From assembly GCA_030704425.1 (NCBI GenBank), contig JAPDHM010000001.1:248001-312000 (forward strand): 64,000 nucleotides of DNA. The letters run 5' to 3'. Source of the stretch: Rhodobacteraceae bacterium IMCC1909. Its GTDB lineage: Bacteria > Pseudomonadota > Alphaproteobacteria > Rhodobacterales > Rhodobacteraceae. The position numbers were made by a program, and so were the translations under genes. Positions 1 through 64,000 of this stretch are shown here, piece by piece (positions within the stretch are counted from its first letter, which is position 1; the number at the start of each line of letters is the position of its first letter). The notes under the pieces are model-generated. The model was not told the DNA's origin. It did not search any database and saw only the letters and a program-made list of their open reading frames with translations.

Positions 1-347
1 TCTTGGGTCAGGTTGGGAATGGCACGGTGCAAGGGCGATGTGCCAATGAATGTATGAATGCGGGGCTGGGCCGCATGGCGCACGGCTTCGGCACAGCGAT
101 CAATATCCTTGAAATTGGCACGGGCAAGGCCACAGATCATGGCGTTTTTGCTGCGTTTGGCAATCTCGCTGACGGCCTTGAAATCGCCTTCCGAGGCGAT
201 TGGAAATCCGGCTTCAATGATGTCCACGCCCATATCGTCAAGCATTTCGGCCAATTCAAGCTTTTCGGAATGGGTCATGGTTGCGCCGGGGCTTTGTTCA
301 CCGTCACGCAAAGTGGTGTCGAAAATATATACACGATCTTGGGTCAT
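1..347 (-). CDS. leuA: 2-isopropylmalate synthase, N-terminal part
   Basis: LeuA condenses acetyl-CoA with 2-oxoisovalerate, the first committed step of leucine synthesis. The minus-strand reading begins [20 protein letters not shown] and continues through the family's DTTLRDGEQ motif and the [10 protein letters not shown] segment. About 115 residues are visible and the rest lies beyond the window edge. The ATG at 347 is the first start upstream of the conserved motif. A leucine-rich leader peptide and mutually exclusive hairpins lie directly upstream on the same strand, so control by transcription attenuation is likely. The family assignment is very secure. Confidence 0.96.
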
Positions 348-379
348 AGGACTGTTCTTCTGCTAGGATTTTGGAAGGG

Positions 380-432
380 TTCGGCGCTGGGCCTAGGTGA
401 GCGTCCCGCGCCGAAAAGCACGCTCAGCCTAG
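380..432 (-). promoter_or_regulatory. leucine attenuator: alternative hairpins before leuA
   Basis: Read on the minus strand, TTCGGCGC (415-408) pairs perfectly with GCGCCGAA (387-380). A competing pairing joins CTAGGCTGAGCG (432-421), which overlaps the leader stop codon, with CGCTCACCTAG (403-393): 11 pairs with one bulged C. The second stem encloses one arm of the first, so they exclude each other. A ribosome stalled on the Leu codons leaves the upstream arm free (antiterminator); one that reaches the stop codon covers it (terminator-like stem). There is no clear U-tract after the 380-415 stem, so termination may be Rho-dependent, or the stem may act differently. Confidence 0.72.
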
Positions 433-474
433 ACTAAGTGTTAGAAGGAGAAGTTGCTCAGTCAAATGTTCCAT
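424..474 (-). CDS. leu operon leader peptide (LeuL-like)
   Basis: A 16-codon ORF upstream of leuA encodes MEHLTEQLLLLTLSLG. Seven of its 16 residues are leucine, with four consecutive Leu codons (CTT CTC CTT CTA). It ends about 75 bases before the leuA ATG, with hairpins in between. This is the expected design of a leader peptide in which ribosome stalling at Leu codons reports low charged tRNA-Leu. The sequence fact is direct; the function is inferred from position and codon content. Confidence 0.85.
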   Translation of the reverse strand: MEHLTEQLLLLTLSLG

Positions 475-605
475 GGGCCTAGGTATACCTGTGATTTTGC
501 AAATGGGAAGTGAAAAAATATGACAAAACCCGACGCGCGCAAGCGATTTGTGGCAAAAACCGGCGATTCGGTGGCCATGTGGATGATGCGCCCTACCTCG
601 GGGCT

Positions 606-1271
606 ATGAAACGGATTTTGATCATCGGTGCCTCTGGCGCTATTGGAACGGCCCTGGCAGAGACCTACCGCAGCCAGGGGTGGCAGTGCGCGGGCCTGTC
701 TCGCACGGAGCAGGGATTGGACTTAACGCAAGAGCGCAGTATCGCCCCCGCCTTAGCGACGCTCAAAGGCCCCTTTGAGACGATTGTCACGGCCACCGGA
801 GCATTAACGCTGGACGGGGTTGGGCCTGAAAAGACCATTAAGGCTGTGACGGCGCAAACTATGGCGGCACAGATGCAGATCAACGCCATTGGGCCAGCGC
901 TCATTCTGGGTCAGATTGGCCCTTTGCTGCCGCGTGATCGTCCAGCCAGGGTTGCGGTCCTCTCAGCGCGGGTGGGATCGATTGGCGACAACCGGCTGGG
1001 GGGCTGGATTTCCTATCGGGCGGCCAAGGCTGCCCTTAATCAAATTGTGCGCACTTCTGCGATTGAATTGGCCCGCAGTCATCCGCAGCTGTCCTGTTTT
1101 GCGCTGCATCCTGGCACCGTCGACACACCTTTAACACGGCCCTTTTCCGCAAAATATGACGCGCGGCCTGCGCCAGAGGCGGCCGCAAGATTATATGAGG
1201 TGATTGAAGCGCGCGGGCCGCATGAGACCGGACAATTTTTCGATCAAAACGGGCGTGTTGTTCCGTGGTGA
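606..1271 (+). CDS. short-chain dehydrogenase/reductase (SDR) family protein
   Basis: The protein is 221 residues from the ATG at 606, the start immediately before MKRILIIGASGAIG. The GASGAIG loop is the Rossmann NAD(P)-binding motif. NAIGPALILGQ matches the conserved Asn region, and SYRAAKAALNQ carries the YxxxK catalytic pair. Short SDRs of this type include C-factor/CsgA-like proteins; the substrate cannot be inferred. An in-frame extension back to 510 lacks family similarity and is unlikely to be translated. The gene diverges from leuA and converges with the MORN gene 13 bases downstream. Confidence 0.88.
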   Translation: MKRILIIGASGAIGTALAETYRSQGWQCAGLSRTEQGLDLTQERSIAPALATLKGPFETIVTATGALTLDGVGPEKTIKAVTAQTMAAQMQINAIGPALILGQIGPLLPRDRPARVAVLSARVGSIGDNRLGGWISYRAAKAALNQIVRTSAIELARSHPQLSCFALHPGTVDTPLTRPFSAKYDARPAPEAAARLYEVIEARGPHETGQFFDQNGRVVPW

Positions 1272-1284
1272 AGGGCCCTGGGCG

Positions 1285-2727
1285 TCATTCGGAGGGGCTC
1301 GCCGCTTCCTCGGGCGCAGGTGCCGCATCCTCGGCCGGTTGCAAAACCCCGTTTTCCCAAGTGCCGCTGGCAACCCCTCCCGTGTCATAGCGCATTGTGC
1401 CCTTGCCCTGACGGCGCCCGTCAACAAAGCTGCCTGTGTAGACATCCCCATTGGCATAGGTGGCGGTGCCCTTGCCGTGGATTTCGCCGTCGAGCCATTC
1501 GCCCGTGTAGCTAAAGCCGTCCTTCATTTTGATGTAGCCTTCACCAGAGCGCTGCCCTTCGACAAACCCGCCGACATATTTTGTACCGTCACGGTATCGC
1601 GCTTGCCCGGCGCCGTGGCGCTTTCCATCTTTCCAGTTACCTTCGTAGCGGTAACTGTCGGCAAAGGTCATAATGCCATAGCCGTGATTTTGTGCATTTT
1701 TAAAACTGCCTTCATAGACGAGGCCATTGGGGTAGGTCGCTTTTCCGGCCCCTTCAATGACTCCGGCTTTCCAATTGCCCTCATAGGTCGAGCCATCAGG
1801 ATAGGTAATCTTGCCCACACCCTCAGGCAGATCATCCAAAAAGGCGCCAAGGTAGATCGACCCATCCGGGTAGCGAACCTCGCCACGTCCTGAAATTTTG
1901 CCATTCTGCCAACTGCCAGAGTAACGATAGCCATCGGCGGCCAGAAAGGTGCCATTGCCATGGCGGCGGTCCTTGTGGAATTGGCCTTCGTAAAGATCGC
2001 CATTGGAATAGACGACCTTACCACGCCCCTCGCGCTTTCCATCTTGCAAAATACCAATAAAAACATCGCCATTTGCATGGGTGAGGGTACTCTCGCCGTT
2101 GATTTTGCCGTTTGTCCAATTGCCCTCATAGGTCACCCCATCGGGCATGGTCAAAATGCCAGCCCCAGAGCGCTCACCCGCCTCAATAGAGCCTTGGTAG
2201 ACCGCCCCATCCGAATAGATAATGGTGCCGTTGCCCTGTTTTTCGCCGTCAACCCAATTGCCCTCATAGCGATATCCGCTGTCAGAGGTGAGAATGCCCT
2301 GGCCGTGGTGTTTGGTGTCGCGAAACTCCCCTTCATAACGCAACCCGTTGGCATAAACCGCAACGCCTCGCCCGTCGATTTTGCCAGCCACCCAGCTGCC
2401 TTCATAGGTGCCACCATCGGCATAGGTTATGCGGCCGGTGCCGTGGGGCTTCCCGTTCGAAAACGCTCCCGTGTAGATCGATCCATCAGGAAAGGTTGCC
2501 TCACCCTGGCCAGAAATTTCACCGTTTTCCCAATTGCCGGTGTATGTATAGCCCGACGGTAGGCTGTAGGTGCCTTGCCCGTGTTGGCGACCGTTTTTGA
2601 ATGTGCCCTCATAATATCCACCGTCTTCATATTGTTTCGACTGGATCGTGGCGGTTTGCGCCTGGGCCAGGCTGCTCCATAGCAGGGCCGTTGTGACCAA
2701 TAGGAGATGTGAGATCTTCTTATTCAT
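1285..2727 (-). CDS. secreted MORN-repeat protein, 18 repeats
   Basis: The protein has 480 residues. An N-terminal signal peptide (MNKKISHLLLVTTALLWSSL, then AQAQ) predicts export. Almost all the rest is about 18 MORN repeats of 23 residues with the pattern YEGxWxxGxxxGxGxxxYxDG, plus a degenerate nineteenth and an acidic, Ala/Pro-rich tail. MORN arrays form elongated beta-hairpin scaffolds that bind membranes or proteins; the ligand here is unknown. The repeats show a second level of order: repeats 1-9 correspond one by one to repeats 10-18. It is a single gene, convergent with the SDR gene. Confidence 0.9.
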   Translation of the reverse strand: MNKKISHLLLVTTALLWSSLAQAQTATIQSKQYEDGGYYEGTFKNGRQHGQGTYSLPSGYTYTGNWENGEISGQGEATFPDGSIYTGAFSNGKPHGTGRITYADGGTYEGSWVAGKIDGRGVAVYANGLRYEGEFRDTKHHGQGILTSDSGYRYEGNWVDGEKQGNGTIIYSDGAVYQGSIEAGERSGAGILTMPDGVTYEGNWTNGKINGESTLTHANGDVFIGILQDGKREGRGKVVYSNGDLYEGQFHKDRRHGNGTFLAADGYRYSGSWQNGKISGRGEVRYPDGSIYLGAFLDDLPEGVGKITYPDGSTYEGNWKAGVIEGAGKATYPNGLVYEGSFKNAQNHGYGIMTFADSYRYEGNWKDGKRHGAGQARYRDGTKYVGGFVEGQRSGEGYIKMKDGFSYTGEWLDGEIHGKGTATYANGDVYTGSFVDGRRQGKGTMRYDTGGVASGTWENGVLQPAEDAAPAPEEAASPSE

Positions 2728-2906
2728 TGAAGTTTTAACCTCTTAGACAATGGCTCGGCGTCGGGGTGACTCTATTTTTATCCATCGCAGACTAGTAAAC
2801 CTCACCCGTGAGGGCAATGTCTTTCCACATTTCCCATTCAATTGGGCTTTTGCTTCGGCGGATGTCTGATAGATAAGGCGGGGGTTTGACAGGATTGAGC
2901 AAGCAG

Positions 2907-4568
2907 ATGACACAGAAATTTCGGTTAACCATGGCGCAGCTCAATGCAACTGTGGGTGATCTTGCTGGCAATGGGGCGCAAGCGCTTGAGGCTTGGACAG
3001 CGGCCAAAGTCGCGGGCGCTGATATGGTTATGTTGCCAGAGATGTTTGTCACCGGCTATCAGGTGCAAGATTTGGTGCTCAAACCTGCGTTCACCCGTGA
3101 TGCGATGGCGCAAATTCAGACCTTGGCCCAATCCTGTGCTGAGGGGCCAGCCATGGGGATTGGTGGGCCGTTTCGCGATGAGAGCGGTCTTTGTAATGCC
3201 TATTATGTTCTGGCCGGTGGGCAGATCCAAACTGTGATCAAAAAGCATATTTTGCCGAATGATGACGTGTTCGATGAAAAACGCCTCTATCAATCGGCGG
3301 ATATTTCAGGGCCTTACCTTGTGGGCAACCTGCGGATTGGCACGCCGATTTGCGAAGATGCGTGGCATGCAGATGTGCCGGAGGCTTTGGCCGAGTCTGG
3401 CGCGGAAGTGCTTTTTGTCCCCAATGGCTCGCCCTATGCGCGCGGCAAAATGGATGTGCGCATGGCGCATATGGTTGCGCGGGTGGTCGAAACGGGGCTG
3501 CCATTGGTCTATGTGAATATGGTTGGTGGCCAGGATGATCAGGTTTTTGATGGCGGATCATTCGTACTCAATCCCGGTGGTGCTTTGGCCCTGTCTTTGC
3601 CAATGTTTGAAAATTGCCTTGCGCATGTGGATTTTGAGCTGACCGATCAAGGCTGGCAGGCCGCGGCAGGCACCTTGGCCCATTGGCCGGATGCTTTTGA
3701 GCAAGACTACCATGCAATGGTGCTGTCCCTGCGCGATTATATGCGCAAAACAGGGTTTTCATCAGCGCTCTTGGGTCTCTCGGGTGGAATTGACTCGGCC
3801 ATTGTTGCCACGATTGCCGCTGATGCGTTGGGGCCGCAAAATGTGCATTGTGTTATGTTGCCCTCGGAGTTTACTAGCCAAGCGTCGCTTCAGCATGCCG
3901 CCTCTGTGGCGCAAGCGCTGGGCGCGCCTTTGCAAACCCTGCCCATCACCGGCCCACAAGCGGCGATCACCGACAGTTTGGCGCCGATTTTTGCCGGTCG
4001 GCCTGCGGATTTAACGGAGGAGAATATCCAATCTCGTCTGCGCGGCCTGTTGCTCATGTCCCTGTCCAATAAATTCGGCCATATGCTGCTGACCACAGGC
4101 AATAAATCGGAAGTTGCGGTCGGCTATGCGACGATCTACGGCGATATGGCAGGCGGATATAATCCGATTAAGGATTTGTACAAGACGCGGGTGTTTGACA
4201 TCTGCTGCTGGCGCAATGCGCATTATCGTGATTGGATGATGGGACCGGAGGGCGTGGTTATTGATCCGCGCATCATCGACAAAGCCCCCAGCGCCGAGCT
4301 GCGCGCGGATCAAAAGGACGAAGACAGCCTGCCGCCCTATCCGGTGCTTGATGGCATTTTGCAGATGTTGGTGGACGATGAGGCCTCTGTCGCCGATTGC
4401 ATAGCGGCCGGTTTTGAGCGTGAAACAGTCAAGAAAATTGAGCATTTGATCTATATTAGCGAGTACAAGCGTTTCCAATCTGCGCCAGGAACGCGCCTAT
4501 CGCCGCGGGCATTTTGGTTGGATCGACGCTATCCCATAGCCAACCGTTGGCGCGATCACAGCACATAG
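2907..4568 (+). CDS. nadE: glutamine-dependent NAD(+) synthetase
   Basis: NadE amidates deamido-NAD to NAD using glutamine and ATP. The N-terminal ~270 residues form a nitrilase-type glutaminase domain, with the catalytic Cys in GTPICEDAWH and the Glu in MVMLPEMFVTGY. The C-terminal half is the synthetase domain, with the PP-loop LGLSGGIDSAI and the TTGNKSEVAVGYATIYGD substrate segment. Length is about 553 residues, normal for two-domain bacterial NadE. The ATG at 2907 is preferred over an in-frame upstream start at 2886 because the domain begins at once after it. nadD, the preceding enzyme of the pathway, lies 4 kb away. Confidence 0.95.
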   Translation: MTQKFRLTMAQLNATVGDLAGNGAQALEAWTAAKVAGADMVMLPEMFVTGYQVQDLVLKPAFTRDAMAQIQTLAQSCAEGPAMGIGGPFRDESGLCNAYYVLAGGQIQTVIKKHILPNDDVFDEKRLYQSADISGPYLVGNLRIGTPICEDAWHADVPEALAESGAEVLFVPNGSPYARGKMDVRMAHMVARVVETGLPLVYVNMVGGQDDQVFDGGSFVLNPGGALALSLPMFENCLAHVDFELTDQGWQAAAGTLAHWPDAFEQDYHAMVLSLRDYMRKTGFSSALLGLSGGIDSAIVATIAADALGPQNVHCVMLPSEFTSQASLQHAASVAQALGAPLQTLPITGPQAAITDSLAPIFAGRPADLTEENIQSRLRGLLLMSLSNKFGHMLLTTGNKSEVAVGYATIYGDMAGGYNPIKDLYKTRVFDICCWRNAHYRDWMMGPEGVVIDPRIIDKAPSAELRADQKDEDSLPPYPVLDGILQMLVDDEASVADCIAAGFERETVKKIEHLIYISEYKRFQSAPGTRLSPRAFWLDRRYPIANRWRDHST

Positions 4569-4635
4569 TGGCGCGCCGCCATATCTGGACATCTCCCGCG
4601 CCCTATGTGTAAAGACTGCGCAACAGGAGAACCCT

Positions 4636-5955
4636 ATGACAACCACACGTTTTGCCCCTTCGCCTACCGGCTATCTTCACATCGGCAACCTGCGCACGGC
4701 GCTGTTTAACTATCTTATCGCGCGTCAGGCGGGCGGAGAGTTTATTCTGCGGATCGATGACACGGATCCCGAGCGCTCCAAGATTGAATATGTTGAGGCG
4801 ATAAAACGCGATTTGGACTGGCTGGGCCTGCATTGGGATCGCATCGAGCATCAATCCGCCCGGTTTGACCGCTATGCAGAAGTGGCCGATCAACTGCGTG
4901 ACCAAGGACTTTTTTACGAATGTTTTGAAACGCCTGTTGAATTGGATCTCAAGCGTAAAAAGCAACTGAATATGGGTAAGCCCCCGGTGTATGACCGCTC
5001 GGCACTGGCGCTTTCGGAGGCGGAGCGCACGGCGCTGCGTGCGGAACGCAAGGGCCATTGGCGTTTTAAACTCGATCAATCGCGGATTGAATGGTGTGAT
5101 GGAATTCTCGGCGATCTGTCGATCGATGCCGCCTCGGTGAGCGATCCGGTGCTGATCCGCGGTGATGGGCAGGTGCTCTATACTTTGGCCTCCATATGCG
5201 ATGACACGGATATGGGCGTGACCCATGTGGTGCGTGGGTCAGACCATGTGACCAATACCGCGACACAGATCCAGATGATCCGCGCCATTAGCGGTTCAGT
5301 GCCCAATTTTGCCCACCATTCTTTGTTGACTGGGCTCAAAGGGGAAGGCCTGTCTAAGCGTTTGGGGTCGTTGGCGCTGCGGGACATGCGGGCAGCAGGC
5401 GTGCAACCGATGGCGCTGTTGAGCCATTTGGCGCGTCTGGGATCGTCTGATCCGGTTGAGCTGCGTGGCTCTATGGAGGAAATCGTCGCGGGTTTTGAGC
5501 TGACGAAATTTGGCTCTGCTCCGACGAAATTTGACGAGGCTGATCTGGGGCCGCTGACGGCGAAATATTTGCAAGGGCTTGAGCTCGAGGGTGTTGCCGC
5601 AGATGTAGCGGCCATTGGCGTGCCGGCAGAAATGGCCCAGGCTTTCTGGCAAGTCACGCGCGGCAATATATCGACCCTCCATGATCTCGCCGGCTGGTGG
5701 GATTTAATCCAAAATGGCGCCGCCCCGGTGATTGATGCAGAAGATCAGGATTTTGTAGCGCAGGCCCTGTCGATGCTGCCGGCCGGCCCGTTTGAGTCCG
5801 ACACTTGGGGAGCTTGGACCTCTGCGGTTAAAGAGGCCACCGGGCGCAAGGGTAAAGCTCTATTTATGCCGCTGCGCAAAGCCTTGACAGGCCTGTCACA
5901 CGGCCCCGATATGGGCGCGCTTTTGCCGCTTTTGCAGAAAATTCCGCGGGACTAG
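4636..5955 (+). CDS. gltX: glutamyl-tRNA synthetase
   Basis: A class I aminoacyl-tRNA synthetase of 439 residues that charges tRNA-Glu. The HIGH signature is HIGN at residues 15-18, directly after FAPSPTGYL. The KMSKS-type loop is GLSKRLGS near residue 240. DDTDPERSK and VRGSDHVTNT are further GluRS hallmarks. Alphaproteobacteria usually carry two gltX genes, and this compact form may be one of the pair. AGGAG lies 6 bases before the ATG. A hairpin with 7-bp arms (ATGGGCA 5966-5972, TGCCCAT 5977-5983) follows the stop, but without a T-run. Confidence 0.94.
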   Translation: MTTTRFAPSPTGYLHIGNLRTALFNYLIARQAGGEFILRIDDTDPERSKIEYVEAIKRDLDWLGLHWDRIEHQSARFDRYAEVADQLRDQGLFYECFETPVELDLKRKKQLNMGKPPVYDRSALALSEAERTALRAERKGHWRFKLDQSRIEWCDGILGDLSIDAASVSDPVLIRGDGQVLYTLASICDDTDMGVTHVVRGSDHVTNTATQIQMIRAISGSVPNFAHHSLLTGLKGEGLSKRLGSLALRDMRAAGVQPMALLSHLARLGSSDPVELRGSMEEIVAGFELTKFGSAPTKFDEADLGPLTAKYLQGLELEGVAADVAAIGVPAEMAQAFWQVTRGNISTLHDLAGWWDLIQNGAAPVIDAEDQDFVAQALSMLPAGPFESDTWGAWTSAVKEATGRKGKALFMPLRKALTGLSHGPDMGALLPLLQKIPRD

Positions 5956-6016
5956 AGTCTAAAAGATGGGCAGGATTGCCCATGCTTAGGCTGCCCCTTG
6001 CATGAGGGGAACCATG

Positions 6017-6065
6017 AAAAAAGCCAATCTAAGGGATGCGGATTAAATCCTCAGCTTAGATTGGC
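6017..6065 (-). terminator. Rho-independent terminator of the cold-shock gene
   Basis: A perfect 11-bp inverted repeat, GCCAATCTAAG (6023-6033) and CTTAGATTGGC (6055-6065), lies just after the minus-strand cold-shock gene. On the minus strand the stem is followed by six T residues (complement of the A-run at 6017-6022). This is a canonical intrinsic terminator for that strand. It also separates the cold-shock gene from the convergent gltX. Confidence 0.85.
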
Positions 6066-6076
6066 CCTAAATCATA

Positions 6077-6283
6077 TTATTGTGCTTGCAAGTCAGTCGC
6101 AGCTTCACGGCCGTTGCGGCCAGTTTCAACTTCAAAGCTTACTTTTTGGTTGTCATTCAGACCGTCTAAACCCGCGCGTTGTACAGCTGTAATGTGCACA
6201 AACACATCTTCGCCTCCATTGTCCGGTGCAATAAAGCCATAGCCTTTGTCTGCGTTAAACCATTTTACGGTGCCAGTAGCCAT
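6077..6283 (-). CDS. cold-shock domain protein (CspA family)
   Basis: A 68-residue single cold-shock domain. The RNA-binding motifs are both present: RNP1 KGYGFI at about residues 13-18 and RNP2 VFVHI at about 28-32. Such proteins are RNA chaperones that melt secondary structure. About 240 bases lie between this start and the upstream ettA stop, enough for the long 5' untranslated region typical of regulated csp genes, but I cannot show a cold-responsive fold. A strong terminator follows. Confidence 0.94.
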
Positions 6284-6525
6284 CCCGTTTACTCCATTTT
6301 ACAGTACTGCCCACGGTATTGCGGCAGGTCGGCGTCAGTCAATTCATGTCGAGGACTGTGGCCTTGTAAGCAAAACAGTTGGTCGAGATGCGGTAACGGT
6401 CGCAGCGGCCATATGGCCGTTTCGGAATTTTTTTGCAAGCCAGAAAACGTGCCAGCGGTAAAAACTCCATTAAGTCCGTGGGAAGGCCTCAAAGGAGCGT
6501 GGGGCTGCTGTCAAAACCTGCGGGC

Positions 6526-8181
6526 TTACCGTGCGAATTTCTTATGCTTGATCCGCGTGGGTTGCAGGGCATCGGCACCGAGGCGGCGTTTCTTGTCCTC
6601 CTCATAGTCTTCGAAATTGCCCTCAAACCATTCCACATGCGCATCGCCCTCAAAGGCCAGGATATGGGTGCAGATCCGGTCAAGGAAAAAGCGGTCGTGG
6701 GAGATGACCACAGCGCAGCCGGCAAAATCAACCAAAGCATCTTCGAGGGCCCGTAGGGTCTCCACGTCCAAATCGTTGGTCGGCTCATCGAGCAGCAAGA
6801 CATTGCCCCCCGCGCGCAGCAATCGCGCCATATGCACCCGGTTTCGTTCCCCGCCCGAGAGCAGGCTGACTTTTTTCTGCTGGGTCGCGCCCTTGAAGTT
6901 AAAAGCTGAGCAATAGGCCCGCCCGTTGACTTCCACATCCCCCAGTTGCACCACGTCTAGACCATTCGCAATCGCCTCCCAAACATTGGCATTGGGATCC
7001 AAATCATCCCGAGATTGATCGACATAGGATAATTGCACCGTATCGCCATATTCAACGGTGCCTTCATCGGGCTGTTCTTGCCCGGTGAGCATTTTGAACA
7101 GGGTGGTCTTGCCCGCGCCATTGGGGCCGATTACCCCGACAATGCCGCCGGGGGGCAGTGAGAAGGAGAGATCTTCGACCAACAACTTGTCGCCCATGGC
7201 TTTTTTGAGCCCAGAGACTTCAATGACCTTGGACCCCAATCGTGGCCCATTTGGGATGATGATTTGCGCACGTCCCAGTTTTTCACGCTCGGATTGATTG
7301 GCCATATCATTATAGGCGGCAATCCGGGCTTTGGATTTGGCCTGCCGGGCCTTTTGACCCTGCCGCATCCATTCCAATTCGCGCTCCAGCGTTTTTTGTT
7401 TGGATTTATCCTCACGGGATTCTTGCGCCAAACGCTTTGCCTTTTGCTCAAGCCAAGAGGAATAATTGCCTTCATAGGGCACGCCTTGCCCCCTATCAAT
7501 TTCGAGAATCCAGCCGGTAATGTCATCGAGAAAATAGCGGTCGTGCGTCACAACGAGGATTGTCCCGGTATAGTCAATCAAGTGTTTTTGCAGCCAAGCA
7601 ATGGTTTCAGCGTCCAAGTGGTTGGTCGGCTCATCAAGCAGCAACATATCCGGTTGCTCGAGCAACAGCCGGCACAGGGCCACGCGGCGCGCTTCACCGC
7701 CTGAAAGATTTTCAGGCATCGCATCGTCTGGTGGGCAGCGCAGAGCCTCCATGCTCACATCAATTTGAGCATCCAAATCCCAAAGGTTATTGGCGTCAAT
7801 TTCATCTTGCAGCTGCGCCATTTCATCGGCGGTTTCATCGGAGTAATTCATCGCCAGGTCATTGTAGCGATCCAGGATGTCTTTTTTGGCCTTCACACCC
7901 AGCATAACATTCTCGCGGACGGTCAGGCCTTCTTCCAGTTTCGGCTCCTGAGGCAGGTAGCCAACTTTCGCGCCCTCTGCCGCCCAGGCTTCGCCGGAAA
8001 AATCTGTATCCAAGCCGGCCATAATCTTGAGCAGGGTTGATTTCCCGGCGCCATTCACCCCAACCACGCCGATTTTCACGCCGGGGAGGAACGACAGGCG
8101 GATGTTTTCGAAACATTTTTTGCCACCGGGATAAGTTTTTGAAACGCCATCCATGTGGTATACGTATTGATATGCGGCCAT
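6526..8181 (-). CDS. ettA: energy-dependent translational throttle protein EttA (ABC-F ATPase)
   Basis: The protein has 551 residues with two ABC ATPase domains and no membrane segments, the ABC-F plan. Domain 1 has Walker A GVNGAGKST at residues 41-49, signature LSGGEARRVALCR and Walker B LLLDEPTNHLD. Domain 2 has GPNGAGKT, LSGGERNRVHMAR and LLLDEPTNDLD. The charged linker between them (about residues 240-320) corresponds to the P-site tRNA interaction motif. EttA binds the ribosomal E site and gates the first peptide bond according to the ATP/ADP ratio. The opening MAAYQYVYHMDGVSKTYPGG is typical of EttA rather than Uup. Confidence 0.95.
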   Translation of the reverse strand: MAAYQYVYHMDGVSKTYPGGKKCFENIRLSFLPGVKIGVVGVNGAGKSTLLKIMAGLDTDFSGEAWAAEGAKVGYLPQEPKLEEGLTVRENVMLGVKAKKDILDRYNDLAMNYSDETADEMAQLQDEIDANNLWDLDAQIDVSMEALRCPPDDAMPENLSGGEARRVALCRLLLEQPDMLLLDEPTNHLDAETIAWLQKHLIDYTGTILVVTHDRYFLDDITGWILEIDRGQGVPYEGNYSSWLEQKAKRLAQESREDKSKQKTLERELEWMRQGQKARQAKSKARIAAYNDMANQSEREKLGRAQIIIPNGPRLGSKVIEVSGLKKAMGDKLLVEDLSFSLPPGGIVGVIGPNGAGKTTLFKMLTGQEQPDEGTVEYGDTVQLSYVDQSRDDLDPNANVWEAIANGLDVVQLGDVEVNGRAYCSAFNFKGATQQKKVSLLSGGERNRVHMARLLRAGGNVLLLDEPTNDLDVETLRALEDALVDFAGCAVVISHDRFFLDRICTHILAFEGDAHVEWFEGNFEDYEEDKKRRLGADALQPTRIKHKKFAR

Positions 8182-8314
8182 GAGTGCCCCCGGGTGTTAG
8201 ACTGAAAAATTCAAACCTCTGTTACAGTGGCGCGCGGGCGGGCGCAAATGTGAAATTGCGAAAACTGGCACGGCCATGGCTTGCGCAGGGGTCTATCTGC
8301 GCTAAAGGTGAGGA

Positions 8315-8917
8315 ATGATGCGGTTTAACTTGCCAAAATCTAACGCTGGGCGGCGTGTCGGCCTTTTGGGCGGGTCGTTTGATCCGGCCCATGAAGGGCA
8401 TGTGCGGATTTCTGAGCAGGCGCTGAAGCGCTTTGACCTTGATCAAGTTTGGTGGCTGGTCAGCCCGGCCAATCCACTGAAACCGCAGGGACCTGCGCCG
8501 CTTGATAAGCGGGTGGCCCATGCGAAACGCCAAATTGACCATCCGCGTATTGTCATCACCGATGTGGAAATCCAGCTGGACACAAGGTTCACCTGCGACA
8601 GCTTGCGCGCGCTGCGGGAGATCTATTCCACCACGCGGTTCACCTGGCTTATGGGGGCAGATAATCTGGCGCAGATCCATCAGTGGCGTGATTGGCAGGA
8701 TATATTCCAGCTTATGCCCGTTGGCGTTTTGGCCCGACCGGGGCAGGGGCTGGCGGCGCAATGCGCACCTGCAGCGCGGCGCTTCGCCTCCGCCAGGCTT
8801 GCCGCGCGCGCTTCTAGGCTCTTGAGCCATTGCACGGCGCCCGCCTGGTGTTTCGTGGATATGCCGCAGAGTCCGGCGAGCTCCTCGGCTATTCGCAACC
8901 GTGGGGGCTGGGCTTAA
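8315..8917 (+). CDS. nadD: nicotinate-nucleotide adenylyltransferase
   Basis: NadD adenylates nicotinate mononucleotide to deamido-NAD, the step before NadE. The 200-residue product has the nucleotidyltransferase motif GGSFDPAHEGH at about residues 19-29 and a C-terminal SSSAIRNRG close to the family's ISSTxIR motif. Two adjacent ATG codons (8315, 8318) follow AGGTGAGGA; either may be used. The gene diverges from ettA and its last four bases overlap the end of the convergent EamA transporter gene. Confidence 0.93.
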   Translation: MMRFNLPKSNAGRRVGLLGGSFDPAHEGHVRISEQALKRFDLDQVWWLVSPANPLKPQGPAPLDKRVAHAKRQIDHPRIVITDVEIQLDTRFTCDSLRALREIYSTTRFTWLMGADNLAQIHQWRDWQDIFQLMPVGVLARPGQGLAAQCAPAARRFASARLAARASRLLSHCTAPAWCFVDMPQSPASSSAIRNRGGWA

Positions 8918-9741
8918 CGGCGCAAGAAAGCGGAGCCAAAGCCTGAGATCATCAGCAAGGCCAAACCGGCAAGCCCCCAGATGTCGGGCAGCGTACCAAA
9001 AATACCCCATCCCAATAATAATGCGCCCACCAGTTGAAAATAGACGAAGGGTGCCATGCGGGTGGCAGGTGCGCGCCCATAAGCGAGGATCAAAAACATA
9101 TTGCCGAGCATGGAGGCACCGCCAGAGACGGCGAGCGTGGATGGGCTGGTGAAGAGCTGCTCCGGCCAATATATCAGCGCTATAGGCGTGCAGAGGACGG
9201 CGGCGATGAGCAATTGCGAAAACAAAAGAGCTTTGGGCTCTTCTTGGCCCGCGGCCAGACGCGACAGGGTCAGAAATACGCCATAGCTGCAGCCGGCGAA
9301 AAGGGCACAGGCCAGTCCAATGGAAAAGCCAAAGCCGGGCCTGGCAATGAGCAAAATTCCGGTGAAGCCGAGGAAAAGCAAGGCGCTGCGGGGTAGGGTC
9401 ACGGCTTCTTTCAGGAAGATTGCCGCCAGAATATAGCTGATAATCGGCCCAATGAAAAAGACCGCAAAAACATCGGCCAAGTCTTCCAATGCGACCGCAA
9501 AGGTGATGGCGCTGATGCCCATCGTCAGCAGCAGCCCTCGGCCCCAGGCCACTGGGTTGCGAAAAACTGTGAAGCAGCGGCGCGGCATGAAAGGCAGGAC
9601 CAAAAGTGATCCGACCGTGAACCGGGCCCAAGTAATGAAAAAAGGATGATACCCATGGGTATTCGACAGCAGTTTGCTGGCGGCATCGCCGGTTGGGATG
9701 AGCATCATCCCGATCAACATAAAGAGTATCGCGCGCCACAT
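8914..9741 (-). CDS. EamA/DMT-family transporter
   Basis: The 275-residue product is very hydrophobic, with about ten predicted membrane helices arranged as two EamA halves (inner membrane). The opening MWRAILFMLIGMMLIPTGDA, with small and charged residues before SKLLSN, is characteristic of roseobacter EamA permeases. The family exports or imports small metabolites; the substrate cannot be read from sequence. It converges with nadD with a four-base overlap. A MITE-like inverted repeat lies just upstream of the start. Confidence 0.88.
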   Translation of the reverse strand: MWRAILFMLIGMMLIPTGDAASKLLSNTHGYHPFFITWARFTVGSLLVLPFMPRRCFTVFRNPVAWGRGLLLTMGISAITFAVALEDLADVFAVFFIGPIISYILAAIFLKEAVTLPRSALLFLGFTGILLIARPGFGFSIGLACALFAGCSYGVFLTLSRLAAGQEEPKALLFSQLLIAAVLCTPIALIYWPEQLFTSPSTLAVSGGASMLGNMFLILAYGRAPATRMAPFVYFQLVGALLLGWGIFGTLPDIWGLAGLALLMISGFGSAFLRR

Positions 9742-9789
9742 TTTGCCGGGTTAGCAGCCACCGGGCTTAGGTACCAGCCCCATTGAAGC

Positions 9790-9916
9790 AAGACCTCTGC
9801 ATAACGCCATTTCAACACGAAATGAGGGAAGCGCCGGCCTGGGGCAGGCAGGCGCAGCCCGGTGTTGCCACCGGGCAAGGTGTTTTGGCTAGGCGGTTGG
9901 GTTATGCAGAGGTCTT
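9790..9916. mobile_element. MITE-like element with 16-bp terminal inverted repeats
   Basis: AAGACCTCTGCATAAC (9790-9805) and GTTATGCAGAGGTCTT (9901-9916) are perfect 16-bp inverted repeats bounding 127 bp with no coding content. The interior holds a further hairpin, GCCCGGTG (9857-9864) and CACCGGGC (9869-9876). Small size, perfect ends and a structured non-coding interior fit a miniature inverted-repeat transposable element mobilised by an IS transposase elsewhere. I see no unambiguous target-site duplication. It occupies the intergenic space between the EamA transporter and dacB and may affect their promoters. Confidence 0.6.
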
Positions 9917-9964
9917 TTGAAAATGGTCTTGCCAAAGACCCATGTGCCCCGATAGCCATTGGGG

Positions 9965-11422
9965 ATGAAAAAAACTCTCACACGCAGAGCAGCGCTCAGC
10001 ACGGCCCTTGCGGCGCTTGGCACTTCAGCCTTTGCTGTGGCACCCTTGAAGTCTTTGCGGCCCATCGCAAGGCCGGATGCATCGCCCATGCTCTTGGGTG
10101 GCGCGGCGGCCGTTATTCGCTCGTTTTCGCTCACAGGTCAGGTCAGCTGCGCGCTTATGGATCCGGAAACGGGGGTGCTTCTCGACGCCTATTCACCGGA
10201 GGCTAAATTGCCTCCGGCCAGTGTGACCAAAGCACTGACCGCCGCCTATGGTTTGCAAAAACTTGGGCGTGATTTTCAATTCGTCACGCGTTTAAGTCTG
10301 CAAGGACGGGTGACACATGGGGCGTTTGTTGGGGATGTCATTTTGACTGGATCTGCGGATCCAACTTTACATACAGATGATTTGGTCAAGTTTGCCAAGG
10401 CCCTGCAGAAAACAGGAATTCATCAGGTTAAAGGCCGGCTTTTGATTGTGGACAATGGTTTTCCCTACCTTCGTGAAATCGACAGCAGCCAATTGCCGCA
10501 AGCCAATTACAACCCGGCGATTGCCGGGGTCAATCTCAACCTCAACCGGGTGCAATTTGAATGGGCACGTCAGGCCAGTGGCGGCTATGATCTGTCCATG
10601 AGCGCGCCGGGGCGAATTTATCGGCCGCAGATCCCCTCGATTGGGATGCGTGTTGAGGAGCGGGATGCGCCGAGCTATGCCTATCAATACGCAACCGAAC
10701 GCGAGGAATGGTCCGTGCAGCGCTCTGCCTTGGGCAAGGATGGGGGGCGGTGGTTACCCGCGCGCAATCCAAGACGCTATGCCGGGGAGGCTTTTCAGGG
10801 GATATGCGCTGAGATGGGTATTGAACTGCCACCTCCCACCATCGTCGTGGGGCAGCACCCGGATGCGGTGATGGCGATGGATATCGCGCAAAAGAACTCG
10901 CGCCCCTACCATGAAATCGCCAAATCGATGTTGAAATTGTCGACGAATTTGACGGCTGAGGTGATCGGCCTCACAGCCTCTGGCGCGCCAAACCTGCGCC
11001 AATCGGCAGCGGCTCTGAGCCAATTTGCGGAGGCCCACGGGATGCATGGTGCGGTTGTCGATCACTCGGGTCTGTCGGATCAATCGCGGCTCACCGCCAG
11101 CGGGATGGCCATGTTCATGGCCTGGCAGCATCGCAACGGGCTGGCCGATTTGCTCAAGCCCAAGATCTTGCGCCACAAAGGAAAGCCGATGGCGGGTGTG
11201 GATCTGCGGGTTAAAACAGGGACGTTGAATTTTGTCAGCACGCTGTCAGGATATCTCACATATGAAGGCAAGAGCCTCGGATTTGCGATTTTGACCGCTG
11301 ATATGGCGCGGCGTGAAAAAGGGAAAGGCAGTGAAAATCCACGCGGGGCCAAGGGATGGGAGGCGCGATCGCGTAGCTTGCAATATGCGCTTTTGCGCGA
11401 TTGGCTGGGGCACTTACGTTAG
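9965..11422 (+). CDS. dacB: D-alanyl-D-alanine carboxypeptidase/endopeptidase, PBP4 type
   Basis: This class C penicillin-binding protein (peptidase S13) trims or cleaves peptidoglycan cross-bridges in the periplasm. From the ATG at 9965 it has 485 residues. Serine-enzyme motifs are in order: SVTK at residues 86-89, STN near 325 and KTG near 417. The N-terminus MKKTLTRRAALSTALAALGT has a twin-arginine-like RRAAL segment followed by a hydrophobic stretch, suggesting Tat or Sec export. A TTG two codons upstream (9959) is a less likely start. Confidence 0.92.
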   Translation: MKKTLTRRAALSTALAALGTSAFAVAPLKSLRPIARPDASPMLLGGAAAVIRSFSLTGQVSCALMDPETGVLLDAYSPEAKLPPASVTKALTAAYGLQKLGRDFQFVTRLSLQGRVTHGAFVGDVILTGSADPTLHTDDLVKFAKALQKTGIHQVKGRLLIVDNGFPYLREIDSSQLPQANYNPAIAGVNLNLNRVQFEWARQASGGYDLSMSAPGRIYRPQIPSIGMRVEERDAPSYAYQYATEREEWSVQRSALGKDGGRWLPARNPRRYAGEAFQGICAEMGIELPPPTIVVGQHPDAVMAMDIAQKNSRPYHEIAKSMLKLSTNLTAEVIGLTASGAPNLRQSAAALSQFAEAHGMHGAVVDHSGLSDQSRLTASGMAMFMAWQHRNGLADLLKPKILRHKGKPMAGVDLRVKTGTLNFVSTLSGYLTYEGKSLGFAILTADMARREKGKGSENPRGAKGWEARSRSLQYALLRDWLGHLR

Positions 11423-11839
11423 GGTGCGAAACCTCGCGCGTGCACCCGCTTCAATGGCCGCGCCATGCAGGCGGTCAACCTCTAGCTCATGGCGTATCTC
11501 CTGCAGCATGCGCAGCTCGATTTGCCCGAGTTTTCCATCCGCCGCGGCCACATCGCAGGCCATAGCATAGGCGGTTTCGTTCAAACCATCGGGCAGACGG
11601 TCCCGGATCAAGCCAAACAGTGCATCAAGCCCGTCTTCTTCGGACAAAAGATCCAAGACCATGGCGGCCACAGATTTGATGCGGTCCACATCATACTCTC
11701 CAAAGATCGGCAGGTGGTTTACGATCGCTTGAATGCTCATCAGCTCTGCTGTGCGAATATTTTCGTCACTTGCAGACACGGCAATCATGACCGCAACCAG
11801 ACAATCTTGCGATGAGAGGGAAGGGGGATGAGTATTCAC
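11414..11839 (-). CDS. TerB-family protein
   Basis: A 141-residue all-helical protein with the duplicated helix pattern of the TerB/tellurite-resistance fold: acidic turns in AVSASDENIRTAELMSI and again in DVAAADGKLGQIELRML. TerB domains bind metal and occur in stress and phage-defence contexts, but stand-alone copies like this have no defined role. GTG at 11839 is chosen because AGGA lies 9 bases upstream; a longer reading to 11935 lacks such a signal and overlaps the promoter region of lysK. The 3' end overlaps the end of convergent dacB by nine bases. Confidence 0.75.
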   Translation of the reverse strand: MNTHPPSLSSQDCLVAVMIAVSASDENIRTAELMSIQAIVNHLPIFGEYDVDRIKSVAAMVLDLLSEEDGLDALFGLIRDRLPDGLNETAYAMACDVAAADGKLGQIELRMLQEIRHELEVDRLHGAAIEAGARARFRTLT

Positions 11840-11927
11840 GAAGCGACGTCCTTTAAAGCTGTGATGGCAACTTATTGACCCGAGGCGCGTGCGGCAATAG
11901 GGAAGCGTCAGGAAACTGGAGTTAAAC

Positions 11928-13502
11928 ATGTCCAAAATGCGTGACGCTGCTACTCAATCGAAAGCCTGGCCCTTTGAAGAGGCGCGGCGGATTTTGAAAC
12001 GCTTTGAAAAGAAGCGGCCGGAAAAAGGCTATGTCTTGTTTGAGACCGGCTATGGTCCCAGCGGTCTGCCGCATATTGGCACCTTTGGCGAGGTGGCGCG
12101 CACCACAATGATCATGCGCGCATTTCAAGAATTGAGCGACATCCCAACCCGGCTTGTTTGTTTTTCTGATGATCTTGACGGCATGCGCAAAGTGCCGGGC
12201 AATGTGCCAAGTCCGGAGAGGCTGACCGCGCATTTGCAGCGGCCCTTGACCTCTGTTCCAGATCCGTTTGGGGAATATGAGAGCTTCGGTCATCACAACA
12301 ACGCCATGTTGCGCCGGTTTTTGGACACATTTGGCTTTGAATACGACTTCATCAGCGCCACAGAGTTTTATCAATCTGGTCAATTTGATCAGATTTTGCT
12401 GCGTGCTGTCGAAAAATATGATGACATCATGAAGGTGATGCTGGCCTCGCTTCGTGAGGAGCGGCAAAAGACCTACTCGATCTTCCTGCCCATTCATCCT
12501 GAGACCGGTCGGGTGCTTTATGTGCCGATGAAATCTGTGGATGCGAAAAATGGCACCATCACCTTTGACACCGAAGAGGGCGAAGAGATGACCCTTCCAG
12601 TGACCGGCGGCAATGTGAAGCTGCAGTGGAAACCCGATTTTGGTGCCCGCTGGGCGGCCCTTGGGGTGGATTTTGAGATGTATGGCAAGGATCACTCCAC
12701 CAATACCCCCATTTATGACAAAATTTGCCGTATTCTGGGGCACCCGGCACCGGAACATTTCAGCTATGAATTGTTCCTCGACGAAAATGGGCAGAAAATT
12801 TCCAAGACCTCCGGCAATGGCGTGTCGATTGATGAGTGGTTGACCTATGCCAGCACGGAAAGCCTGTCTTACTTCATGTATCTAAAACCCAAAACCGCCA
12901 AGCGGATGCATTTTGATGTCATCCCCAAGGCGGTAGATGAGTATCACCAGCAATTGCGCGCCTATGACGGGCAAGACGACAAAGCACGTCTGAACAATCC
13001 GGTGTGGCATATTCATGGCGGCGATGTACCGGTCAGCAAAATGGTCGTGCCTTTCTCAATGCTGCTCAATCTGGCGTCTGTGTCTGGGGCGGAGGATAAA
13101 GATCAACTTTGGGGATTTATCAAACGTTATGCCCCCGAGGCCTCCGCCGAAACCCATGCGGACTTAGACGCGGCGGCGGGGTTTGCGGTCCGTTATTACA
13201 ATGATTTTGTCAAACCTGCCAAAGTCTACCGCGCGCCCACGGATCTCGAACGCGAGGCTTTGATCTCGCTGCGCGACGGGCTGAAGGCTTGGGATCAAGG
13301 TTTGGATGGGGATGCGCTGCAATCTTTGGTTTTCGCCTGTGGCCGCGAGCGGTTTGACCCGATGCGCGATTGGTTCAAAGCGCTCTATGAGGTGCTTTTG
13401 GGCGCATCACAGGGGCCGCGGTTTGGTGGATTTATTGCGCTTTTGGGCATCGAAGAGAGCATAGCCCTGATCAACAAAGGCCTTGCCGGCGAGTTTACCT
13501 AA
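11928..13502 (+). CDS. lysK: lysyl-tRNA synthetase, class I
   Basis: This is the archaeal-type class I LysRS, not the class II LysS of most bacteria. The 524 residues include the class I HIGH motif in [13 protein letters not shown] (about residues 43-55) and KISKTSGN (about residue 288) as the KMSKS loop. The remaining C-terminal part is helical, as in the family. Class I LysRS is standard in alphaproteobacteria, which supports the taxonomic placement. The gene is often labelled lysS or lysK. Confidence 0.95.
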
Positions 13503-13520
13503 CCTGCGACGAATTTGACC

Positions 13521-13562
13521 CCCTCCTGTTGCGTCCTATTTTTTTGGCAGTCAACAGGAGGG
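13521..13562 (+). promoter_or_regulatory. Shine-Dalgarno-sequestering hairpin
   Basis: CCCTCCTGTTG (13521-13531) and CAACAGGAGGG (13552-13562) form a perfect 11-bp stem with a 20-base loop. The 3' arm contains the whole AGGAGG ribosome-binding site of the next gene, whose ATG is 4 bases further on. In the folded RNA the site would be hidden, so translation may depend on melting or a trans factor. There is no T-run after the stem, which argues against a simple terminator for lysK. Confidence 0.6.
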
Positions 13563-13566
13563 TGTT

Positions 13567-13968
13567 ATGAGAAAGTTCATTCTAGCAATTGCTTTTTGGG
13601 TTGCGGCGGCACTGCCGGCCTGGGCCGAGAGCCAAGAGATTGAAACAACAATTCGTGCGCAAATTACCGCTTTTCAGGCGGATGATTTCGAACGTGCCTT
13701 TACCTACGCCAGCCCGACGATTCAGCAGATATTTCGCGCGCCAGAGGTGTTTGGGCGCATGGTCAGGCAAGGCTATCCTATGGTGTACCGCCCGTCTGAG
13801 ATTGCATTTTTGGAACTCGCCACGGTTGAGGGATACTACTGGCAGAAAGTGCAAATTCGCGACGGCCAGGGTCGATATCACATCATGGCCTATCAAATGA
13901 TCCAATTGGACGGAGCATGGCGCATTAATGGTGTCCAGCTTTTGCCCTCGCAAGAGACCGGCGTGTGA
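13567..13968 (+). CDS. DUF4864 domain secreted protein
   Basis: The protein has 133 residues with an N-terminal signal peptide (MRKFILAIAFWVAAALPAWA). The mature part matches the pattern of DUF4864 proteins: IRAQITAFQADDFERAFTYASP, then a hydrophobic core and a C-terminal WRINGVQLLP. The fold is NTF2-like; the function is unknown. Translation is expected from GGAGGG four bases before the ATG, which lies inside a predicted hairpin. Confidence 0.85.
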   Translation: MRKFILAIAFWVAAALPAWAESQEIETTIRAQITAFQADDFERAFTYASPTIQQIFRAPEVFGRMVRQGYPMVYRPSEIAFLELATVEGYYWQKVQIRDGQGRYHIMAYQMIQLDGAWRINGVQLLPSQETGV

Positions 13969-14102
13969 GCACCGTACGCTACAGCTAGGCCTTCTTAACA
14001 TCGAGCTTTTACCCCTGTTTCGCAGAGCAGCACCTACCTCATGGGCTGCGGTTGCGGATCAATCAAACAAACGCATGGAGCGGCGTTTGGAAAGGGGTTT
14101 TT

Positions 14103-16407
14103 ATGAACAAAACAATCACCGATGGGATCGTCTTTATACCACCCAAATTTGCTTTTGGATTCCATCATTGGTCGAGCCAGGACGGCACGCCCGGGAAAGA
14201 TGACTATGACAATGAGCCCAACGCCGCCTTCGTGCCGGCGGATCAAGATTTTTCCGGTTGCTTGGAGCTGACCAAGACGCAAGCCGTGCAAAAGCTGCGC
14301 GCCTTCTATCAAGCACCGCTCTCTCCGGGCTGCTATCTGCGCATTCGCACGCGTGTGAAATTGGTATCGGGCGCATTTCCCACGGTGAGCATCGCCGGTT
14401 GGCCTGGGGCTGCGAGCAATGTGCATTTGACCGGGGTCAATGAAGTGGGTCCGGTCACCAGCCTCAACACTTATGGTGAGGTGGTCGAGCTCTCGGCCAT
14501 TGTTGGGTCAGGCAATCGCACGGGCGTCGATCTGCATTGGGGGAAAGATGCGATTTATGGGAATTTTGGCCTCGACCTCACCGGCCCAATCGGCGGTGTT
14601 GTGCGGATTGAGGATATAATTATCGAAGACATCAGCGGCGCTTTTGTCGATCAGCTGATTGGCGCGGTCGATGTGCGCGACTATGGGGCTATTGACGATG
14701 GATTCGTAGATGATCATGACGCGTTTGAAGCGGCAGATAAGGCCGCCGCGGGTCGTTAAATTCTGGTGCTACGGGGGAACTTCCGCATCAATGGGTCTAT
14801 CACGTTCCAAAACCGCGTGTGCTTTGTGGGCAATATCACCATGCCGGACTCGGCCCGTCTGACCCTACTCAAAGACTTTAATCTGCCCAGCTATATTGAC
14901 GCTTTTGGCGATGGGGTCGTGGCGTTCAAAAAAGCCTATCAATCCTTGTTGAATTTCAACGATCATTACATCCTTGATATGGGCGGGCGCCGGATTGAGT
15001 TGGATGGACCTCTCGATATGCAAGCGGCGGTCGACAATAAAACTGTGTTTAATAGCCGTCGAGTGGTTCAAAATGATCAGATCCAAGCCAACGCCAATGC
15101 CGCTTGGACCCCAGATCAAGTGATGGCTCAGGCGACCTATTCAACCTCTGATCCGAAATCGCTGACCTCTGTGGCCAATATCGCCAATATTGCCGTTGGA
15201 TCTTTGGTTGAAGGCACAGGCGTTGGACGGGAAATCTATGTCAAAGAGGTCAATGTCGGGAGCCAGTCCTTAACCTAATCCCAACCGCTTTATGGCGCAG
15301 CGGGCACACATCAATTTACCTTCACACGTTTCAAATATCTGCTCGATTTCTCTGGATTTCAAAAGGTCAGCGGGGCTCATTTTGATGAGATTGATTTTCA
15401 ATGTACCGGCAATGCCTCGGTAGTGTTGCTGCCGCCCGATGGCGAGACCTTCCAATTCCGGGATTGCTTGATTGTAAAGCCGAAAGATCGTGGCATCACC
15501 TCCCCAGGGACGGCCTGCCAGGGGATGATGTTTGATCGCTGTCAATTCATCTCAAACGAAAGCCCGCTGAAGGTGCAAGACCGGGTATCCATTGCCTTTA
15601 ACGCCAATAAAAACGACGTTAAAATCCGCGATTGCCGGGCAATGCATTTCAAGGATTTCGGCATTATGGGCGGATCGGGGTCGGTGATTACCGGCAATCA
15701 CTGGTTTCATGGCGACCGAGAAACCAACGGGGTGCGCAAGGGTGGGATCGTTTTTACCACAACAAATCTCAAAACTCTGATCACTGGCAATTATGTCGAT
15801 AATAACTTCATTGAATGGACCTAATGAATATTAGGCGGATCCGTCCTTCGCAAACCAATATTCCTTTGGGGGATTGACCATCACCGGCAATATTTTCACT
15901 GTCAATGATGTGGCCTCTTGGTTTAGCTTTTTGGTGATTAAACCTTATGGACCCGGCCATTTCGTGCATGGGCTGACGATGACCGGCAATGTCTTTCGTT
16001 CAATCGACGGGCCAATTGACCGGGTCGAGTCCGTGGACAGCACCTTCGCCACCCTCAACCACAGCAAGGCGCGCAATGTCGTGGTGCAAGGCAATACGTT
16101 CAATGCCATCAGTGAGCCAATCTACAATCCCTGCATTTTGGAGCATACCCAAGCTTCAGATACCTAAACCTGGACGGTTGATTTTGCGCCATCGCTACCG
16201 TTCAATGGCCGCGCGCGGACAGTCGAGGCGGTTGTTCCGGAGGCGGTTGTTCCGGTTGGAGCCATTCAATCAGGCATTGCGAATATCTATGAATTGCCGC
16301 ATTCCCAGGCCGAACAAGGGGGCAGCGGCAGCCAGGTGAAACTGAACTGGTCGCGGGCCTGTCGCGGGAGTGTCAACCTCACCGCGCGCATGGACAATCC
16401 CACCTAA
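14103..16407 (+). pseudogene. decayed right-handed beta-helix (pectate-lyase-like) gene
   Basis: One long reading is interrupted several times but stays recognisable. It runs from MNKTITDGIVFIPPKFAFGF through DVRDYGAIDDGFVDDHDAFE (the N-terminal motif of pectate-lyase-3 proteins) and repeated beta-helix rungs such as GNxF and NxxIRDCxAMHFKDFG, to a C-terminus ending at 16407. In-frame stops occur at 14757-14759 and 15276-15278. An extra T at about 15822 shifts the frame, and in the new frame stops follow at 15832-15834 and 16165-16167. The intact protein would be about 770 residues, probably a surface or phage-like polysaccharide-binding helix. The damage appears recent, since most codons are preserved. 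Confidence 0.85.
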
Positions 16408-16480
16408 ATCCGACGCTTTTCGCAAGTCAGGGGGCATTAGGGCGGGGAGCCTATTGCCCCTTTTTTGCGCGGGGTCATGT

Positions 16481-18670
16481 CTATTTGCGCCGTCGGGCGC
16501 CGCCCCTTTGACCTGCGCGTCCCCCTTTTGACCGGCCAGAGGCGTTATGGGCGTCTTCAACTGCTTTTTCGACCGCATATTGCCGGGTCAGGGGATCATC
16601 TGAGATCGTCAGCTCAACTGTCTCGAGGCGTTTGACCTCGTCGCGTAGCCGGGCGGCTTCTTCAAATTCTAAATTCTCTGCCGCTTTGCGCATATCGAGC
16701 CGCAGACCTTCGAGCACGGTTTGGATATTGCCGCCTTGTAAGGCCGGATCAATCTTCGCCGTGACCCGCGCCATATCAGTATCGCCTTTGTAAAGACCGG
16801 CCAGTACATCCTCGACATTCTTTTTCACCGTCAGAGGGGTAATTCCATGGGCGACATTATAGGCATGTTGTTTTTCGCGCCTACGGTTGGTTTCGCCAAT
16901 CGCGCGTTCCATCGAGCCGGTCTTGCGATCTGCATACATGATGACCCGCCCATCGGCGTTGCGCGCGGCCCGGCCAATGGTTTGCACTAAAGAGGTTTCA
17001 GACCGCAAAAAGCCCTCCTTATCTGCATCAAGGATCGCAACCAAACCGCACTCAGGTATATCGAGCCCCTCGCGCAGAAGGTTGATGCCCAGCAGCACAT
17101 CAAAGGCGCCCAACCGCAAATCGCGCAGAATCTCAATACGCTCAATCGTATCGATATCGCTGTGCATGTAACGCACCCGAATGCCCTGCTCATGCAAATA
17201 TTCTGTGAGATCTTCGGCCATGCGTTTGGTCAATGTTGTGGCCAGAACCCTTTGCCCCATAGCCGTGACTTTGCGAATTTCATCCAGAAGATCATCAACC
17301 TGCGTTTCCACGGGGCGGATTTCCACCGGCGGATCCAGCAGGCCCGTGGGACGGATCACCTGCTCTGTGAACACGCCGCCTGCTTGGTCCAGCTCCCATT
17401 TGGATGGGGTGGCAGAGACAAAAACAGACTGCGGCCGCATCGCATCCCATTCTTCGAACTTGAGCGGTCGGTTGTCCATACAAGACGGCAGTCGGAACCC
17501 GTGTTCGGCAAGGGTGAATTTACGGCGGTAGTCGCCCTTATACATGGCGCCGATCTGCGGAACGCTGACATGGCTTTCATCGGCGAAGACAATCGCATTG
17601 TCTGGGATGAATTCAAACAGTGTGGGGGGTGGTTCACCCGGCGCGCGGCCCGTGAGATAGCGCGAATAATTTTCAATCCCGCTGCATACGCCTGTCGCTT
17701 CAAGCATTTCCAGATCGAAATTTGTGCGCTGTTCCAGCCGTTGCGCTTCGAGCAATTTGCCCTCGCTCACCAATTGATCAAGCCGCATACGCAGCTCTTT
17801 TTTGATCCCAATCACAGCCTGCTGCATGGTCGGGCGCGGGGTCACATAGTGGCTGTTGGCATAGATCCGCACCCGTTCAAACGTATCGGTGCGCGCCCCT
17901 GTCAGCGGGTCAAACTCAACAATGGTCTCCAGCTCTTCGCCAAAAAAGCTCAAACGCCAAGCCCGGTCGTCCAAATGCGCCGGCCAAACCTCCAAACTGT
18001 CTCCACGCACCCGAAAGGTGCCGCGTTGGAAGGCTTGGTCGTTGCGGCGATATTGTTGGGCGATGAGATCGGCAATGACTTGGCGCTGGTCATAGCAATT
18101 GCCGCTGTGTAAATCTTGAGTCATCGCCCCATAGGTTTCAACTGATCCTATGCCATAGATGCAGGAGACAGAAGCCACGATAATGACGTCATCACGCTCC
18201 AGCAAAGCGCGGGTCGCAGAGTGACGCATCCGGTCAATCTGCTCGTTGATCTGACTTTCCTTCTCAATATAGGTGTCCGAGCGGGCCACATAGGCTTCTG
18301 GTTGGTAATAGTCGTAATAGCTGACGAAATATTCCACGGCATTATCGGGGAAAAACCCTTTGAACTCGCCATAAAGCTGGGCTGCGAGGGTTTTGTTTGG
18401 CGCAAGAATAATCGCTGGGCGCTGGGTGTCTTGTATGATCCGCGCCATGGTGAAGGTCTTGCCCGTGCCCGTGGCCCCGAGCAAAACTTGATTGGCCTCT
18501 CCCGCGGTGATCCCCTCCACCAGCTCTTTTATGGCGGTGGGTTGGTCGCCTGCTGCGGTGAACTCGGTTTCAAGTCGAAAGGCCTTGCCCCCTTCCATCT
18601 TTTCCCGGTCGCGCACATTTGGAGCGGGGTTTTGCAATACGGGCATTTGTTCGGGCGAATTATTGTGCAT
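16481..18670 (-). CDS. uvrB: excinuclease ABC subunit B
   Basis: UvrB is the damage-verifying helicase-like subunit of nucleotide excision repair. The product has about 729 residues: Walker [15 protein letters not shown], the beta-hairpin region [11 protein letters not shown], the DESH box in [12 protein letters not shown], helicase motif VI in [12 protein letters not shown], and a C-terminal UVR motif ([20 protein letters not shown]) that binds UvrC. The ATG at 18670 is chosen because AAGGA lies 8 bases upstream; a longer reading to 18748 is non-conserved. I see no clear alphaproteobacterial LexA box in the upstream gap. Confidence 0.96.
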
Positions 18671-18857
18671 ATTTGATTCCTTGTGCCTCCTAGAGTTGGC
18701 CTTCTGGGGGGCAGAAACAAGGGGACGGGGCGGCAAAGTTCGATTCAATCCCTCGCTGTGATCATTTTTTCCCGCTGGGGATGAAAATTGCTTCCGTCGT
18801 GCGCCGCGAACGTGTCATGACTGGTCAAGGAGGCGCCAGCGCAGGGAAGGGCAGGAT

Positions 18858-19943
18858 ATGACGGCAGCTGCAAAAGTTGTGATCGTGGGATCTGGAATCA
18901 TCGGCGCCAGCACGGCTTTGGCCTGCCAAGATCTCGGTGCTGAGGTCATTGTTGTGGATCAGGGGCCTTTGGGCGGCGTGGCCAGTGCCAATTCTTTTGG
19001 CTGGATCAATGCCAGTTTTGCCGAAACCCAAGCCTATTTCGATCTGCGCAACGCGGCCCTAGAGAGCTTCCGAACCCTGGGGCAGAGGTTAGAATTACAG
19101 GCCCATGTCAGCTGGCCAGGCACGCTGTGGTGGGAAGATGCGGGGCAAGATTTTGAGGCGCAATTTGCCAGTCTGACCGCGCGGGGCTATGGGGCCCGGC
19201 GGCTCGATCACGATGAGATCGCGGCGCTTGAGCCCAATCTGCGTGAGTGTCCAGCCCATGCGCTGTTCACGCCCATGGAAGGGGCCGCACAGGCTCAATC
19301 TGTGGCGCAGTCCCTCCTGACGCATGTGGCGCAGCGCGGCGGGAGGCTTTGCCCCGACCAGGCCGTCAAAGCTGTGCACCTCAGTTCTGGCGGTGACCAT
19401 ATTGTGCAGACATCAGCTGGAGATTTGCCCTGTGATTTTGTGATTTTGGCTACAGGCGCCGCGGCCTGCCGCGGTCTGGCGGGTGTCGAATGGAGTTTGC
19501 CCATGGCCAATAAACGCGGCATGATCTTGCAAACCCGGCCGGTGCAGACGCGCATCCATCATATTCTTATGACGCCTGATGTGCATTTTAGACAAAATCC
19601 CGATGGCAGTCTTGTGGCAGGGGAAATATTCAGCGGTGACTTGGATCCATCTGAGGATGCGCCCGCACTTGCGGACACTGTGATCGCGCGAATTTGCCAG
19701 AAATTGCGTGGGCAGCCGGATGTTCAGCTGGCAGAAGTGAAGCTGGGGGAGCGCCCCGTGCCCTTGGATGGCTTGCCTGTTGTGGGCGCGGTCCCCGGCG
19801 CCCCGGGGGTTTTTCTAGCTGTTATGCACAGCGGCGTGACCCTCGGTCCTTTGATAGGTCAGTTGCTGGCGCAGGAAATTTTGCAAGGCAGCCTGAGCCC
19901 CTTACTGTCAAGTTTTCGCGCCTCGAGATTTGCAGAAGCTTGA
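18858..19943 (+). CDS. FAD-dependent oxidoreductase (DAO/DadA-like)
   Basis: The protein has 361 residues. The dinucleotide-binding motif GSGIIGAS sits near residue 11 in KVVIVGSGIIGASTALA, followed by the acidic end of strand 2 in VIVVDQ. The C-terminal GLPVVGAVPGAPGVFLAVMH and GVTLGPLIGQ segments are typical of the D-amino-acid oxidase/glycine oxidase superfamily, which oxidises C-N bonds of amines or amino acids. The substrate is not determinable. It diverges from uvrB and converges with an AEC transporter gene three bases downstream. Confidence 0.87.
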   Translation: MTAAAKVVIVGSGIIGASTALACQDLGAEVIVVDQGPLGGVASANSFGWINASFAETQAYFDLRNAALESFRTLGQRLELQAHVSWPGTLWWEDAGQDFEAQFASLTARGYGARRLDHDEIAALEPNLRECPAHALFTPMEGAAQAQSVAQSLLTHVAQRGGRLCPDQAVKAVHLSSGGDHIVQTSAGDLPCDFVILATGAAACRGLAGVEWSLPMANKRGMILQTRPVQTRIHHILMTPDVHFRQNPDGSLVAGEIFSGDLDPSEDAPALADTVIARICQKLRGQPDVQLAEVKLGERPVPLDGLPVVGAVPGAPGVFLAVMHSGVTLGPLIGQLLAQEILQGSLSPLLSSFRASRFAEA

Positions 19944-19946
19944 GCA

Positions 19947-20876
19947 CTACCCCAGCGCGTAGAGCCAGACGCTTGCGGTGAAAATCGTGAGACCGGTGCT
20001 GATCAAGACGGCGGAAGCTGCGACCCGCTGTGCGCGCCCGTACATTTGCGCGAAAATATAGGCATTGACCCCCGGCGCCATGGCCGCTGTCAGCACCGCA
20101 CTGCGAAAATCACTGGTGGAGAGATCGACATAGCTTCCCGTGATCCAAACCAAGGCAGGATGAACCACAAGCGAAATCGCGCAGATATATAAGATCACCC
20201 GGATATCGCCCTCTGGCCGGTAGCGCATCAAAACACCGCCCAAGCCAAACAGGGCTACCGGCAGAGCCCCTCGGGCCAAAAGATCAACGCCATCGGTGAC
20301 GATTTCTGGTAAAATAAAGCCTGATAAGTTGATTGCAAACCCAAGGCTCAAGGCAATCACCAACGCATTTTTAAATACTGATTTTATTATCTTACGCAGA
20401 AGCGCCATGCCGCTCAGGCCGCGTCTGCGCACCAGCTCCATCACTGTTATGCCGAGCGCATAGCCGATCGGTGCATGGACCGCGATGATGGCAAAATTGG
20501 CCGTCAAGGCGTCCGTCCCATAGGCACGCTCTGTGATGGGCAGACCCAAGAGCACTGTGTTTGAGAACAGACAGCAAAAGCCAATGGCGACACTGTCTTC
20601 CCAACTGCGTTTAAACAAGATGCGCGCGCCAAACAGGCCCAAGCCAAATCCGGCTATCGCGCCAATGTAAAAACTGCCGAGCAGCCCTGGCTGGAAGGTT
20701 TGCCCCAGGTCCAAAGTTGAAATGGCGCGAAACAGCAGGCAAGGAATGGCAAAATTTTGGGTAAAGGCCATCAGAGCCCCAACCCCTTCGTCGGAGAACC
20801 ACTTGCGCCAGACGGCCAGATATCCAAAGCCAACAACGAAGAACACCGGCAGGATCACTTGGAGCAGGATGCTCAT
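19947..20876 (-). CDS. AEC-family transporter
   Basis: The 309 residues have about ten hydrophobic membrane segments and the two-fold organisation of auxin efflux carrier family permeases. The start MSILLQVILPVFFVVGFGYL and the FTQNFAIPCLLFRAI segment are characteristic. Bacterial members export or import organic acids such as malate; the substrate here is unknown. It is the last gene of a minus-strand run, one base after the MBL hydrolase gene stop. A second AEC gene is at 49344-50246. Confidence 0.88.
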   Translation of the reverse strand: MSILLQVILPVFFVVGFGYLAVWRKWFSDEGVGALMAFTQNFAIPCLLFRAISTLDLGQTFQPGLLGSFYIGAIAGFGLGLFGARILFKRSWEDSVAIGFCCLFSNTVLLGLPITERAYGTDALTANFAIIAVHAPIGYALGITVMELVRRRGLSGMALLRKIIKSVFKNALVIALSLGFAINLSGFILPEIVTDGVDLLARGALPVALFGLGGVLMRYRPEGDIRVILYICAISLVVHPALVWITGSYVDLSTSDFRSAVLTAAMAPGVNAYIFAQMYGRAQRVAASAVLISTGLTIFTASVWLYALG

Positions 20877-20877
20877 A

Positions 20878-21666
20878 TCAGAGGACTTCTGTCATCATAT
20901 CGAAGGCCGGCACCACGCCATTGGGCAATTCGGTTTGCAATGTGGCGTAGTCTAAATCCACATGCATGTTGGTTAATATGGCGCGTTTTGGCTGCACATG
21001 CGCAATCCACTGCAAGGTTTTTTCCAAATGGGTGTGAGAGGGGTGGGGATCATAGCGCAGCGCATCGACAATCCAAAGGTCGAGGCCTTGCAAATGCGAC
21101 CAGGCATTTTCGGAGATGTCGGAGACATCGGGCAAATACACCATATGGCCGATGCGAAATCCCAGAGCGGTGATTGTGCCATGGGCCACTTCAAAGGGGG
21201 TGAAGTCTAGCGCGCCACCGGCACCGGTGATGGTGAAGGGGCCGCTTATGTCATTCATCTCCAAGATGGGCGGATAGCTTGAGCCTTCGGGCGTTTCAAA
21301 GGCATAGGAGAACCGCGACAAGAGATCGGATCTGGTCGGCCCATCCGCCCAAACCGGCAGGCGTCGGCGCATGTTGATCACGATCATCCGCAGATCGTCC
21401 AGCCCGTGCACGTGATCTGCATGGGCATGAGTGTAAACCACTGCGTCTAATGTGCCCACCTGCGCGGTTAACAATTGCGTCCGCAAATCGGGCGAGCTGT
21501 CGATCAGAACGCGCGTTGTGCCTTCTGGTCCGCATTGCTCAACCAATATGGAGCAGCGTTGCCGGCGATTTTTGGGATTGTTTGGATCACAAGCCCCCCA
21601 ATTACCACCCAAACGCGGCACGCCGCCGGAGGAACCGCAGCCCAATATAGTGACCCGGCGCGTCAT
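20878..21666 (-). CDS. MBL-fold metallo-hydrolase (PhnP-like)
   Basis: The 262 residues begin MTRRVTILGCGSSGGVPRLG. The metal-binding HxHxDH motif is in VVYTHAHADHVHGLDDLR. GGNWGACDPNNPKNRRQRCS is typical of the PhnP/RNase-Z-like cyclic phosphodiesterase subgroup found next to tatD in alphaproteobacteria. The ATG at 21666 overlaps the tatD stop as ATGA, so the two are translationally coupled. No phosphonate genes are nearby, so a role in C-P lyase metabolism is not implied. Confidence 0.88.
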   Translation of the reverse strand: MTRRVTILGCGSSGGVPRLGGNWGACDPNNPKNRRQRCSILVEQCGPEGTTRVLIDSSPDLRTQLLTAQVGTLDAVVYTHAHADHVHGLDDLRMIVINMRRRLPVWADGPTRSDLLSRFSYAFETPEGSSYPPILEMNDISGPFTITGAGGALDFTPFEVAHGTITALGFRIGHMVYLPDVSDISENAWSHLQGLDLWIVDALRYDPHPSHTHLEKTLQWIAHVQPKRAILTNMHVDLDYATLQTELPNGVVPAFDMMTEVL

Positions 21667-22451
21667 GCAGCTTTCCAAAAGAGGCGCTCGAAATTGGCCT
21701 CTGTTTGGGCGGCAAATTCCGACAAAGAGAGACCAAAGACATCCGCACCAACCTGCGCGGTGAAGGCGGTATAGGCTGGCTCATTGCGCTTGCCGCGAAA
21801 GGGCGGCGGGGCGAGATAGGGGGCGTCAGTTTCCACCAAAATCCTGTCCATAGGAGCCGATGCGAAGATGTCGCGCACCTCTTGCGATTTTGGGAATGTG
21901 GCGATGCCGGACATGGACAGATAAAAGCCCAAATCCAAAGCCGCGCGCCCAAGCTTGGGTGATGAGCTGAAACAATGCATGACGCAGTTAAAGGGTGCGT
22001 TGCGATATTCGGACCCTAAAATGTCAGCCATATCGTCATCTGCGGCGCGCGCATGGATAATAAGAGGCAGGTTACTTTTTTGAGCGGCCTCAATATGAAC
22101 GCGCAGGGATTGCTTTTGGATTTCGGCACTCTCGGCGGTGTAGTGGTAATCCAATCCGGTTTCGCCGATGGCGACAAACTTCGGATGCGCCGCCAGAGCG
22201 AGCAACTCTTCGACCTTTGCCAATGGCTCTTTGTCGGCATTCATCGGATGGGTGCCGGCCGCATGAAAGACCGGCGCATGAGTTTCAGCAATGGCGCGCA
22301 CTTGGGGCTCTTGGCGCAGGCGTGTGCAAATGGTCACCATACGGTGCACGCCGGCCTCGGCCGCCCGTGCGATGATCTGGTCCAGCTCGCCCTCAAAATC
22401 TGGAAAATCAAGATGGCAATGGCTGTCGGTCAGTTTTGGCGCCTCGATCAC
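21663..22451 (-). CDS. tatD: TatD-family metal-dependent deoxyribonuclease
   Basis: The 262 residues show the TatD signatures in order: TDSHCHLDFPDF at the N-terminus, GETGLDYHY, IIHARAADDD and ETDAPYLAPPPFRGKRN near the C-terminus. These supply the metal ligands of a TIM-barrel nuclease that trims 3' DNA ends, with YcfH-type homologues of broader hydrolase activity. ATGA overlaps link it to holB upstream and the MBL gene downstream. Confidence 0.93.
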   Translation of the reverse strand: MIEAPKLTDSHCHLDFPDFEGELDQIIARAAEAGVHRMVTICTRLRQEPQVRAIAETHAPVFHAAGTHPMNADKEPLAKVEELLALAAHPKFVAIGETGLDYHYTAESAEIQKQSLRVHIEAAQKSNLPLIIHARAADDDMADILGSEYRNAPFNCVMHCFSSSPKLGRAALDLGFYLSMSGIATFPKSQEVRDIFASAPMDRILVETDAPYLAPPPFRGKRNEPAYTAFTAQVGADVFGLSLSEFAAQTEANFERLFWKAA

Positions 22452-23572
22452 GAAAGACCTTTCTCGCGCAAAATTTTAGACGCGGTTTCTTCTATCTTTA
22501 ATCCCATATCTAAGATCAGCGAACTGGGGTCAAGGTTCGCTGTTTTGCCTTGCCTGGCTCTTTGGCTGAGCTCAAGCTGGGCATCTGCCCAAATTCGGGC
22601 GGCCGCGGGTCCGGGGCAGAGACGCGCGAAGACCTCCGCCTCACCGCGCGCCGCTTCTTGACCGGGCGCGCTAACCCCAGCGCGGGCTAGCCGGGCGAGG
22701 AATAGATCCAGCAGATCGAGAAGTTGTTCCAGTTTTCCATCAGTGGCGCGGCCTGTAGAATTGGCCAATTTCAGCAGAGCGTTGCGATCCAGCTGTGGCA
22801 AGCCATGGCAGAGGCTCACAATCGCTCCATAGGTGTCGGTGCCATGGGTGAGTGACAGCTCTGCAGCCTGCCCTACCGAACCTGCCGCCAGGGCAGTTAG
22901 GCCCGGATCAAACGCCTGTTCTGGCAAGGCTTGCGCGTAGGCGCGCTGCAAATCCTCTGGCGACAGAGGCGCGCAGGCCAGGGTGCGGCAGCGCGAACGA
23001 ATGGTGGGCAAAATCCGGCTTGGTTGATGTGTCACCAGCAACAAAACCGCATCTTGCGGCGGCTCTTCCAGAACTTTGAGCAACGCATTGGCCGCATTTG
23101 CATTCATCTCATCAATGCAGTCGACCATCACCACCCGCCGACCATTGCCCCCGGCCGAGAGGCTGAAGAACCGGCGCAATTCGCGCACGGTGTCGACGGG
23201 GATCACTGTCTTCAGCTTGCCGGTTTTTTCATCCACGGGCCGGCGCAAGATACATAGGCCCGGCTCCGATCCCGCCCGGATACGGCGCGCCACCGGAAGA
23301 TCTGCGGGCACGAATAGGCTTGTCGCTGGCGGCGACGCGCCAAAGAGGCTGTCTCCGGCGGGCTCGGCGGCAAGCAAAAAACGTGCGATATGATAGGCAA
23401 GGCTAGCTTTGCCAATCCCTTTGGGACCGGTCAGCATCCAAGCATGATGCATCCGGTCACTGTTGAAGGCCTCCAAGACCTGTGCGCAAGCGGCATCATG
23501 GCCGAATAAAAGTTCGGTTTCACAGGGGTGAGGCAGGCCGGCAATGCGATCGGCTTGTGGCAGATCACTCAT
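22448..23572 (-). CDS. holB: DNA polymerase III subunit delta'
   Basis: HolB is part of the clamp-loader complex that places the beta clamp on DNA. The 374-residue product has a P-loop in LTGPKGIGKASLAYHIARFL and the clamp-loader SRC motif in IRSRCRTLACAPL. The order tmk-holB-tatD is widely conserved in bacteria, which supports the call. Four-base ATGA overlaps occur at both ends, so the cluster is very likely one transcript. Confidence 0.92.
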   Translation of the reverse strand: MSDLPQADRIAGLPHPCETELLFGHDAACAQVLEAFNSDRMHHAWMLTGPKGIGKASLAYHIARFLLAAEPAGDSLFGASPPATSLFVPADLPVARRIRAGSEPGLCILRRPVDEKTGKLKTVIPVDTVRELRRFFSLSAGGNGRRVVMVDCIDEMNANAANALLKVLEEPPQDAVLLLVTHQPSRILPTIRSRCRTLACAPLSPEDLQRAYAQALPEQAFDPGLTALAAGSVGQAAELSLTHGTDTYGAIVSLCHGLPQLDRNALLKLANSTGRATDGKLEQLLDLLDLFLARLARAGVSAPGQEAARGEAEVFARLCPGPAAARIWADAQLELSQRARQGKTANLDPSSLILDMGLKIEETASKILREKGLS

Positions 23573-24183
23573 GACGTAGCCAGTGCCAATACATCAGTAA
23601 AAATCGCCTCCGGGCTGCGATTTCCATCGATAATGCGACACCGTTGCGGATATTGCGCCGCAAGTGCCAGAAAACCCGCCCGCAGTTGTTGTTGGAACGG
23701 CAGGCCGAAATCCTCAAAGCGATCCTCGCCTGAGTTGCGCGCCAATCCGCGGGCGAGGGCAATTTCAGGGTCGACATCAATGATGAGTGTCAGATCTGGC
23801 TCACGGCGAATCATAGCGCTGTGCAGCTGATCGACCTTGCCGCGCAGATCGCCGCGGGTTGCGCCCTGATAGACACGGGTGCTGTCGGCAAAGCGATCAC
23901 AGATGACCATCTTGCCCGCGGATAGGGCTGGGGTGATGGTGCGCTCAAGGTGATCGCGCCTTGCAGCGGTGAACAATAGAAGCTCTGTCTCAACACTCCA
24001 TTTGTCGGTGGCGCCGGTCAACAAGAGCTGGCGTATGGCTTCCGCCCCCGGGCTGCCCCCCGGTTCACGGGTGAGCACAACCTCTTGGCCTGCAGTGGTT
24101 AGATGGGCAGCCAGACGTTTGGCTTGGGTGGATTTCCCGCAGCCGTCTATGCCCTCAAAGGATAAAAACTTTGCGTCAGTCAT
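23569..24183 (-). CDS. tmk: thymidylate kinase
   Basis: Tmk phosphorylates dTMP to dTDP. The 204-residue protein has the P-loop FEGIDGCGKSTQAKRLA near the N-terminus, the LTREPGGSPGAEAIR segment and the catalytic-lid region CDRFADSTRVYQG. Its ATG follows the dacC stop codon with no gap (TAG then ATG), and its stop overlaps the holB start. Confidence 0.95.
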   Translation of the reverse strand: MTDAKFLSFEGIDGCGKSTQAKRLAAHLTTAGQEVVLTREPGGSPGAEAIRQLLLTGATDKWSVETELLLFTAARRDHLERTITPALSAGKMVICDRFADSTRVYQGATRGDLRGKVDQLHSAMIRREPDLTLIIDVDPEIALARGLARNSGEDRFEDFGLPFQQQLRAGFLALAAQYPQRCRIIDGNRSPEAIFTDVLALATS

Positions 24184-25350
24184 CTATGTGCCGGACAGGC
24201 CCCCATTTACTTTACGCAATAGCACGAGTGCCGCTGTGCGCAAGCGCGGTAAAAACCCGCCACGCGTGACGCTCTGTGCTGCGACTAGTGGCAGGCGGGT
24301 CTCGGGCAGGCCTGGCACAGAAATGACAAGTTCGGCGACCTGATCCCCCTTGGCAATAGGGGCCTGTAGCGGCCCGTCATAAACAACTTTCGAGGTGATT
24401 TCCTGCCCGCCCGTGACAGGGATCAGGATCTTCGGGGCACCATCAAGCGATAGGCCGACCTTCCGGCTGCTGCCCATCCAAACTGCGGCTTGGGCCAAAG
24501 CCTCCCCCGGCTGGCTTAGGGTTTTCGAGGTGAACTGCCGAAAGGCCCAGGTGACGATGCGCTCGGCCTCTTCGGCCCGCTCCTGCTGGCTTTGCAAACC
24601 GGTTAAAACGAAAATGACTCGCCGATCGCCCTGTTGCGCGGATCCAACCAAACCATAACCGGCCTCCGCCGTGTGCCCGGTCTTTAGCCCATCTGCGCCG
24701 ATGCCCAGAGTCAACAAAGGATTGCGGTTGCGCGTGTTGCTGGGTGCGCGGCCATCGAATCCAAATTCTGTTTCTGAGAACATCGTATATTGCTCGGGAA
24801 ATTCGGTGATCAAATGCTGCGTCAGACTGGCCAGATCCTTCATCGACATTCGGTGGTTGATGTCGGGCCAGCCGTTGGAGTTGGCAAAGACTGAATTTTC
24901 CATTCCGAGATCCTTGGCGCGATCGGTCATCATTGCGGCAAAGCCCGCTTCGGTGCCATCCAAAGACAGGGCTTCGGCAATGACAACGCAGGCATCATTG
25001 CCCGATAATACGATAATGCCGCGAATGAGATCCTCGACGGTGACCCGATCGGTCGTGTCCAAAAACATGGTGGATCCGCCATAGCTCATGGCATGGGCGG
25101 AGACCGGCAAACGCTCATCCCAACGCAGGCGTCTATCACGGAGCGCTTCGAAGGCTAAAAAGAGAGTCATCAATTTTGACATTGAGGCGGGAGGAAGGGC
25201 CACGTCCGCCTGCTTGGCCAGCAGCACGGTGCCGCTCTCATGATCCAGCACATAGGCCGCTTTCGCTTTGGTTTCAAACGCCAAGGCCGCCCCACCGATC
25301 CAGGTGCAAAAAAAGGCCAAAATCAAGATTGGTCCGGAACGTATGGGCAT
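24184..25350 (-). CDS. dacC: D-alanyl-D-alanine carboxypeptidase (PBP5/6 family)
   Basis: This peptidase S11 protein removes the terminal D-Ala of peptidoglycan stem peptides. From the ATG at 25350 it has 388 residues: a signal peptide (MPIRSGPILILAFFCTW and onward to AFE), the SxxK motif in PPASMSKLM, SGN in VLSGNDACV and KTG in DGLKTGHTAEAGYG. A C-terminal beta-rich domain follows, as in PBP5. GGAGGGGATC before this ATG supports the start; a longer in-frame reading to 25566 looks non-coding. It is the first gene of the dacC-tmk-holB-tatD-MBL run. Confidence 0.93.
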   Translation of the reverse strand: MPIRSGPILILAFFCTWIGGAALAFETKAKAAYVLDHESGTVLLAKQADVALPPASMSKLMTLFLAFEALRDRRLRWDERLPVSAHAMSYGGSTMFLDTTDRVTVEDLIRGIIVLSGNDACVVIAEALSLDGTEAGFAAMMTDRAKDLGMENSVFANSNGWPDINHRMSMKDLASLTQHLITEFPEQYTMFSETEFGFDGRAPSNTRNRNPLLTLGIGADGLKTGHTAEAGYGLVGSAQQGDRRVIFVLTGLQSQQERAEEAERIVTWAFRQFTSKTLSQPGEALAQAAVWMGSSRKVGLSLDGAPKILIPVTGGQEITSKVVYDGPLQAPIAKGDQVAELVISVPGLPETRLPLVAAQSVTRGGFLPRLRTAALVLLRKVNGGLSGT

Positions 25351-25613
25351 GATCCCCTCCTTGCTATGTTCGCGCGTGGCACTGATGGGCCCAAGCTGCC
25401 GAAAAATCTTTGGCCGAACCGTCAAGACCAGTCGCCCAAAAACCGCGCCCGGTTTGATCGAAAGGCCTGCGATGTCACGGGTCAACCTAACCCAATCGCG
25501 GCACAAGTGGAAAGCCCAGTGTTGCGGGTCATCGTACAAAGGCGATTTCTTGCGTCTCTTGAGCATTCTTGCTCTTGCTGAATCAATTTCCCGCGATTAT
25601 GAAAGCTTCTGTC

Positions 25614-25703
25614 GGAGGAGTGGCAGAGTGGTCGAATGCACCGGTCTTGAAAACCGACGAGGGTGAAAGTCCTCCCAGGGTTCGAATCCCTGTTCCTCCG
25701 CCA
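25614..25703 (+). tRNA. tRNA-Ser (anticodon TGA)
   Basis: A 90-base tRNA including an encoded CCA. The acceptor stem GGAGGAG pairs with TTCCTCC (one G-T pair), with discriminator G and CCA at 25701-25703. The anticodon loop CTTGAAA carries TGA, read as serine. A long variable arm (GAGGGTGAAAGTCCTCCC region) is diagnostic of a class II tRNA, and GGTTCGAATCC is the T-arm. The last 17 bases up to 25704 are the attachment core of the adjacent mobile element, which restores an intact 3' end on integration. Confidence 0.97.
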
Positions 25704-25704
25704 C
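25688..25704 (+). repeat. attL core (17 bp) in tRNA-Ser
   Basis: CCCTGTTCCTCCGCCAC covers the 3' part of the T-arm, the acceptor stem and CCA of tRNA-Ser plus one base. The identical sequence is repeated directly at 34744-34760 and in inverse orientation at 27076-27092. Tyrosine recombinases commonly use tRNA 3' ends as attachment sites. Confidence 0.88.
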
Positions 25705-25807
25705 CACCGCCTTACTAGCAGTGGCATATCCTCGATAAGCATCAGTTATAACTCAGTTCTTCTGGCCCGGCGCTTGTAATGCCGCACGTGAGTACTGACC
25801 AAATTGC
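25688..25807 (+). repeat. inverted repeat arm L (120 bp), left copy
   Basis: These 120 bases read as the exact reverse complement of 26973-27092. The arm starts with the att core and ends inside the first codons of the recombinase gene (TTG at 25804). Together the two arms enclose the recombinase coding sequence almost to the base. Confidence 0.92.
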
Positions 25808-26973
25808 TGACCAAAACTATCCCATATACCTTCGTCCGTGGTGGCTATTTCTACTTCTCCCGCCGTGTTCCTGCTGACCTACGAGGCCATTATTCTTACC
25901 ATCGCATTGTCCAAGGGCTGCATACAACGTCCCCTCAGAAAGCTAAGGTGCAAGCCAGTATTACGGCTGCCAAGCTAGAGGCGTACTGGAGCCAGATGCG
26001 ATTGGCGAAGTCTGACGTGATTGGTATGTCGTTGGTTAGGGACTCTTCCAGAAGCAGCCAAGAAGTAGCCTCGAACCAGCCTCAAACCAACTGTCCGTCA
26101 CTTTTAGATGCCTTGGAAGTTTACCTTAAGCAGAAGGGTAAAGGTCGCCCTAAAACCTTCCGTGTGGCTGCAAGGCGGACCTGTAACTATTTGATTGGCC
26201 TCTGTGGGAATAAGCCATTGTCAGGTTACACACGCCAAGATGCTCTACAGTTCAGGGATTGGCTTGTTGCTCGTGGACTTACAGGCTCCAGCATTACCCG
26301 TAACTTCTCATATCTTAAGGCCGTCATAAACTTTGCTCTGTCAGAGTATGCCTTGGATATTCGTAACCCCTTTGTTGGTATCTATCACGATCGCAGTGCT
26401 GGGGTCTTAGTTCGTAAGCCAATACCGATGGAAGCCATTAAAAACGTACAATCTGAGTGTCATGCAATCGATGATGATATGAGGTGGCTGATAGCTTTGA
26501 TCTCTGACACGGGAATGCGTTTGGCTGAAGGGGCAGGGCTACTTAAGGAGGATTTTGTAGGGCTTGATACGGATCTACCATATGTCCGTGTTACCAAACA
26601 TCCTTGGCGTAACCTGAAGACATCAAGCAGTGAACGGCACATACCTCTGGTTGGTGAAGCTCTTTGGGCTGCTAAACGCATCGTAGAGGCAGATAATGGA
26701 TCAGACTTCGCTTTCTCAAGGTATAACAGAGCATCACCCACCTCAGCTAATTCTGCCAGTGCGGCTTTAAACAAATGGCTCAAGCAGTATGTACCAGCAG
26801 GATGTACGATGCATAGCTTCAGACACTCAATGAGAGACAGATTAAGGACGGTCCAATGTCCTGCAGATATCACTGACCAAATCGGTGGATGGACAACTGA
26901 TGGTGTAGGCCAAGGATACGGATCAGGCTATCCACTGAGTGTTCTGCAAGAATGGTTAGAGAAGGCCAAATAG
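25804..26973 (+). CDS. tyrosine recombinase/integrase
   Basis: A 389-residue phage-type integrase. The N-terminus YTFVRGGYFYFSRRVPADLR matches the DUF6538-like arm-binding domain of many tRNA-targeting integrases. A SAM-like core-binding domain lies at about residues 100-190. In the catalytic domain the first Arg is in SDTGMRLAEG, the HxxR box is HSFRH, and the nucleophile is probably a Tyr in the C-terminal GQGYGSGYPLS. The first codon is probably TTG at 25804; CTG at 25795 is possible and no ATG is available. The start and stop codons sit exactly at the inner edges of the 120-bp inverted repeats, which is very unusual. Confidence 0.92.
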   Translation: MLTKTIPYTFVRGGYFYFSRRVPADLRGHYSYHRIVQGLHTTSPQKAKVQASITAAKLEAYWSQMRLAKSDVIGMSLVRDSSRSSQEVASNQPQTNCPSLLDALEVYLKQKGKGRPKTFRVAARRTCNYLIGLCGNKPLSGYTRQDALQFRDWLVARGLTGSSITRNFSYLKAVINFALSEYALDIRNPFVGIYHDRSAGVLVRKPIPMEAIKNVQSECHAIDDDMRWLIALISDTGMRLAEGAGLLKEDFVGLDTDLPYVRVTKHPWRNLKTSSSERHIPLVGEALWAAKRIVEADNGSDFAFSRYNRASPTSANSASAALNKWLKQYVPAGCTMHSFRHSMRDRLRTVQCPADITDQIGGWTTDGVGQGYGSGYPLSVLQEWLEKAK

Positions 26974-27092
26974 CAATTTGGTCAGTACTCACGTGCGGCA
27001 TTACAAGCGCCGGGCCAGAAGAACTGAGTTATAACTGATGCTTATCGAGGATATGCCACTGCTAGTAAGGCGGTGGTGGCGGAGGAACAGGG
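26973..27092 (-). repeat. inverted repeat arm L', right copy
   Basis: This is the reverse complement of 25688-25807. It begins at the last base of the recombinase stop codon (TAG, 26971-26973) and ends with the inverted att core. It is continuous with the longer inverted repeat 27076-27805, so 26973-27805 is one inverted copy of the circle-junction region. Confidence 0.92.
27076..27092 (-). repeat. third, inverted att core (attM)
   Basis: GTGGCGGAGGAACAGGG is the reverse complement of the attL/attR core. Its flanks are, on one side, the inverted left end of the element and, on the other, the inverted right end. Read on the minus strand it therefore reproduces the junction (attP) expected in the excised circle. 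Confidence 0.88.
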
Positions 27093-27626
27093 TGTTCACT
27101 TCCTGTAGCATCCACCAACAATCAGCTAACTCTATGTAATTAATGGATACAGCATACCTCAGTTCACTGCAATAAGGCGCATATTGGTCTGTAATCTGGT
27201 CAGTAATGCAGCCCCCCCCTGCATGTGCCACCCTACCCCCTAGGGATACCGTATATAGCTCTGACCTGCGATTAGGTTTTGGGTATCGTCAACCAGCAGC
27301 ATCAGCCTGTTTCAGTGATACTTGACGGTTTTATCTGTGCAGTAGGGTGCGGGCTGTATGTATGCCCCTGCTACTTCGTGGGGGGCTTATGCATGATGCC
27401 TGCTGTTGTTCCCAATTATCCCAGAATATCGTTATTGTAGCATCAGAGGGCCTAGCATGGGCCACAGGGGGTGTACGGGGTAAGTATATATGACCTCTGC
27501 CAGTGATCAGCCCTGTGAGTTTGTAAACCATTATTGGTTCAGTTTCGGGTTAGATGACCGTTATGAGAAGTCCTTATTGTGACAGGTTCCTATATAGCTC
27601 TATAGCACCTTGTCACATTAACGGTA

Positions 27627-27805
27627 TCACTCACCCGAAACTTCAGGCTCTGGCCCATAGAGATACTCCAGCTTCAAATCTGTAATAGCACCTTCACCCC
27701 AGCCTGCTGTTAGATGAGATAGAACCTCTTCCTCAGTCCACGGGGTGTAGAGGCTAGCAGTGGGGCTGCCTGAGTAATCCTTCGGGAGGTAAAGGTGACG
27801 GTGGG
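27627..27805 (-). pseudogene. duplicated 3' fragment of the primase-helicase gene
   Basis: The minus strand repeats codons from the HRHLYLPKDYSGSPTASLY region to the EVSGE stop found at the end of the 30968-34207 gene. The copy is identical at the base level as far as I can compare by eye and has no start. It abuts the TPR gene stop within about a dozen bases and results from the inverted duplication. Confidence 0.88.
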
Positions 27806-27816
27806 TGCTGGTGCGG

Positions 27817-30800
27817 TTAGGTTATTTTTTGACACCAGAATTGATACATTCCGATAAATACCCCTGGATTACCCTCTTCATATGCGTGCCATTTATCCAA
27901 GTTGTAAGGATCGCTTGCGCCAGTATTGGTTAGCTTGAAGTGCGAAACTATTTTGTCTGCTTCAAACCCACAGAACTTTAGTCCTAACTCAGTCAGGCAG
28001 TTTTGAATTTGAGGTATGGTAAACCTGTGCTCTTGAACATGAAACAACAAATCTTTCAGAGCGCTCAAGCTATAAAAGTCTGAAGAATTTAATATTTTCT
28101 TGTGATGTTTTTGGTCTGACGTCATCACCGTTGTTCTGAATGACTTCATTGCAGCATCGCTTGATCCAATACCTGCCTTACTGATTTCTTGCCTCATTTC
28201 TACAATATGCTGTCTGGCCATTTCACTATACAGTCCAATGTTCATCAGGCCACCTGGTTTGAGACAGTCCGTTAGTACCCTCCAGCCTGCTAAAGGGTCA
28301 TCCATGTGATGTAGAACACCGGCACTTTCCACTATATCAAATTGTCTGCCAAGCTTGCCCAAGTCCAGGATATCTGCCTGCATATAATCTATATTTTGGA
28401 TGCCTAACTCTTCAGTTTTACGCCTGGCATAGCTCAGACTGGATAAGCTTAGATCAATAGCTATAACTTTGGAGCCTTTGAACCTTGCCGCAGTACCTAT
28501 GGAATGTTGGCCTGTGCCGCATCCCGCAATTAAGATGTTAGGTGCTTCAACCTCTTTAATGGCATCATCGAAAAGATTCAGCTTAATCTCTTCTACTACC
28601 TTGGAAATAGGCGCTGGTTGTAATCGCAATCCTAAATTCACCCATCTAGGATAAGGGCTTACTTCGTATTGATTCCTAACCTTTGAAGATACCTCGTCAG
28701 TGATCGCCTCTAGTACAGGTAAGATAGATTTCAGCTTAGCTTCTTGGTTTGGCTCTACAACCAGCCTTGTGAAGACGTCTTCAATTTCATTGGTAATGCG
28801 CAACGAGCCAGACCATTCATACTGATTAAGAGGTCTATAAGAGGCCAGGCATAATATGGACTGTGGGCTTGGTTGGTCGCCATTATTCAGTGTCTGTTTT
28901 GTTGCTGACTCTAGGGCTGTAAGAGCTTTATCCTCATGCTCACTTTGGTTGTAAATATACTCGTTGGTAAAGCACTGCAGCGCTAAAGCAGATTGAAACT
29001 TTAACTCTTCAGTCGAGCCTGTAAGATCCGAGATGGATAACAGCAGGCTAGCTCTAAGCTTTCTTAATAGGTACTCCAGTTCTAAATCAGATAGCGGGCA
29101 GACACTCATAAGCTTAAGCAATAGTGGTAGTTCAGATAAGTCTGTAATGACCTCTGGCAGTTTTGGCTCTGGCTCAGCCATAGAGAAAGTTTGCAGGTGT
29201 CGCTTCAACTTTGGCTCAAACTTCAAAAGACTGATAGCGGCACGAGCAATATCCCCAGGCCTAACAAATGATTTTTTATCAAGCAGCGATGTGATGGTCT
29301 TTTGCAGACCAGCATTTGGCTTATTAAAAGCTATCCCTTTGAGCGCAATGCCCATGTTGTTGTAGGCGGCAGCGTAATCAGGCTTGATGGCTAAGGCTTT
29401 GTTGTAAGCCTCTATCGCCTCTTCCAGCTTACCTTGTTCTTTGAGAGCATTGCCCATGTTGTTGTAGGCATCAGCATAATCAGGCTTGATGGCTAAGGCT
29501 TTGTTGTAAGCCTCTATCGCCTCTTCCAGCTTACCTTGCTCTTTGAGAGTAACGCCCATGTTGTAGTAGGCGTCAGCGTAATCAGGCTTGATGGCTAAGG
29601 CTTTGTTGTAAGCCTCTATCGCCTCTTCCAGCTTACCTTGTTCTTTGAGAGCATTGCCCATGTTGTTGTAGGCATCAGCATAATCAGGCTTGATGGCTAA
29701 GGCTTTGTTGTAAGCCTCTATCGCCTCTTCCAGCTTACCTTGCTCTTTGAGAGTAACGCCCATGTTGTAGTAGGCTTCAGCGTTATCAGGCTTGATGGCT
29801 AAGGCTTTGTTGTAAGCCTCTATCGCCTCTTCCAGCTTACCTTGCTCTTTGAGAGTAACGCCCATGTTGTTGTAGGCATCAGCATAATCAGGCTTGATGG
29901 CTAAGGCTTTGTTGTAAGCCTCTATCGCCTCTTCCAGCTTACCTTGCTCTTTGAGAGTAACGCCCATGTTGTTGTAGGCATCAGCATAATCAGGCTTGAT
30001 GGCTAAGGCTTTGTTGTAAGCCTCTATCGCCTCTTCCAGCTTACCTTGTTCTTTGAGAGCATTGCCCATGTTGTAGTAGGCTTCAGCGTTATCAGGCTTG
30101 ATGGCTAGCACCCTCTTAAATGCAAAAATTGCTTGATCTAACTGTCCAATTTGAGCTGCTGATGCACCCATTAAATTCCAAACAGCATAAGCTTCGGGGT
30201 ATTGCTTAGTGAGGTCTTTTGCCTTTTCAACAACGAGAGACAGCTGTCGTTTGTTATAGAGAGCCATCAATGATTGCAGTTCAGCCTTTGGAGCATCTTG
30301 AACTTTGGATGCTTTACCAACAAACTTACCAGCTAACCCCTTCAGCCCATCTCTGGCTCTCTTGTTCTTGGGGAACTTAGCCAGAATGTCATGATAGATA
30401 AGCTCAGCATTCTCAGGAGAGCCTTCTTTTGCTTTCGTCTTCGCCAGCTTGAGAGCTTGATCCAATTTGAGAGTATTTAAGATATTTGGCTGCTTAGGCT
30501 GTGGCTCTGAAGCTAACTTACTGGCTACTATAGGCTCTTGGCCAGCTTCATTCAACCGTTGCTCCAGCTTATCAAAGCCATCGCCTTTAGCGCCCTTGCT
30601 CTTGGCTTGATCCAGCACAGCTTTTGCATCAGCTAACTTTTCTAGCTTAATCAAAGCATCAATGTAGCTGAGCCAGAACTGTGCTGTGGCAGGATTAGCT
30701 TCCAGCGCCGTCTTGAAGAACGGCAGAGCTTCCTGAACCTTACCAACGCCTACAGCCAGTACGCCCATGTTATGATTGGCATCAGGATGTTTGGGCTGAG

Positions 30801-30903
30801 CTTTTAGAATGGCGGTTTAAAGACGATCCGCCTCTTGAACCTGCCCTGCTTTATGAGCCTCGACACCCTGCTGTAGAGCTTGGTCAATTGTTAGTTCTGC
30901 CAC
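27817..30903 (-). pseudogene. TPR-repeat SAM-dependent methyltransferase, interrupted by an early stop
   Basis: From the GTG at 30903 the reading runs MAELTIDQALQQGVEAHKAG and, after 28 codons, meets TAA (30819-30817), where such proteins would be expected to have a residue such as Tyr (ADRL-x-TAILKAQPKHPDANHN). It then stays open for 1,000 codons. An internal ATG at 30768 could give a 983-residue protein. Content: divergent TPRs; seven near-identical 34-residue TPRs plus a partial eighth; a helical linker; then a class I methyltransferase domain with the SAM loop LIAGCGTGQHSIG and VESAGVLHHMDDP. Substrate unknown. Its start faces the primase-helicase gene over about 100 bases. Confidence 0.8.
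29340..30110 (-). repeat. tandem 102-bp repeats coding TPR units
   Basis: Seven full copies and one partial copy of a 102-bp unit encode the TPR pattern NMGxxLKEQGKLEEAIEAYN followed by KALAIKPDYADAY. The copies are nearly identical in DNA, including third-codon positions. Variation is confined to a few sites (GNAL versus GVTL, PDN versus PDY, YYN versus YNN). Such identity indicates recent expansion or gene conversion, and copy number is likely to vary between strains. Confidence 0.93.
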
Positions 30904-30967
30904 TTCTATTCCAGCCTATTGTTAATCTCAATCTGAGATCATCACTTATTGGTACTTCTTCGTTTCC

Positions 30968-33900
30968 ATGTTTAGGTTCTCTGACCAAGTTTGGAAAGAG
31001 ATGCAAATGGGCGAAGTAATGACACTCCTGACGTCTGCCTCCGGGCATTCCCTTGTTAAAAGCTTCAGTGGCCCAGATGTAATTCAACAGCCCTTTTCTA
31101 CTGGCAAATTGTTCAATGTGTCTGAAGAGCCAGTATCAGATCTACAAAGCCTGTCTGCACTGCTACTCAGACTTGAGGATGATGCCACAAATACGGTTAT
31201 CAGAGGGTCACTGGTGGACGGCCAAAGCAGCCCAGTGCCTCGCAACAGGCAAACCTTCATCGCAACACCTCGCCAATGGTGCATGATCGACATTGATAGC
31301 CTTGCTTGGGATGGTGATCTTTCTGATCAGCAGGCAATGGTGAGATATGCAATCCAACAACTTCCTGCTGAGTTCCAATCTGCAGACTGTTGGTATCATT
31401 TGTCATCCAGCATGGGCATCAAGGCTGGTATCAGGCTGCATCTATGGTTCTGGCTAGACAGATCATGCTCAGATGATGAGATGAAGGCATGGCTCTCTGG
31501 CTGCCCTGTCGATCTGCGGCTGTTCAACCCCATCCAAATTCATCTGACTGCTAACCCCCTATTTAGTGATGGTGCTGTTGATCCTTATCCAAACCGGTCT
31601 GGCTTGTTTGAAGCTAGTACTGGAGTATCAACCGTAACAGTTCCATCTGACTTAGCCTCCAGGAGTGCTGTCGCTTCAAAATCCTCAAAGCAACGAACAC
31701 GTGGTAAATCAGGACTGCTTGATCCATCAGATATAGAGCGTGATCCAGTTACAGATCTTGCCATTGATGGCAGGGAGCAATTGATGTTCTTGCTATCTAA
31801 CCAGGTCATGCAGGAGTTGGTCACCGCAGAACACACTCCCAGCGAAGAAGAGGTGACCACTGCCCTTTGGAACCGTTTCTGTGAGGAAGCAGATATTAGC
31901 GTGGTGTCTGCCCGTGGCGCTTGGACGATTGCTGATGCTGCTTCAAAGGCCAGAGCAAGACTGCAGGAACTTGATAGCGGTACGTATGACTTTGTATCTC
32001 GCTCAGACAGAACGATACTTGTTGCAGGTTCTGGTAAGGTGGAACGCCCAAAGCTTGTGGGAGCCGTGGAAGCACAATCAAAACTTAAGGCCATTCTAGG
32101 CGGCTTCTTCGAAGACTTGGCTGAGGGCGCTAATCCACGGGCAGCTATTCGCCTGACGATGGGAACAGGTAAAACCAAACAAACAATAAGCCACTTGAAG
32201 TCTTATCTGTCTGATAAATTCCAACAGTCCATAGAAGTCTATGTGCCAAGACATGACCTGGCTGACGAATGGGAACAAAGCCTAGAAGGCATCAATGCCA
32301 AGGTCATTCACGTTTATCCCCGTACTGGTGGTAAATGGGCCGAAGAACAGAACTCATATCCACACCCTATTATGTGTCAGCGGGCAGAGTATGTCAGGGA
32401 TTTGGAGGAAAAGGGTCACAGCATCTATGGTAATGCCTGTCTAAGCCGTACCTCAGGAGAGCAATGCAGCTTCTTTGGCAATTGCAGCTATTTGGATCAA
32501 TTCAGGCAATCAGGTGATAATCTGGGCGTTGAGAATACCATCCGTATTTACACTCATGCGTCCTTGTTTCTGAGCAGGAACGAGTTTGAAAGGCAGATAG
32601 ACTCCAATCTGATAATAATAGATGAAGCGTTTATGTCGTCGGCCGTTAGCAATATGCCCTCCGTTCCAGTGGGTGACGTAACTCAGCATATTCGTTTTGA
32701 TGGAAATGCTCAGCTAGGCTTTGATCTGGTGGAGTGCCTAACCAAACATCAAGGTGATCTATCCTACCTACGGGACAAAGACATAGGAGCGTTTGAGTTC
32801 AACGCTGTATCAATTGAAGGGCTAAACCCAGCTACTGCCTTCACCGCTGATACTACGCAAAGTCGCAATGTCAGATCAGCCAAGCAATATAAGGCCCTGA
32901 CCAAATTACTTGAGATCGCAGCACGGGAGATTGAGGATCAGGGTAGAGACAGCTTCAGTCAGTTGGTTCACGACAATCGAAAAATCCGCAACAACAACCG
33001 TAAGAACGATATTGTGATCTGTGAGCATAGGCCCATTCGAGTGACACGGTCTGCGCCAGTGCTTTACTTAGATGCTACGGCTGACCCCATAATCACTGAA
33101 GCGTATCTACCAGCCCTGCAATATCATCGGATTGATGTTCGTCAATTAGCTGTGGTGAGTCAGGTGCATAATCGCACTGGTAGTAAACACTTCTGGAACA
33201 GCAAGATTGGGCCAGAACAAGAGAACCTGTCAGAACCAACCTATGATGCTCGCCATAACGACTTAGCCAGCTTGATCACAATCGTAAATGAATGGGTGAA
33301 GGCCGGAGAGAGTCCTCTAGTGGTGGGTAACAAAGATTTATGTGAGTTCCTGCGAGATCACCCTAAGCTTGATACAGGTGTGGCGGTGGCACACTTCATG
33401 TCTTTGCGGGGCTCTAATGCTTATGAGGACCGATCTGTTGTATTTATTACAGGCCGCAACCAGCCACCAATCGATGAGATAGAACAACAAGCGAGAGCCA
33501 TCTTTGGTAACTCAGGCAATCCACTGAGCTATGACGATAAAGAAAACCTACCTTTAGATCAGGTTGATTATTGGCTGTCTGCACGTAGCCCTCATGCTTC
33601 AGCAGCTATGACAGTTCCATCATTTAGTGATCCCCGCATTGAAGCAGTTCAAAAGCAAATCAGGGAAGCTGAGACTGTACAGGCAATAGCCCGATTGAGG
33701 TTGGTTTGGGCTGATTATCAGAAGCGAGTATTCTTGCTATCGAACCTACCTGTCGAGATGCCAGTAGATCACCTGATTGAGTTTAACGACTTGATGCCTG
33801 ACAGGCTGGAAATGGAACTGATCAGAAAGGGTGATCTTCCGCTGACACCACTAGGCTTGGAAAAGATGCGGCCTGATTTGGGCTATGCTGGGGCCAGTTC

Positions 33901-34207
33901 CAGAAAGCTTTTCCAATCGGATCGTTCAAAAGCTTCTGATCCTAAGCGGCTATTAACTCAACTGCCTACACTCGTCAGAACAGCCACCCAGATAGCCACC
34001 TTTGACGCTAAGGTAAAACGCAAGACCCCCCACCGTCACCTTTACCTCCCGAAGGATTACTCAGGCAGCCCCACTGCTAGCCTCTACACCCCGTGGACTG
34101 AGGAAGAGGTTCTATCTCATCTAACAGCAGGCTGGGGTGAAGGTGCTATTACAGATTTGAAGCTGGAGTATCTCTATGGGCCAGAGCCTGAAGTTTCGGG
34201 TGAGTGA
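30968..34207 (+). CDS. AEP-like primase fused to a superfamily helicase (replication protein)
   Basis: A protein of up to 1,079 residues. The first ~230 residues resemble an archaeo-eukaryotic primase: a DxD motif in WCMIDIDSLAWDGD, HLSSSMGIKAGIRLHLWFWL as the catalytic-histidine strand, and GAVDPYPNRSGLF as the third motif. The helicase part has Walker A in LTMGTGKTKQ (near residue 398), Walker B LIIIDEAFM (near 547) and a LDATADP segment. Four cysteines in MCQRAEY, NACLSR and QCSFFGNC suggest a Zn or Fe-S site, as in XPD-type helicases. Starts at 30968, 31001, 31007 and 31019 are all possible. The last 59 codons lie inside the inverted repeat. Probable role: initiating replication of the excised circle. 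Confidence 0.8.
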   Translation: MFRFSDQVWKEMQMGEVMTLLTSASGHSLVKSFSGPDVIQQPFSTGKLFNVSEEPVSDLQSLSALLLRLEDDATNTVIRGSLVDGQSSPVPRNRQTFIATPRQWCMIDIDSLAWDGDLSDQQAMVRYAIQQLPAEFQSADCWYHLSSSMGIKAGIRLHLWFWLDRSCSDDEMKAWLSGCPVDLRLFNPIQIHLTANPLFSDGAVDPYPNRSGLFEASTGVSTVTVPSDLASRSAVASKSSKQRTRGKSGLLDPSDIERDPVTDLAIDGREQLMFLLSNQVMQELVTAEHTPSEEEVTTALWNRFCEEADISVVSARGAWTIADAASKARARLQELDSGTYDFVSRSDRTILVAGSGKVERPKLVGAVEAQSKLKAILGGFFEDLAEGANPRAAIRLTMGTGKTKQTISHLKSYLSDKFQQSIEVYVPRHDLADEWEQSLEGINAKVIHVYPRTGGKWAEEQNSYPHPIMCQRAEYVRDLEEKGHSIYGNACLSRTSGEQCSFFGNCSYLDQFRQSGDNLGVENTIRIYTHASLFLSRNEFERQIDSNLIIIDEAFMSSAVSNMPSVPVGDVTQHIRFDGNAQLGFDLVECLTKHQGDLSYLRDKDIGAFEFNAVSIEGLNPATAFTADTTQSRNVRSAKQYKALTKLLEIAAREIEDQGRDSFSQLVHDNRKIRNNNRKNDIVICEHRPIRVTRSAPVLYLDATADPIITEAYLPALQYHRIDVRQLAVVSQVHNRTGSKHFWNSKIGPEQENLSEPTYDARHNDLASLITIVNEWVKAGESPLVVGNKDLCEFLRDHPKLDTGVAVAHFMSLRGSNAYEDRSVVFITGRNQPPIDEIEQQARAIFGNSGNPLSYDDKENLPLDQVDYWLSARSPHASAAMTVPSFSDPRIEAVQKQIREAETVQAIARLRLVWADYQKRVFLLSNLPVEMPVDHLIEFNDLMPDRLEMELIRKGDLPLTPLGLEKMRPDLGYAGASSRKLFQSDRSKASDPKRLLTQLPTLVRTATQIATFDAKVKRKTPHRHLYLPKDYSGSPTASLYTPWTEEEVLSHLTAGWGEGAITDLKLEYLYGPEPEVSGE

Positions 34208-34293
34208 TACCGTTAATGTGACAAGGTGCTATAGAGCTATATAGGAACCTGTCACAATAAGGACTTCTCATAACGGTCATCTAACCCGAAACT
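34192..34293. repeat. nested interrupted palindrome after the primase-helicase gene
   Basis: Concentric inverted pairs share one centre: AGTTTCGGGT (34192-34201) with ACCCGAAACT (34284-34293); ACCGTTA (34209-34215) with TAACGGT (34271-34277); GTGACAAGGT (34218-34227) with ACCTGTCAC (34247-34255, one bulge); CTATA (34229-34233) with TATAG (34240-34244). The outer arm lies within the last codons of the gene. Candidates are a bidirectional terminator or a replication origin/initiator site. A mirrored copy is at 27541-27642. Confidence 0.7.
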
Positions 34294-34743
34294 GAACCAA
34301 TAATGGTTTTACAAACTCACAGGGCTGATCACTGGCAGAGGTCATATATACTTACCCCGTACACCCCCTGTGGCCCATGCTAGGCCCTCTGATGCTACAA
34401 TAACGATATTCTGGGATAATTGGGAACAACAGCAGGCATCATGCATAAGCCCCCCACGAAGTAGCAGGGGCATACATACAGCCCGCACCCTACTGCACAG
34501 ATAAAACCGTCAAGTATCACTGAAACAGGCTGATGCTGCTGGTTGACGATACCCAAAACCTAATCGCAGGTCAGAGCTATATACGGTATCCCTAGGGGGT
34601 AGGGTGGCACATGCAGGGGGGGGGCTGCATTACTGACCAGATTACAGACCAATATGCGCCTTATTGCAGTGAACTGAGGTATGCTGTATCCATTAATTAC
34701 ATAGAGTTAGCTGATTGTTGGTGGATGCTACAGGAAGTGAACA

Positions 34744-34760
34744 CCCTGTTCCTCCGCCAC
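34744..34760 (+). repeat. attR core (17 bp)
   Basis: CCCTGTTCCTCCGCCAC is identical to the core in tRNA-Ser and in direct orientation. The sequence after 34760 should be the original chromosomal DNA downstream of tRNA-Ser. Confidence 0.88.
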
Positions 34761-35104
34761 ATACCCAAATTAAGTGGCTGATTTAATTAATATTAATATT
34801 AAAACAAAATATCTACCCACAATGCTACCCACAATGAAACATCAGATCAAAACAGAGTTAATCAGGGGTTACTGTACCTAATAGCTACCTTTGATCTGTG
34901 GAAGCCAGGCCCGGGGCCCCGTATCATAAGGCCCCGCGTCTCGGACCACGGGCTTCTAGTATTAGCCTGGTAAATTCATTTGGGGATAATTTTGTTTGCC
35001 ACCACCAACTGAGGAAGCAGACATTGCGTTCGCCAAGCACTAACGGCTGATATGCGGACAAAGCGGGCATTTGCTGTACAAAGTCCGATGTCCGAAAATG
35101 GGGT
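34761..35104. other. non-coding stretch downstream of the integrated element
   Basis: No convincing gene is present. The first part is AT-rich. A 20-codon ORF at 34822-34881 (MLPTMKHQIKTELIRGYCT) resembles the opening of some tRNA-adjacent integrases and may be a remnant of an older integration. A GC-rich segment at 34901-34972 can fold, with CCAGGC/GCCTGG and GGGGCC/GGCCCC pairings and GAAGCC/GGCTTC; it could be a small structured RNA or an untranslated region, but I do not recognise a family. Confidence 0.4.
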
Positions 35105-36088
35105 CTAAGTCGTTCCGCGTTCTACTAGTGTGTAGCCGACATCGATGACCTTTTTGGCTCTTGCCGCTTCAGGATTGAGAAGCGCCTTAGCCGAAGCCAC
35201 CCCGATTTCCCGTCCGGGAATCTCAATCGTGGTGAGGTCAAACCCAGATGACATGGCCAATTCAAATCCCCCAAATCCAGAAACGCTGAGGCCACCTGGG
35301 ACCTCCACACCACGTCTCTTTGCTTCACAAATGACGCCGACCGCCACCTGATCACTCACGCACATTAGAGCGTTTATGGCTGGATTTACTTTCAGACAAC
35401 CTTCAAAAACGGCAGCGCCAAGTTCGATCCCAGATGGTGAGCCTTGTTCTTCGCTAGGCCAGATGATCGGCGGCAATTTCGCATCAGCGAGTGCTGCAAT
35501 GTACCCGTCACGACGACGGCGCCCTCGGTCATTGCCCCGTTCATTCCCCCCTATAAAAGCGATGTTTTTTTTGCCTTTGCCAATCAGGTGACGCGCCATG
35601 TCATATCCCGCCTGAAAATTCGAAAACCCAACGGCAATGTCTAAGGGCTGAGAGGGCAACTGCCAAATTTCGACAACGGGGATATTCACAGATTTAAGGA
35701 GATTTTTGACCCCAGATGAATGAGACGTGCTTGTCAGTACAATGCCATCCGGACGGCGGGCGAGAAGCGCGCGTAATGCGTCTTCTTCCAATGCTGGATC
35801 ATAATTGGTGCTTGTCAAAAGCAGTTCATATCCTGCAGCGCGAAGAGTGCTCGACAAGCCGTCCAAAGTTTGTGCGAATACCGAGTCATTTACCGTGGAT
35901 ACGATCGCGCCAAAGACCCGGCTTTTGTTCGATGAGAGGGCTCCGGCCGTGTTGTCGGGGACATATCCCAGTTGTTCAATTGCCTTCTGAACCCGATTGC
36001 GTTTCGCTTCCGAAACTTTTTCGGGGGTGCGCAGAACCCGGGATACCGTAATCGTTCCTACGCTGGCAAGATCTGCTACGTCTTTCAT
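35105..36088 (-). CDS. LacI-family transcriptional regulator
   Basis: The product is about 327 residues from the ATG at 36088. The helix-turn-helix is at the N-terminus (TMKDVADLASVGTITVSRVL, with the hinge QLGYVPDNTAGAL), followed by a periplasmic-binding-protein-like effector domain. A TTG at 36112, preceded by AAGGGGAG, would add eight residues and is a realistic alternative start. It faces the phytanoyl-CoA dioxygenase gene across two copies of a palindrome typical of LacI operators, so it probably represses that gene and itself. Effector unknown. Confidence 0.9.
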   Translation of the reverse strand: MKDVADLASVGTITVSRVLRTPEKVSEAKRNRVQKAIEQLGYVPDNTAGALSSNKSRVFGAIVSTVNDSVFAQTLDGLSSTLRAAGYELLLTSTNYDPALEEDALRALLARRPDGIVLTSTSHSSGVKNLLKSVNIPVVEIWQLPSQPLDIAVGFSNFQAGYDMARHLIGKGKKNIAFIGGNERGNDRGRRRRDGYIAALADAKLPPIIWPSEEQGSPSGIELGAAVFEGCLKVNPAINALMCVSDQVAVGVICEAKRRGVEVPGGLSVSGFGGFELAMSSGFDLTTIEIPGREIGVASAKALLNPEAARAKKVIDVGYTLVERGTT

Positions 36089-36150
36089 GGTAACCCACTT
36101 GCTTTTACCCAAGCTACTCCCCTTTGCTGTGTTGACGGCTTCAATTAACC

Positions 36151-36188
36151 TTGGTATCGATACCAAATCAAGAGTGGTATCGATACCA
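36151..36188. promoter_or_regulatory. tandem LacI-type operators
   Basis: TTGGTATCGATACCAA (36151-36166) and TGGTATCGATACCA (36175-36188) are perfect palindromes sharing the 14-bp TGGTATCGATACCA. Their centres are 23 bases apart, about two helical turns, so two dimers would sit on the same face. They lie between the lacI-type gene and the phytanoyl-CoA dioxygenase gene. The central CG step is the usual LacI-family half-site junction. Confidence 0.85.
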
Positions 36189-36206
36189 TACAGGAGAAAA
36201 GCTAGG

Positions 36207-37100
36207 ATGCTTACAAGCGAACAAATCAGTGCATACTTTGAGAATGGTTATCTTCTCGTTGAAGATGTTGTGACGCCGGAACAGCTTCGACGCATGCAGG
36301 ACATCACGCATGAATTCATAGATCGCTCAAGACACGTAACAGCAAGCAATGACGTTTATGATCTGGACGAAGGGCATAACTCAGAAACTCCGAAGCTGAC
36401 CCGGATCAAACTGCCCCACAAACAGCATCCATTCTTTTGGGATGTCGTAAAGAATTCTGGGATCACAGAGGTCCTACGGCAACTGGTTGGACCCAATGCA
36501 GTTTTGCAAACCTCAAAACTCAACGCAAAGGCGCCGGGCGGCGGGGCTGCTGTCGAGTGGCACCAGGACTGGGCATTCTATCCGCACACCAACGACGACA
36601 TGCTGGCCTTCGGTGTGTTTTTGGAGGACGTCACGGAGGAAAATGGGCCGCTTCAGGTCATTCCGGGATCTCACAAAGGCCCGGTTTTGGATCACAGTAG
36701 CGCCCAAGGTGTTTTCTGTGGGGCGGTGGACCCGACCGACTCGGATTTCCATATTGATAAAGCTGTCACGATAACCGGAAAGGCTGGAAGCATGTCAGTT
36801 CACCACGCGCGGACTTTGCATGGGTCTGCTCCGAATGTGTCAGATCGAGCAAGGCTGATGCTGTTTTATGAATGCTGCGCGGCGGATGCCTGGCCGCTTA
36901 TGGGCGGCTCCGCCTATATCCAACGCTTGTCACAGCAGGAACAATGGAACGATTTTTTGGACAGAATGATCATTGGAGACCCTGTTCTACAGCCCCGGAT
37001 GAAGGAGGCGCCCGTGCGCCTGCCATACCCACCAGCAGCGGACGTAAGCTCGATTTTTAAAACTCAAAAGTCCGGTGGCGCAAAAAGCGCCTTTATTTGA
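36207..37100 (+). CDS. phytanoyl-CoA dioxygenase family protein
   Basis: A 297-residue Fe(II)/2-oxoglutarate-dependent oxygenase. The HxD iron-binding pair is in EWHQDWAFYPHTNDD, and the distal His and 2-oxoglutarate Arg are in VHHARTLHGSAPNVSDRAR. IPGSHKGPV is the family turn. The ATG at 36207 follows GGAG (36193-36196) and lies just after the operator pair. The N-terminus MLTSEQISAYFENGYLLVED is standard for PhyH proteins. The substrate is unknown; LacI control suggests inducible catabolism of an organic compound. Confidence 0.9.
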   Translation: MLTSEQISAYFENGYLLVEDVVTPEQLRRMQDITHEFIDRSRHVTASNDVYDLDEGHNSETPKLTRIKLPHKQHPFFWDVVKNSGITEVLRQLVGPNAVLQTSKLNAKAPGGGAAVEWHQDWAFYPHTNDDMLAFGVFLEDVTEENGPLQVIPGSHKGPVLDHSSAQGVFCGAVDPTDSDFHIDKAVTITGKAGSMSVHHARTLHGSAPNVSDRARLMLFYECCAADAWPLMGGSAYIQRLSQQEQWNDFLDRMIIGDPVLQPRMKEAPVRLPYPPAADVSSIFKTQKSGGAKSAFI

Positions 37101-37115
37101 AGGAGCCATCAAACT

Positions 37116-37235
37116 TTGAAACGTATTTATGATTTCTCCCGTAAACCGGCCAAGCGCAACTATACAATCTCGGACCTTCAGGCGCTTAAGCAAAAACCAA
37201 AAAAATTGACTATGTCCTATCCCCCGTCTGCGTAA
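37116..37235 (+). pseudogene. truncated PanB-like N-terminus
   Basis: TTG at 37116, after AAGGAG, opens a 39-codon reading: MKRIYDFSRKPAKRNYTISD, then LQALKQKPKKLTMSYPPSA and stop. The TISDLQALK...KKLTM pattern resembles the start of ketopantoate hydroxymethyltransferase (PanB) and related PEP-mutase-superfamily enzymes, which continue with a full barrel. Here the rest is missing and the sequence changes to AT-rich foreign DNA. It would be the second gene of the LacI-controlled operon. The family call rests on a short match. Confidence 0.45.
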
Positions 37236-37276
37236 AGCTTTAATGTGGAATTCCTTGCAGGGGGAGCGTTGAGATC

Positions 37277-37552
37277 ATGAATAAGCCAATCTTTACTTAC
37301 AATGACCCCAATGCGTCATGCACTTTCTGTGACCGAACTCAAAACCCGCATCCTGATTATAACCATGAACCCATCGTTATTACACGGTTAAAGCTCCATC
37401 AAGGCGATCAAGAGGTGTGCATTAACTGTTACTGGGATATGGTGGCAGTCGCCAATACCTCTGATGCAAGTATCATGGATATTGCTACTGAAAAACTCAA
37501 TGTTATGCGCTTGTTAAGCAAGCAAGCCTTACCTAATGCCCCAACTAGTTAA
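37277..37552 (+). CDS. small zinc-ribbon-like hypothetical protein
   Basis: A 91-residue ORF with two CxxC knuckles, CTFCDR near residue 15 and CINCYW near residue 48, which could bind one zinc. It starts with ATG and has GGGAGCG nearby upstream. Codon use and base composition are AT-richer than the surrounding roseobacter genes, suggesting horizontal origin. I do not recognise a family. Confidence 0.55.
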   Translation: MNKPIFTYNDPNASCTFCDRTQNPHPDYNHEPIVITRLKLHQGDQEVCINCYWDMVAVANTSDASIMDIATEKLNVMRLLSKQALPNAPTS

Positions 37553-38464
37553 GCTTTAACTTGGTCTGCAGGCCCATTTGAGCCAAACCCTCATCACATT
37601 GCCTAAACGAGTTAGACCCCTCTACAGACCACCTTAAAATGGCTATCCAGCTACACTGGGTGCAAAAATTACGTAGACCTTAGCCAACAAAGCAGCAGCT
37701 ATGATGATTGAGCAGACTTGTGTTGTACGGTTTCGAATAGGCAGAGTTTAACACAGTTGAAATCTCAGCCAACCAGCAAGAAAGCTTTGCTGTACTTATT
37801 AGTAAAGGATCGTTAGCATTAACAGATAAATTTCTGGCTATTAGTGCACTAATCCAAATACCGCATTTATGCGTACCACGAAAAAGACCAATAACCGGGA
37901 TGATAAACGATGGATACGCATGAAGAGTTTTTAGTGTTCTCAGCAGTTCTGAGCCACTGTTACCAAAAAGCTAAGGCTCAAAAGCTTGGCCTTACCGCTG
38001 AGTATGGAAAAAAGGCAGGCTTGCTGAACAGTCATAACAGGCTGTCGCCACTGGGCGTGCTAGTGGGCAATGTCCTAATGCTCAAGCAATCATAAGCCCT
38101 GCAGGTAAGCTGCCAATACAAGCCCAGCGCCTAACCAAACTATAATACTCAATGTGATAGCTGAAATTCTGCTCCTTAGAAGAAACGTAAAACCGCTTCT
38201 CTTTTGCTAGGTGTCTCAAGACTATGCCGATCTGGATCTTTAAAAACCTTGAAACCCAAAATCTAACATGAGATTTTAGATCATTACTTGACTTCTATCT
38301 TGTTATAAATTGTTTTTTGGTAACAATATCTTGTGATCAAATTTGAGTTTAGTGTGATGTTTGCAACGATAAAAAACGAAACATATTTTAGACCTTAAAT
38401 GTATCTGCAATTAATGTCACTTTGGTGAAAATAGTAAAAAGCTATAAAAAATTGAGGCAGAAAA
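37553..38464. other. AT-rich islet with no recognised gene
   Basis: About 900 bases, clearly AT-richer than its flanks. A 61-codon ORF at 37910-38095 (MDTHEEFLVFSAVLSHCYQK onward) could be coding but has no recognisable relatives. A motif beginning AGCAGCAGCTATGATGA at about 37688 recurs in related form at about 38606. The stretch 38220-38460 is especially AT-rich and may hold the promoter for the small ORF at 38465. Confidence 0.5.
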
Positions 38465-38596
38465 ATGACTATCGAAAAATACGATCGCTCGGGCGGTTAT
38501 AAGTACGTTGCTTATGATAATGATGGTAAAATACTGATTATTACATCTAGCAAGACCGCATTGAAAACAGCGTGCTACTCCATAAAATTGTCCTGA
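38465..38596 (+). CDS. small hypothetical protein (43 aa)
   Basis: ATG at 38465, with GAGG about 8 bases upstream, opens MTIEKYDRSGGYKYVAYDND, followed by GKILIITSSKTALKTACYSIKLS. The soluble, beta-prone composition and good ribosome-binding site make translation plausible. No family recognised. It lies in the AT-rich islet. Confidence 0.4.
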   Translation: MTIEKYDRSGGYKYVAYDNDGKILIITSSKTALKTACYSIKLS

Positions 38597-38749
38597 TTCC
38601 AACATAGCAGCAGCTATGATGACCAGGCAAACTTGGGTTATTCGGTGCCGCCTGAGACGAGTTTAACACACAACAAAGCTGTCTAGGAAGCGCTACCTCG
38701 TTAGCCCAGCGCTTAACGGTTGTCACCCACAAATGCGATGACCTGATTA

Positions 38750-39217
38750 GACGTGATCGCCGGCCGGCTGTCCGCTGTTGATCCGGTCAACTCAGATGCC
38801 TATTTGGCGAATGCCGCGTCAGGCCGTGCGGCGATTGAAGCCCTCATCGAGGAAGTTGAAACGACGCTTGATCCAGTGCGGGGCCGCGAATTCATTGTGT
38901 TCCATGATGCCTATCAATATTTTGAGACGGATTTTGATTTTGCTGCATCCGGAGCGATTTATGTCAGCGATGCCTCTGATCCCAGCCCAGCACGTATCGC
39001 AGAAATCCTTGGCGAGGTCGCAGAACACGGGGTTGTTTGCGTTCTTGCCGAGCCGCAGTTCAATCCTGGACTCGTTGCAACGGTTCTGAGTGGGTCTGAC
39101 GCGCAGATGGGCATTGTAGACCCGCTTAAGTCTGATCTGCAGCTTGGATCAGAACTTTATCCGCAGTTGATCCGACATCTGGCAGGTGCTCTTGCGCGGT
39201 GCGTGCGCTCTCAGTGA
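38750..39217 (+). pseudogene. znuA: zinc ABC transporter substrate-binding protein, 3' fragment
   Basis: The reading VIAGRLSAVDPVNSDAYLAN to the stop at 39217 matches the C-terminal half of ZnuA-type periplasmic zinc-binding proteins: FIVFHDAYQYFE carries a conserved His ligand, and VDPLKSDLQLGSELYPQLI is the family C-terminus. The N-terminal half and signal peptide are absent. Homology begins abruptly at about 38750, where the AT-rich islet ends, so the gene was truncated by insertion or replacement. Confidence 0.85.
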
Positions 39218-39240
39218 GCCCGCCATTTGCGGCTCAGGTC

Positions 39241-39606
39241 TTACTGTGTTTCGGGCCGAAGGGAGAATGTGGCGCTGCGGCCGGTGCCCTTGTCGCTGGT
39301 GAAGATGAGGGATGCGCCATCTTTCTTGACCTGCTGGCAATTATACTCCAGCTCGCGGTCGCCCCAAGTCATGCTGCGGCAAAAAAATCCATCGGTCCAT
39401 TCCCAGGATCCGGTAACACCGCGACCAAAGGCTTTGCCGGTGATTTCGCCGCTGTCCAAAACCTTGAGCTGTAGGCTTAAAAGTCGGATCTCGAGAATGT
39501 TTGTGGCAACGGCACTCAGAAAGTCCGATCTCTCAATCAGAGTGTCCTGCGCCGCAGCACTGGTGGCCATGAGGCTTAAAAAGATGGCAGTGATCATTCT
39601 ATTCAT
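39241..39606 (-). CDS. small secreted hypothetical protein
   Basis: 121 residues with a clear signal peptide (MNRMITAIFLSLMATSAAAQ). The mature part contains GSWEWTDGFFCRSMTWGDRE, with two cysteines (FFCR, YNCQ) that could form a disulfide, and a FSLRPE end. Comparable short secreted proteins occur in roseobacters, sometimes under the misleading name dihydrodipicolinate reductase; no enzymatic domain is visible. It converges with the znuA fragment. Confidence 0.65.
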   Translation of the reverse strand: MNRMITAIFLSLMATSAAAQDTLIERSDFLSAVATNILEIRLLSLQLKVLDSGEITGKAFGRGVTGSWEWTDGFFCRSMTWGDRELEYNCQQVKKDGASLIFTSDKGTGRSATFSLRPETQ

Positions 39607-39808
39607 GGGTCCGGCAGTCTTAGTTGCGTTTTGATATTTTTACGCAGAGATGGCTTGATTAGATCACTTTTGCGCTGATGTTGCTTGGACCCATACCGGA
39701 TGCCGCGCGATGATATTGCAAGTTTGACATGCCTTGATGCATTTTTTGCATTGGATAAAGCAAAGCATAGGCTCTACGTCTCTAGGCAATCAATCCGAGG
39801 AGTTTTTC

Positions 39809-40759
39809 ATGTATCTTGCCCGTTTCCCAAGAGTATTTCTTGCGCATCTTGCGACGCCCCTAGAGCCGATGGAGCGTTTGTCAAAAGAATTGGGTGTTGA
39901 GATTTGGATCAAACGGGATGATTGCACGGGCATGTCGACCGGAGGAAACAAGACCCGCAAGCTGGAATTCTTGATGGCGGAAGCTCTGGAGCAGGGCGCG
40001 GATATGGTGATGACCCAAGGGGCGACCCAGACCAATCACGGGCGCCAAACCGCTGCATTTGCAGCAAAACTTGGGTTGAAATGCCATATTCTTTTAGAGG
40101 ATCGTACCGGTTACCAAGATGGCAATTACAACACCAATGGTAATGTTTTGCTCGATCACCTACATGGCGCGACAACGCAGAAATTTCCAGCCGGTCACGA
40201 TATGCCCGGCGAAATGGAACGCGCGGCGGAGGCCAAGCGTGCGGAAGGTCACAAGGTCTATGTCATTCCCGGCGGCGGCTCAAATCCGACGGGGGCTTTG
40301 GGATATGTGAATGCAGCTTTTGAGCTGCTGGGCCAGGCCAATGATCGCGGTCTCAAGTTTGATCGCCTGGTGCATGCAACCGGATCTTCGGGCACACAAG
40401 CGGGCCTGGTCACTGGTCTTTGCGCCATGAATGCACAGCTGCCGGTTTTGGGCATAGGCACGCGTGCACCAATGGAAAAACAAGAGAACATGGTGTTCGA
40501 TCTGGCCTGCCGCACGGCGGAAAAGCTCGGTTGCCCCGGCGTGGTTCAGCGCAGCGATGTTATGGCAAATACTGATTATGTCGGAGTTGGGTATGGCCTG
40601 CCGACCCAAAGCGGCCTTGAGGCGATCAAAATGTTCGCGGAACTGGAGGGCATTTTGCTTGATCCTTGCTATTCTGCCAAGGTGCGCTGCTGCATTGTGG
40701 CCTGCGCCAGATCAACTTGGGCTTCTGGGGCCAGAAAGCTGTTGAGCGCTGCGGCCTGA
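39809..40759 (+). pseudogene. cuyA: L-cysteate sulfo-lyase, C-terminus replaced
   Basis: CuyA is a PLP enzyme that splits L-cysteate into pyruvate, ammonia and sulfite in marine sulfonate catabolism. The reading from [20 protein letters not shown] is intact to [13 protein letters not shown], including the PLP-lysine region [21 protein letters not shown] and the phosphate loop [11 protein letters not shown]-cysteine desulfhydrase is the alternative in this family. After about 40680 the normal C-terminus is lost and the frame runs antisense into the creatinase remnant. The start has CGAGGAG 6 bases upstream. Activity is doubtful because the C-terminal segment is missing. Confidence 0.82.
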
Positions 40760-41157
40760 GTGAGAGACAGGTGATCACCCTCATAGCCGATCACACCGCC
40801 TTGTCCTGCCACAGACGCAATTGCGCGCCAGTAGTTATCGCGCTGCCAATCTGTATAGGTAATGTTGTCAGCAAAGCTGCGGCGCCATGGCTGGCCGGCA
40901 TCGATGCCGGCGGAAATGGTGACGCAATCCGTTGCGGTGACAACCAAGCCGTAGGGACGGCCAAAGGCACAGTATAAAAAGCCCGAATAGTAGACGATGT
41001 TGTGCATAGATGTAAAAACAGCCGCGTTAACACCTTTGTCGCGCAGGATGTTGCGCAGCCCCGCAAGGCGGGTTTCATATTCCGCATTGCAAAAGGGCAA
41101 AACCGCTTTTGATCCATTATGAAATCGGTGAAAATTTCGGCGCTTGATTTGGGTCAT
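40669..41157 (-). pseudogene. creatinase, N-terminal fragment
   Basis: The reading MTQIKRRNFHRFHNGSKAVL to [20 protein letters not shown] matches the N-terminal (creatinase_N) domain of creatine amidinohydrolase, including FTSMHNIVYYSGFLYCAFGR and IDAGQPWRRSFADNITYTDW. The whole pita-bread catalytic domain is missing, cut at the same point (about 40680) where cuyA loses its end. An upstream reading ends by an ATGA overlap with this start, as in an operon. Confidence 0.85.
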
Positions 41158-41423
41158 GTCGACACCTCATTAAAAAATAAATCCCGGCGTTCAGGATCCA
41201 TTTTGCGCAAGTGGAATATGCCACCGGCCAGCGACGCCATCGCTGAATGCTCGCAAACGATGAAGGATTTTTCCAGCTTTTGCCACCACATTTGCGACGC
41301 CTTTTCACGCGAATTGCGACCTAGCATTGGGCCATTTTGGCGGCGCGGATCGGGCGGACAAAATTGAAGTTGTGCCGGATCAAGATGATGCCGAAGGCGG
41401 AAAATTGGGGCAGAGATGATCAC
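41154..41423 (-). other. possible gene fragment upstream of creatinase
   Basis: A minus-strand reading ending MWWQKLEKSFIVCEHSAMAS onward to FFNEVST stops in an ATGA overlap with the creatinase start, which suggests the 3' end of a co-transcribed gene. I do not recognise it. The upstream part may be frameshifted, and nothing conserved is found beyond 41423. Confidence 0.3.
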
Positions 41424-41565
41424 TAACCTAACTGATATTGTTGATTAAGAACTGATTAACACTCGGTTTATTTTAGTGAGTTACTTTTGATTTCTCTAAA
41501 TACTGTATTTGCCAGAGTCGAAATAATTTGTTAGTTGCTTTGCAGGTTAACGAGAGGTTTGGGTT

Positions 41566-41856
41566 ATGAGTAACGCAATGAAGCAGTTGTCGCGCTTGTC
41601 TAAATTGATTTTTGAGATGGAAATCGATTTAGGATTGAGTGACCTATCGCAACCTGAGAAACTGGTGCTAATGGCAGCCCATGAGCAATCTGATGCAGAT
41701 GGGCAATTTCAAACCCATCAATTGTTGTCGCATCCTTTGAGTGCCAAAATGGCCCGCCCCACCTTCTTTCGGGCATTGAAGCTGCTCGAGCAAAAAGAGT
41801 TACTGTTGAGAAATCCAGACAAAAAGCGCGGATTGTACAGTGTTGCGGAGACTTAA
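41566..41856 (+). CDS. winged-helix DNA-binding protein
   Basis: A 96-residue protein with a MarR/winged-helix layout: LSQPEKLVLMAAHEQSDADG (helix 1-2), ARPTFFRALKLLEQKELLLR as the recognition helix and wing start, and KKRGLYSV as the wing. It is short for MarR, essentially only the DNA-binding core. The AT-rich upstream region (41424-41565) could hold its promoter. The next gene's GTG starts inside its last codons, so the two are probably co-translated. Confidence 0.65.
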   Translation: MSNAMKQLSRLSKLIFEMEIDLGLSDLSQPEKLVLMAAHEQSDADGQFQTHQLLSHPLSAKMARPTFFRALKLLEQKELLLRNPDKKRGLYSVAET

Positions 41857-42403
41857 TCTCGACTGGCTCACCTTTGTGGTCGTGAGCGTTGGGTATATTT
41901 CGGCTTATACAATAACATCCGGGCTCGTGATGCCGCTTCAAAAAATATTTAAACCACAGCTGCCTGTTGTTTTCAGCCTGCTCTTTCTGCCCCACGGTAT
42001 CCGCGTATTGGCGGTCTATTTCTTGGGCTGGCGGGGTATACTCTACTTGATACCGTGCAGTTACCTCATGTGGGCCATAAGCGTTTACGGCAGCTCTATC
42101 GATCTGGCGATTTTGAGTCCTCTGGCTTCTTTGAGCGTGGTTTATGTCGCTGTCAGAATGGTCAAAACATTTACTGAGTCGCGTAGCACAGATGCGTTTG
42201 GATTTTCGTGGAAGGAGTGTTTGGCAATTGCAGCAATTGCATCTGTATTTAACGGTATTGTACTTTCTATTCTTCATGGAAATTCATTTAACTGGATCTT
42301 GATGATTGGATATTCTTCCGGTGACATGGCTGGGCAAATTGTTCTACTTCTGCTGCTGATTGCTTTTATGAAGATCAATCGCAAGCTTTCCAAATTCATT
42401 TAA
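41840..42403 (+). CDS. integral membrane protein, function unknown
   Basis: 187 residues with about five or six membrane segments: LTFVVVSVGYISAYTITSGL, then VFSLLFLPHGIRVLAVYFLG and WRGILYLIPCSYLMW. The FLPHGIRVLAVYFLGWRG segment recalls the first helices of MASE1-type sensor domains, without any attached output domain. The GTG start overlaps the winged-helix gene by 17 bases. One hypothesis is a membrane sensor paired with the small regulator. Confidence 0.6.
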   Translation: MLRRLNLDWLTFVVVSVGYISAYTITSGLVMPLQKIFKPQLPVVFSLLFLPHGIRVLAVYFLGWRGILYLIPCSYLMWAISVYGSSIDLAILSPLASLSVVYVAVRMVKTFTESRSTDAFGFSWKECLAIAAIASVFNGIVLSILHGNSFNWILMIGYSSGDMAGQIVLLLLLIAFMKINRKLSKFI

Positions 42404-42500
42404 CAGATTGCTTGGCGCACTATAGATCATCCGCGCATCCCGGTGGTGCCGGCCATGCGTTTGTTGTTCTATCTGTGAGACAGATGCCGCGGTGATCCGA

Positions 42501-45500
42501 TCAGCTGGCCAAGAGGGCGGGGTTTCCTCCTGCGGCGGTCGTGTTGATACAGATAGATTGCTCGCATACCAGCCATTGTTTGAATTTCTCATCCATCAGC
42601 AAGGGAACTATCGCACCGTGGCGCGCGCTCAAAGCTTGGCGTAGAGCCTGCGCCTGCGGACCTGCATAGACCACCGCGTGCAGATCGGGGATCTTTGTCA
42701 CATCAGACATCGTAACCTCTGCTGCAATGGCGCAGCATCCCATGTCTTGGGCGCTTTGTGCACGGGTTTCTGCCCCGGGGCCCAGGCACAGAATGCGTGA
42801 TCGAGGCCGCAAAAGGTAGCGGTTCGACTCGCCTGTGGGGCCGGGTAAATCTTCGGTGCTATGGCCCTCCTGTGGCGGCTGGCTGGCAAAGGCTTGCTCT
42901 AGCTCTGCCAAACTCATTTGAGGGGGTAAGGGGCCCTCAGCCGTCATGAGCCTTTGTGCGGCGAAGCGTGGCAAATAGCGCGGCCCGCCGGCCTTTGGCC
43001 CGGTTCCGCTCAACCCGTGGCCGCCGAAGGGCTGGGAGCCAACGACAGCGCCGATTTGATTGCGGTTAATATAGAGATTGCCCACGTTGACGCGGCTCAC
43101 GACCTTTTGCACCCGATCATCAATGCGGCTGTGAAATCCGAAAGTGAGGCCATAGCCGCTGGCGTTTATATCCTCAATCACACGATCCAAGTCGCCCGCG
43201 TCATAGCGGGCCAAATGCAGTACGGGTCCGAAGATCTCCTCGTGCAGGTCAGACATTCTGTTTACAGATAAGATCGTTGGTGCAACGAAATACCCGTTTT
43301 CTGGGGCTGTGGTTTGAAACAAAAGCTTCTGGCGTGCGATATGCGCGGAAATGCGTGCTTGAGCTGCCGCATCTATCACGGGACCGACATCGCAATCTGC
43401 TGCCTCCGGGGGGCCAACCACCAGGGCTTGCATCGCGCCGCACAACATGCGCTCAAACGCATCTGCAATATCACTTTGCACATATAGCATCCGCAGAGCC
43501 GAGCAGCGTTGACCGGCGGATTGAAAGGCGCTGACAACCACATCCTGCACCGCCTGTTCGAGGAGGGCCGTACTGTCGACAATCATTGCATTCAACCCGC
43601 CGGTTTCGGCAATCAAGGGCGCCTGCGGTGGTAGATTTTCCGCCATAACTCGATTAATCGCCTGCGCCGTGGCGGTTGAGCCTGTGAAGCAAACACCAGA
43701 AACATTGGGCGCACTACACAGAACAGGACCCACAACAGCGCCTTCTCCGGGAAGCAGCTGCAGGCAGGTTTTTGGCACGCCTGCTTGATGCAAAAGTGCG
43801 GTCCCTTGCATGGCAATCAAACTCGTGGCTTCGGCCGGTTTGGCCAAGACCCCATTACCCGTAGCCAAAGCGGCGGCGATTTGCCCAGTGAAAATGGCCA
43901 AAGGAAAATTCCAAGGGCTAATGCAGGTGAAAATTCCATCTGAGTTGCTGGCCAGCGCCTCTGCCTGATGGGCGTAATAGCGTAGAAAATCCACCGCCTC
44001 GCGCAATTCGCCAATGCAGTCACTTAACGTTTTACCGGCCTCATGGGTGAGCAGCGCAAAAAACGCCTCTGCATGGCTTTCATAAAGATCTGCGGCTTTG
44101 CGTAAAACTGCGGCCCGCTCGGCTGGAGTGATCTGCCAAGGGGTGGCAGCAGCAGCCAGTTGCCGCGCTTGGTCTGCGGATAAAAACCTAATCTGTCCAA
44201 TTTGATCGCCCGTGGCTGGGCTGTGCACAGGATGAGGTTGGCCAAGATTGCCATAGCTCCAAGTCTGGCGTCTTGCACGCTGGGCTTGCAGATGCGCCAA
44301 AACCTCCGGATTTGACAGATCGAATCCTTTGGAGTTGGGGCGGTCTGGCGCGAAAATACTCGCCGGTAGGGAAATTTTGGGGCCGGCCTCTTGCCTTTTT
44401 TCAAAGGGATCTGCGGCCACCACATGTGCCGGAACCTCCGCATCAAAAATCTGGTTCACAAAGGAGGAATTGGCGCCATTTTCCAACAGTCGGCGCACCA
44501 AATAGGCCAAAAGATCAGAATGGTGCCCAACTGGCGCATAAATGCGGCAGGCAACCCCATGCTCTTGCAGCACTTGATCATGCAGAGCTTCCCCCATGCC
44601 ATGCAGTCGCTGGAATTCGAAATTTGTCACCTTCTGAGCGCGCGCACTGTGCAATACGGCCGCGATAGTATGGGCGTTATGGGTGGCAAATTGCGGGTAG
44701 ATGCGATCAGACATGGCCAGCAATTTCTGCGCATAACAGATGTAGTGCATATCGGTGTGTGGTTTTGTGGCCAGCACCGGAAAACCTGGAAGCCCCTCAA
44801 CCTGCGCCAATTTGATTTCCGTGTCCCAATAAGCGCCCTTGACCAAACGCACCATGATGCGGCGATCCAATTTTTGGGCCAAAGCATAGAGCCAATCAAT
44901 GACATAGGCGGCGCGCTTGCCATAGGCTTGAACGACAACCCCAAACCCGTCCCAATGGGCAAGACCAGGCTCTGACAGGACAGCTTCGATCACATCTAAA
45001 GAGAGATCCAAACGTGCGGCCTCTTCGGCGTCGATGTTCAAGCCGATGCCGGCAGATTTTGCCAAAAGCGCCAAGGATCGGGCGCGGGGCACCAAAACAT
45101 CCATCACTTGCTTGCGATGTTGCAGATCATAATTGGGATGCAGTGCGGAGAGTTTAATGGAGATGCCGGGATTGCGCGAAATATCCGTGCCAGAGGCAGC
45201 TTTGGCGATTTGCGCAATCGCATCGGCATAGGCCATATGATAGCCTCTGGCGTCCTCGTCGGTGATCGCCGCTTCCCCCAACATGTCGTAGCTATACCGG
45301 TAGCCTTTTGCCTCAAAACCTGCCGCGCGGCTCAGCGCTTTTTGGATGGTTTGGCCAAGGACAAATTGTTGCCCCATTTCGCGCATGACCCGCGCCACGG
45401 CTTGGCGGATGACCGGTTCGCCGAGGCGTTTGATGGCCCCGCGCAAAAGTCTGGCCATGCCTGTGTCGGGCGCATCCAGCACCTGTCCCGTGACCAAAAG

Positions 45501-45860
45501 CGCCCAAGTTGAAGCATTGACCAATGTGGAACGGCTTTCCCCCAGATGCTTGCCCCATTCAGACGGGGCTATTTTGTCTTCTATCAAAGCATCCATGGTG
45601 GCCGCATCGGGCACCCTTAACAGTGCTTCGGCCAGGCACATCAAGGCGATGCCCTCTTCAGAGGAAAGGCCATATTCGGCCAAAAACAATTCCATCACAG
45701 AGGGCTTAGCCTCTGCACGCAGTCTCTTGACCATGGCGCTGGCTTGGCGGGAAATTTCAGCGCGCGCTTCGGGGCTCGGGGCCAGCGTGGCCAGATTTTG
45801 CAACACCTCTTGATCAGAGGCATAGGCTTTGGCGCGCATCTGTGTGCGGAATTGGTCCAT
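42501..45860 (-). CDS. putA: bifunctional proline dehydrogenase / glutamate-semialdehyde dehydrogenase
   Basis: PutA oxidises proline to P5C with FAD and then to glutamate with NAD. The 1,119 residues have an N-terminal arm, a proline dehydrogenase barrel (about 180-470, with MVRLVKGAYWDTEIK), an aldehyde dehydrogenase domain with catalytic Cys in SAFQSAGQRCSAL and Glu in IAETGGLNAM, and a C-terminal extension. There is no ribbon-helix-helix domain, so unlike E. coli PutA it should not repress its own operon. The ATG at 45860 has AAGGAG 8 bases before it and overlaps the preceding stop by one base. Confidence 0.95.
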   Translation of the reverse strand: MDQFRTQMRAKAYASDQEVLQNLATLAPSPEARAEISRQASAMVKRLRAEAKPSVMELFLAEYGLSSEEGIALMCLAEALLRVPDAATMDALIEDKIAPSEWGKHLGESRSTLVNASTWALLVTGQVLDAPDTGMARLLRGAIKRLGEPVIRQAVARVMREMGQQFVLGQTIQKALSRAAGFEAKGYRYSYDMLGEAAITDEDARGYHMAYADAIAQIAKAASGTDISRNPGISIKLSALHPNYDLQHRKQVMDVLVPRARSLALLAKSAGIGLNIDAEEAARLDLSLDVIEAVLSEPGLAHWDGFGVVVQAYGKRAAYVIDWLYALAQKLDRRIMVRLVKGAYWDTEIKLAQVEGLPGFPVLATKPHTDMHYICYAQKLLAMSDRIYPQFATHNAHTIAAVLHSARAQKVTNFEFQRLHGMGEALHDQVLQEHGVACRIYAPVGHHSDLLAYLVRRLLENGANSSFVNQIFDAEVPAHVVAADPFEKRQEAGPKISLPASIFAPDRPNSKGFDLSNPEVLAHLQAQRARRQTWSYGNLGQPHPVHSPATGDQIGQIRFLSADQARQLAAAATPWQITPAERAAVLRKAADLYESHAEAFFALLTHEAGKTLSDCIGELREAVDFLRYYAHQAEALASNSDGIFTCISPWNFPLAIFTGQIAAALATGNGVLAKPAEATSLIAMQGTALLHQAGVPKTCLQLLPGEGAVVGPVLCSAPNVSGVCFTGSTATAQAINRVMAENLPPQAPLIAETGGLNAMIVDSTALLEQAVQDVVVSAFQSAGQRCSALRMLYVQSDIADAFERMLCGAMQALVVGPPEAADCDVGPVIDAAAQARISAHIARQKLLFQTTAPENGYFVAPTILSVNRMSDLHEEIFGPVLHLARYDAGDLDRVIEDINASGYGLTFGFHSRIDDRVQKVVSRVNVGNLYINRNQIGAVVGSQPFGGHGLSGTGPKAGGPRYLPRFAAQRLMTAEGPLPPQMSLAELEQAFASQPPQEGHSTEDLPGPTGESNRYLLRPRSRILCLGPGAETRAQSAQDMGCCAIAAEVTMSDVTKIPDLHAVVYAGPQAQALRQALSARHGAIVPLLMDEKFKQWLVCEQSICINTTAAGGNPALLAS

Positions 45861-46918
45861 CACAAGGACTCCTTGGCGCGGTTCACCATGCCAAATAAAT
45901 CGCGCGGATCATCGGGATCGGCGAGAAGGTCAAGCTGGACAAAATGCCCGGTGCGTTCCAATTGATCACGCAGATACCGCAGAGCGGAAAAATCCTCTAT
46001 GGCAAAACCCACGCTATCAAATAGCGTGATTTGCCGCTCCGTGCTGCGGCCGGTTTTTTGTCCGGCAATGACCTGCCATAGTTCTGTGACAGGGTGATCG
46101 GCTGCCAGGGCTTGGATCTCACCTTCGATGCAGGTTTGCGCTGGGTATTCGACAAAAATATCCGCGCGGTGCAAAATATCGCGGTGCAGTTCAGTCTTGC
46201 CCGGGCAGTCGCCACCAATTGCGTTGATATGCACGCCTGCACCTACCATATTATCGGTTAATACAGTAGCATTTTGCTTATCTGCGGTGCAGGTGGTGAT
46301 GATATCGGCCCCGGCGACGGCCTCTTCGGCACTGGCGCAGATGCGCAGTTTCAAGCCGGCGTTTGCCAAGTTTCGCGCGGCTTTCTCGCTGGCCTTCGGG
46401 TCGATGTCAAACAGATGAACTGTGTCAATTCCTAAAATCTCCTGAAAAGCCAAGGCTTGGAATTCGCATTGGGCGCCGTTGCCGATCATGGCCATGGTCC
46501 GCGCGGATTTTGGCGCCAAATATTTCGCCGCCATGGCGCTGGTGGCGGCGGTGCGCAGGGCTGTTAGGATGGTCATTTCCGTGCACAGAACCGGATAGCC
46601 GTTGGAGACTTTGGCCAGAACGCCGAAGGCTGTGACCGTTTGATATCCGCGTGCCATATTGGCGGGGTGACCGTTGACATATTTGAACCCGTAATGTTCC
46701 CCGTCGGTGGTGGGCATCAGCTCAATCACGCCTTCCTCCGAATGGGCTGGAATGCGGGGTGTCTTGTCAAAGGTTTCCCAGCGTAGGAAATCTGCTTCGA
46801 TGTAGGCACAAATTCCCCGCAACATTTGTCGCGGGCCTATCGCGTTTACGATCCGCATCATGTCTTGCACCGAAACAAATGGCACCATAGCCAGGGCTGA
46901 AGGATTGGGAGCGGCCAT
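45860..46918 (-). CDS. ornithine cyclodeaminase
   Basis: This mu-crystallin-family enzyme converts ornithine to proline with release of ammonia, using NAD. The 352 residues include the Rossmann-type motif MIGNGAQCEFQALAFQ, the GVHINAIGGDCPGKTEL loop and the N-terminal EGVIELMPTTDGEHYGFKYV segment with substrate-binding residues. The gene lies between arginase and putA with gaps of one base or less, so it makes the proline that PutA consumes. Confidence 0.93.
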   Translation of the reverse strand: MAAPNPSALAMVPFVSVQDMMRIVNAIGPRQMLRGICAYIEADFLRWETFDKTPRIPAHSEEGVIELMPTTDGEHYGFKYVNGHPANMARGYQTVTAFGVLAKVSNGYPVLCTEMTILTALRTAATSAMAAKYLAPKSARTMAMIGNGAQCEFQALAFQEILGIDTVHLFDIDPKASEKAARNLANAGLKLRICASAEEAVAGADIITTCTADKQNATVLTDNMVGAGVHINAIGGDCPGKTELHRDILHRADIFVEYPAQTCIEGEIQALAADHPVTELWQVIAGQKTGRSTERQITLFDSVGFAIEDFSALRYLRDQLERTGHFVQLDLLADPDDPRDLFGMVNRAKESL

Positions 46919-46919
46919 A

Positions 46920-47849
46920 TTATAAACCTCTTGTTCGGCGATCTAGAACTTTGCGGCCCAAAAGGGACGCGGTCAGATCGCATATCAGCGTTGCGGTTTT
47001 CCCTCGGATGTCGAGGAAGGGATTCAATTCGGTCAAGTCAAGTGAGCTGGCCAGGCCGCTGTCATGGATCATTTCCATGATCAAATGCGCTTCGCGGAAA
47101 GTGGCGCCGCCCGGCACGGTTGTGCCGACGGCGGGGGCGATATCTGGATCGAGGAAATCCACATCGAAGCTCACATGCAACAGGCCATTGGACTGCGCCA
47201 CACGGCGCAAAAATGCCTCCATAGGTTTGACAACGCCCAATTCATCAATGCGGCGCATGTCATAGACATCAATGCCCAACTCAGCGATGAAGCGATGTTC
47301 TGCCTCATCCACAGAACGTAGCCCCATCATACATATATTGGCTGGATCCAAGGGCGCCGGCACGGGTGGGAATATCCCCTCAAAGCTGTCTAAGCCCAGT
47401 GCATACGCCATGGGCGTGCCGTGCAAATGTCCGCTGAGGCTGCTGGTGAGCGTGTTCATATCGGGATGCGCGTCCAGCCAGAGCACAAATTGTGGCCGTC
47501 CCAGCGCGGCCGCCGCCTGTGCCACGCCGGTCAATGTGCCGGCCGCCATGGAGTGATCGCCGCCAATGAAAATTGGAAAACTGTCTTGTGCGGCCAGCTG
47601 GGCTGCCTGCGTTTGAATGTCCCGCGTCCAAGCCACAATTTCGGGCAGTTTTTTCAAATGCGCTGGGCCGGTCACCTCGGGCACAGAGGCTGGAAAGGGT
47701 AGATTTCCTAGGTCTGTGAGGCCAAAATCCTGGCTGGTGATGACCTCTCCCAGCCCGGCCGTGCGAAAGGCGTCTGGCCCCATAAGGCAGCCGCCGCGCC
47801 CTGTGCCCGCCTGAAGGGGCAAGCCTAGAATTGTGCAATGAGGTGTCAT
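46920..47849 (-). CDS. rocF: arginase
   Basis: Arginase hydrolyses arginine to ornithine and urea with two Mn ions. The 309-residue product has all ureohydrolase metal motifs in order: GGDHSMAAG, LWLDAHPDMNT and SFDVDFLDPDIAP. The ATG at 47849, with CGGAG 6 bases upstream, is preferred to an upstream TTG (47867). It is the first gene of the minus-strand operon rocF-ocd-putA. Confidence 0.94.
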   Translation of the reverse strand: MTPHCTILGLPLQAGTGRGGCLMGPDAFRTAGLGEVITSQDFGLTDLGNLPFPASVPEVTGPAHLKKLPEIVAWTRDIQTQAAQLAAQDSFPIFIGGDHSMAAGTLTGVAQAAAALGRPQFVLWLDAHPDMNTLTSSLSGHLHGTPMAYALGLDSFEGIFPPVPAPLDPANICMMGLRSVDEAEHRFIAELGIDVYDMRRIDELGVVKPMEAFLRRVAQSNGLLHVSFDVDFLDPDIAPAVGTTVPGGATFREAHLIMEMIHDSGLASSLDLTELNPFLDIRGKTATLICDLTASLLGRKVLDRRTRGL

Positions 47850-47966
47850 GCTGCGCTCCGATGTCAACGAGGTTGAGTCAAGTTGCCATGCTCATATTGC
47901 ACAATCAGCTAAAATATTGTTTAATTTACATATGAATTGCTCAAAATATTAAGGCAAATATACAAA

Positions 47967-48395
47967 ATGATCAATATCGATGACATTGACCGAAAAATCA
48001 TTGCGCGTTTGCAAATTGATGGGCGCGCATCGGTCACCACGCTGGCGGGTGTTTTGGGGCTGGCGCGTGGCACGGTGCAAGCGCGCCTCACACGCTTGAT
48101 TGACAGCCGCGTCATAAAACGCTTCACGATCGATTTGGGCGGGCTGGAAACCCATGAGCTGGTGCGGGCCGTCATGATGATTGAGGTGCGCGGCAACACG
48201 GCCAATTCTGTGCAAAAGGCACTGCAGCGCCTGCCGGAGGTCACCTCTTTGCACCGCACATGCGGGGTTTGGGATTTGGTGATCGAATTGGAGACCACAA
48301 GTCTTTATGAATTCGATGGAATTCTTTCTCGCATTCGGGAATTGCCCGGCGTGTCAAATTCTGAAACCTGCCCTTTGCTGCGACGGATCAGCTAG
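47967..48395 (+). CDS. Lrp/AsnC-family transcriptional regulator
   Basis: A 142-residue regulator: N-terminal helix-turn-helix (DIDRKIIARLQIDGRASVTT, LARGTVQARLTRLI) and a C-terminal RAM effector domain (RAVMMIEVRGN, CGVWDLVIELET). It is transcribed away from arginase, with about 115 AT-rich bases between the starts. Lrp-type proteins commonly activate neighbouring amino-acid catabolic operons in response to the substrate, so arginine or ornithine control of rocF-ocd-putA is likely. AAGG is upstream of the ATG at 47967. Confidence 0.9.
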   Translation: MINIDDIDRKIIARLQIDGRASVTTLAGVLGLARGTVQARLTRLIDSRVIKRFTIDLGGLETHELVRAVMMIEVRGNTANSVQKALQRLPEVTSLHRTCGVWDLVIELETTSLYEFDGILSRIRELPGVSNSETCPLLRRIS

Positions 48396-48518
48396 GTTGG
48401 CCTGGCGCGATGCCCGTTTGCGGGTGCGTTGCGATCTGTGCTGTTTTCTTTATGCCTGACATTGAGAAGTTGTGGGCGGCATGTTTTAATACAGGAAAAT
48501 TTTGGAAAGATTGACCGC

Positions 48519-49223
48519 ATGTCACACCCAAGCGCCCATCCTGATGATCCCCATTACGTCACCCGCAACAGCTGGCTGCGCGCAGCTGTACTGGGGGCGA
48601 ATGACGGGATTGTCTCCGTATCTTCCTTGGTTGTGGGCGTGGCGGCTGCAGAGCCAGATGCGCGGGTGATCCTTGTTGCGGGGGTCGCCGGCTTGGTGGC
48701 GGGCGCAATGTCTATGGCGGCGGGCGAATATGTCTCGGTGTCCTCGCAATCGGATACAGAACGCGCGGATATCAAGCGTGAGGAGACGGCCTTGCGAGAT
48801 ATGCCGGCGGCAGAACTTGAGGAGCTGGTCGAGATTTACCGTTTGCGTGGCCTGACCGATGAGACCGCACGCAAAGTGGCGCAGGAGCTCTCAGAGCACG
48901 ACGCTCTTGGCGCACATATCCGCGATGAGTTGGGACTGTCAGAGATTCATAGTGCGAACCCGCTTGAGGCCGCTATTGCCTCCGGCCTGACCTTCAGCGT
49001 GGCGGCTGCGATTCCAGTTTTGGCGGCCGTTGTGGCCCCGTCGGATTGGATCGTACCAACGGTGTGGGCGGTGACTGTAGGCTCCTTGGCGGGCCTTGGC
49101 GCGCTGGGCGCGAAGTTTGGCGGGGCCCCGATGTGGCCTGCGATGGTAAGGGTCATGGGCTGGGGTGTTCTGGCGATGGCGGTGACCACTGGTGTAGGGT
49201 ATCTGTTCGGCGTGAATATTTAA
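48519..49223 (+). CDS. VIT1/CCC1-family iron/manganese transporter
   Basis: 234 residues with the VIT plan: LRAAVLGANDGIVSVSSLVV in the first helix, AGLVAGAMSMAAGEYVSVSS in the second, a charged cytoplasmic segment with acidic metal ligands (QSDTERADIKREETAL), and three C-terminal helices. The family moves Fe2+ or Mn2+ across membranes for detoxification. The ATG at 48519 follows GGAAAG; a longer reading from 48429 looks non-coding. Confidence 0.9.
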   Translation: MSHPSAHPDDPHYVTRNSWLRAAVLGANDGIVSVSSLVVGVAAAEPDARVILVAGVAGLVAGAMSMAAGEYVSVSSQSDTERADIKREETALRDMPAAELEELVEIYRLRGLTDETARKVAQELSEHDALGAHIRDELGLSEIHSANPLEAAIASGLTFSVAAAIPVLAAVVAPSDWIVPTVWAVTVGSLAGLGALGAKFGGAPMWPAMVRVMGWGVLAMAVTTGVGYLFGVNI

Positions 49224-49343
49224 GCGCAACACTGTGCGGCAACAGTTCGCAGCCTGCGGCTGCTGCATTTTCGCCTATTGCTGCGCTGCGTTTCTTCTTA
49301 TAGGCCGGTCATGCACGGGCCAGTGCGGTGTTAGGAGCACAAA

Positions 49344-50246
49344 TTGCTAACCATTCTAACCCACAATATTTTGCCGGTGTTCTCGATCATGGTGCTTGGC
49401 TTTGCCATGGGGCGGATGCGGTTTGTGTCAACTGCTGAGGCGAGCACTCTCAACCGTATCGCCTTTTTGATCTTGCAACCCGCTTTGATCTTTCCCCTGG
49501 TCAATGGGGTGGATCTCGGCAGTTTTTATTTTGACGCCATAGCTCTTTATGCCCTGGCCCAAGTTGTGGTCTTTCTGACGACCCTGCTGCTTTCGATTTA
49601 CCTATTCAAATGTGCGTTTCTGGAGGCTTGGCTTTTGGCCATGGCCACCATTTTCGTCAATTCCTTGCTATATATCTGGCCGATTTCGGCGCTGATCTAT
49701 GGAAGTGGTGGCAATATCCCGATCATGGCAGCGGTGGTTTGGGACGCCACTGTGACCTTTGCCTTTTTCATTATCACTACGGATTTACTGGCCAATCGTG
49801 GGCAATCGGCGGGGCTAAGCCTGATGCGCTTGGTGAAAAATCCAGTTTTGATTGCGATTGCCTTGGGTCTGGGCAGCAATGGCTTGGGGTTGATCGCCGC
49901 CGAGCCGCTCTTGGTGGCCTGTAAATTTGCCGGTGCGGGCGCGGCGCCCCTGACGCTCTTTGCCCTTGGGGTGATCTTATCCGAGCACAGCCTTTGGCCG
50001 ACAAAAAAAGTGGCCGCTGTGGCGGGCATCAAGTTGCTGCTCATGCCAGTGGTCGCCGTGTCCGTGCTGGCATGGGGTGCGCGGCCCGAGCTTTGGAATG
50101 ATCTGCTCTTGCTCAACGGTGCCGGGCCTTCGGGCGCGATGGCCTTCGCATTGGCCATGCTTTATAAAGTGCGTACAGATACCATTGCGCCAGTGATCAT
50201 CTGGACCTCGGTTTTATCGCTGTTCTCGCTGGCCTATCTTGCCTGA
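49344..50246 (+). CDS. AEC-family transporter
   Basis: 300 residues with about ten membrane helices and the opening MLTILTHNILPVFSIMVLGF typical of AEC permeases; a break between helices 5 and 6 is followed by NPVLIAIALGLGSNGLG. The start codon is TTG at 49344, with AGGAG at the right distance. It is distinct in sequence from the AEC protein at 19947. Substrate unknown. Confidence 0.87.
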   Translation: MLTILTHNILPVFSIMVLGFAMGRMRFVSTAEASTLNRIAFLILQPALIFPLVNGVDLGSFYFDAIALYALAQVVVFLTTLLLSIYLFKCAFLEAWLLAMATIFVNSLLYIWPISALIYGSGGNIPIMAAVVWDATVTFAFFIITTDLLANRGQSAGLSLMRLVKNPVLIAIALGLGSNGLGLIAAEPLLVACKFAGAGAAPLTLFALGVILSEHSLWPTKKVAAVAGIKLLLMPVVAVSVLAWGARPELWNDLLLLNGAGPSGAMAFALAMLYKVRTDTIAPVIIWTSVLSLFSLAYLA

Positions 50247-50266
50247 GACCGCAGTGCGAGCCTAAC

Positions 50267-51814
50267 TTAAAGGCTGTCCCGCAGCAAACGACGTAGGATC
50301 TTGCCAGAGGGCGATTTTGGAATTGCCTCTACGAAGGTGACACGGTGCAGTTGTTTGTAATGGGACAGTTGCGTGCCGACATAGGATTGGATCTCTTCCG
50401 GGCTGGGGGCAGGGTCTGCACAGACGACAAAGGCCACGGGGACTTCGCCGGCGTCTTCATCGGGCAGGCCAATAACGGCTGCATCTTGAATCTGTGGATG
50501 GGCGACCAAACAGGCCTCCAGTTCCGCCGGGGCCACTTGGAACCCTTTGTATTTTATCAGCTCTTTGAGACGATCCACGATGAACATGTAACCATCCGCA
50601 TCAATGATTGCCACATCGCCGGTTTTCAGCCAGCCATCCGAGGTGAGCGTGTCTTGGGTGGCTGTTTCATTGTTTAGATAGCCAATCATGACTTGTGGCC
50701 CTTTGATCCAAAGCTCGCCTTCCTCCCCCGGTGGCAAGTCGGCTCCAGTCTCAGGGCTAACAATGCGGCAGCGGGTGTTTGGTATCGCAAGCCCGGAGGC
50801 GCCGGACCGTGGGGTGCTCAGGGGGGTGATATGGGATACAGGGGCCAGTTCGGTCATGCCGTAGCCTTGCAGCATGGCGCAATTGAGGCGACTGGCCACT
50901 GCGTCAGACAGGGCGCTGCCCATTGGGGCGGCGCCGGAGAAAACTTGCTCCAACGCGCTGAGATCATAGGCATCAACCAAGGGATGCTTGGCCAATGCAA
51001 GAGCGACCGGCGGCACAATCCACATGCGCCGGGAGCGGTGGTCTTGGCAAATGCGCAGAAACAGCTCCAGGTCGAACCGTGGCATGGTGACCAAAACACC
51101 GCCGCAGGCCAGATGCATATTCATCATCACGGTCATACCATAAATGTGAAAGAAAGGCAGGAAAGCGGCGGCGGTCTCACCGGCACGAAACTCAGCGCCC
51201 AGTGCGGTTTGATCGATATTCATCGACAGGTTGCGATGCGACAGGCACACCCCCTTGGGCAAGCCGGTAGTTCCAGAGGAATAGGGCAGCGCAACGCTGT
51301 GGCGGTCTAAATCTACCGGGCACTGCTGCTCTTGCGCCTCGCCGTATAGCTCGGACAGGCTCTGGCAGCCGTCGACGCCACCAATGACGCAAAGCTGTAC
51401 CTCTGGCAGCTCTTTCAGTGCCTCTTTGGCGACGGCGAGGGTTTCGGGGACGGTGATCAGCAGGCCTGCTCCGGAATCGTGCAGCTGATGGCGGATTTCA
51501 TGGGCTGTATAGGTGGGATTTAATGTTGTGATCGCGCCGCCAGCCCAAGCGACAGCATGAAAAATAATACAATATTCCGGTGAATTTGGCGCCATAAGGG
51601 CAACAGGCTTTTGTGCCACATGGCCGGCCGCGTGCAAGCCACCTGCCAGACGTTTGACGTGATCAATCACGTCACCGGCGGTAAATTGTCGTCCATCCAT
51701 CCCATCAATTATAACCACATCTTCCGGTCTGGAGGTGAGACCTTCGAAGACGCGCTCTGTGACGGTCAGGGTGCTGAGGGGAAGGTCTGATGCGGCCGTT
51801 TCATAATGGGTCAT
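50267..51814 (-). CDS. 4-coumarate-CoA ligase-like AMP-dependent acyl-CoA synthetase
   Basis: 515 residues of the adenylate-forming superfamily. Motifs in order: the P-loop YSSGTTGLPKGV, the aromatic region GYGMTELAPVSH, the hinge TGDVAIIDADGYMFIVDRLK and the C-terminal lysine in PKSPSGKILRRLL. The IKYKGFQVAPAELE segment is typical of plant-type 4CL and its bacterial relatives, which activate aromatic or fatty acids. The ATG at 51814 has AAGGAG upstream. No aromatic catabolic genes are adjacent, so the substrate is uncertain. Confidence 0.88.
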   Translation of the reverse strand: MTHYETAASDLPLSTLTVTERVFEGLTSRPEDVVIIDGMDGRQFTAGDVIDHVKRLAGGLHAAGHVAQKPVALMAPNSPEYCIIFHAVAWAGGAITTLNPTYTAHEIRHQLHDSGAGLLITVPETLAVAKEALKELPEVQLCVIGGVDGCQSLSELYGEAQEQQCPVDLDRHSVALPYSSGTTGLPKGVCLSHRNLSMNIDQTALGAEFRAGETAAAFLPFFHIYGMTVMMNMHLACGGVLVTMPRFDLELFLRICQDHRSRRMWIVPPVALALAKHPLVDAYDLSALEQVFSGAAPMGSALSDAVASRLNCAMLQGYGMTELAPVSHITPLSTPRSGASGLAIPNTRCRIVSPETGADLPPGEEGELWIKGPQVMIGYLNNETATQDTLTSDGWLKTGDVAIIDADGYMFIVDRLKELIKYKGFQVAPAELEACLVAHPQIQDAAVIGLPDEDAGEVPVAFVVCADPAPSPEEIQSYVGTQLSHYKQLHRVTFVEAIPKSPSGKILRRLLRDSL

Positions 51815-51913
51815 GGTAAATCTCCTTGCACAGAAGCTAGGACCCAATATCCGCGTTGTCGATCATTTAATTATTGTTGTTTCGGGATCGCAGGCGCCTG
51901 TTCCGCAGATGTT

Positions 51914-52864
51914 TCAATCAGCGCTGCGGCCCTCAAGGATCAAAAATACGGCCAAACAGGTTAGAACGATGCCACCGCCAATCAACATCGTGGCGCTTGG
52001 CGCTTCATCAATGCCCCACCAAACCCATAAAGGGCCCAAAACTGTTTCCAGCAACATGATGAGGCTCACGGTGGAGGAGGGGACAAATCGGGCCGCATAA
52101 GAGAGGGTGACAAATGACAGCGGGAGGATGAAAATTCCGGTCAAAGCAATGGCGGCCATCTGTGGCAGGGGCGGCCAGGCGACAGTGGTGGCAAGACAAG
52201 CCGCTAGCACGGCGGCGGCAATGGCGCCAACGGCAATAGCCAGAACAAAGGGCACGTCTTTGTCTTTGCGGATCACTGTGAAATTCATCCCCAGGCTGAA
52301 GGCGACTCCCAGTCCCAGTCCCGCACCGATGAGCGTGCTGGTGTCGAACCGAATTTGCCCATTGTCACCGCCCAGCACAGAGATAAATAGGCCTAAAACG
52401 ACTAAGGCTGAGGTGATAAGCGTGCGGGTTGAGAGGACTTCGCCCAAAATCAAGCGTGACAAAATCGCGGCGAAGATTGGCACGGTAGCCACGCCTATCA
52501 AAACCACGGTGACGGGCGCGATGGCAATGGCGAGACTGAACGACGCCGCATTACCGATTTGACAAGTGACAATTATGGCAAAATTGCCGGTCCAGATATT
52601 GGACAGATCGCGCGGGCTGCGCATCCATAGCCAGATCATAAAATAAGCCAGGCCGCTGAGACCGCCGCGCCAAAGCAACATATTGATCCCGTCGAGCTGT
52701 GACAGCCGCATAAACAATGTATCGGGCGTTAACAGCAGCGCGCCAAAAATGGCCAGCGTGAGACCAATGGTCCTTTGGCTGCGCAGCGTCGTCACAGGGC
52801 GCGCTCGCGTTTGGGATGGATCACTGTGATCTTGCCTGTTGGAAACAATCTGCTCATGGGCCAT
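51914..52864 (-). CDS. EamA/DMT-family transporter
   Basis: About 316 residues with ten hydrophobic helices in two EamA repeats after a polar N-terminal tail of ~30 residues. TLAIFGALLLTPDTLFMRLS and NMLLWRGGLSGLAYF form the first helices. The ATG at 52864 is the best of several in-frame starts, but no strong ribosome-binding site precedes it, so the N-terminus is uncertain. It diverges from the ectoine-hydrolase-like gene and may move the same or a related compound. Confidence 0.85.
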   Translation of the reverse strand: MAHEQIVSNRQDHSDPSQTRARPVTTLRSQRTIGLTLAIFGALLLTPDTLFMRLSQLDGINMLLWRGGLSGLAYFMIWLWMRSPRDLSNIWTGNFAIIVTCQIGNAASFSLAIAIAPVTVVLIGVATVPIFAAILSRLILGEVLSTRTLITSALVVLGLFISVLGGDNGQIRFDTSTLIGAGLGLGVAFSLGMNFTVIRKDKDVPFVLAIAVGAIAAAVLAACLATTVAWPPLPQMAAIALTGIFILPLSFVTLSYAARFVPSSTVSLIMLLETVLGPLWVWWGIDEAPSATMLIGGGIVLTCLAVFLILEGRSAD

Positions 52865-53013
52865 AGGCGCAGGTCGGCGATTAGAATTCAAGCGCCAGAT
52901 TGACCCGTTTAGGCCATTTGCGTGACATTCCAAAAATATGTCGCACTTAGGATATACAGCGCAGCTGGCTCTGATAATTTTTTCGCACAGCATGCCAAAA
53001 AGGAGTGCCTGAG

Positions 53014-54201
53014 ATGTCTCAAGCCAAGCTCAAATTTTCACGCGCTGAATTTGAACAGCGCCTGCTCAAAACCCGCCAAGAAATGCAGAGGCGCAGGATT
53101 GATCTGCTGATCGTTTCAGATCCGTCGAATATGAATTGGCTGACCGGATATGATGGTTGGTCATTTTATGTCCACCAATGTGTGATCTTACCTCTGGACG
53201 GGTCTCCAATCTGGTATGGGCGTGGGCAGGACGCCAAGGGCGCGCTGCGCACCTGTTTTATGGACCCGTCCGATATCATCGGTTATCCGGATCACTACGT
53301 GCAGTCCTCTGAGCGTCATCCTATGAGTTATCTGGCGGCGCAATTGACCGATCGCGGTTTGGCCAAGGGTCGCATTGCTGTCGAAATGGACAATTATTGG
53401 TTTTCTGCGGCCGCCTATATTACATTGCATGCCACGCTGCCCAACGCCCAGCTCACCGATGCGACGGGCTTGGTCAATTGGCAGCGCGCCGTTAAATCAG
53501 AGGCTGAACTGGCTTTGATGCGCCAGGCCGGGCAGATTGTTGGGCGGATGCATGAGCGGATTGTTGAAAAAGTTGAGCCCGGCATTCGTAAATGTGATTT
53601 GGTGGCCGATATTTACGACGCCGCTTTGCGCTATGATCCGGCCATTGGAGCTGGTGGGGATTACCCGGCGCTGGTGCCGCTTTTGCCCTCGGGCGCCGAT
53701 GCCTCCGCGCCGCATTTGACCTGGGACGACGCGCCGATGAAGTCGGGCGAGGGAACATTTTTTGAGATCGCCGGCGTTGTGAAGCGCTATCATTGCCCAT
53801 TGTCTCGGACTGTGTTTCTGGGCAAACCAACCCAGACATTTTTGGATGCGGAGCAGGCCGTCTTGGAGGGCATGGAGGCTGGGCTGGAAAAGGCGCGCGC
53901 TGGCAATACTTGCGAAGATATTGCCATCGCATTTTTCGATATTCTCAAGAAATATGGCATTACAAAAGACAACCGCACCGGCTACCCCATCGGCGTGAGC
54001 TACCCGCCAGATTGGGGCGAGCGCACCATGTCTTTGCGGCCCGGCGACAAGACCGTCTTGCAGGAGAATATGACGTTTCATTTTATGACGGGCCTATGGA
54101 TGGACGATTGGGGGTTTGAGATCACTGAAAGCATTCGCATTGGGAATAACGGGCCAGAATGCCTGGCCAATGTTCCGCGTAAATTGGTTGTCAAAGCGTG
54201 A
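53014..54201 (+). CDS. doeA: ectoine hydrolase-like M24-family protein
   Basis: A 395-residue creatinase/prolidase-fold protein. DLLIVSDPSNMNWLTGYDGW, FYVHQCV and PIWYGRGQDA match ectoine hydrolases (DoeA/EutD), which open ectoine to N-acetyl-diaminobutyrate. As in those enzymes, the paired Asp metal ligands of prolidases appear replaced (FFEIAGVVKRYHCPLSRT), suggesting metal-independent catalysis. AAGGAG precedes the ATG at 53014. The usual downstream ectoine genes (deacetylase, transaminase) are not adjacent, so the substrate may differ. Confidence 0.68.
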   Translation: MSQAKLKFSRAEFEQRLLKTRQEMQRRRIDLLIVSDPSNMNWLTGYDGWSFYVHQCVILPLDGSPIWYGRGQDAKGALRTCFMDPSDIIGYPDHYVQSSERHPMSYLAAQLTDRGLAKGRIAVEMDNYWFSAAAYITLHATLPNAQLTDATGLVNWQRAVKSEAELALMRQAGQIVGRMHERIVEKVEPGIRKCDLVADIYDAALRYDPAIGAGGDYPALVPLLPSGADASAPHLTWDDAPMKSGEGTFFEIAGVVKRYHCPLSRTVFLGKPTQTFLDAEQAVLEGMEAGLEKARAGNTCEDIAIAFFDILKKYGITKDNRTGYPIGVSYPPDWGERTMSLRPGDKTVLQENMTFHFMTGLWMDDWGFEITESIRIGNNGPECLANVPRKLVVKA

Positions 54202-54352
54202 AAAATTTGGATCGCACCGCCCTGTAAACACTTGGACGCATCCGATTTGGGTCTTGTGCCCCTGTTTTGCATGAGCGGCGCCAAAGCAGATACAGCGTGG
54301 CAGCTTTGCTCCAAGCGGTCGAACCTCTGGTGGAACAAGGGTATTTGAGCAC

Positions 54353-55276
54353 TCAGCGCAGGTCCAAGCTTGCCAAAATTCGCCAGCCGGCCCAATAGGT
54401 CGCCAGCAGGCGCTTGCGATTCACCGTTAATCCCTTTGCTGTGCGCAGATGGTGGTAGCCGTCCATTCCTCCGCTGCGTGCGGCCATCTTGAGATATCGC
54501 TTCCAGAGCCATGCCTCGGCCTTGCTGTCTGTGGCGAGGATTTCCGCTTGGGTGTTTACAATATGCTTGAAATAGCGGGCTCTTTGCGCTGGCCCGTAGC
54601 GTTTTGTGGTGGAGCTGGCAGCAGTGGTACCATGATCGCCCTGAAAAATTACTGCGCCCTGTGACGGCGTATGGTGGCAGCGCGCACCGGCACTCAGTAG
54701 CTTTAGGCAGAAATCTGTATCCTCATTTGTGCGCAACTCTGTGTTAATGCCGCCAACCATTTGAAATAGGGCTTTTGAAACCCAAAATCCAACGCCCAAC
54801 CCTGCTAATTTAGGCTTCAGAGAGGCGGTCTCATGCGGCTGAATATGAAAAGAGGTTCGGGCCGCTGAGATGCGCTGCATTTCTGCACGATCAGACTGGG
54901 GGCTGGCCTGACAAAATCCATAGGCGAGATTTGCAGATTGAAGATGCGCGTCGATATATCGGGCGACCGACTGCCAATATCCGACAGCAATGAGATCATC
55001 ATCATCCAAAAACAAGAGCCATTGCCCGCGCGCGTGGTCTGCACCGATGTTGCGCGCCGCGCCCGCTCCAAGCCCGCCTTTGGTTTTGACAGATACGGCG
55101 CCCAATGTGGCAATCAAGTCACGCGTGGGCTGCTCAAACGCGGGGCCATCGTTGACGACAATTACTTCTGAACAGTCGGGCAGGGCATCTTGGACAGATT
55201 GCAACGCCTCTGCCAGCAGAGGTTCGCGATTATAGGTTGGTATAATCACCGAGTATTTGACGCGCGCATTGCCCAT
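54353..55276 (-). CDS. family 2 glycosyltransferase
   Basis: 307 residues, GT-A fold: KYSVIIPTYNREPLLAEALQ at the N-terminus, the UDP-binding EVIVVNDGP, and the DXD-type motif LLFLDDDDLIAVGYW. ARNIGADHARGQ is typical of GT2. The acceptor is unknown. It is not embedded in a polysaccharide cluster; the neighbours are unrelated. The 150 bases between its stop and the upstream gene show no clear feature. Confidence 0.9.
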   Translation of the reverse strand: MGNARVKYSVIIPTYNREPLLAEALQSVQDALPDCSEVIVVNDGPAFEQPTRDLIATLGAVSVKTKGGLGAGAARNIGADHARGQWLLFLDDDDLIAVGYWQSVARYIDAHLQSANLAYGFCQASPQSDRAEMQRISAARTSFHIQPHETASLKPKLAGLGVGFWVSKALFQMVGGINTELRTNEDTDFCLKLLSAGARCHHTPSQGAVIFQGDHGTTAASSTTKRYGPAQRARYFKHIVNTQAEILATDSKAEAWLWKRYLKMAARSGGMDGYHHLRTAKGLTVNRKRLLATYWAGWRILASLDLR

Positions 55277-55407
55277 CTGTTCATCCCATGGCTCCGCCTA
55301 AGATCTTAGCGGTTTGCCGCGATAAGGTGAATTGTTTTTTCCAACGCGCTTAGGCGAAATGCCCTCGCGGGCACAGGAAAAGCGTTCAGATATCCTGTGC
55401 CTGGATG

Positions 55408-57930
55408 TCAATCGCGGTGCCTGAGCTCCGATGCGGCGGATTTCGACAGTGGGCCGAGGGCAAAGAGCATGCCTGTGATTAACGTGAGGCCGACACCGCC
55501 AAGGATCACCAATGCGGCGTTGCCCCATATGATGTTGAATTGATTTTCAAATACAAAATGACTGACCGCCCAGCCGCCCAGAAGCCCTGCACCAAGGGCC
55601 ACGCCCGCGGAAAGCGCCCCGATCATGGCGGAGCGGAGGGCGAAAGAGGTCAAGATTTCGCGCTGTGTGGCACCGAGTGTCTTCAAAATCGCGCTTTCAT
55701 AGGCGCGCTGGGCCGTGCCGGCCGCGGCGGCCCCGATCAGGATCAAAAATCCGGTGATGAGCGTGGCAAGCGCGCCGATCGAAGCGGCGGAGGCGATGGA
55801 TGACACCACTCCTGTGACCAAAGCTGCGGCTTCTCGAATTTGAATGCCCGTGACATTGGGAAAGGCTTGGTTCAATTCATCCAATATTGGAATTTCAGCA
55901 GAGGCTTCGGCATAGACAGTCGCGATATGAGAATGTGGCGCGCCTCTCAAAGCCGCCTCATTCAACAAGATCACAAATCCCATGCCTGCCGTGGAAAAAT
56001 CCACCTCGCGGAGGCTTGTGATCGTGGCGGTGATATCGCGGCCCAGGACGTTGAGCGTCAATTGATCTCCGATTCCAATGCCAATCTCTTCGGCCTCTTC
56101 GGCGGCAAAGCTGATTTGAGGCAACCCGCTGTAACCGGCACCCCACCATTGCCCAGCCGTAATTTTCGTTTTTTCGGGCAAACCATCTGCGTAGCTGATC
56201 CCGCGGTCCCCCCGCAGCACCCAATGATCGCCGCCAATTTCTGCGGCAGGCTGGTCGTTAATTCTTGTGACGAGACCGCGCAGCATGGGGGCTGTTTCAA
56301 CGTTCCGCACCGCTGGATTTTCCGCTAGGCGCTGGTTGAATTCCGGCAGCTGGGTGGATTGAATGTCGAGGAAAAAGAAGCTTGGAGCTTTGTCGGGTAA
56401 AGATTGCATGATGGAGCGTCTGAGGTTGCCGTCAATTTGGCCAACCGCAGCTAGAACTGTGAGTCCGAGACCGATTCCCATAACCACTGATCCCGTCCGC
56501 TCTGAACCGCTGGCTAGGGCGCTGAATGCAGCGCGCAGCGGCAATCGGCGCTGAAAAGCGGAGCCCCGCATGATGCGTCTTAGGGCGAATTGAAATGCGC
56601 CAGAGATCAAAGCTAAGATAAGCAGTGACAAGGCTATGCCGCCCAAGAGCCAGAACGTCATGGACCACGAACCGGAAAATTGGACTGCGCCAAAGAGCGC
56701 CGCGGCCAATAATGCGCCTTGCACAATGAGATAGCGCCGCGCGGGCCACTGAGCAGGCGCGCCTCCGCGGAAGAGATTGGCTGGGCGGATATGCTCGGTC
56801 TGTGCCAAGGGCCAAATCGAGAAGATCGCCGCCGCCAAACAGCCGTAGACCGCGGCTTCGATAAGAGCTGACGGATAAATGGATATGAGCGCCACCTCTG
56901 CGAGATTGCCCGGCAAAAATGGCCGGGCGGCAAAGGGCGCGAGGGCGCCAAGCAAAAGGCCAAGCACGACTGAAAGGCCAGTATAGACGGTGATTTGTAT
57001 CGTGTAGATCCAGAAAATTTGACCTGGTGTGGCGCCAAGCGTCTTAAGCACGGCGATGTGTCCGGTTTTCTTGGCAACAAAGGCCCGGACAGCCGCGCTC
57101 ACCCCGATACCGCCAACAACCAGGCCCGACAGGCCGATCAGGATCAAAAAGCGGCTCATGCGTTCGATTACCCGATCGGCGCCGGGAGAGGCTTTGCGGG
57201 CATCTTTCCATTTGGCGCCTGTGCTGGGCCAATCCTTGTCAAATCTTTGTTGGGCCTTACCTAACTGACTTCCATCCTCAAAAAGCAGCCGATATTTACT
57301 GGAAAAGAGCGTGCCCGCGGCCAGCAGCCCTGAGCCTTCTAGGTCTTTGGTCAAGACAAGGCTGCGCGGTCCCAATGCGAAATTTCCAAAATTGTCAGGC
57401 TCTTTGAGGAGGGTTGCCATGACGACAAAATTCTTTTGCCCAAACTGCACCTGATCACCCAAGTTGATCGTGAGACGCCGCAGGAGCGCGGGGGCGAGTA
57501 TTGCACCCGGCAGGCCGTCCCGGCCGGCAAAGGCCTCCGGTAAGCTAAGATCGTTCGACAGGGTGACGGCTCCGACCAAAGGATAGGCCGAGTCTACGGC
57601 TTTGATCTGTGTGAGAAGGCGTTTGTTCGTGGCTGGGGCAACGGCCATGGAGCGAAAATCAATGATCTGTGACTGCGCAAGGCTTTGACCGGTCATCCAG
57701 GCCACCTCCTGCGCATTGGCCTGGCGGTAGGTGAGCTCAATTTCGGCGTCGCCTCCAAGAAACACCCTTCCATTGCTGTTCAGTCCTGCGTCAATTGCTC
57801 CGCGCAATGAGCCAATGGCCGAGATGGAGGCGATGCCAAAGATTAAGCAAAGCATGAGAATGCGAAAGCCGTGCAGGCGCTCGCGCCAGGCGGCGGTCAA
57901 TTCACGCTTGGCAATTTTGAGAGCAATCAT
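55408..57930 (-). CDS. FtsX-like ABC transporter permease (YbbP type)
   Basis: 840 residues with two FtsX/MacB-type permease blocks and large periplasmic domains: a first helix in LMLCLIFGIASISAIGSLRG, further helices near LGLLLGALAPFAARPF, and a C-terminal bundle ending LFALGPLSKSAASELRH. Its start overlaps the ATPase gene stop (ATGA). The ybbA-ybbP-tesA neighbourhood known from other proteobacteria is reproduced, supporting a periplasmic export or lipoprotein-related function that remains undefined. Confidence 0.9.
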   Translation of the reverse strand: MIALKIAKRELTAAWRERLHGFRILMLCLIFGIASISAIGSLRGAIDAGLNSNGRVFLGGDAEIELTYRQANAQEVAWMTGQSLAQSQIIDFRSMAVAPATNKRLLTQIKAVDSAYPLVGAVTLSNDLSLPEAFAGRDGLPGAILAPALLRRLTINLGDQVQFGQKNFVVMATLLKEPDNFGNFALGPRSLVLTKDLEGSGLLAAGTLFSSKYRLLFEDGSQLGKAQQRFDKDWPSTGAKWKDARKASPGADRVIERMSRFLILIGLSGLVVGGIGVSAAVRAFVAKKTGHIAVLKTLGATPGQIFWIYTIQITVYTGLSVVLGLLLGALAPFAARPFLPGNLAEVALISIYPSALIEAAVYGCLAAAIFSIWPLAQTEHIRPANLFRGGAPAQWPARRYLIVQGALLAAALFGAVQFSGSWSMTFWLLGGIALSLLILALISGAFQFALRRIMRGSAFQRRLPLRAAFSALASGSERTGSVVMGIGLGLTVLAAVGQIDGNLRRSIMQSLPDKAPSFFFLDIQSTQLPEFNQRLAENPAVRNVETAPMLRGLVTRINDQPAAEIGGDHWVLRGDRGISYADGLPEKTKITAGQWWGAGYSGLPQISFAAEEAEEIGIGIGDQLTLNVLGRDITATITSLREVDFSTAGMGFVILLNEAALRGAPHSHIATVYAEASAEIPILDELNQAFPNVTGIQIREAAALVTGVVSSIASAASIGALATLITGFLILIGAAAAGTAQRAYESAILKTLGATQREILTSFALRSAMIGALSAGVALGAGLLGGWAVSHFVFENQFNIIWGNAALVILGGVGLTLITGMLFALGPLSKSAASELRHRD

Positions 57931-58616
57931 GCGCCATTGCTTTCACAGATTTTACCATCGCGCAGATCAATGATCCGATCACAGCGCTGTGCCAATTGGA
58001 TATCATGGGTGACGAGGATCAAAGTTGTCTCGGCCTGTTCGCGGGTGAGGGTGAATAGGCTATCAACGATGCTGGCGCCATTGGCAACGTCCAGATTGCC
58101 CGTGGGTTCATCGGCAAAAACAAGTTTGGGATTGGGAGCCAAGGCGCGTGCCAGCGCCACGCGCTGCTGCTCGCCGCCGGACATTTGTTTCGGGAAATGG
58201 TCACAGCGGTGGGCTAAACCCAGCGCAGTCAGTTTGTCGCGCGCGCGGTCGAAAGGATCGGGTTGCCCCGCCAATTCAAGCGCTGTTGCGACGTTTTGGA
58301 GGGCCGTCATCGAGGGAATAAGGTGGAATGATTGGAACACCACACCGACCCGCCCGCGGCGAAACTGCGCCAGCTCAGCCTCCGACATCGCACTGATATC
58401 CTCTTGCAGAACGGTCACACGGCCGCTTGTGGCCTGCTCAAGCCCAGCCATGACCATCAGCAGGCTGGATTTGCCGGATCCGGATGGGCCGACCAAGGCG
58501 CAGCTGCTCCCTTGAGTAACTTGCAAGTCAATACTATGTAGAATGTCTACCGTACCAGCGTTGCCCTCAAGCGAGAGATGAACCTGCTGGAGGTCGATCG
58601 CAAATTTATTGTCCAA
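57927..58616 (-). CDS. ABC transporter ATP-binding protein (YbbA/LolD type)
   Basis: 229 residues: Walker A VGPSGSGKSSLL, signature MSGGEQQRVALARAL, Walker B LVFADEPTGNLD and the H-loop in ILVTHD. The GNLD ending is typical of LolD/MacB/YbbA ATPases that drive mechanotransmitting permeases. The likely start is TTG at 58616, with AGGA 8 bases before it. Only 12 bases separate it from the divergent esterase start, so each gene's promoter must overlap the other's coding region. Confidence 0.92.
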   Translation of the reverse strand: MDNKFAIDLQQVHLSLEGNAGTVDILHSIDLQVTQGSSCALVGPSGSGKSSLLMVMAGLEQATSGRVTVLQEDISAMSEAELAQFRRGRVGVVFQSFHLIPSMTALQNVATALELAGQPDPFDRARDKLTALGLAHRCDHFPKQMSGGEQQRVALARALAPNPKLVFADEPTGNLDVANGASIVDSLFTLTREQAETTLILVTHDIQLAQRCDRIIDLRDGKICESNGA

Positions 58617-58628
58617 AGGAGCCGTCCT

Positions 58629-59318
58629 ATGATATTTTCTTCCTTTGGATATGGTCTGATTTCCCGCTATTGCAACGCCTTGGCGTTAATTCTTTTTTTC
58701 ATAATGTTTCAGACAGGGGTGCATTCGCAGACCCCGGCCGAAACGTCCGGCAAGACCGTTGTTGCATTTGGAGACAGCTTAACCCAGGGCTATGGTTTGC
58801 CGGCAGAGAGTGGCTTTGTTCCACAGTTGGGCGCTTGGTTGGCCGAGCAGGGCGCACAGGTGCGTATGATCAACGCCGGTGTATCTGGGGACACGACAGC
58901 GGGGGGATTGGCCCGGCTGGATTGGACGCTGGTCGAGCCGGTGGATCTGGTGATTGTCAATCTTGGCTCAAATGATATGCTGCGGGGTTTGGATCCGGGG
59001 TTGGCGCATGACAATTTGGAACAAATATTGGAGAGACTGGAAGCTCGGCGCATCACAACGCTTTTGGTTGGGCATGTCGGGCCGCTGAATTATGGCGCCG
59101 AGTATAAGGAGCGGTATGACAGCGCGTTTCAAGAGCTGGCCGCGCGCTATGATGTCGAATTCTACCCCTTTTACTTCGAAACGCTCATGGCGTCCGACGG
59201 GGTGACGCCAGATTTACAAAATTATTTCCAAGCCGACGGATTGCATCCAAATGCAGGTGGTGTCGCGGCTGTGGTGGCGGATATGGGCCCCTATGTCCTT
59301 CGGGCATTAAATCGGTAA
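58629..59318 (+). CDS. tesA: GDSL-type esterase/lysophospholipase (TesA-like)
   Basis: 229 residues with a hydrophobic N-terminal export signal (ALILFFIMFQTGVHSQ). SGNH hydrolase blocks are present: the catalytic Ser in VVAFGDSLTQGYG, the Gly in INAGVSGDTTAGG, the Asn in IVNLGSNDML, and the Asp/His pair in ADGLHPNAGGV. TesA-type enzymes hydrolyse acyl esters in the periplasm. AAAGGAG lies 7 bases before the ATG at 58629. Its pairing with the YbbA/YbbP exporter genes is conserved. Confidence 0.92.
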   Translation: MIFSSFGYGLISRYCNALALILFFIMFQTGVHSQTPAETSGKTVVAFGDSLTQGYGLPAESGFVPQLGAWLAEQGAQVRMINAGVSGDTTAGGLARLDWTLVEPVDLVIVNLGSNDMLRGLDPGLAHDNLEQILERLEARRITTLLVGHVGPLNYGAEYKERYDSAFQELAARYDVEFYPFYFETLMASDGVTPDLQNYFQADGLHPNAGGVAAVVADMGPYVLRALNR

Positions 59319-59327
59319 GGGGGCGGC

Positions 59328-59942
59328 ATGAGCGCGCAGATCACTGCCCTGCTGGAGCAGGTGCTCAAAAGCCCTAGACGCCAAGCGCGGCGGGTGGTCG
59401 CCATTGCCGGACCTCCAGCCAGCGGGAAGTCCACGCTTGCGGCAGGGTTGGTCGAGGCCATGCGGGGGGCTGGCGTTCACAGTCAGCTGGTGCCCATGGA
59501 TGGGTTTCATCTGGATAATCGTATTCTGGGCGATCGCGGGATCTTAGACCGCAAGGGTAGTCCGCCGAGTTTTGATGCAATAGGACTTCTCCGGTTGGTG
59601 CAAGTGCTCGGTGCATCGCAGGAGCTATTTTATCCGGTTTTTGATCGGGCCCGTGATCTCTCTGTTGCGGGCGCGGGGCATATTGCTCCTGAATGTGATA
59701 CAATCGTTATTGAAGGCAATTACCTGTTGATGGACGCGCCGATCTGGCGTGATATGGCGAGGTATTGGGATCTGTCCATCCAGCTGACCTGCTCTGACGA
59801 TGAGCTTGAGGCGCGGCTGATAAAGCGCTGGCTGGATCATGGATTGACGCCAGAGGCCGCGCGCATCCGTGCTCAAAGCAATGACCTGCCCAACGCCCGA
59901 CTAGTGGGGCAGACGGCGCTTCGCGCCGATGTGGTGCTGTGA
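59328..59942 (+). CDS. P-loop nucleoside/pantothenate-kinase-like protein
   Basis: 204 residues. The P-loop is AGPPASGKSTLAAGL near residue 25, followed by VPMDGFHLDNRIL and VIEGNYLLMD, the pattern of the uridine kinase/PanK/YggC group. The phosphorylated substrate is unknown; YggC-type proteins are sometimes linked to sugar metabolism. The ATG at 59328 is nine bases after the esterase stop, so the two are probably co-transcribed. Confidence 0.82.
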   Translation: MSAQITALLEQVLKSPRRQARRVVAIAGPPASGKSTLAAGLVEAMRGAGVHSQLVPMDGFHLDNRILGDRGILDRKGSPPSFDAIGLLRLVQVLGASQELFYPVFDRARDLSVAGAGHIAPECDTIVIEGNYLLMDAPIWRDMARYWDLSIQLTCSDDELEARLIKRWLDHGLTPEAARIRAQSNDLPNARLVGQTALRADVVL

Positions 59943-60020
59943 AAAATCGCAGCCGCGCGCACTTTAAATCCGTTCAATCAAAAGGAGCATGAGAAGTTGT
60001 CGCCTTACGCCTGCTACCTG

Positions 60021-60049
60021 TTGACAGCAAAAGCGACTCTGCATATACG
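60021..60049 (+). promoter_or_regulatory. sigma-70-type promoter of the str operon
   Basis: TTGACA at 60021-60026 matches the -35 consensus exactly. After a 17-base spacer, TATACG at 60044-60049 fits the -10 box. The start point would give a leader of about 250 bases before rpsL. The leader can fold: GCCGCCCCCTCC and GGGAAGGG at about 60138-60166, and GGTGGGGA and TCCCATCACC at about 60253-60276. This could allow ribosomal-protein or other feedback, which I cannot show. Confidence 0.7.
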
Positions 60050-60306
60050 CCCTTCATCTGCCATGGGGGATACCTCATTGTGCAACATCAAAATTCGAAG
60101 TGGTCAAGAACAGCTTGCTGTTCCTCTGGAACCCCCGCCGCCCCCTCCGACTACGGGAAGGGATGCGGCTTTGGTTGTGCTTTGGCGAAAAATTACCGCG
60201 ATCAGACGCGGAAACCGGCGACGGGTAACTGACCTGGCGCTTAACATTGGAACCGGTGGGGACTATTCCCATCACCTTATTTGTCTAGACGGGAAGAGAA
60301 CCGCCA

Positions 60307-60678
60307 ATGCCAACGATCCAACAGCTGATCCGGAAACCCCGGCAGCCTAAAGTAAAACGCAGCAAGTCCATGCACTTGCAAGAATGTCCACAAAAACGCG
60401 GTGTATGCACACGCGTTTATACAACAACGCCTAAGAAACCGAACTCGGCGATGCGGAAAGTTGCAAAAGTCCGTTTGACCAATGGTTTTGAGGTGATCAG
60501 CTACATCCCAGGTGAAAGCCACAACCTGCAAGAACACTCTGTTGTTTTGATCCGCGGGGGCCGGGTAAAAGATCTTCCTGGTGTGCGTTATCACATCCTG
60601 CGCGGTGTTCTGGATACTCAGGGCGTCAAAGATCGTAAGCAACGTCGTTCGAAATACGGCGCGAAGCGTCCGAAGTAA
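60307..60678 (+). CDS. rpsL: 30S ribosomal protein S12
   Basis: 123 residues beginning [14 protein letters not shown]. The conserved decoding-centre segments [16 protein letters not shown] (the streptomycin-resistance region near K43) and the [10 protein letters not shown] loop are both present, with wild-type-like lysines. It is the first gene of the str operon. Contacts 16S rRNA helices 18 and 44 in the assembled subunit. Confidence 0.98.
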
Positions 60679-60690
60679 GGGGATCAAGAT

Positions 60691-61161
60691 ATGTCACGTC
60701 GTCACGCCGCTGAGAAGCGCTCTGTCCTGCCCGATGCCAAATATGGTGATTTGGTGCTGACAAAATTCATGAACAACTTGATGCTCGATGGTAAAAAATC
60801 CGTTGCAGAACGCATCGTCTACGGTGCGCTGGAGCGTGTCGAAGCCAAAGTCAAGCGCGCACCTGTTGAGATGTTCCACGAAGCTTTGGAAAACATCAAA
60901 CCTTCCGTCGAAGTGCGCTCACGCCGCGTCGGTGGTGCAACCTACCAGGTGCCTGTTGAAGTACGTCCCGAGCGGCGCGAAGCTCTTGCAATCCGTTGGT
61001 TGATTACAGCCAGCCGCAAGCGCAACGAAAACACAATGGAAGAGCGTCTTGCTGGCGAATTGTTGGACGCGGTGCAATCCCGTGGTTCCGCCGTCAAGAA
61101 GCGCGAAGACACTCACAAGATGGCCGACGCAAACAAAGCGTTCAGCCATTATCGCTGGTAA
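60691..61161 (+). CDS. rpsG: 30S ribosomal protein S7
   Basis: 156 residues beginning [20 protein letters not shown], full length for the family, with the [20 protein letters not shown] core. S7 nucleates assembly of the 30S head and in several bacteria represses the str operon translationally. It follows rpsL by 12 bases, with AAGGGG upstream. Confidence 0.98.
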
Positions 61162-61182
61162 TCCCACAGAGGCTGAATAGAT

Positions 61183-63300
61183 ATGGCACGCGAATATCCA
61201 CTAGAGCTGTACCGCAATTTCGGTATCATGGCGCACATCGATGCGGGTAAAACAACCTGCTCCGAGCGGATCCTCTATTATACAGGTAAAGAGCATAACA
61301 TCGGTGAAGTGCATGATGGCGCTGCAACCATGGATCACATGGAGCAAGAGCAAGAGCGTGGCATCACGATCACTTCTGCTGCGACTACCACTTTTTGGGA
61401 GCGCACAGAAGACGGTGTGTCACCAGATAGCCCCAAGCACCGCTTGAACATTATTGATACTCCAGGTCACGTTGACTTCACAATTGAAGTTGAGCGGTCC
61501 TTGGCGGTTCTTGATGGCGCGGTGTGCGTGTTGGATGCGAATGCTGGTGTTGAGCCTCAAACCGAAACAGTTTGGCGTCAAGCGGACCGCTACAAGGTCC
61601 CACGGATGGTTTTTGTCAACAAAATGGACAAAATCGGGGCGGACTTTTTCAACTGTGTTGAGATGATCGAAGATCGTACAGGTGCGGTGGCCGTGCCAAT
61701 TGCTTTCCCAATTGGCGCAGAGACTGAACTGGAAGGTTTGGTTGATCTTGTGACGATGGAAGAGTGGCTATGGCAGGGTGAAGACCTTGGCGCCTCTTGG
61801 ATCAAAGCTCCAATCCGTGCTGAGTTGCAAGAAGCAGCTGATAAATGGCGCGCCAAATTGGTTGAATCTGCTGTCGAGCAAGATGATGAAGCCATGATGG
61901 AATATTTGGAAGGCAATGAGCCCGACGTTCCGACGCTCCGCAAGTTGATCCGCAAGGGTACTTTAGCAATGGCATTCGTGCCTGTGCTTGGTGGATCTGC
62001 GTTTAAAAACAAAGGTGTTCAGCCCTTGCTGAACGCGGTTGTGGATTACTTGCCGAGCCCTCTCGATGTTGTCGACTATATGGGCTTCAAACCTGGCGAT
62101 GAGACAGAAACTCGTGACATCGCCCGCCGTGCGGATGATGACATGCCCTTCTCTGCGCTGGCGTTCAAAATCTGGAATGACCCCTTTGTTGGGTCTTTGA
62201 CCTTCACACGGATTTATTCTGGCAAATTGGAAAAAGGCGATTCTTTCTTGAACTCCACCAAGGGTAAGAAGGAGCGCGTGGGTCGTATGATGATCATGCA
62301 CTCCAATGACCGTGATGAAATCTCAGAAGCATTTTCTGGCGACATCATCGCTTTGGGTGGCCTGAAGGACACAACAACTGGGGATACACTTTGTGCGGTG
62401 AATGCTCCGGTGGTTCTTGAAACAATGACTTTTCCAGAGCCTGTGATCGAAATTGCGGTTGAGCCAAAAACCAAGGGCGACCAAGAGAAAATGGGCCTCG
62501 CGCTGCAGCGTCTGTCTGCTGAAGATCCATCCTTCCGTGTGGAAACTGACCTTGAATCAGGTCAGACCATCATGAAAGGCATGGGCGAGCTGCATTTGGA
62601 TATCCTTGTGGATCGTATGCGTCGTGAGTTTAAAGTCGAAGCCAATATCGGTGCGCCACAGGTGGCCTATCGTGAGACCATCGGCCATGAAGTCACCCAC
62701 ACTTACACCCATAAAAAGCAATCGGGTGGTTCTGGCCAATATGGTGAGGTCAAGCTGACCATCACGCCAACTGAGCCAGGCGAAGGTTATTCTTTCGAAT
62801 CTCGCGTCGTTGGCGGCTCGGTTCCAAAGGAATATATCCCAGGTGTTGAAAAGGGTATTCGCTCCGTTATGGACAGCGGTCCTCTGGCTGGCTTCCCTGT
62901 GATCGACTTCAAAGTGGCTTTGCTTGAGGGTAAATATCACGACGTTGACTCCTCTGTTCTGGCCTTTGAGATCGCATCACGGATGTGTATGCGCGAAGGC
63001 ATGCGTCTGGCTGGCGCGAAACTGCTTGAGCCTGTGATGAAGGTCGAGGTGATAACACCTGAAGAGTATACCGGTGGCATCATCGGCGATTTGACATCGC
63101 GTCGGGGTCAAGTTCAGGGTCAAGAAAATCGCGGCAACGCGATTGCGATTGATGCCTTTGTGCCTTTGGCGAATATGTTTGGTTACATCAATACTTTGCG
63201 TTCCATGTCTTCGGGCCGCGCCAATTTTACCATGCAGTTCGGTCACTACGAACCTGTTCCGTCGAATATCTCTGAAGAGATCCAAGCGAAATTTGCATAA
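61183..63300 (+). CDS. fusA: elongation factor G
   Basis: 705-residue translocase GTPase. G1 [10 protein letters not shown]3 DTPGHVDFT and G4 [10 protein letters not shown] are near the N-terminus; the RGITI switch and domain IV ([16 protein letters not shown], with the tip [15 protein letters not shown]) are intact. EF-G moves tRNA-mRNA through the ribosome. It lies 21 bases after rpsG. A pair of alternative hairpins separates it from tuf. Confidence 0.98.
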
Positions 63301-63304
63301 ACGT

Positions 63305-63358
63305 GGTGGGCCACTGGCCCACCCTACACCAAACCGTAGGGTGGGCATTATGCCCACC
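63305..63358. repeat. palindromic element with three alternative stems between fusA and tuf
   Basis: Stem A: GGTGGGCC (63305-63312) with GGCCCACC (63316-63323). Stem B: GCCCACCCTAC (63317-63327) with GTAGGGTGGGC (63336-63346). Stem C: GGTGGGCA (63340-63347) with TGCCCACC (63351-63358). A and C can coexist; B excludes both. The GTAGGGTGGGC core resembles REP-like intergenic repeats found widely in bacteria. The element lies within the operon and could adjust the EF-Tu to EF-G ratio. Confidence 0.75.
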
Positions 63359-63384
63359 GCCACGAACAACAAGAGGAGCCACCC

Positions 63385-64000
63385 ATGGCTAAGGAAAAGT
63401 TTGAACGCTCGAAACCCCACGTTAACATCGGCACGATTGGTCACGTTGACCATGGCAAGACAACCTTGACAGCTGCGATCACCAAGCAATTTGGTGATTT
63501 TAAAGCCTATGACGAGATTGACGGCGCGCCGGAAGAGAAGGCCCGTGGTATTACGATTTCGACTGCGCATGTTGAATATGAAACAGAGACCCGCCACTAC
63601 GCGCATGTTGATTGCCCTGGCCACGCTGACTATGTGAAAAACATGATCACCGGTGCGGCGCAGATGGATGGTGCGATCTTGGTTGTGAACGCGGCCGATG
63701 GCCCGATGCCACAGACCCGTGAGCACATTTTGCTCGGCCGTCAGGTTGGCATTCCTTACATGGTTGTTTACATGAACAAAGTTGACCAAGTTGACGACGA
63801 CGAGTTGCTCGAATTGGTTGAAATGGAAATCCGTGAGCTGCTGTCCAGCTACGAATATCCTGGCGATGATATCCCTGTGATTGCCGGCTCTGCTTTGGCC
63901 GCTTTGGAAGATCGCGACGCGGCTATCGGCTCTGAGTCCATCGCAAAATTGATGGCGGCTGTGGATGAGTATATCCCAACACCGGCTCGTGCAGTTGACC
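63385..64000 (+). CDS. tuf: elongation factor Tu, N-terminal part
   Basis: The reading [21 protein letters not shown]1 [10 protein letters not shown], the RGITIS switch, G3 DCPGHADYV and G4 MNKVDQVDD identifies EF-Tu, which delivers aminoacyl-tRNA to the ribosome. About 205 residues are visible before the window ends. AGAGGAG lies about 8 bases before the ATG at 63385. Many proteobacteria carry a second tuf copy elsewhere. Confidence 0.97.

Follow-up and report, generated by a model that had tools for sequence, protein, structure and literature searches.

A predicted leucine leader RNA upstream of leuA in Alphaproteobacteria resembles the actinobacterial LEU element

Introduction

How might a short, leucine-rich reading frame ahead of leuA take part in controlling that gene in an alphaproteobacterium? 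The question is raised by the first few hundred positions of a 64,000-nucleotide stretch of DNA from Rhodobacteraceae bacterium IMCC1909 (contig JAPDHM010000001.1, positions 248,001 to 312,000; hereafter the window). Classical ribosome-mediated attenuators, such as E. coli leu and trp and the Rfam family Leu_leader, share with this locus a set of alternative stems and a leader peptide in which codons for the amino acid made by the pathway abound. Here we ask which parts of that likeness hold in the window and in its relatives.

Results

A leucine leader peptide with a promoter-like box at its start codon

The original prediction described a 16-codon ORF with seven Leu codons, four of them consecutive, before leuA, and rereading the minus strand gave the same frame, MEHLTEQLLLLTLSLG followed by its stop codon (Table 1). 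The gene beyond it starts at position 347 on the same strand, is of the leuA_bact type, and encodes a protein that in full length scores above three curated NCBI cut-offs for 2-isopropylmalate synthase. The reading of the ORF as a leucine leader peptide ahead of leuA is supported.

Table 1 Features of the leader region and of leuA, in window coordinates
Feature	Coordinates	Strand	Remarks
Leader ORF MEHLTEQLLLLTLSLG	424..474	-	Stop TGA at 426..424; the preceding T makes TGA in 101/101 pattern loci
Four-Leu-codon run CTT CTC CTT CTA	442..453	-	Holds first c-arm piece CTTCT 447..443; Leu run also in relatives
leuA, 2-isopropylmalate synthase, first 115 codons	3..347	-	Gene continues beyond window; family assignment by curated cut-offs
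Helix a 5' arm TGAGCG, includes leader stop	421..426	-	Class-wide covariation; extension CTAGG 432..428
Helix a 3' arm CGCTCA	398..403	-	Extension CCTAG 397..393
Helix b 5' arm TTCGGCGC	408..415	-	Window and relatives
Helix b 3' arm GCGCCGAA	380..387	-	GGTGC:GCACC in relatives
c arm, second piece CTAGG	428..432	-	Competes with helix-a extension
c' arm, CCTAG 367..363 and AGAAG 361..357	357..367	-	Weak in window clade, strong in most relatives
-35-like TTCCCA (4/6)	504..509	-	By eye; 16 nt upstream of -10-like box
-10-like TATACC	482..487	-	7 nt upstream of leader ATG

Because the -10-like box lies so close to the leader ATG, the leader is probably translated from a leaderless or almost leaderless mRNA. 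Of 101 Rhodobacteraceae loci, 86 have a box of the form TA[TA]nn[TC] at a distance of 4-10 nt upstream of an in-frame leader ATG, compared with 540 of all 13,459 ATGs that these loci contain, a comparison that somewhat favours a match since every in-frame leader ATG was tried. A promoter scan of positions 300..700 at a threshold of 9/12 found no promoter.

Two neighbouring frames were also noted. A divergent frame at 606-1271 on the plus strand adjoins the leuA promoter region and points away from it; it has MKRILIIGASGAIG close to its beginning and by eye resembles what we take to be a short-chain dehydrogenase. Beyond it, a 480-codon ORF at 1285-2727 on the minus strand is repeat-rich, its repeats being, again by eye, presumably of the MORN kind.

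The element is present in every family locus fetched and recurs across the class

We sampled 110 leuA loci, 30 from the window genome and its relatives and 80 from named genome contigs, and found the pattern GAGCG...CGCTC upstream of leuA in 101; in the remaining nine (all within L002-L111) the element lay farther upstream and matched covariance model R1 at E 1e-8 or better. A further eight loci of the family all matched R1 and a second model, R2, ahead of leuA; six were remaining loci from the set around the window genome, and two came from genomes that R2 had missed in the phylum sample below. The element was thus found in 118 of 118 fetched Rhodobacteraceae leuA loci, 101 by pattern and 17 by covariance model, a set that includes at least four duplicate contigs (L014/L032, L015/L034 and L016/L045 are identical contigs). 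Across the 101 pattern loci, the leader frame before TGA carries a mean of 4.9 Leu among its last nine residues. Phaeobacter inhibens is among the species that carry the element. The window genome, whose genus includes members named Planktomarina, gives one R1 match. The original prediction had proposed a comparison of relatives as its check, with lack of conservation of the short ORF or of either stem in close relatives as the adverse outcome; ORF and stems were present in every close relative fetched, with changes that keep the pairs.

Across the class, leuA could be placed in 194 of the 385 genomes sampled. Of 115 upstream regions outside Rhodobacteraceae, 58 passed a scan that asked for a Leu run and a helix over the stop codon, compared with 1 of the 115 sequences when reverse-complemented and 4.5% when shuffled in blocks; ten of the scanned regions had been preselected for an R1 match, and 49 of 105 pass without these. 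Removing seven loci by eye (L135, L174, L176, L187, L220, L199 and L231) reduced the 58 to 51, which by our own tally represent 49 genomes and 31 other alphaproteobacterial families (L126/L138 and L128/L154 being the same places). R1 itself gave two false matches among 12 outside the family (L123 and L127).

R2 matched 72 of 398 genomes in a phylum sample, all 72 from the same class or family, in a sample whose share of genomes outside the class is not stated, so that absence elsewhere is not claimed; the best 30 of the 72 matches all precede leuA. Of 27 family genomes, only G572 and G729 gave no R2 match, and in both of these R1 matches weakly just upstream of leuA (E 0.003 and 0.001, respectively).

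Helix a takes in the leader stop codon and covaries with it

In the window, TGAGCG pairs with CGCTCA to form helix a, which can be lengthened by CTAGG pairing with CCTAG, and the leader stop codon falls within it. Since the search pattern fixes the inner five helix-a pairs and two letters of the TGA in the 101 loci, their invariance there is no evidence of pairing. Loci found by model only do vary at the fixed positions (L026, L085, L116, L288 and L292), and one of these, L292, is a TAA version of the helix-a stop inside Rhodobacteraceae. The outer pairs exhibit modest covariation in 42 rows.

Across the class, an alignment of 56 rows (A3), 47 of which came from the scan and had been required to form 9 of 10 pairs, revealed two-sided changes at 7 of 9 pairs, amounting to 43 cells compared with 9.7 in shuffled alignments, with none of 500 shuffles as high. 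The 37 distinct arm pairs comprise 26 with TGA, of which 18 face TCA, 4 with TAA, of which 3 face TTA, and 7 with TAG, of which 5 face TTA. As judged from these alignments, helix a covaries, stop-codon swaps included. Separately, one locus (L272) has a leader match directly 5' of leuA in which the expected helix-a stop reads TGG.

These comparisons bear on whether the similarity reflects an RNA at all, or merely chance or the conservation of a promoter. Taken singly, the window sequence would suit the latter reading, as region 348..480 folds no better than its shuffles (-33.4 vs. -33.8 kcal/mol, z 0.10), and for this reason our case rests on comparison and not on folding energy. Compensatory changes beyond shuffled or swapped controls contradict an explanation without RNA-level function, as does the excess of scan hits over reverse complements, and we consider it scarcely credible.

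Helix b is interleaved with helix a

The original prediction placed two stems after the leader ORF, and both were found where it had put them, the second, helix b, pairing TTCGGCGC with GCGCCGAA. As the 3' arm (b') was located by pattern, helix b is tested only by coupling within its core and by the letters flanking it. MAFFT alignment misplaces b'. The middle pair of the core is C-G in 90, U-A in 8 and U-G in 3 of the 101 loci, and never C-A. The flanking letters, in 76 distinct arm sets, form C-G in 29, G-C in 8, U-A in 5, A-U in 3 and U-G in 5, and are unpaired in 26. This flanking pair is Watson-Crick in 51 of 96 loci (with the b' arms of L027 and L030 misplaced), whereas 10,000 permutations averaged 36.6 such pairs and never exceeded 49. 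A further helix of 4 bp could form on the inside in 95 of the 101 loci, a count that has no control set. Outside Rhodobacteraceae, the loop is mostly filled by a nested hairpin, and b:b' pairing is weak (z -2.2).

In the window and in Rhodobacteraceae, the arms follow one another in the order a, b, a', b' without overlap, so that the two helices are interleaved. The proposal that the two stems exclude one another therefore holds for them as nested hairpins and fails for the arms themselves, which do not overlap: helices a and b could form an H-type pseudoknot together. In three small-genome Alphaproteobacteria of 1.3-1.4 Mb (L144, L149 and L150), the loop sequence CTTTTGGC pairs with GCCAAAAA after helix a, an arrangement of the b type with a different sequence.

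A compact fold with a closing stem, together with a GTGC...GGCGCG stretch conserved within the Rhodobacteraceae leader, is also what would be expected if a protein or small molecule bound the folded leader, as in a riboswitch or a repressor-bound RNA, with the leader ORF being secondary; a bound protein was proposed for the actinobacterial counterpart (Seliverstov 2005, PMC1262725). The loop, however, differs between families and is not conserved, and both the Leu run and its reading frame are kept, which makes a bound ligand an improbable explanation in our estimation.

A third helix, weak in the window clade, would join the leucine codons to the start of the first gene

We additionally identified a helix absent from the original prediction, helix c. 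Its 5' strand takes in the Leu codons and its 3' strand the ribosome-binding region of the first gene, whether this is leuA or a cupin gene inserted ahead of it. In the window, helix c consists of two 5-bp pieces, CTTCT:AGAAG and CTAGG:CCTAG, with an energy of -8.6 kcal/mol by duplex and about -3.6 kcal/mol in the full leader; the AGAAG of c' belongs to AGAAGA, which weakly resembles a Shine-Dalgarno sequence and lies 8 nt upstream of the leuA start codon. Examples from relatives are TCCTTAGC:GCTAAGGA, CCTAAGCC:GGCTTAGG and CTACTAAGC:GCTTAGTAG.

Swapping partners among loci, a procedure that ignores their kinship, revealed that own partners pair more strongly than swapped ones both in Rhodobacteraceae (-14.5 vs. 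-11.7 kcal/mol, z -10.3, n=96) and in 49 loci of other families (-17.5 vs. -13.4 kcal/mol, z -10.2), with a z of -5.8 in 35 non-redundant Rhodobacteraceae loci and of only -2.9 in 17 loci of the window genus. The own c' ranks among the best 10% of partners in only 19 of 96 Rhodobacteraceae loci and 17 of 49 from other families, and above the median in 78 and 40, respectively. When a shorter leader strand was used, the c' of the window ranked behind 76 of the 96 partners, and the window clade remained weak with the full strand. In that clade, CCTAG or its complement occurs at 363-367, 393-397, 428-432 and 478-483, giving competing a and c pairings.

The distance from the end of c' to the leuA ATG is at most 12 nt in 56 of 101 loci, 13-25 nt in 39 and farther in 6. 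In eight loci (L026, L069, L077, L082, L085, L110, L112 and L116), a cupin gene of about 118 codons, identified as Cupin_2 in L112, lies between leader and leuA, apparently under the same leucine leader. In six of the eight (L026, L069, L077, L085, L112 and L116), c' directly precedes the cupin start, tying helix c to the translation start of whichever gene comes first; of the exceptions, L110 has weak c' pairing and L082 an ambiguous cupin start.

No U-tract terminator accompanies the stems

The lack of a U-tract after the terminator-like stem had been flagged from the outset, and a scan of 300..700 bears this out, finding no terminator-like site. Among relatives, at least five T in an 8-base window occurred within 20 nt after helix b in only 8 of 101 loci, and anywhere before leuA in 13 of 101. 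The label of a textbook ribosome-mediated attenuator, with its U-tract terminator, is rejected on these grounds. A known Rfam family was likewise rejected as the identity of the element, with no covariance-model match to Rfam 15 up to E 5 in window positions 1..3000 and none up to E 1 in 16 loci. The element thus differs from classical attenuators in having neither a terminator U-tract nor an Rfam match and in a helix that takes in the downstream ribosome-binding site.

Transcription could still be attenuated if helix b, or Rho loading after the leader stop, ended it before leuA unless a stalled ribosome allowed helix a to form; this would be the switch of the original prediction, with Rho or pausing taking over from the U-tract. 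A stop codon in helix a with helix b just beyond fits a sequence in which completion of the leader covers a and b then forms, helix b has covarying positions, and the absence of U-tracts does not speak against Rho. Yet the lack of a terminator-like site and the rarity of T-rich tails speak against termination, b:b' pairing is weak outside Rhodobacteraceae, and control of transcription leaves unexplained why helix c is kept with the ribosome-binding site of whichever gene is first. We regard this explanation as unlikely, though it carries more weight with us than a bound ligand.

The architecture resembles that described for the actinobacterial LEU element

As set out in Seliverstov 2005 (PMC1262725), the LEU element of actinobacterial leuA comprises a Leu-run ORF, a pseudoknot, a base stem of Leu codons with the Shine-Dalgarno sequence, and an alternative hairpin, with no obvious terminator; its authors favoured a bound protein and left the mechanism open in 2005. 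The element described here shares with it the Leu-run ORF before leuA, pseudoknot-capable helices, the want of an obvious terminator and, across the family but only weakly in the window, the Leu-codon:Shine-Dalgarno stem. For Streptomyces lividans, a leaderless LeuL1, MRFGLLLLSCRGEGL, is described without a typical terminator (PMC8079986).

We compared eight actinobacterial loci from plasmid-collection records, using a free helix search without control. Five of them, from Nonomuraea, Nocardia, Microbacterium and two Tsukamurella, have a Leu-run ORF, with a helix a of 11-16 bp and a helix b of 5-8 bp; no Leu-run ORF was found in L241, L242 and L248. The order c-a-b-a'-b'-c' is common to the Rhodobacteraceae element and these five, with helix c clear in three (L244, L247 and L251). 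The alphaproteobacterial R2 model recovered the Microbacterium locus (E 2e-4) and gave weak matches to those of Nonomuraea (E 0.031) and Nocardia (E 0.21), with the two Tsukamurella unmatched.

The two elements also differ, beginning with phylum. The window leuA is of the leuA_bact type, whereas the tested actinobacterial genes are by score of the leuA_yeast type, two exceeding the cut-off and one falling narrowly short of it. The leader stop codon is inside helix a here, but in the five actinobacterial loci its place is shortly after helix a or in the loop. Unlike the LEU element, most other alphaproteobacterial loci have a nested hairpin in the loop and weak b:b' pairing, and helix c is weak in the window clade. 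Genes of the leuA_yeast type on Sinorhizobium meliloti pSymB (L249, 559-610) and on a Sphingomonas parapaucimobilis plasmid (L250, 616-680) have upstream Leu-run ORFs and leader-like stems.

Two other alphaproteobacterial leaders invite comparison. In Sinorhizobium meliloti, the attenuator RNA rnTrpL (PMC10117765), which carries a leaderless trpL, likewise has a leader ORF that starts at or near the transcription start; rnTrpL is released and serves further functions. The uORFC-8-2 motif upstream of cysS in Rhodobacterales (PMC8632094) belongs to the same order and is likewise predicted from its uORF to act by ribosome-mediated attenuation, but with Cys codons and an intrinsic terminator with a U run. 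In searches of the open-access literature, we found no description of such a leader outside Actinobacteria.

Discussion

We favour, with moderate confidence, the reading that this is a LEU-element-type leader acting as a translational attenuator, since helix c joins the Leu codons to the ribosome-binding site of the first gene and so points to control of translation start. A nearly leaderless mRNA would be translated from the leader ATG. With leucyl-tRNA ample, the ribosome would pass the Leu codons, end at the stop inside helix a and depart, after which helix c would re-form over helices a and b and leuA translation would be low. With leucyl-tRNA short, the ribosome would stall on the Leu run and so occupy the 5' strand of helix c, leaving the leuA start free. 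The sequences themselves show the ORF, the three helices with their comparative support, the lack of a U-tract and a promoter-like box at the ATG, whereas stalling, the choice of which state is on, and the coexistence of a and b as a pseudoknot are what we infer.

Several observations count against translational attenuation. Helix c is weak in the window clade, with one piece competing with the helix-a extension, and in 45 of 101 loci c' stops over 12 nt short of the ATG. The own c' is seldom among the best tenth of partners, and the window sequence by itself does not fold better than its shuffles. According to PMC1262725, which on this point cites its reference 22, leader mutations in Streptomyces coelicolor behaved unlike the prediction of classical attenuation; together with the weakness of helix c in the window clade, these mutational results stand against the idea that stalling frees the leuA start.

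The LEU element is known from Actinobacteria, and what appears to be new is the same architecture in Alphaproteobacteria, with comparative support for three helices. A broader proposal, which we put forward tentatively and hold to be nearly an even matter, is that the two groups share one RNA device, which senses leucine with the very codons that form its anti-Shine-Dalgarno strand (CTC CTT, for instance, being the complement of AAGGAG), so that a ribosome starved on them directly uncovers the start of the first gene. If this is true, the device stands before both leuA types and an inserted cupin gene, and leucine control would be a single old or repeatedly transferred switch. On a practical level, the R2 model, leuA-specific in the 30 matches checked, could annotate a leader peptide and RNA that Rfam misses. 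The same architecture is widespread in Alphaproteobacteria, many of them genetically tractable, and with three comparatively supported helices the mechanism question of 2005 may come within reach of reporter constructs.
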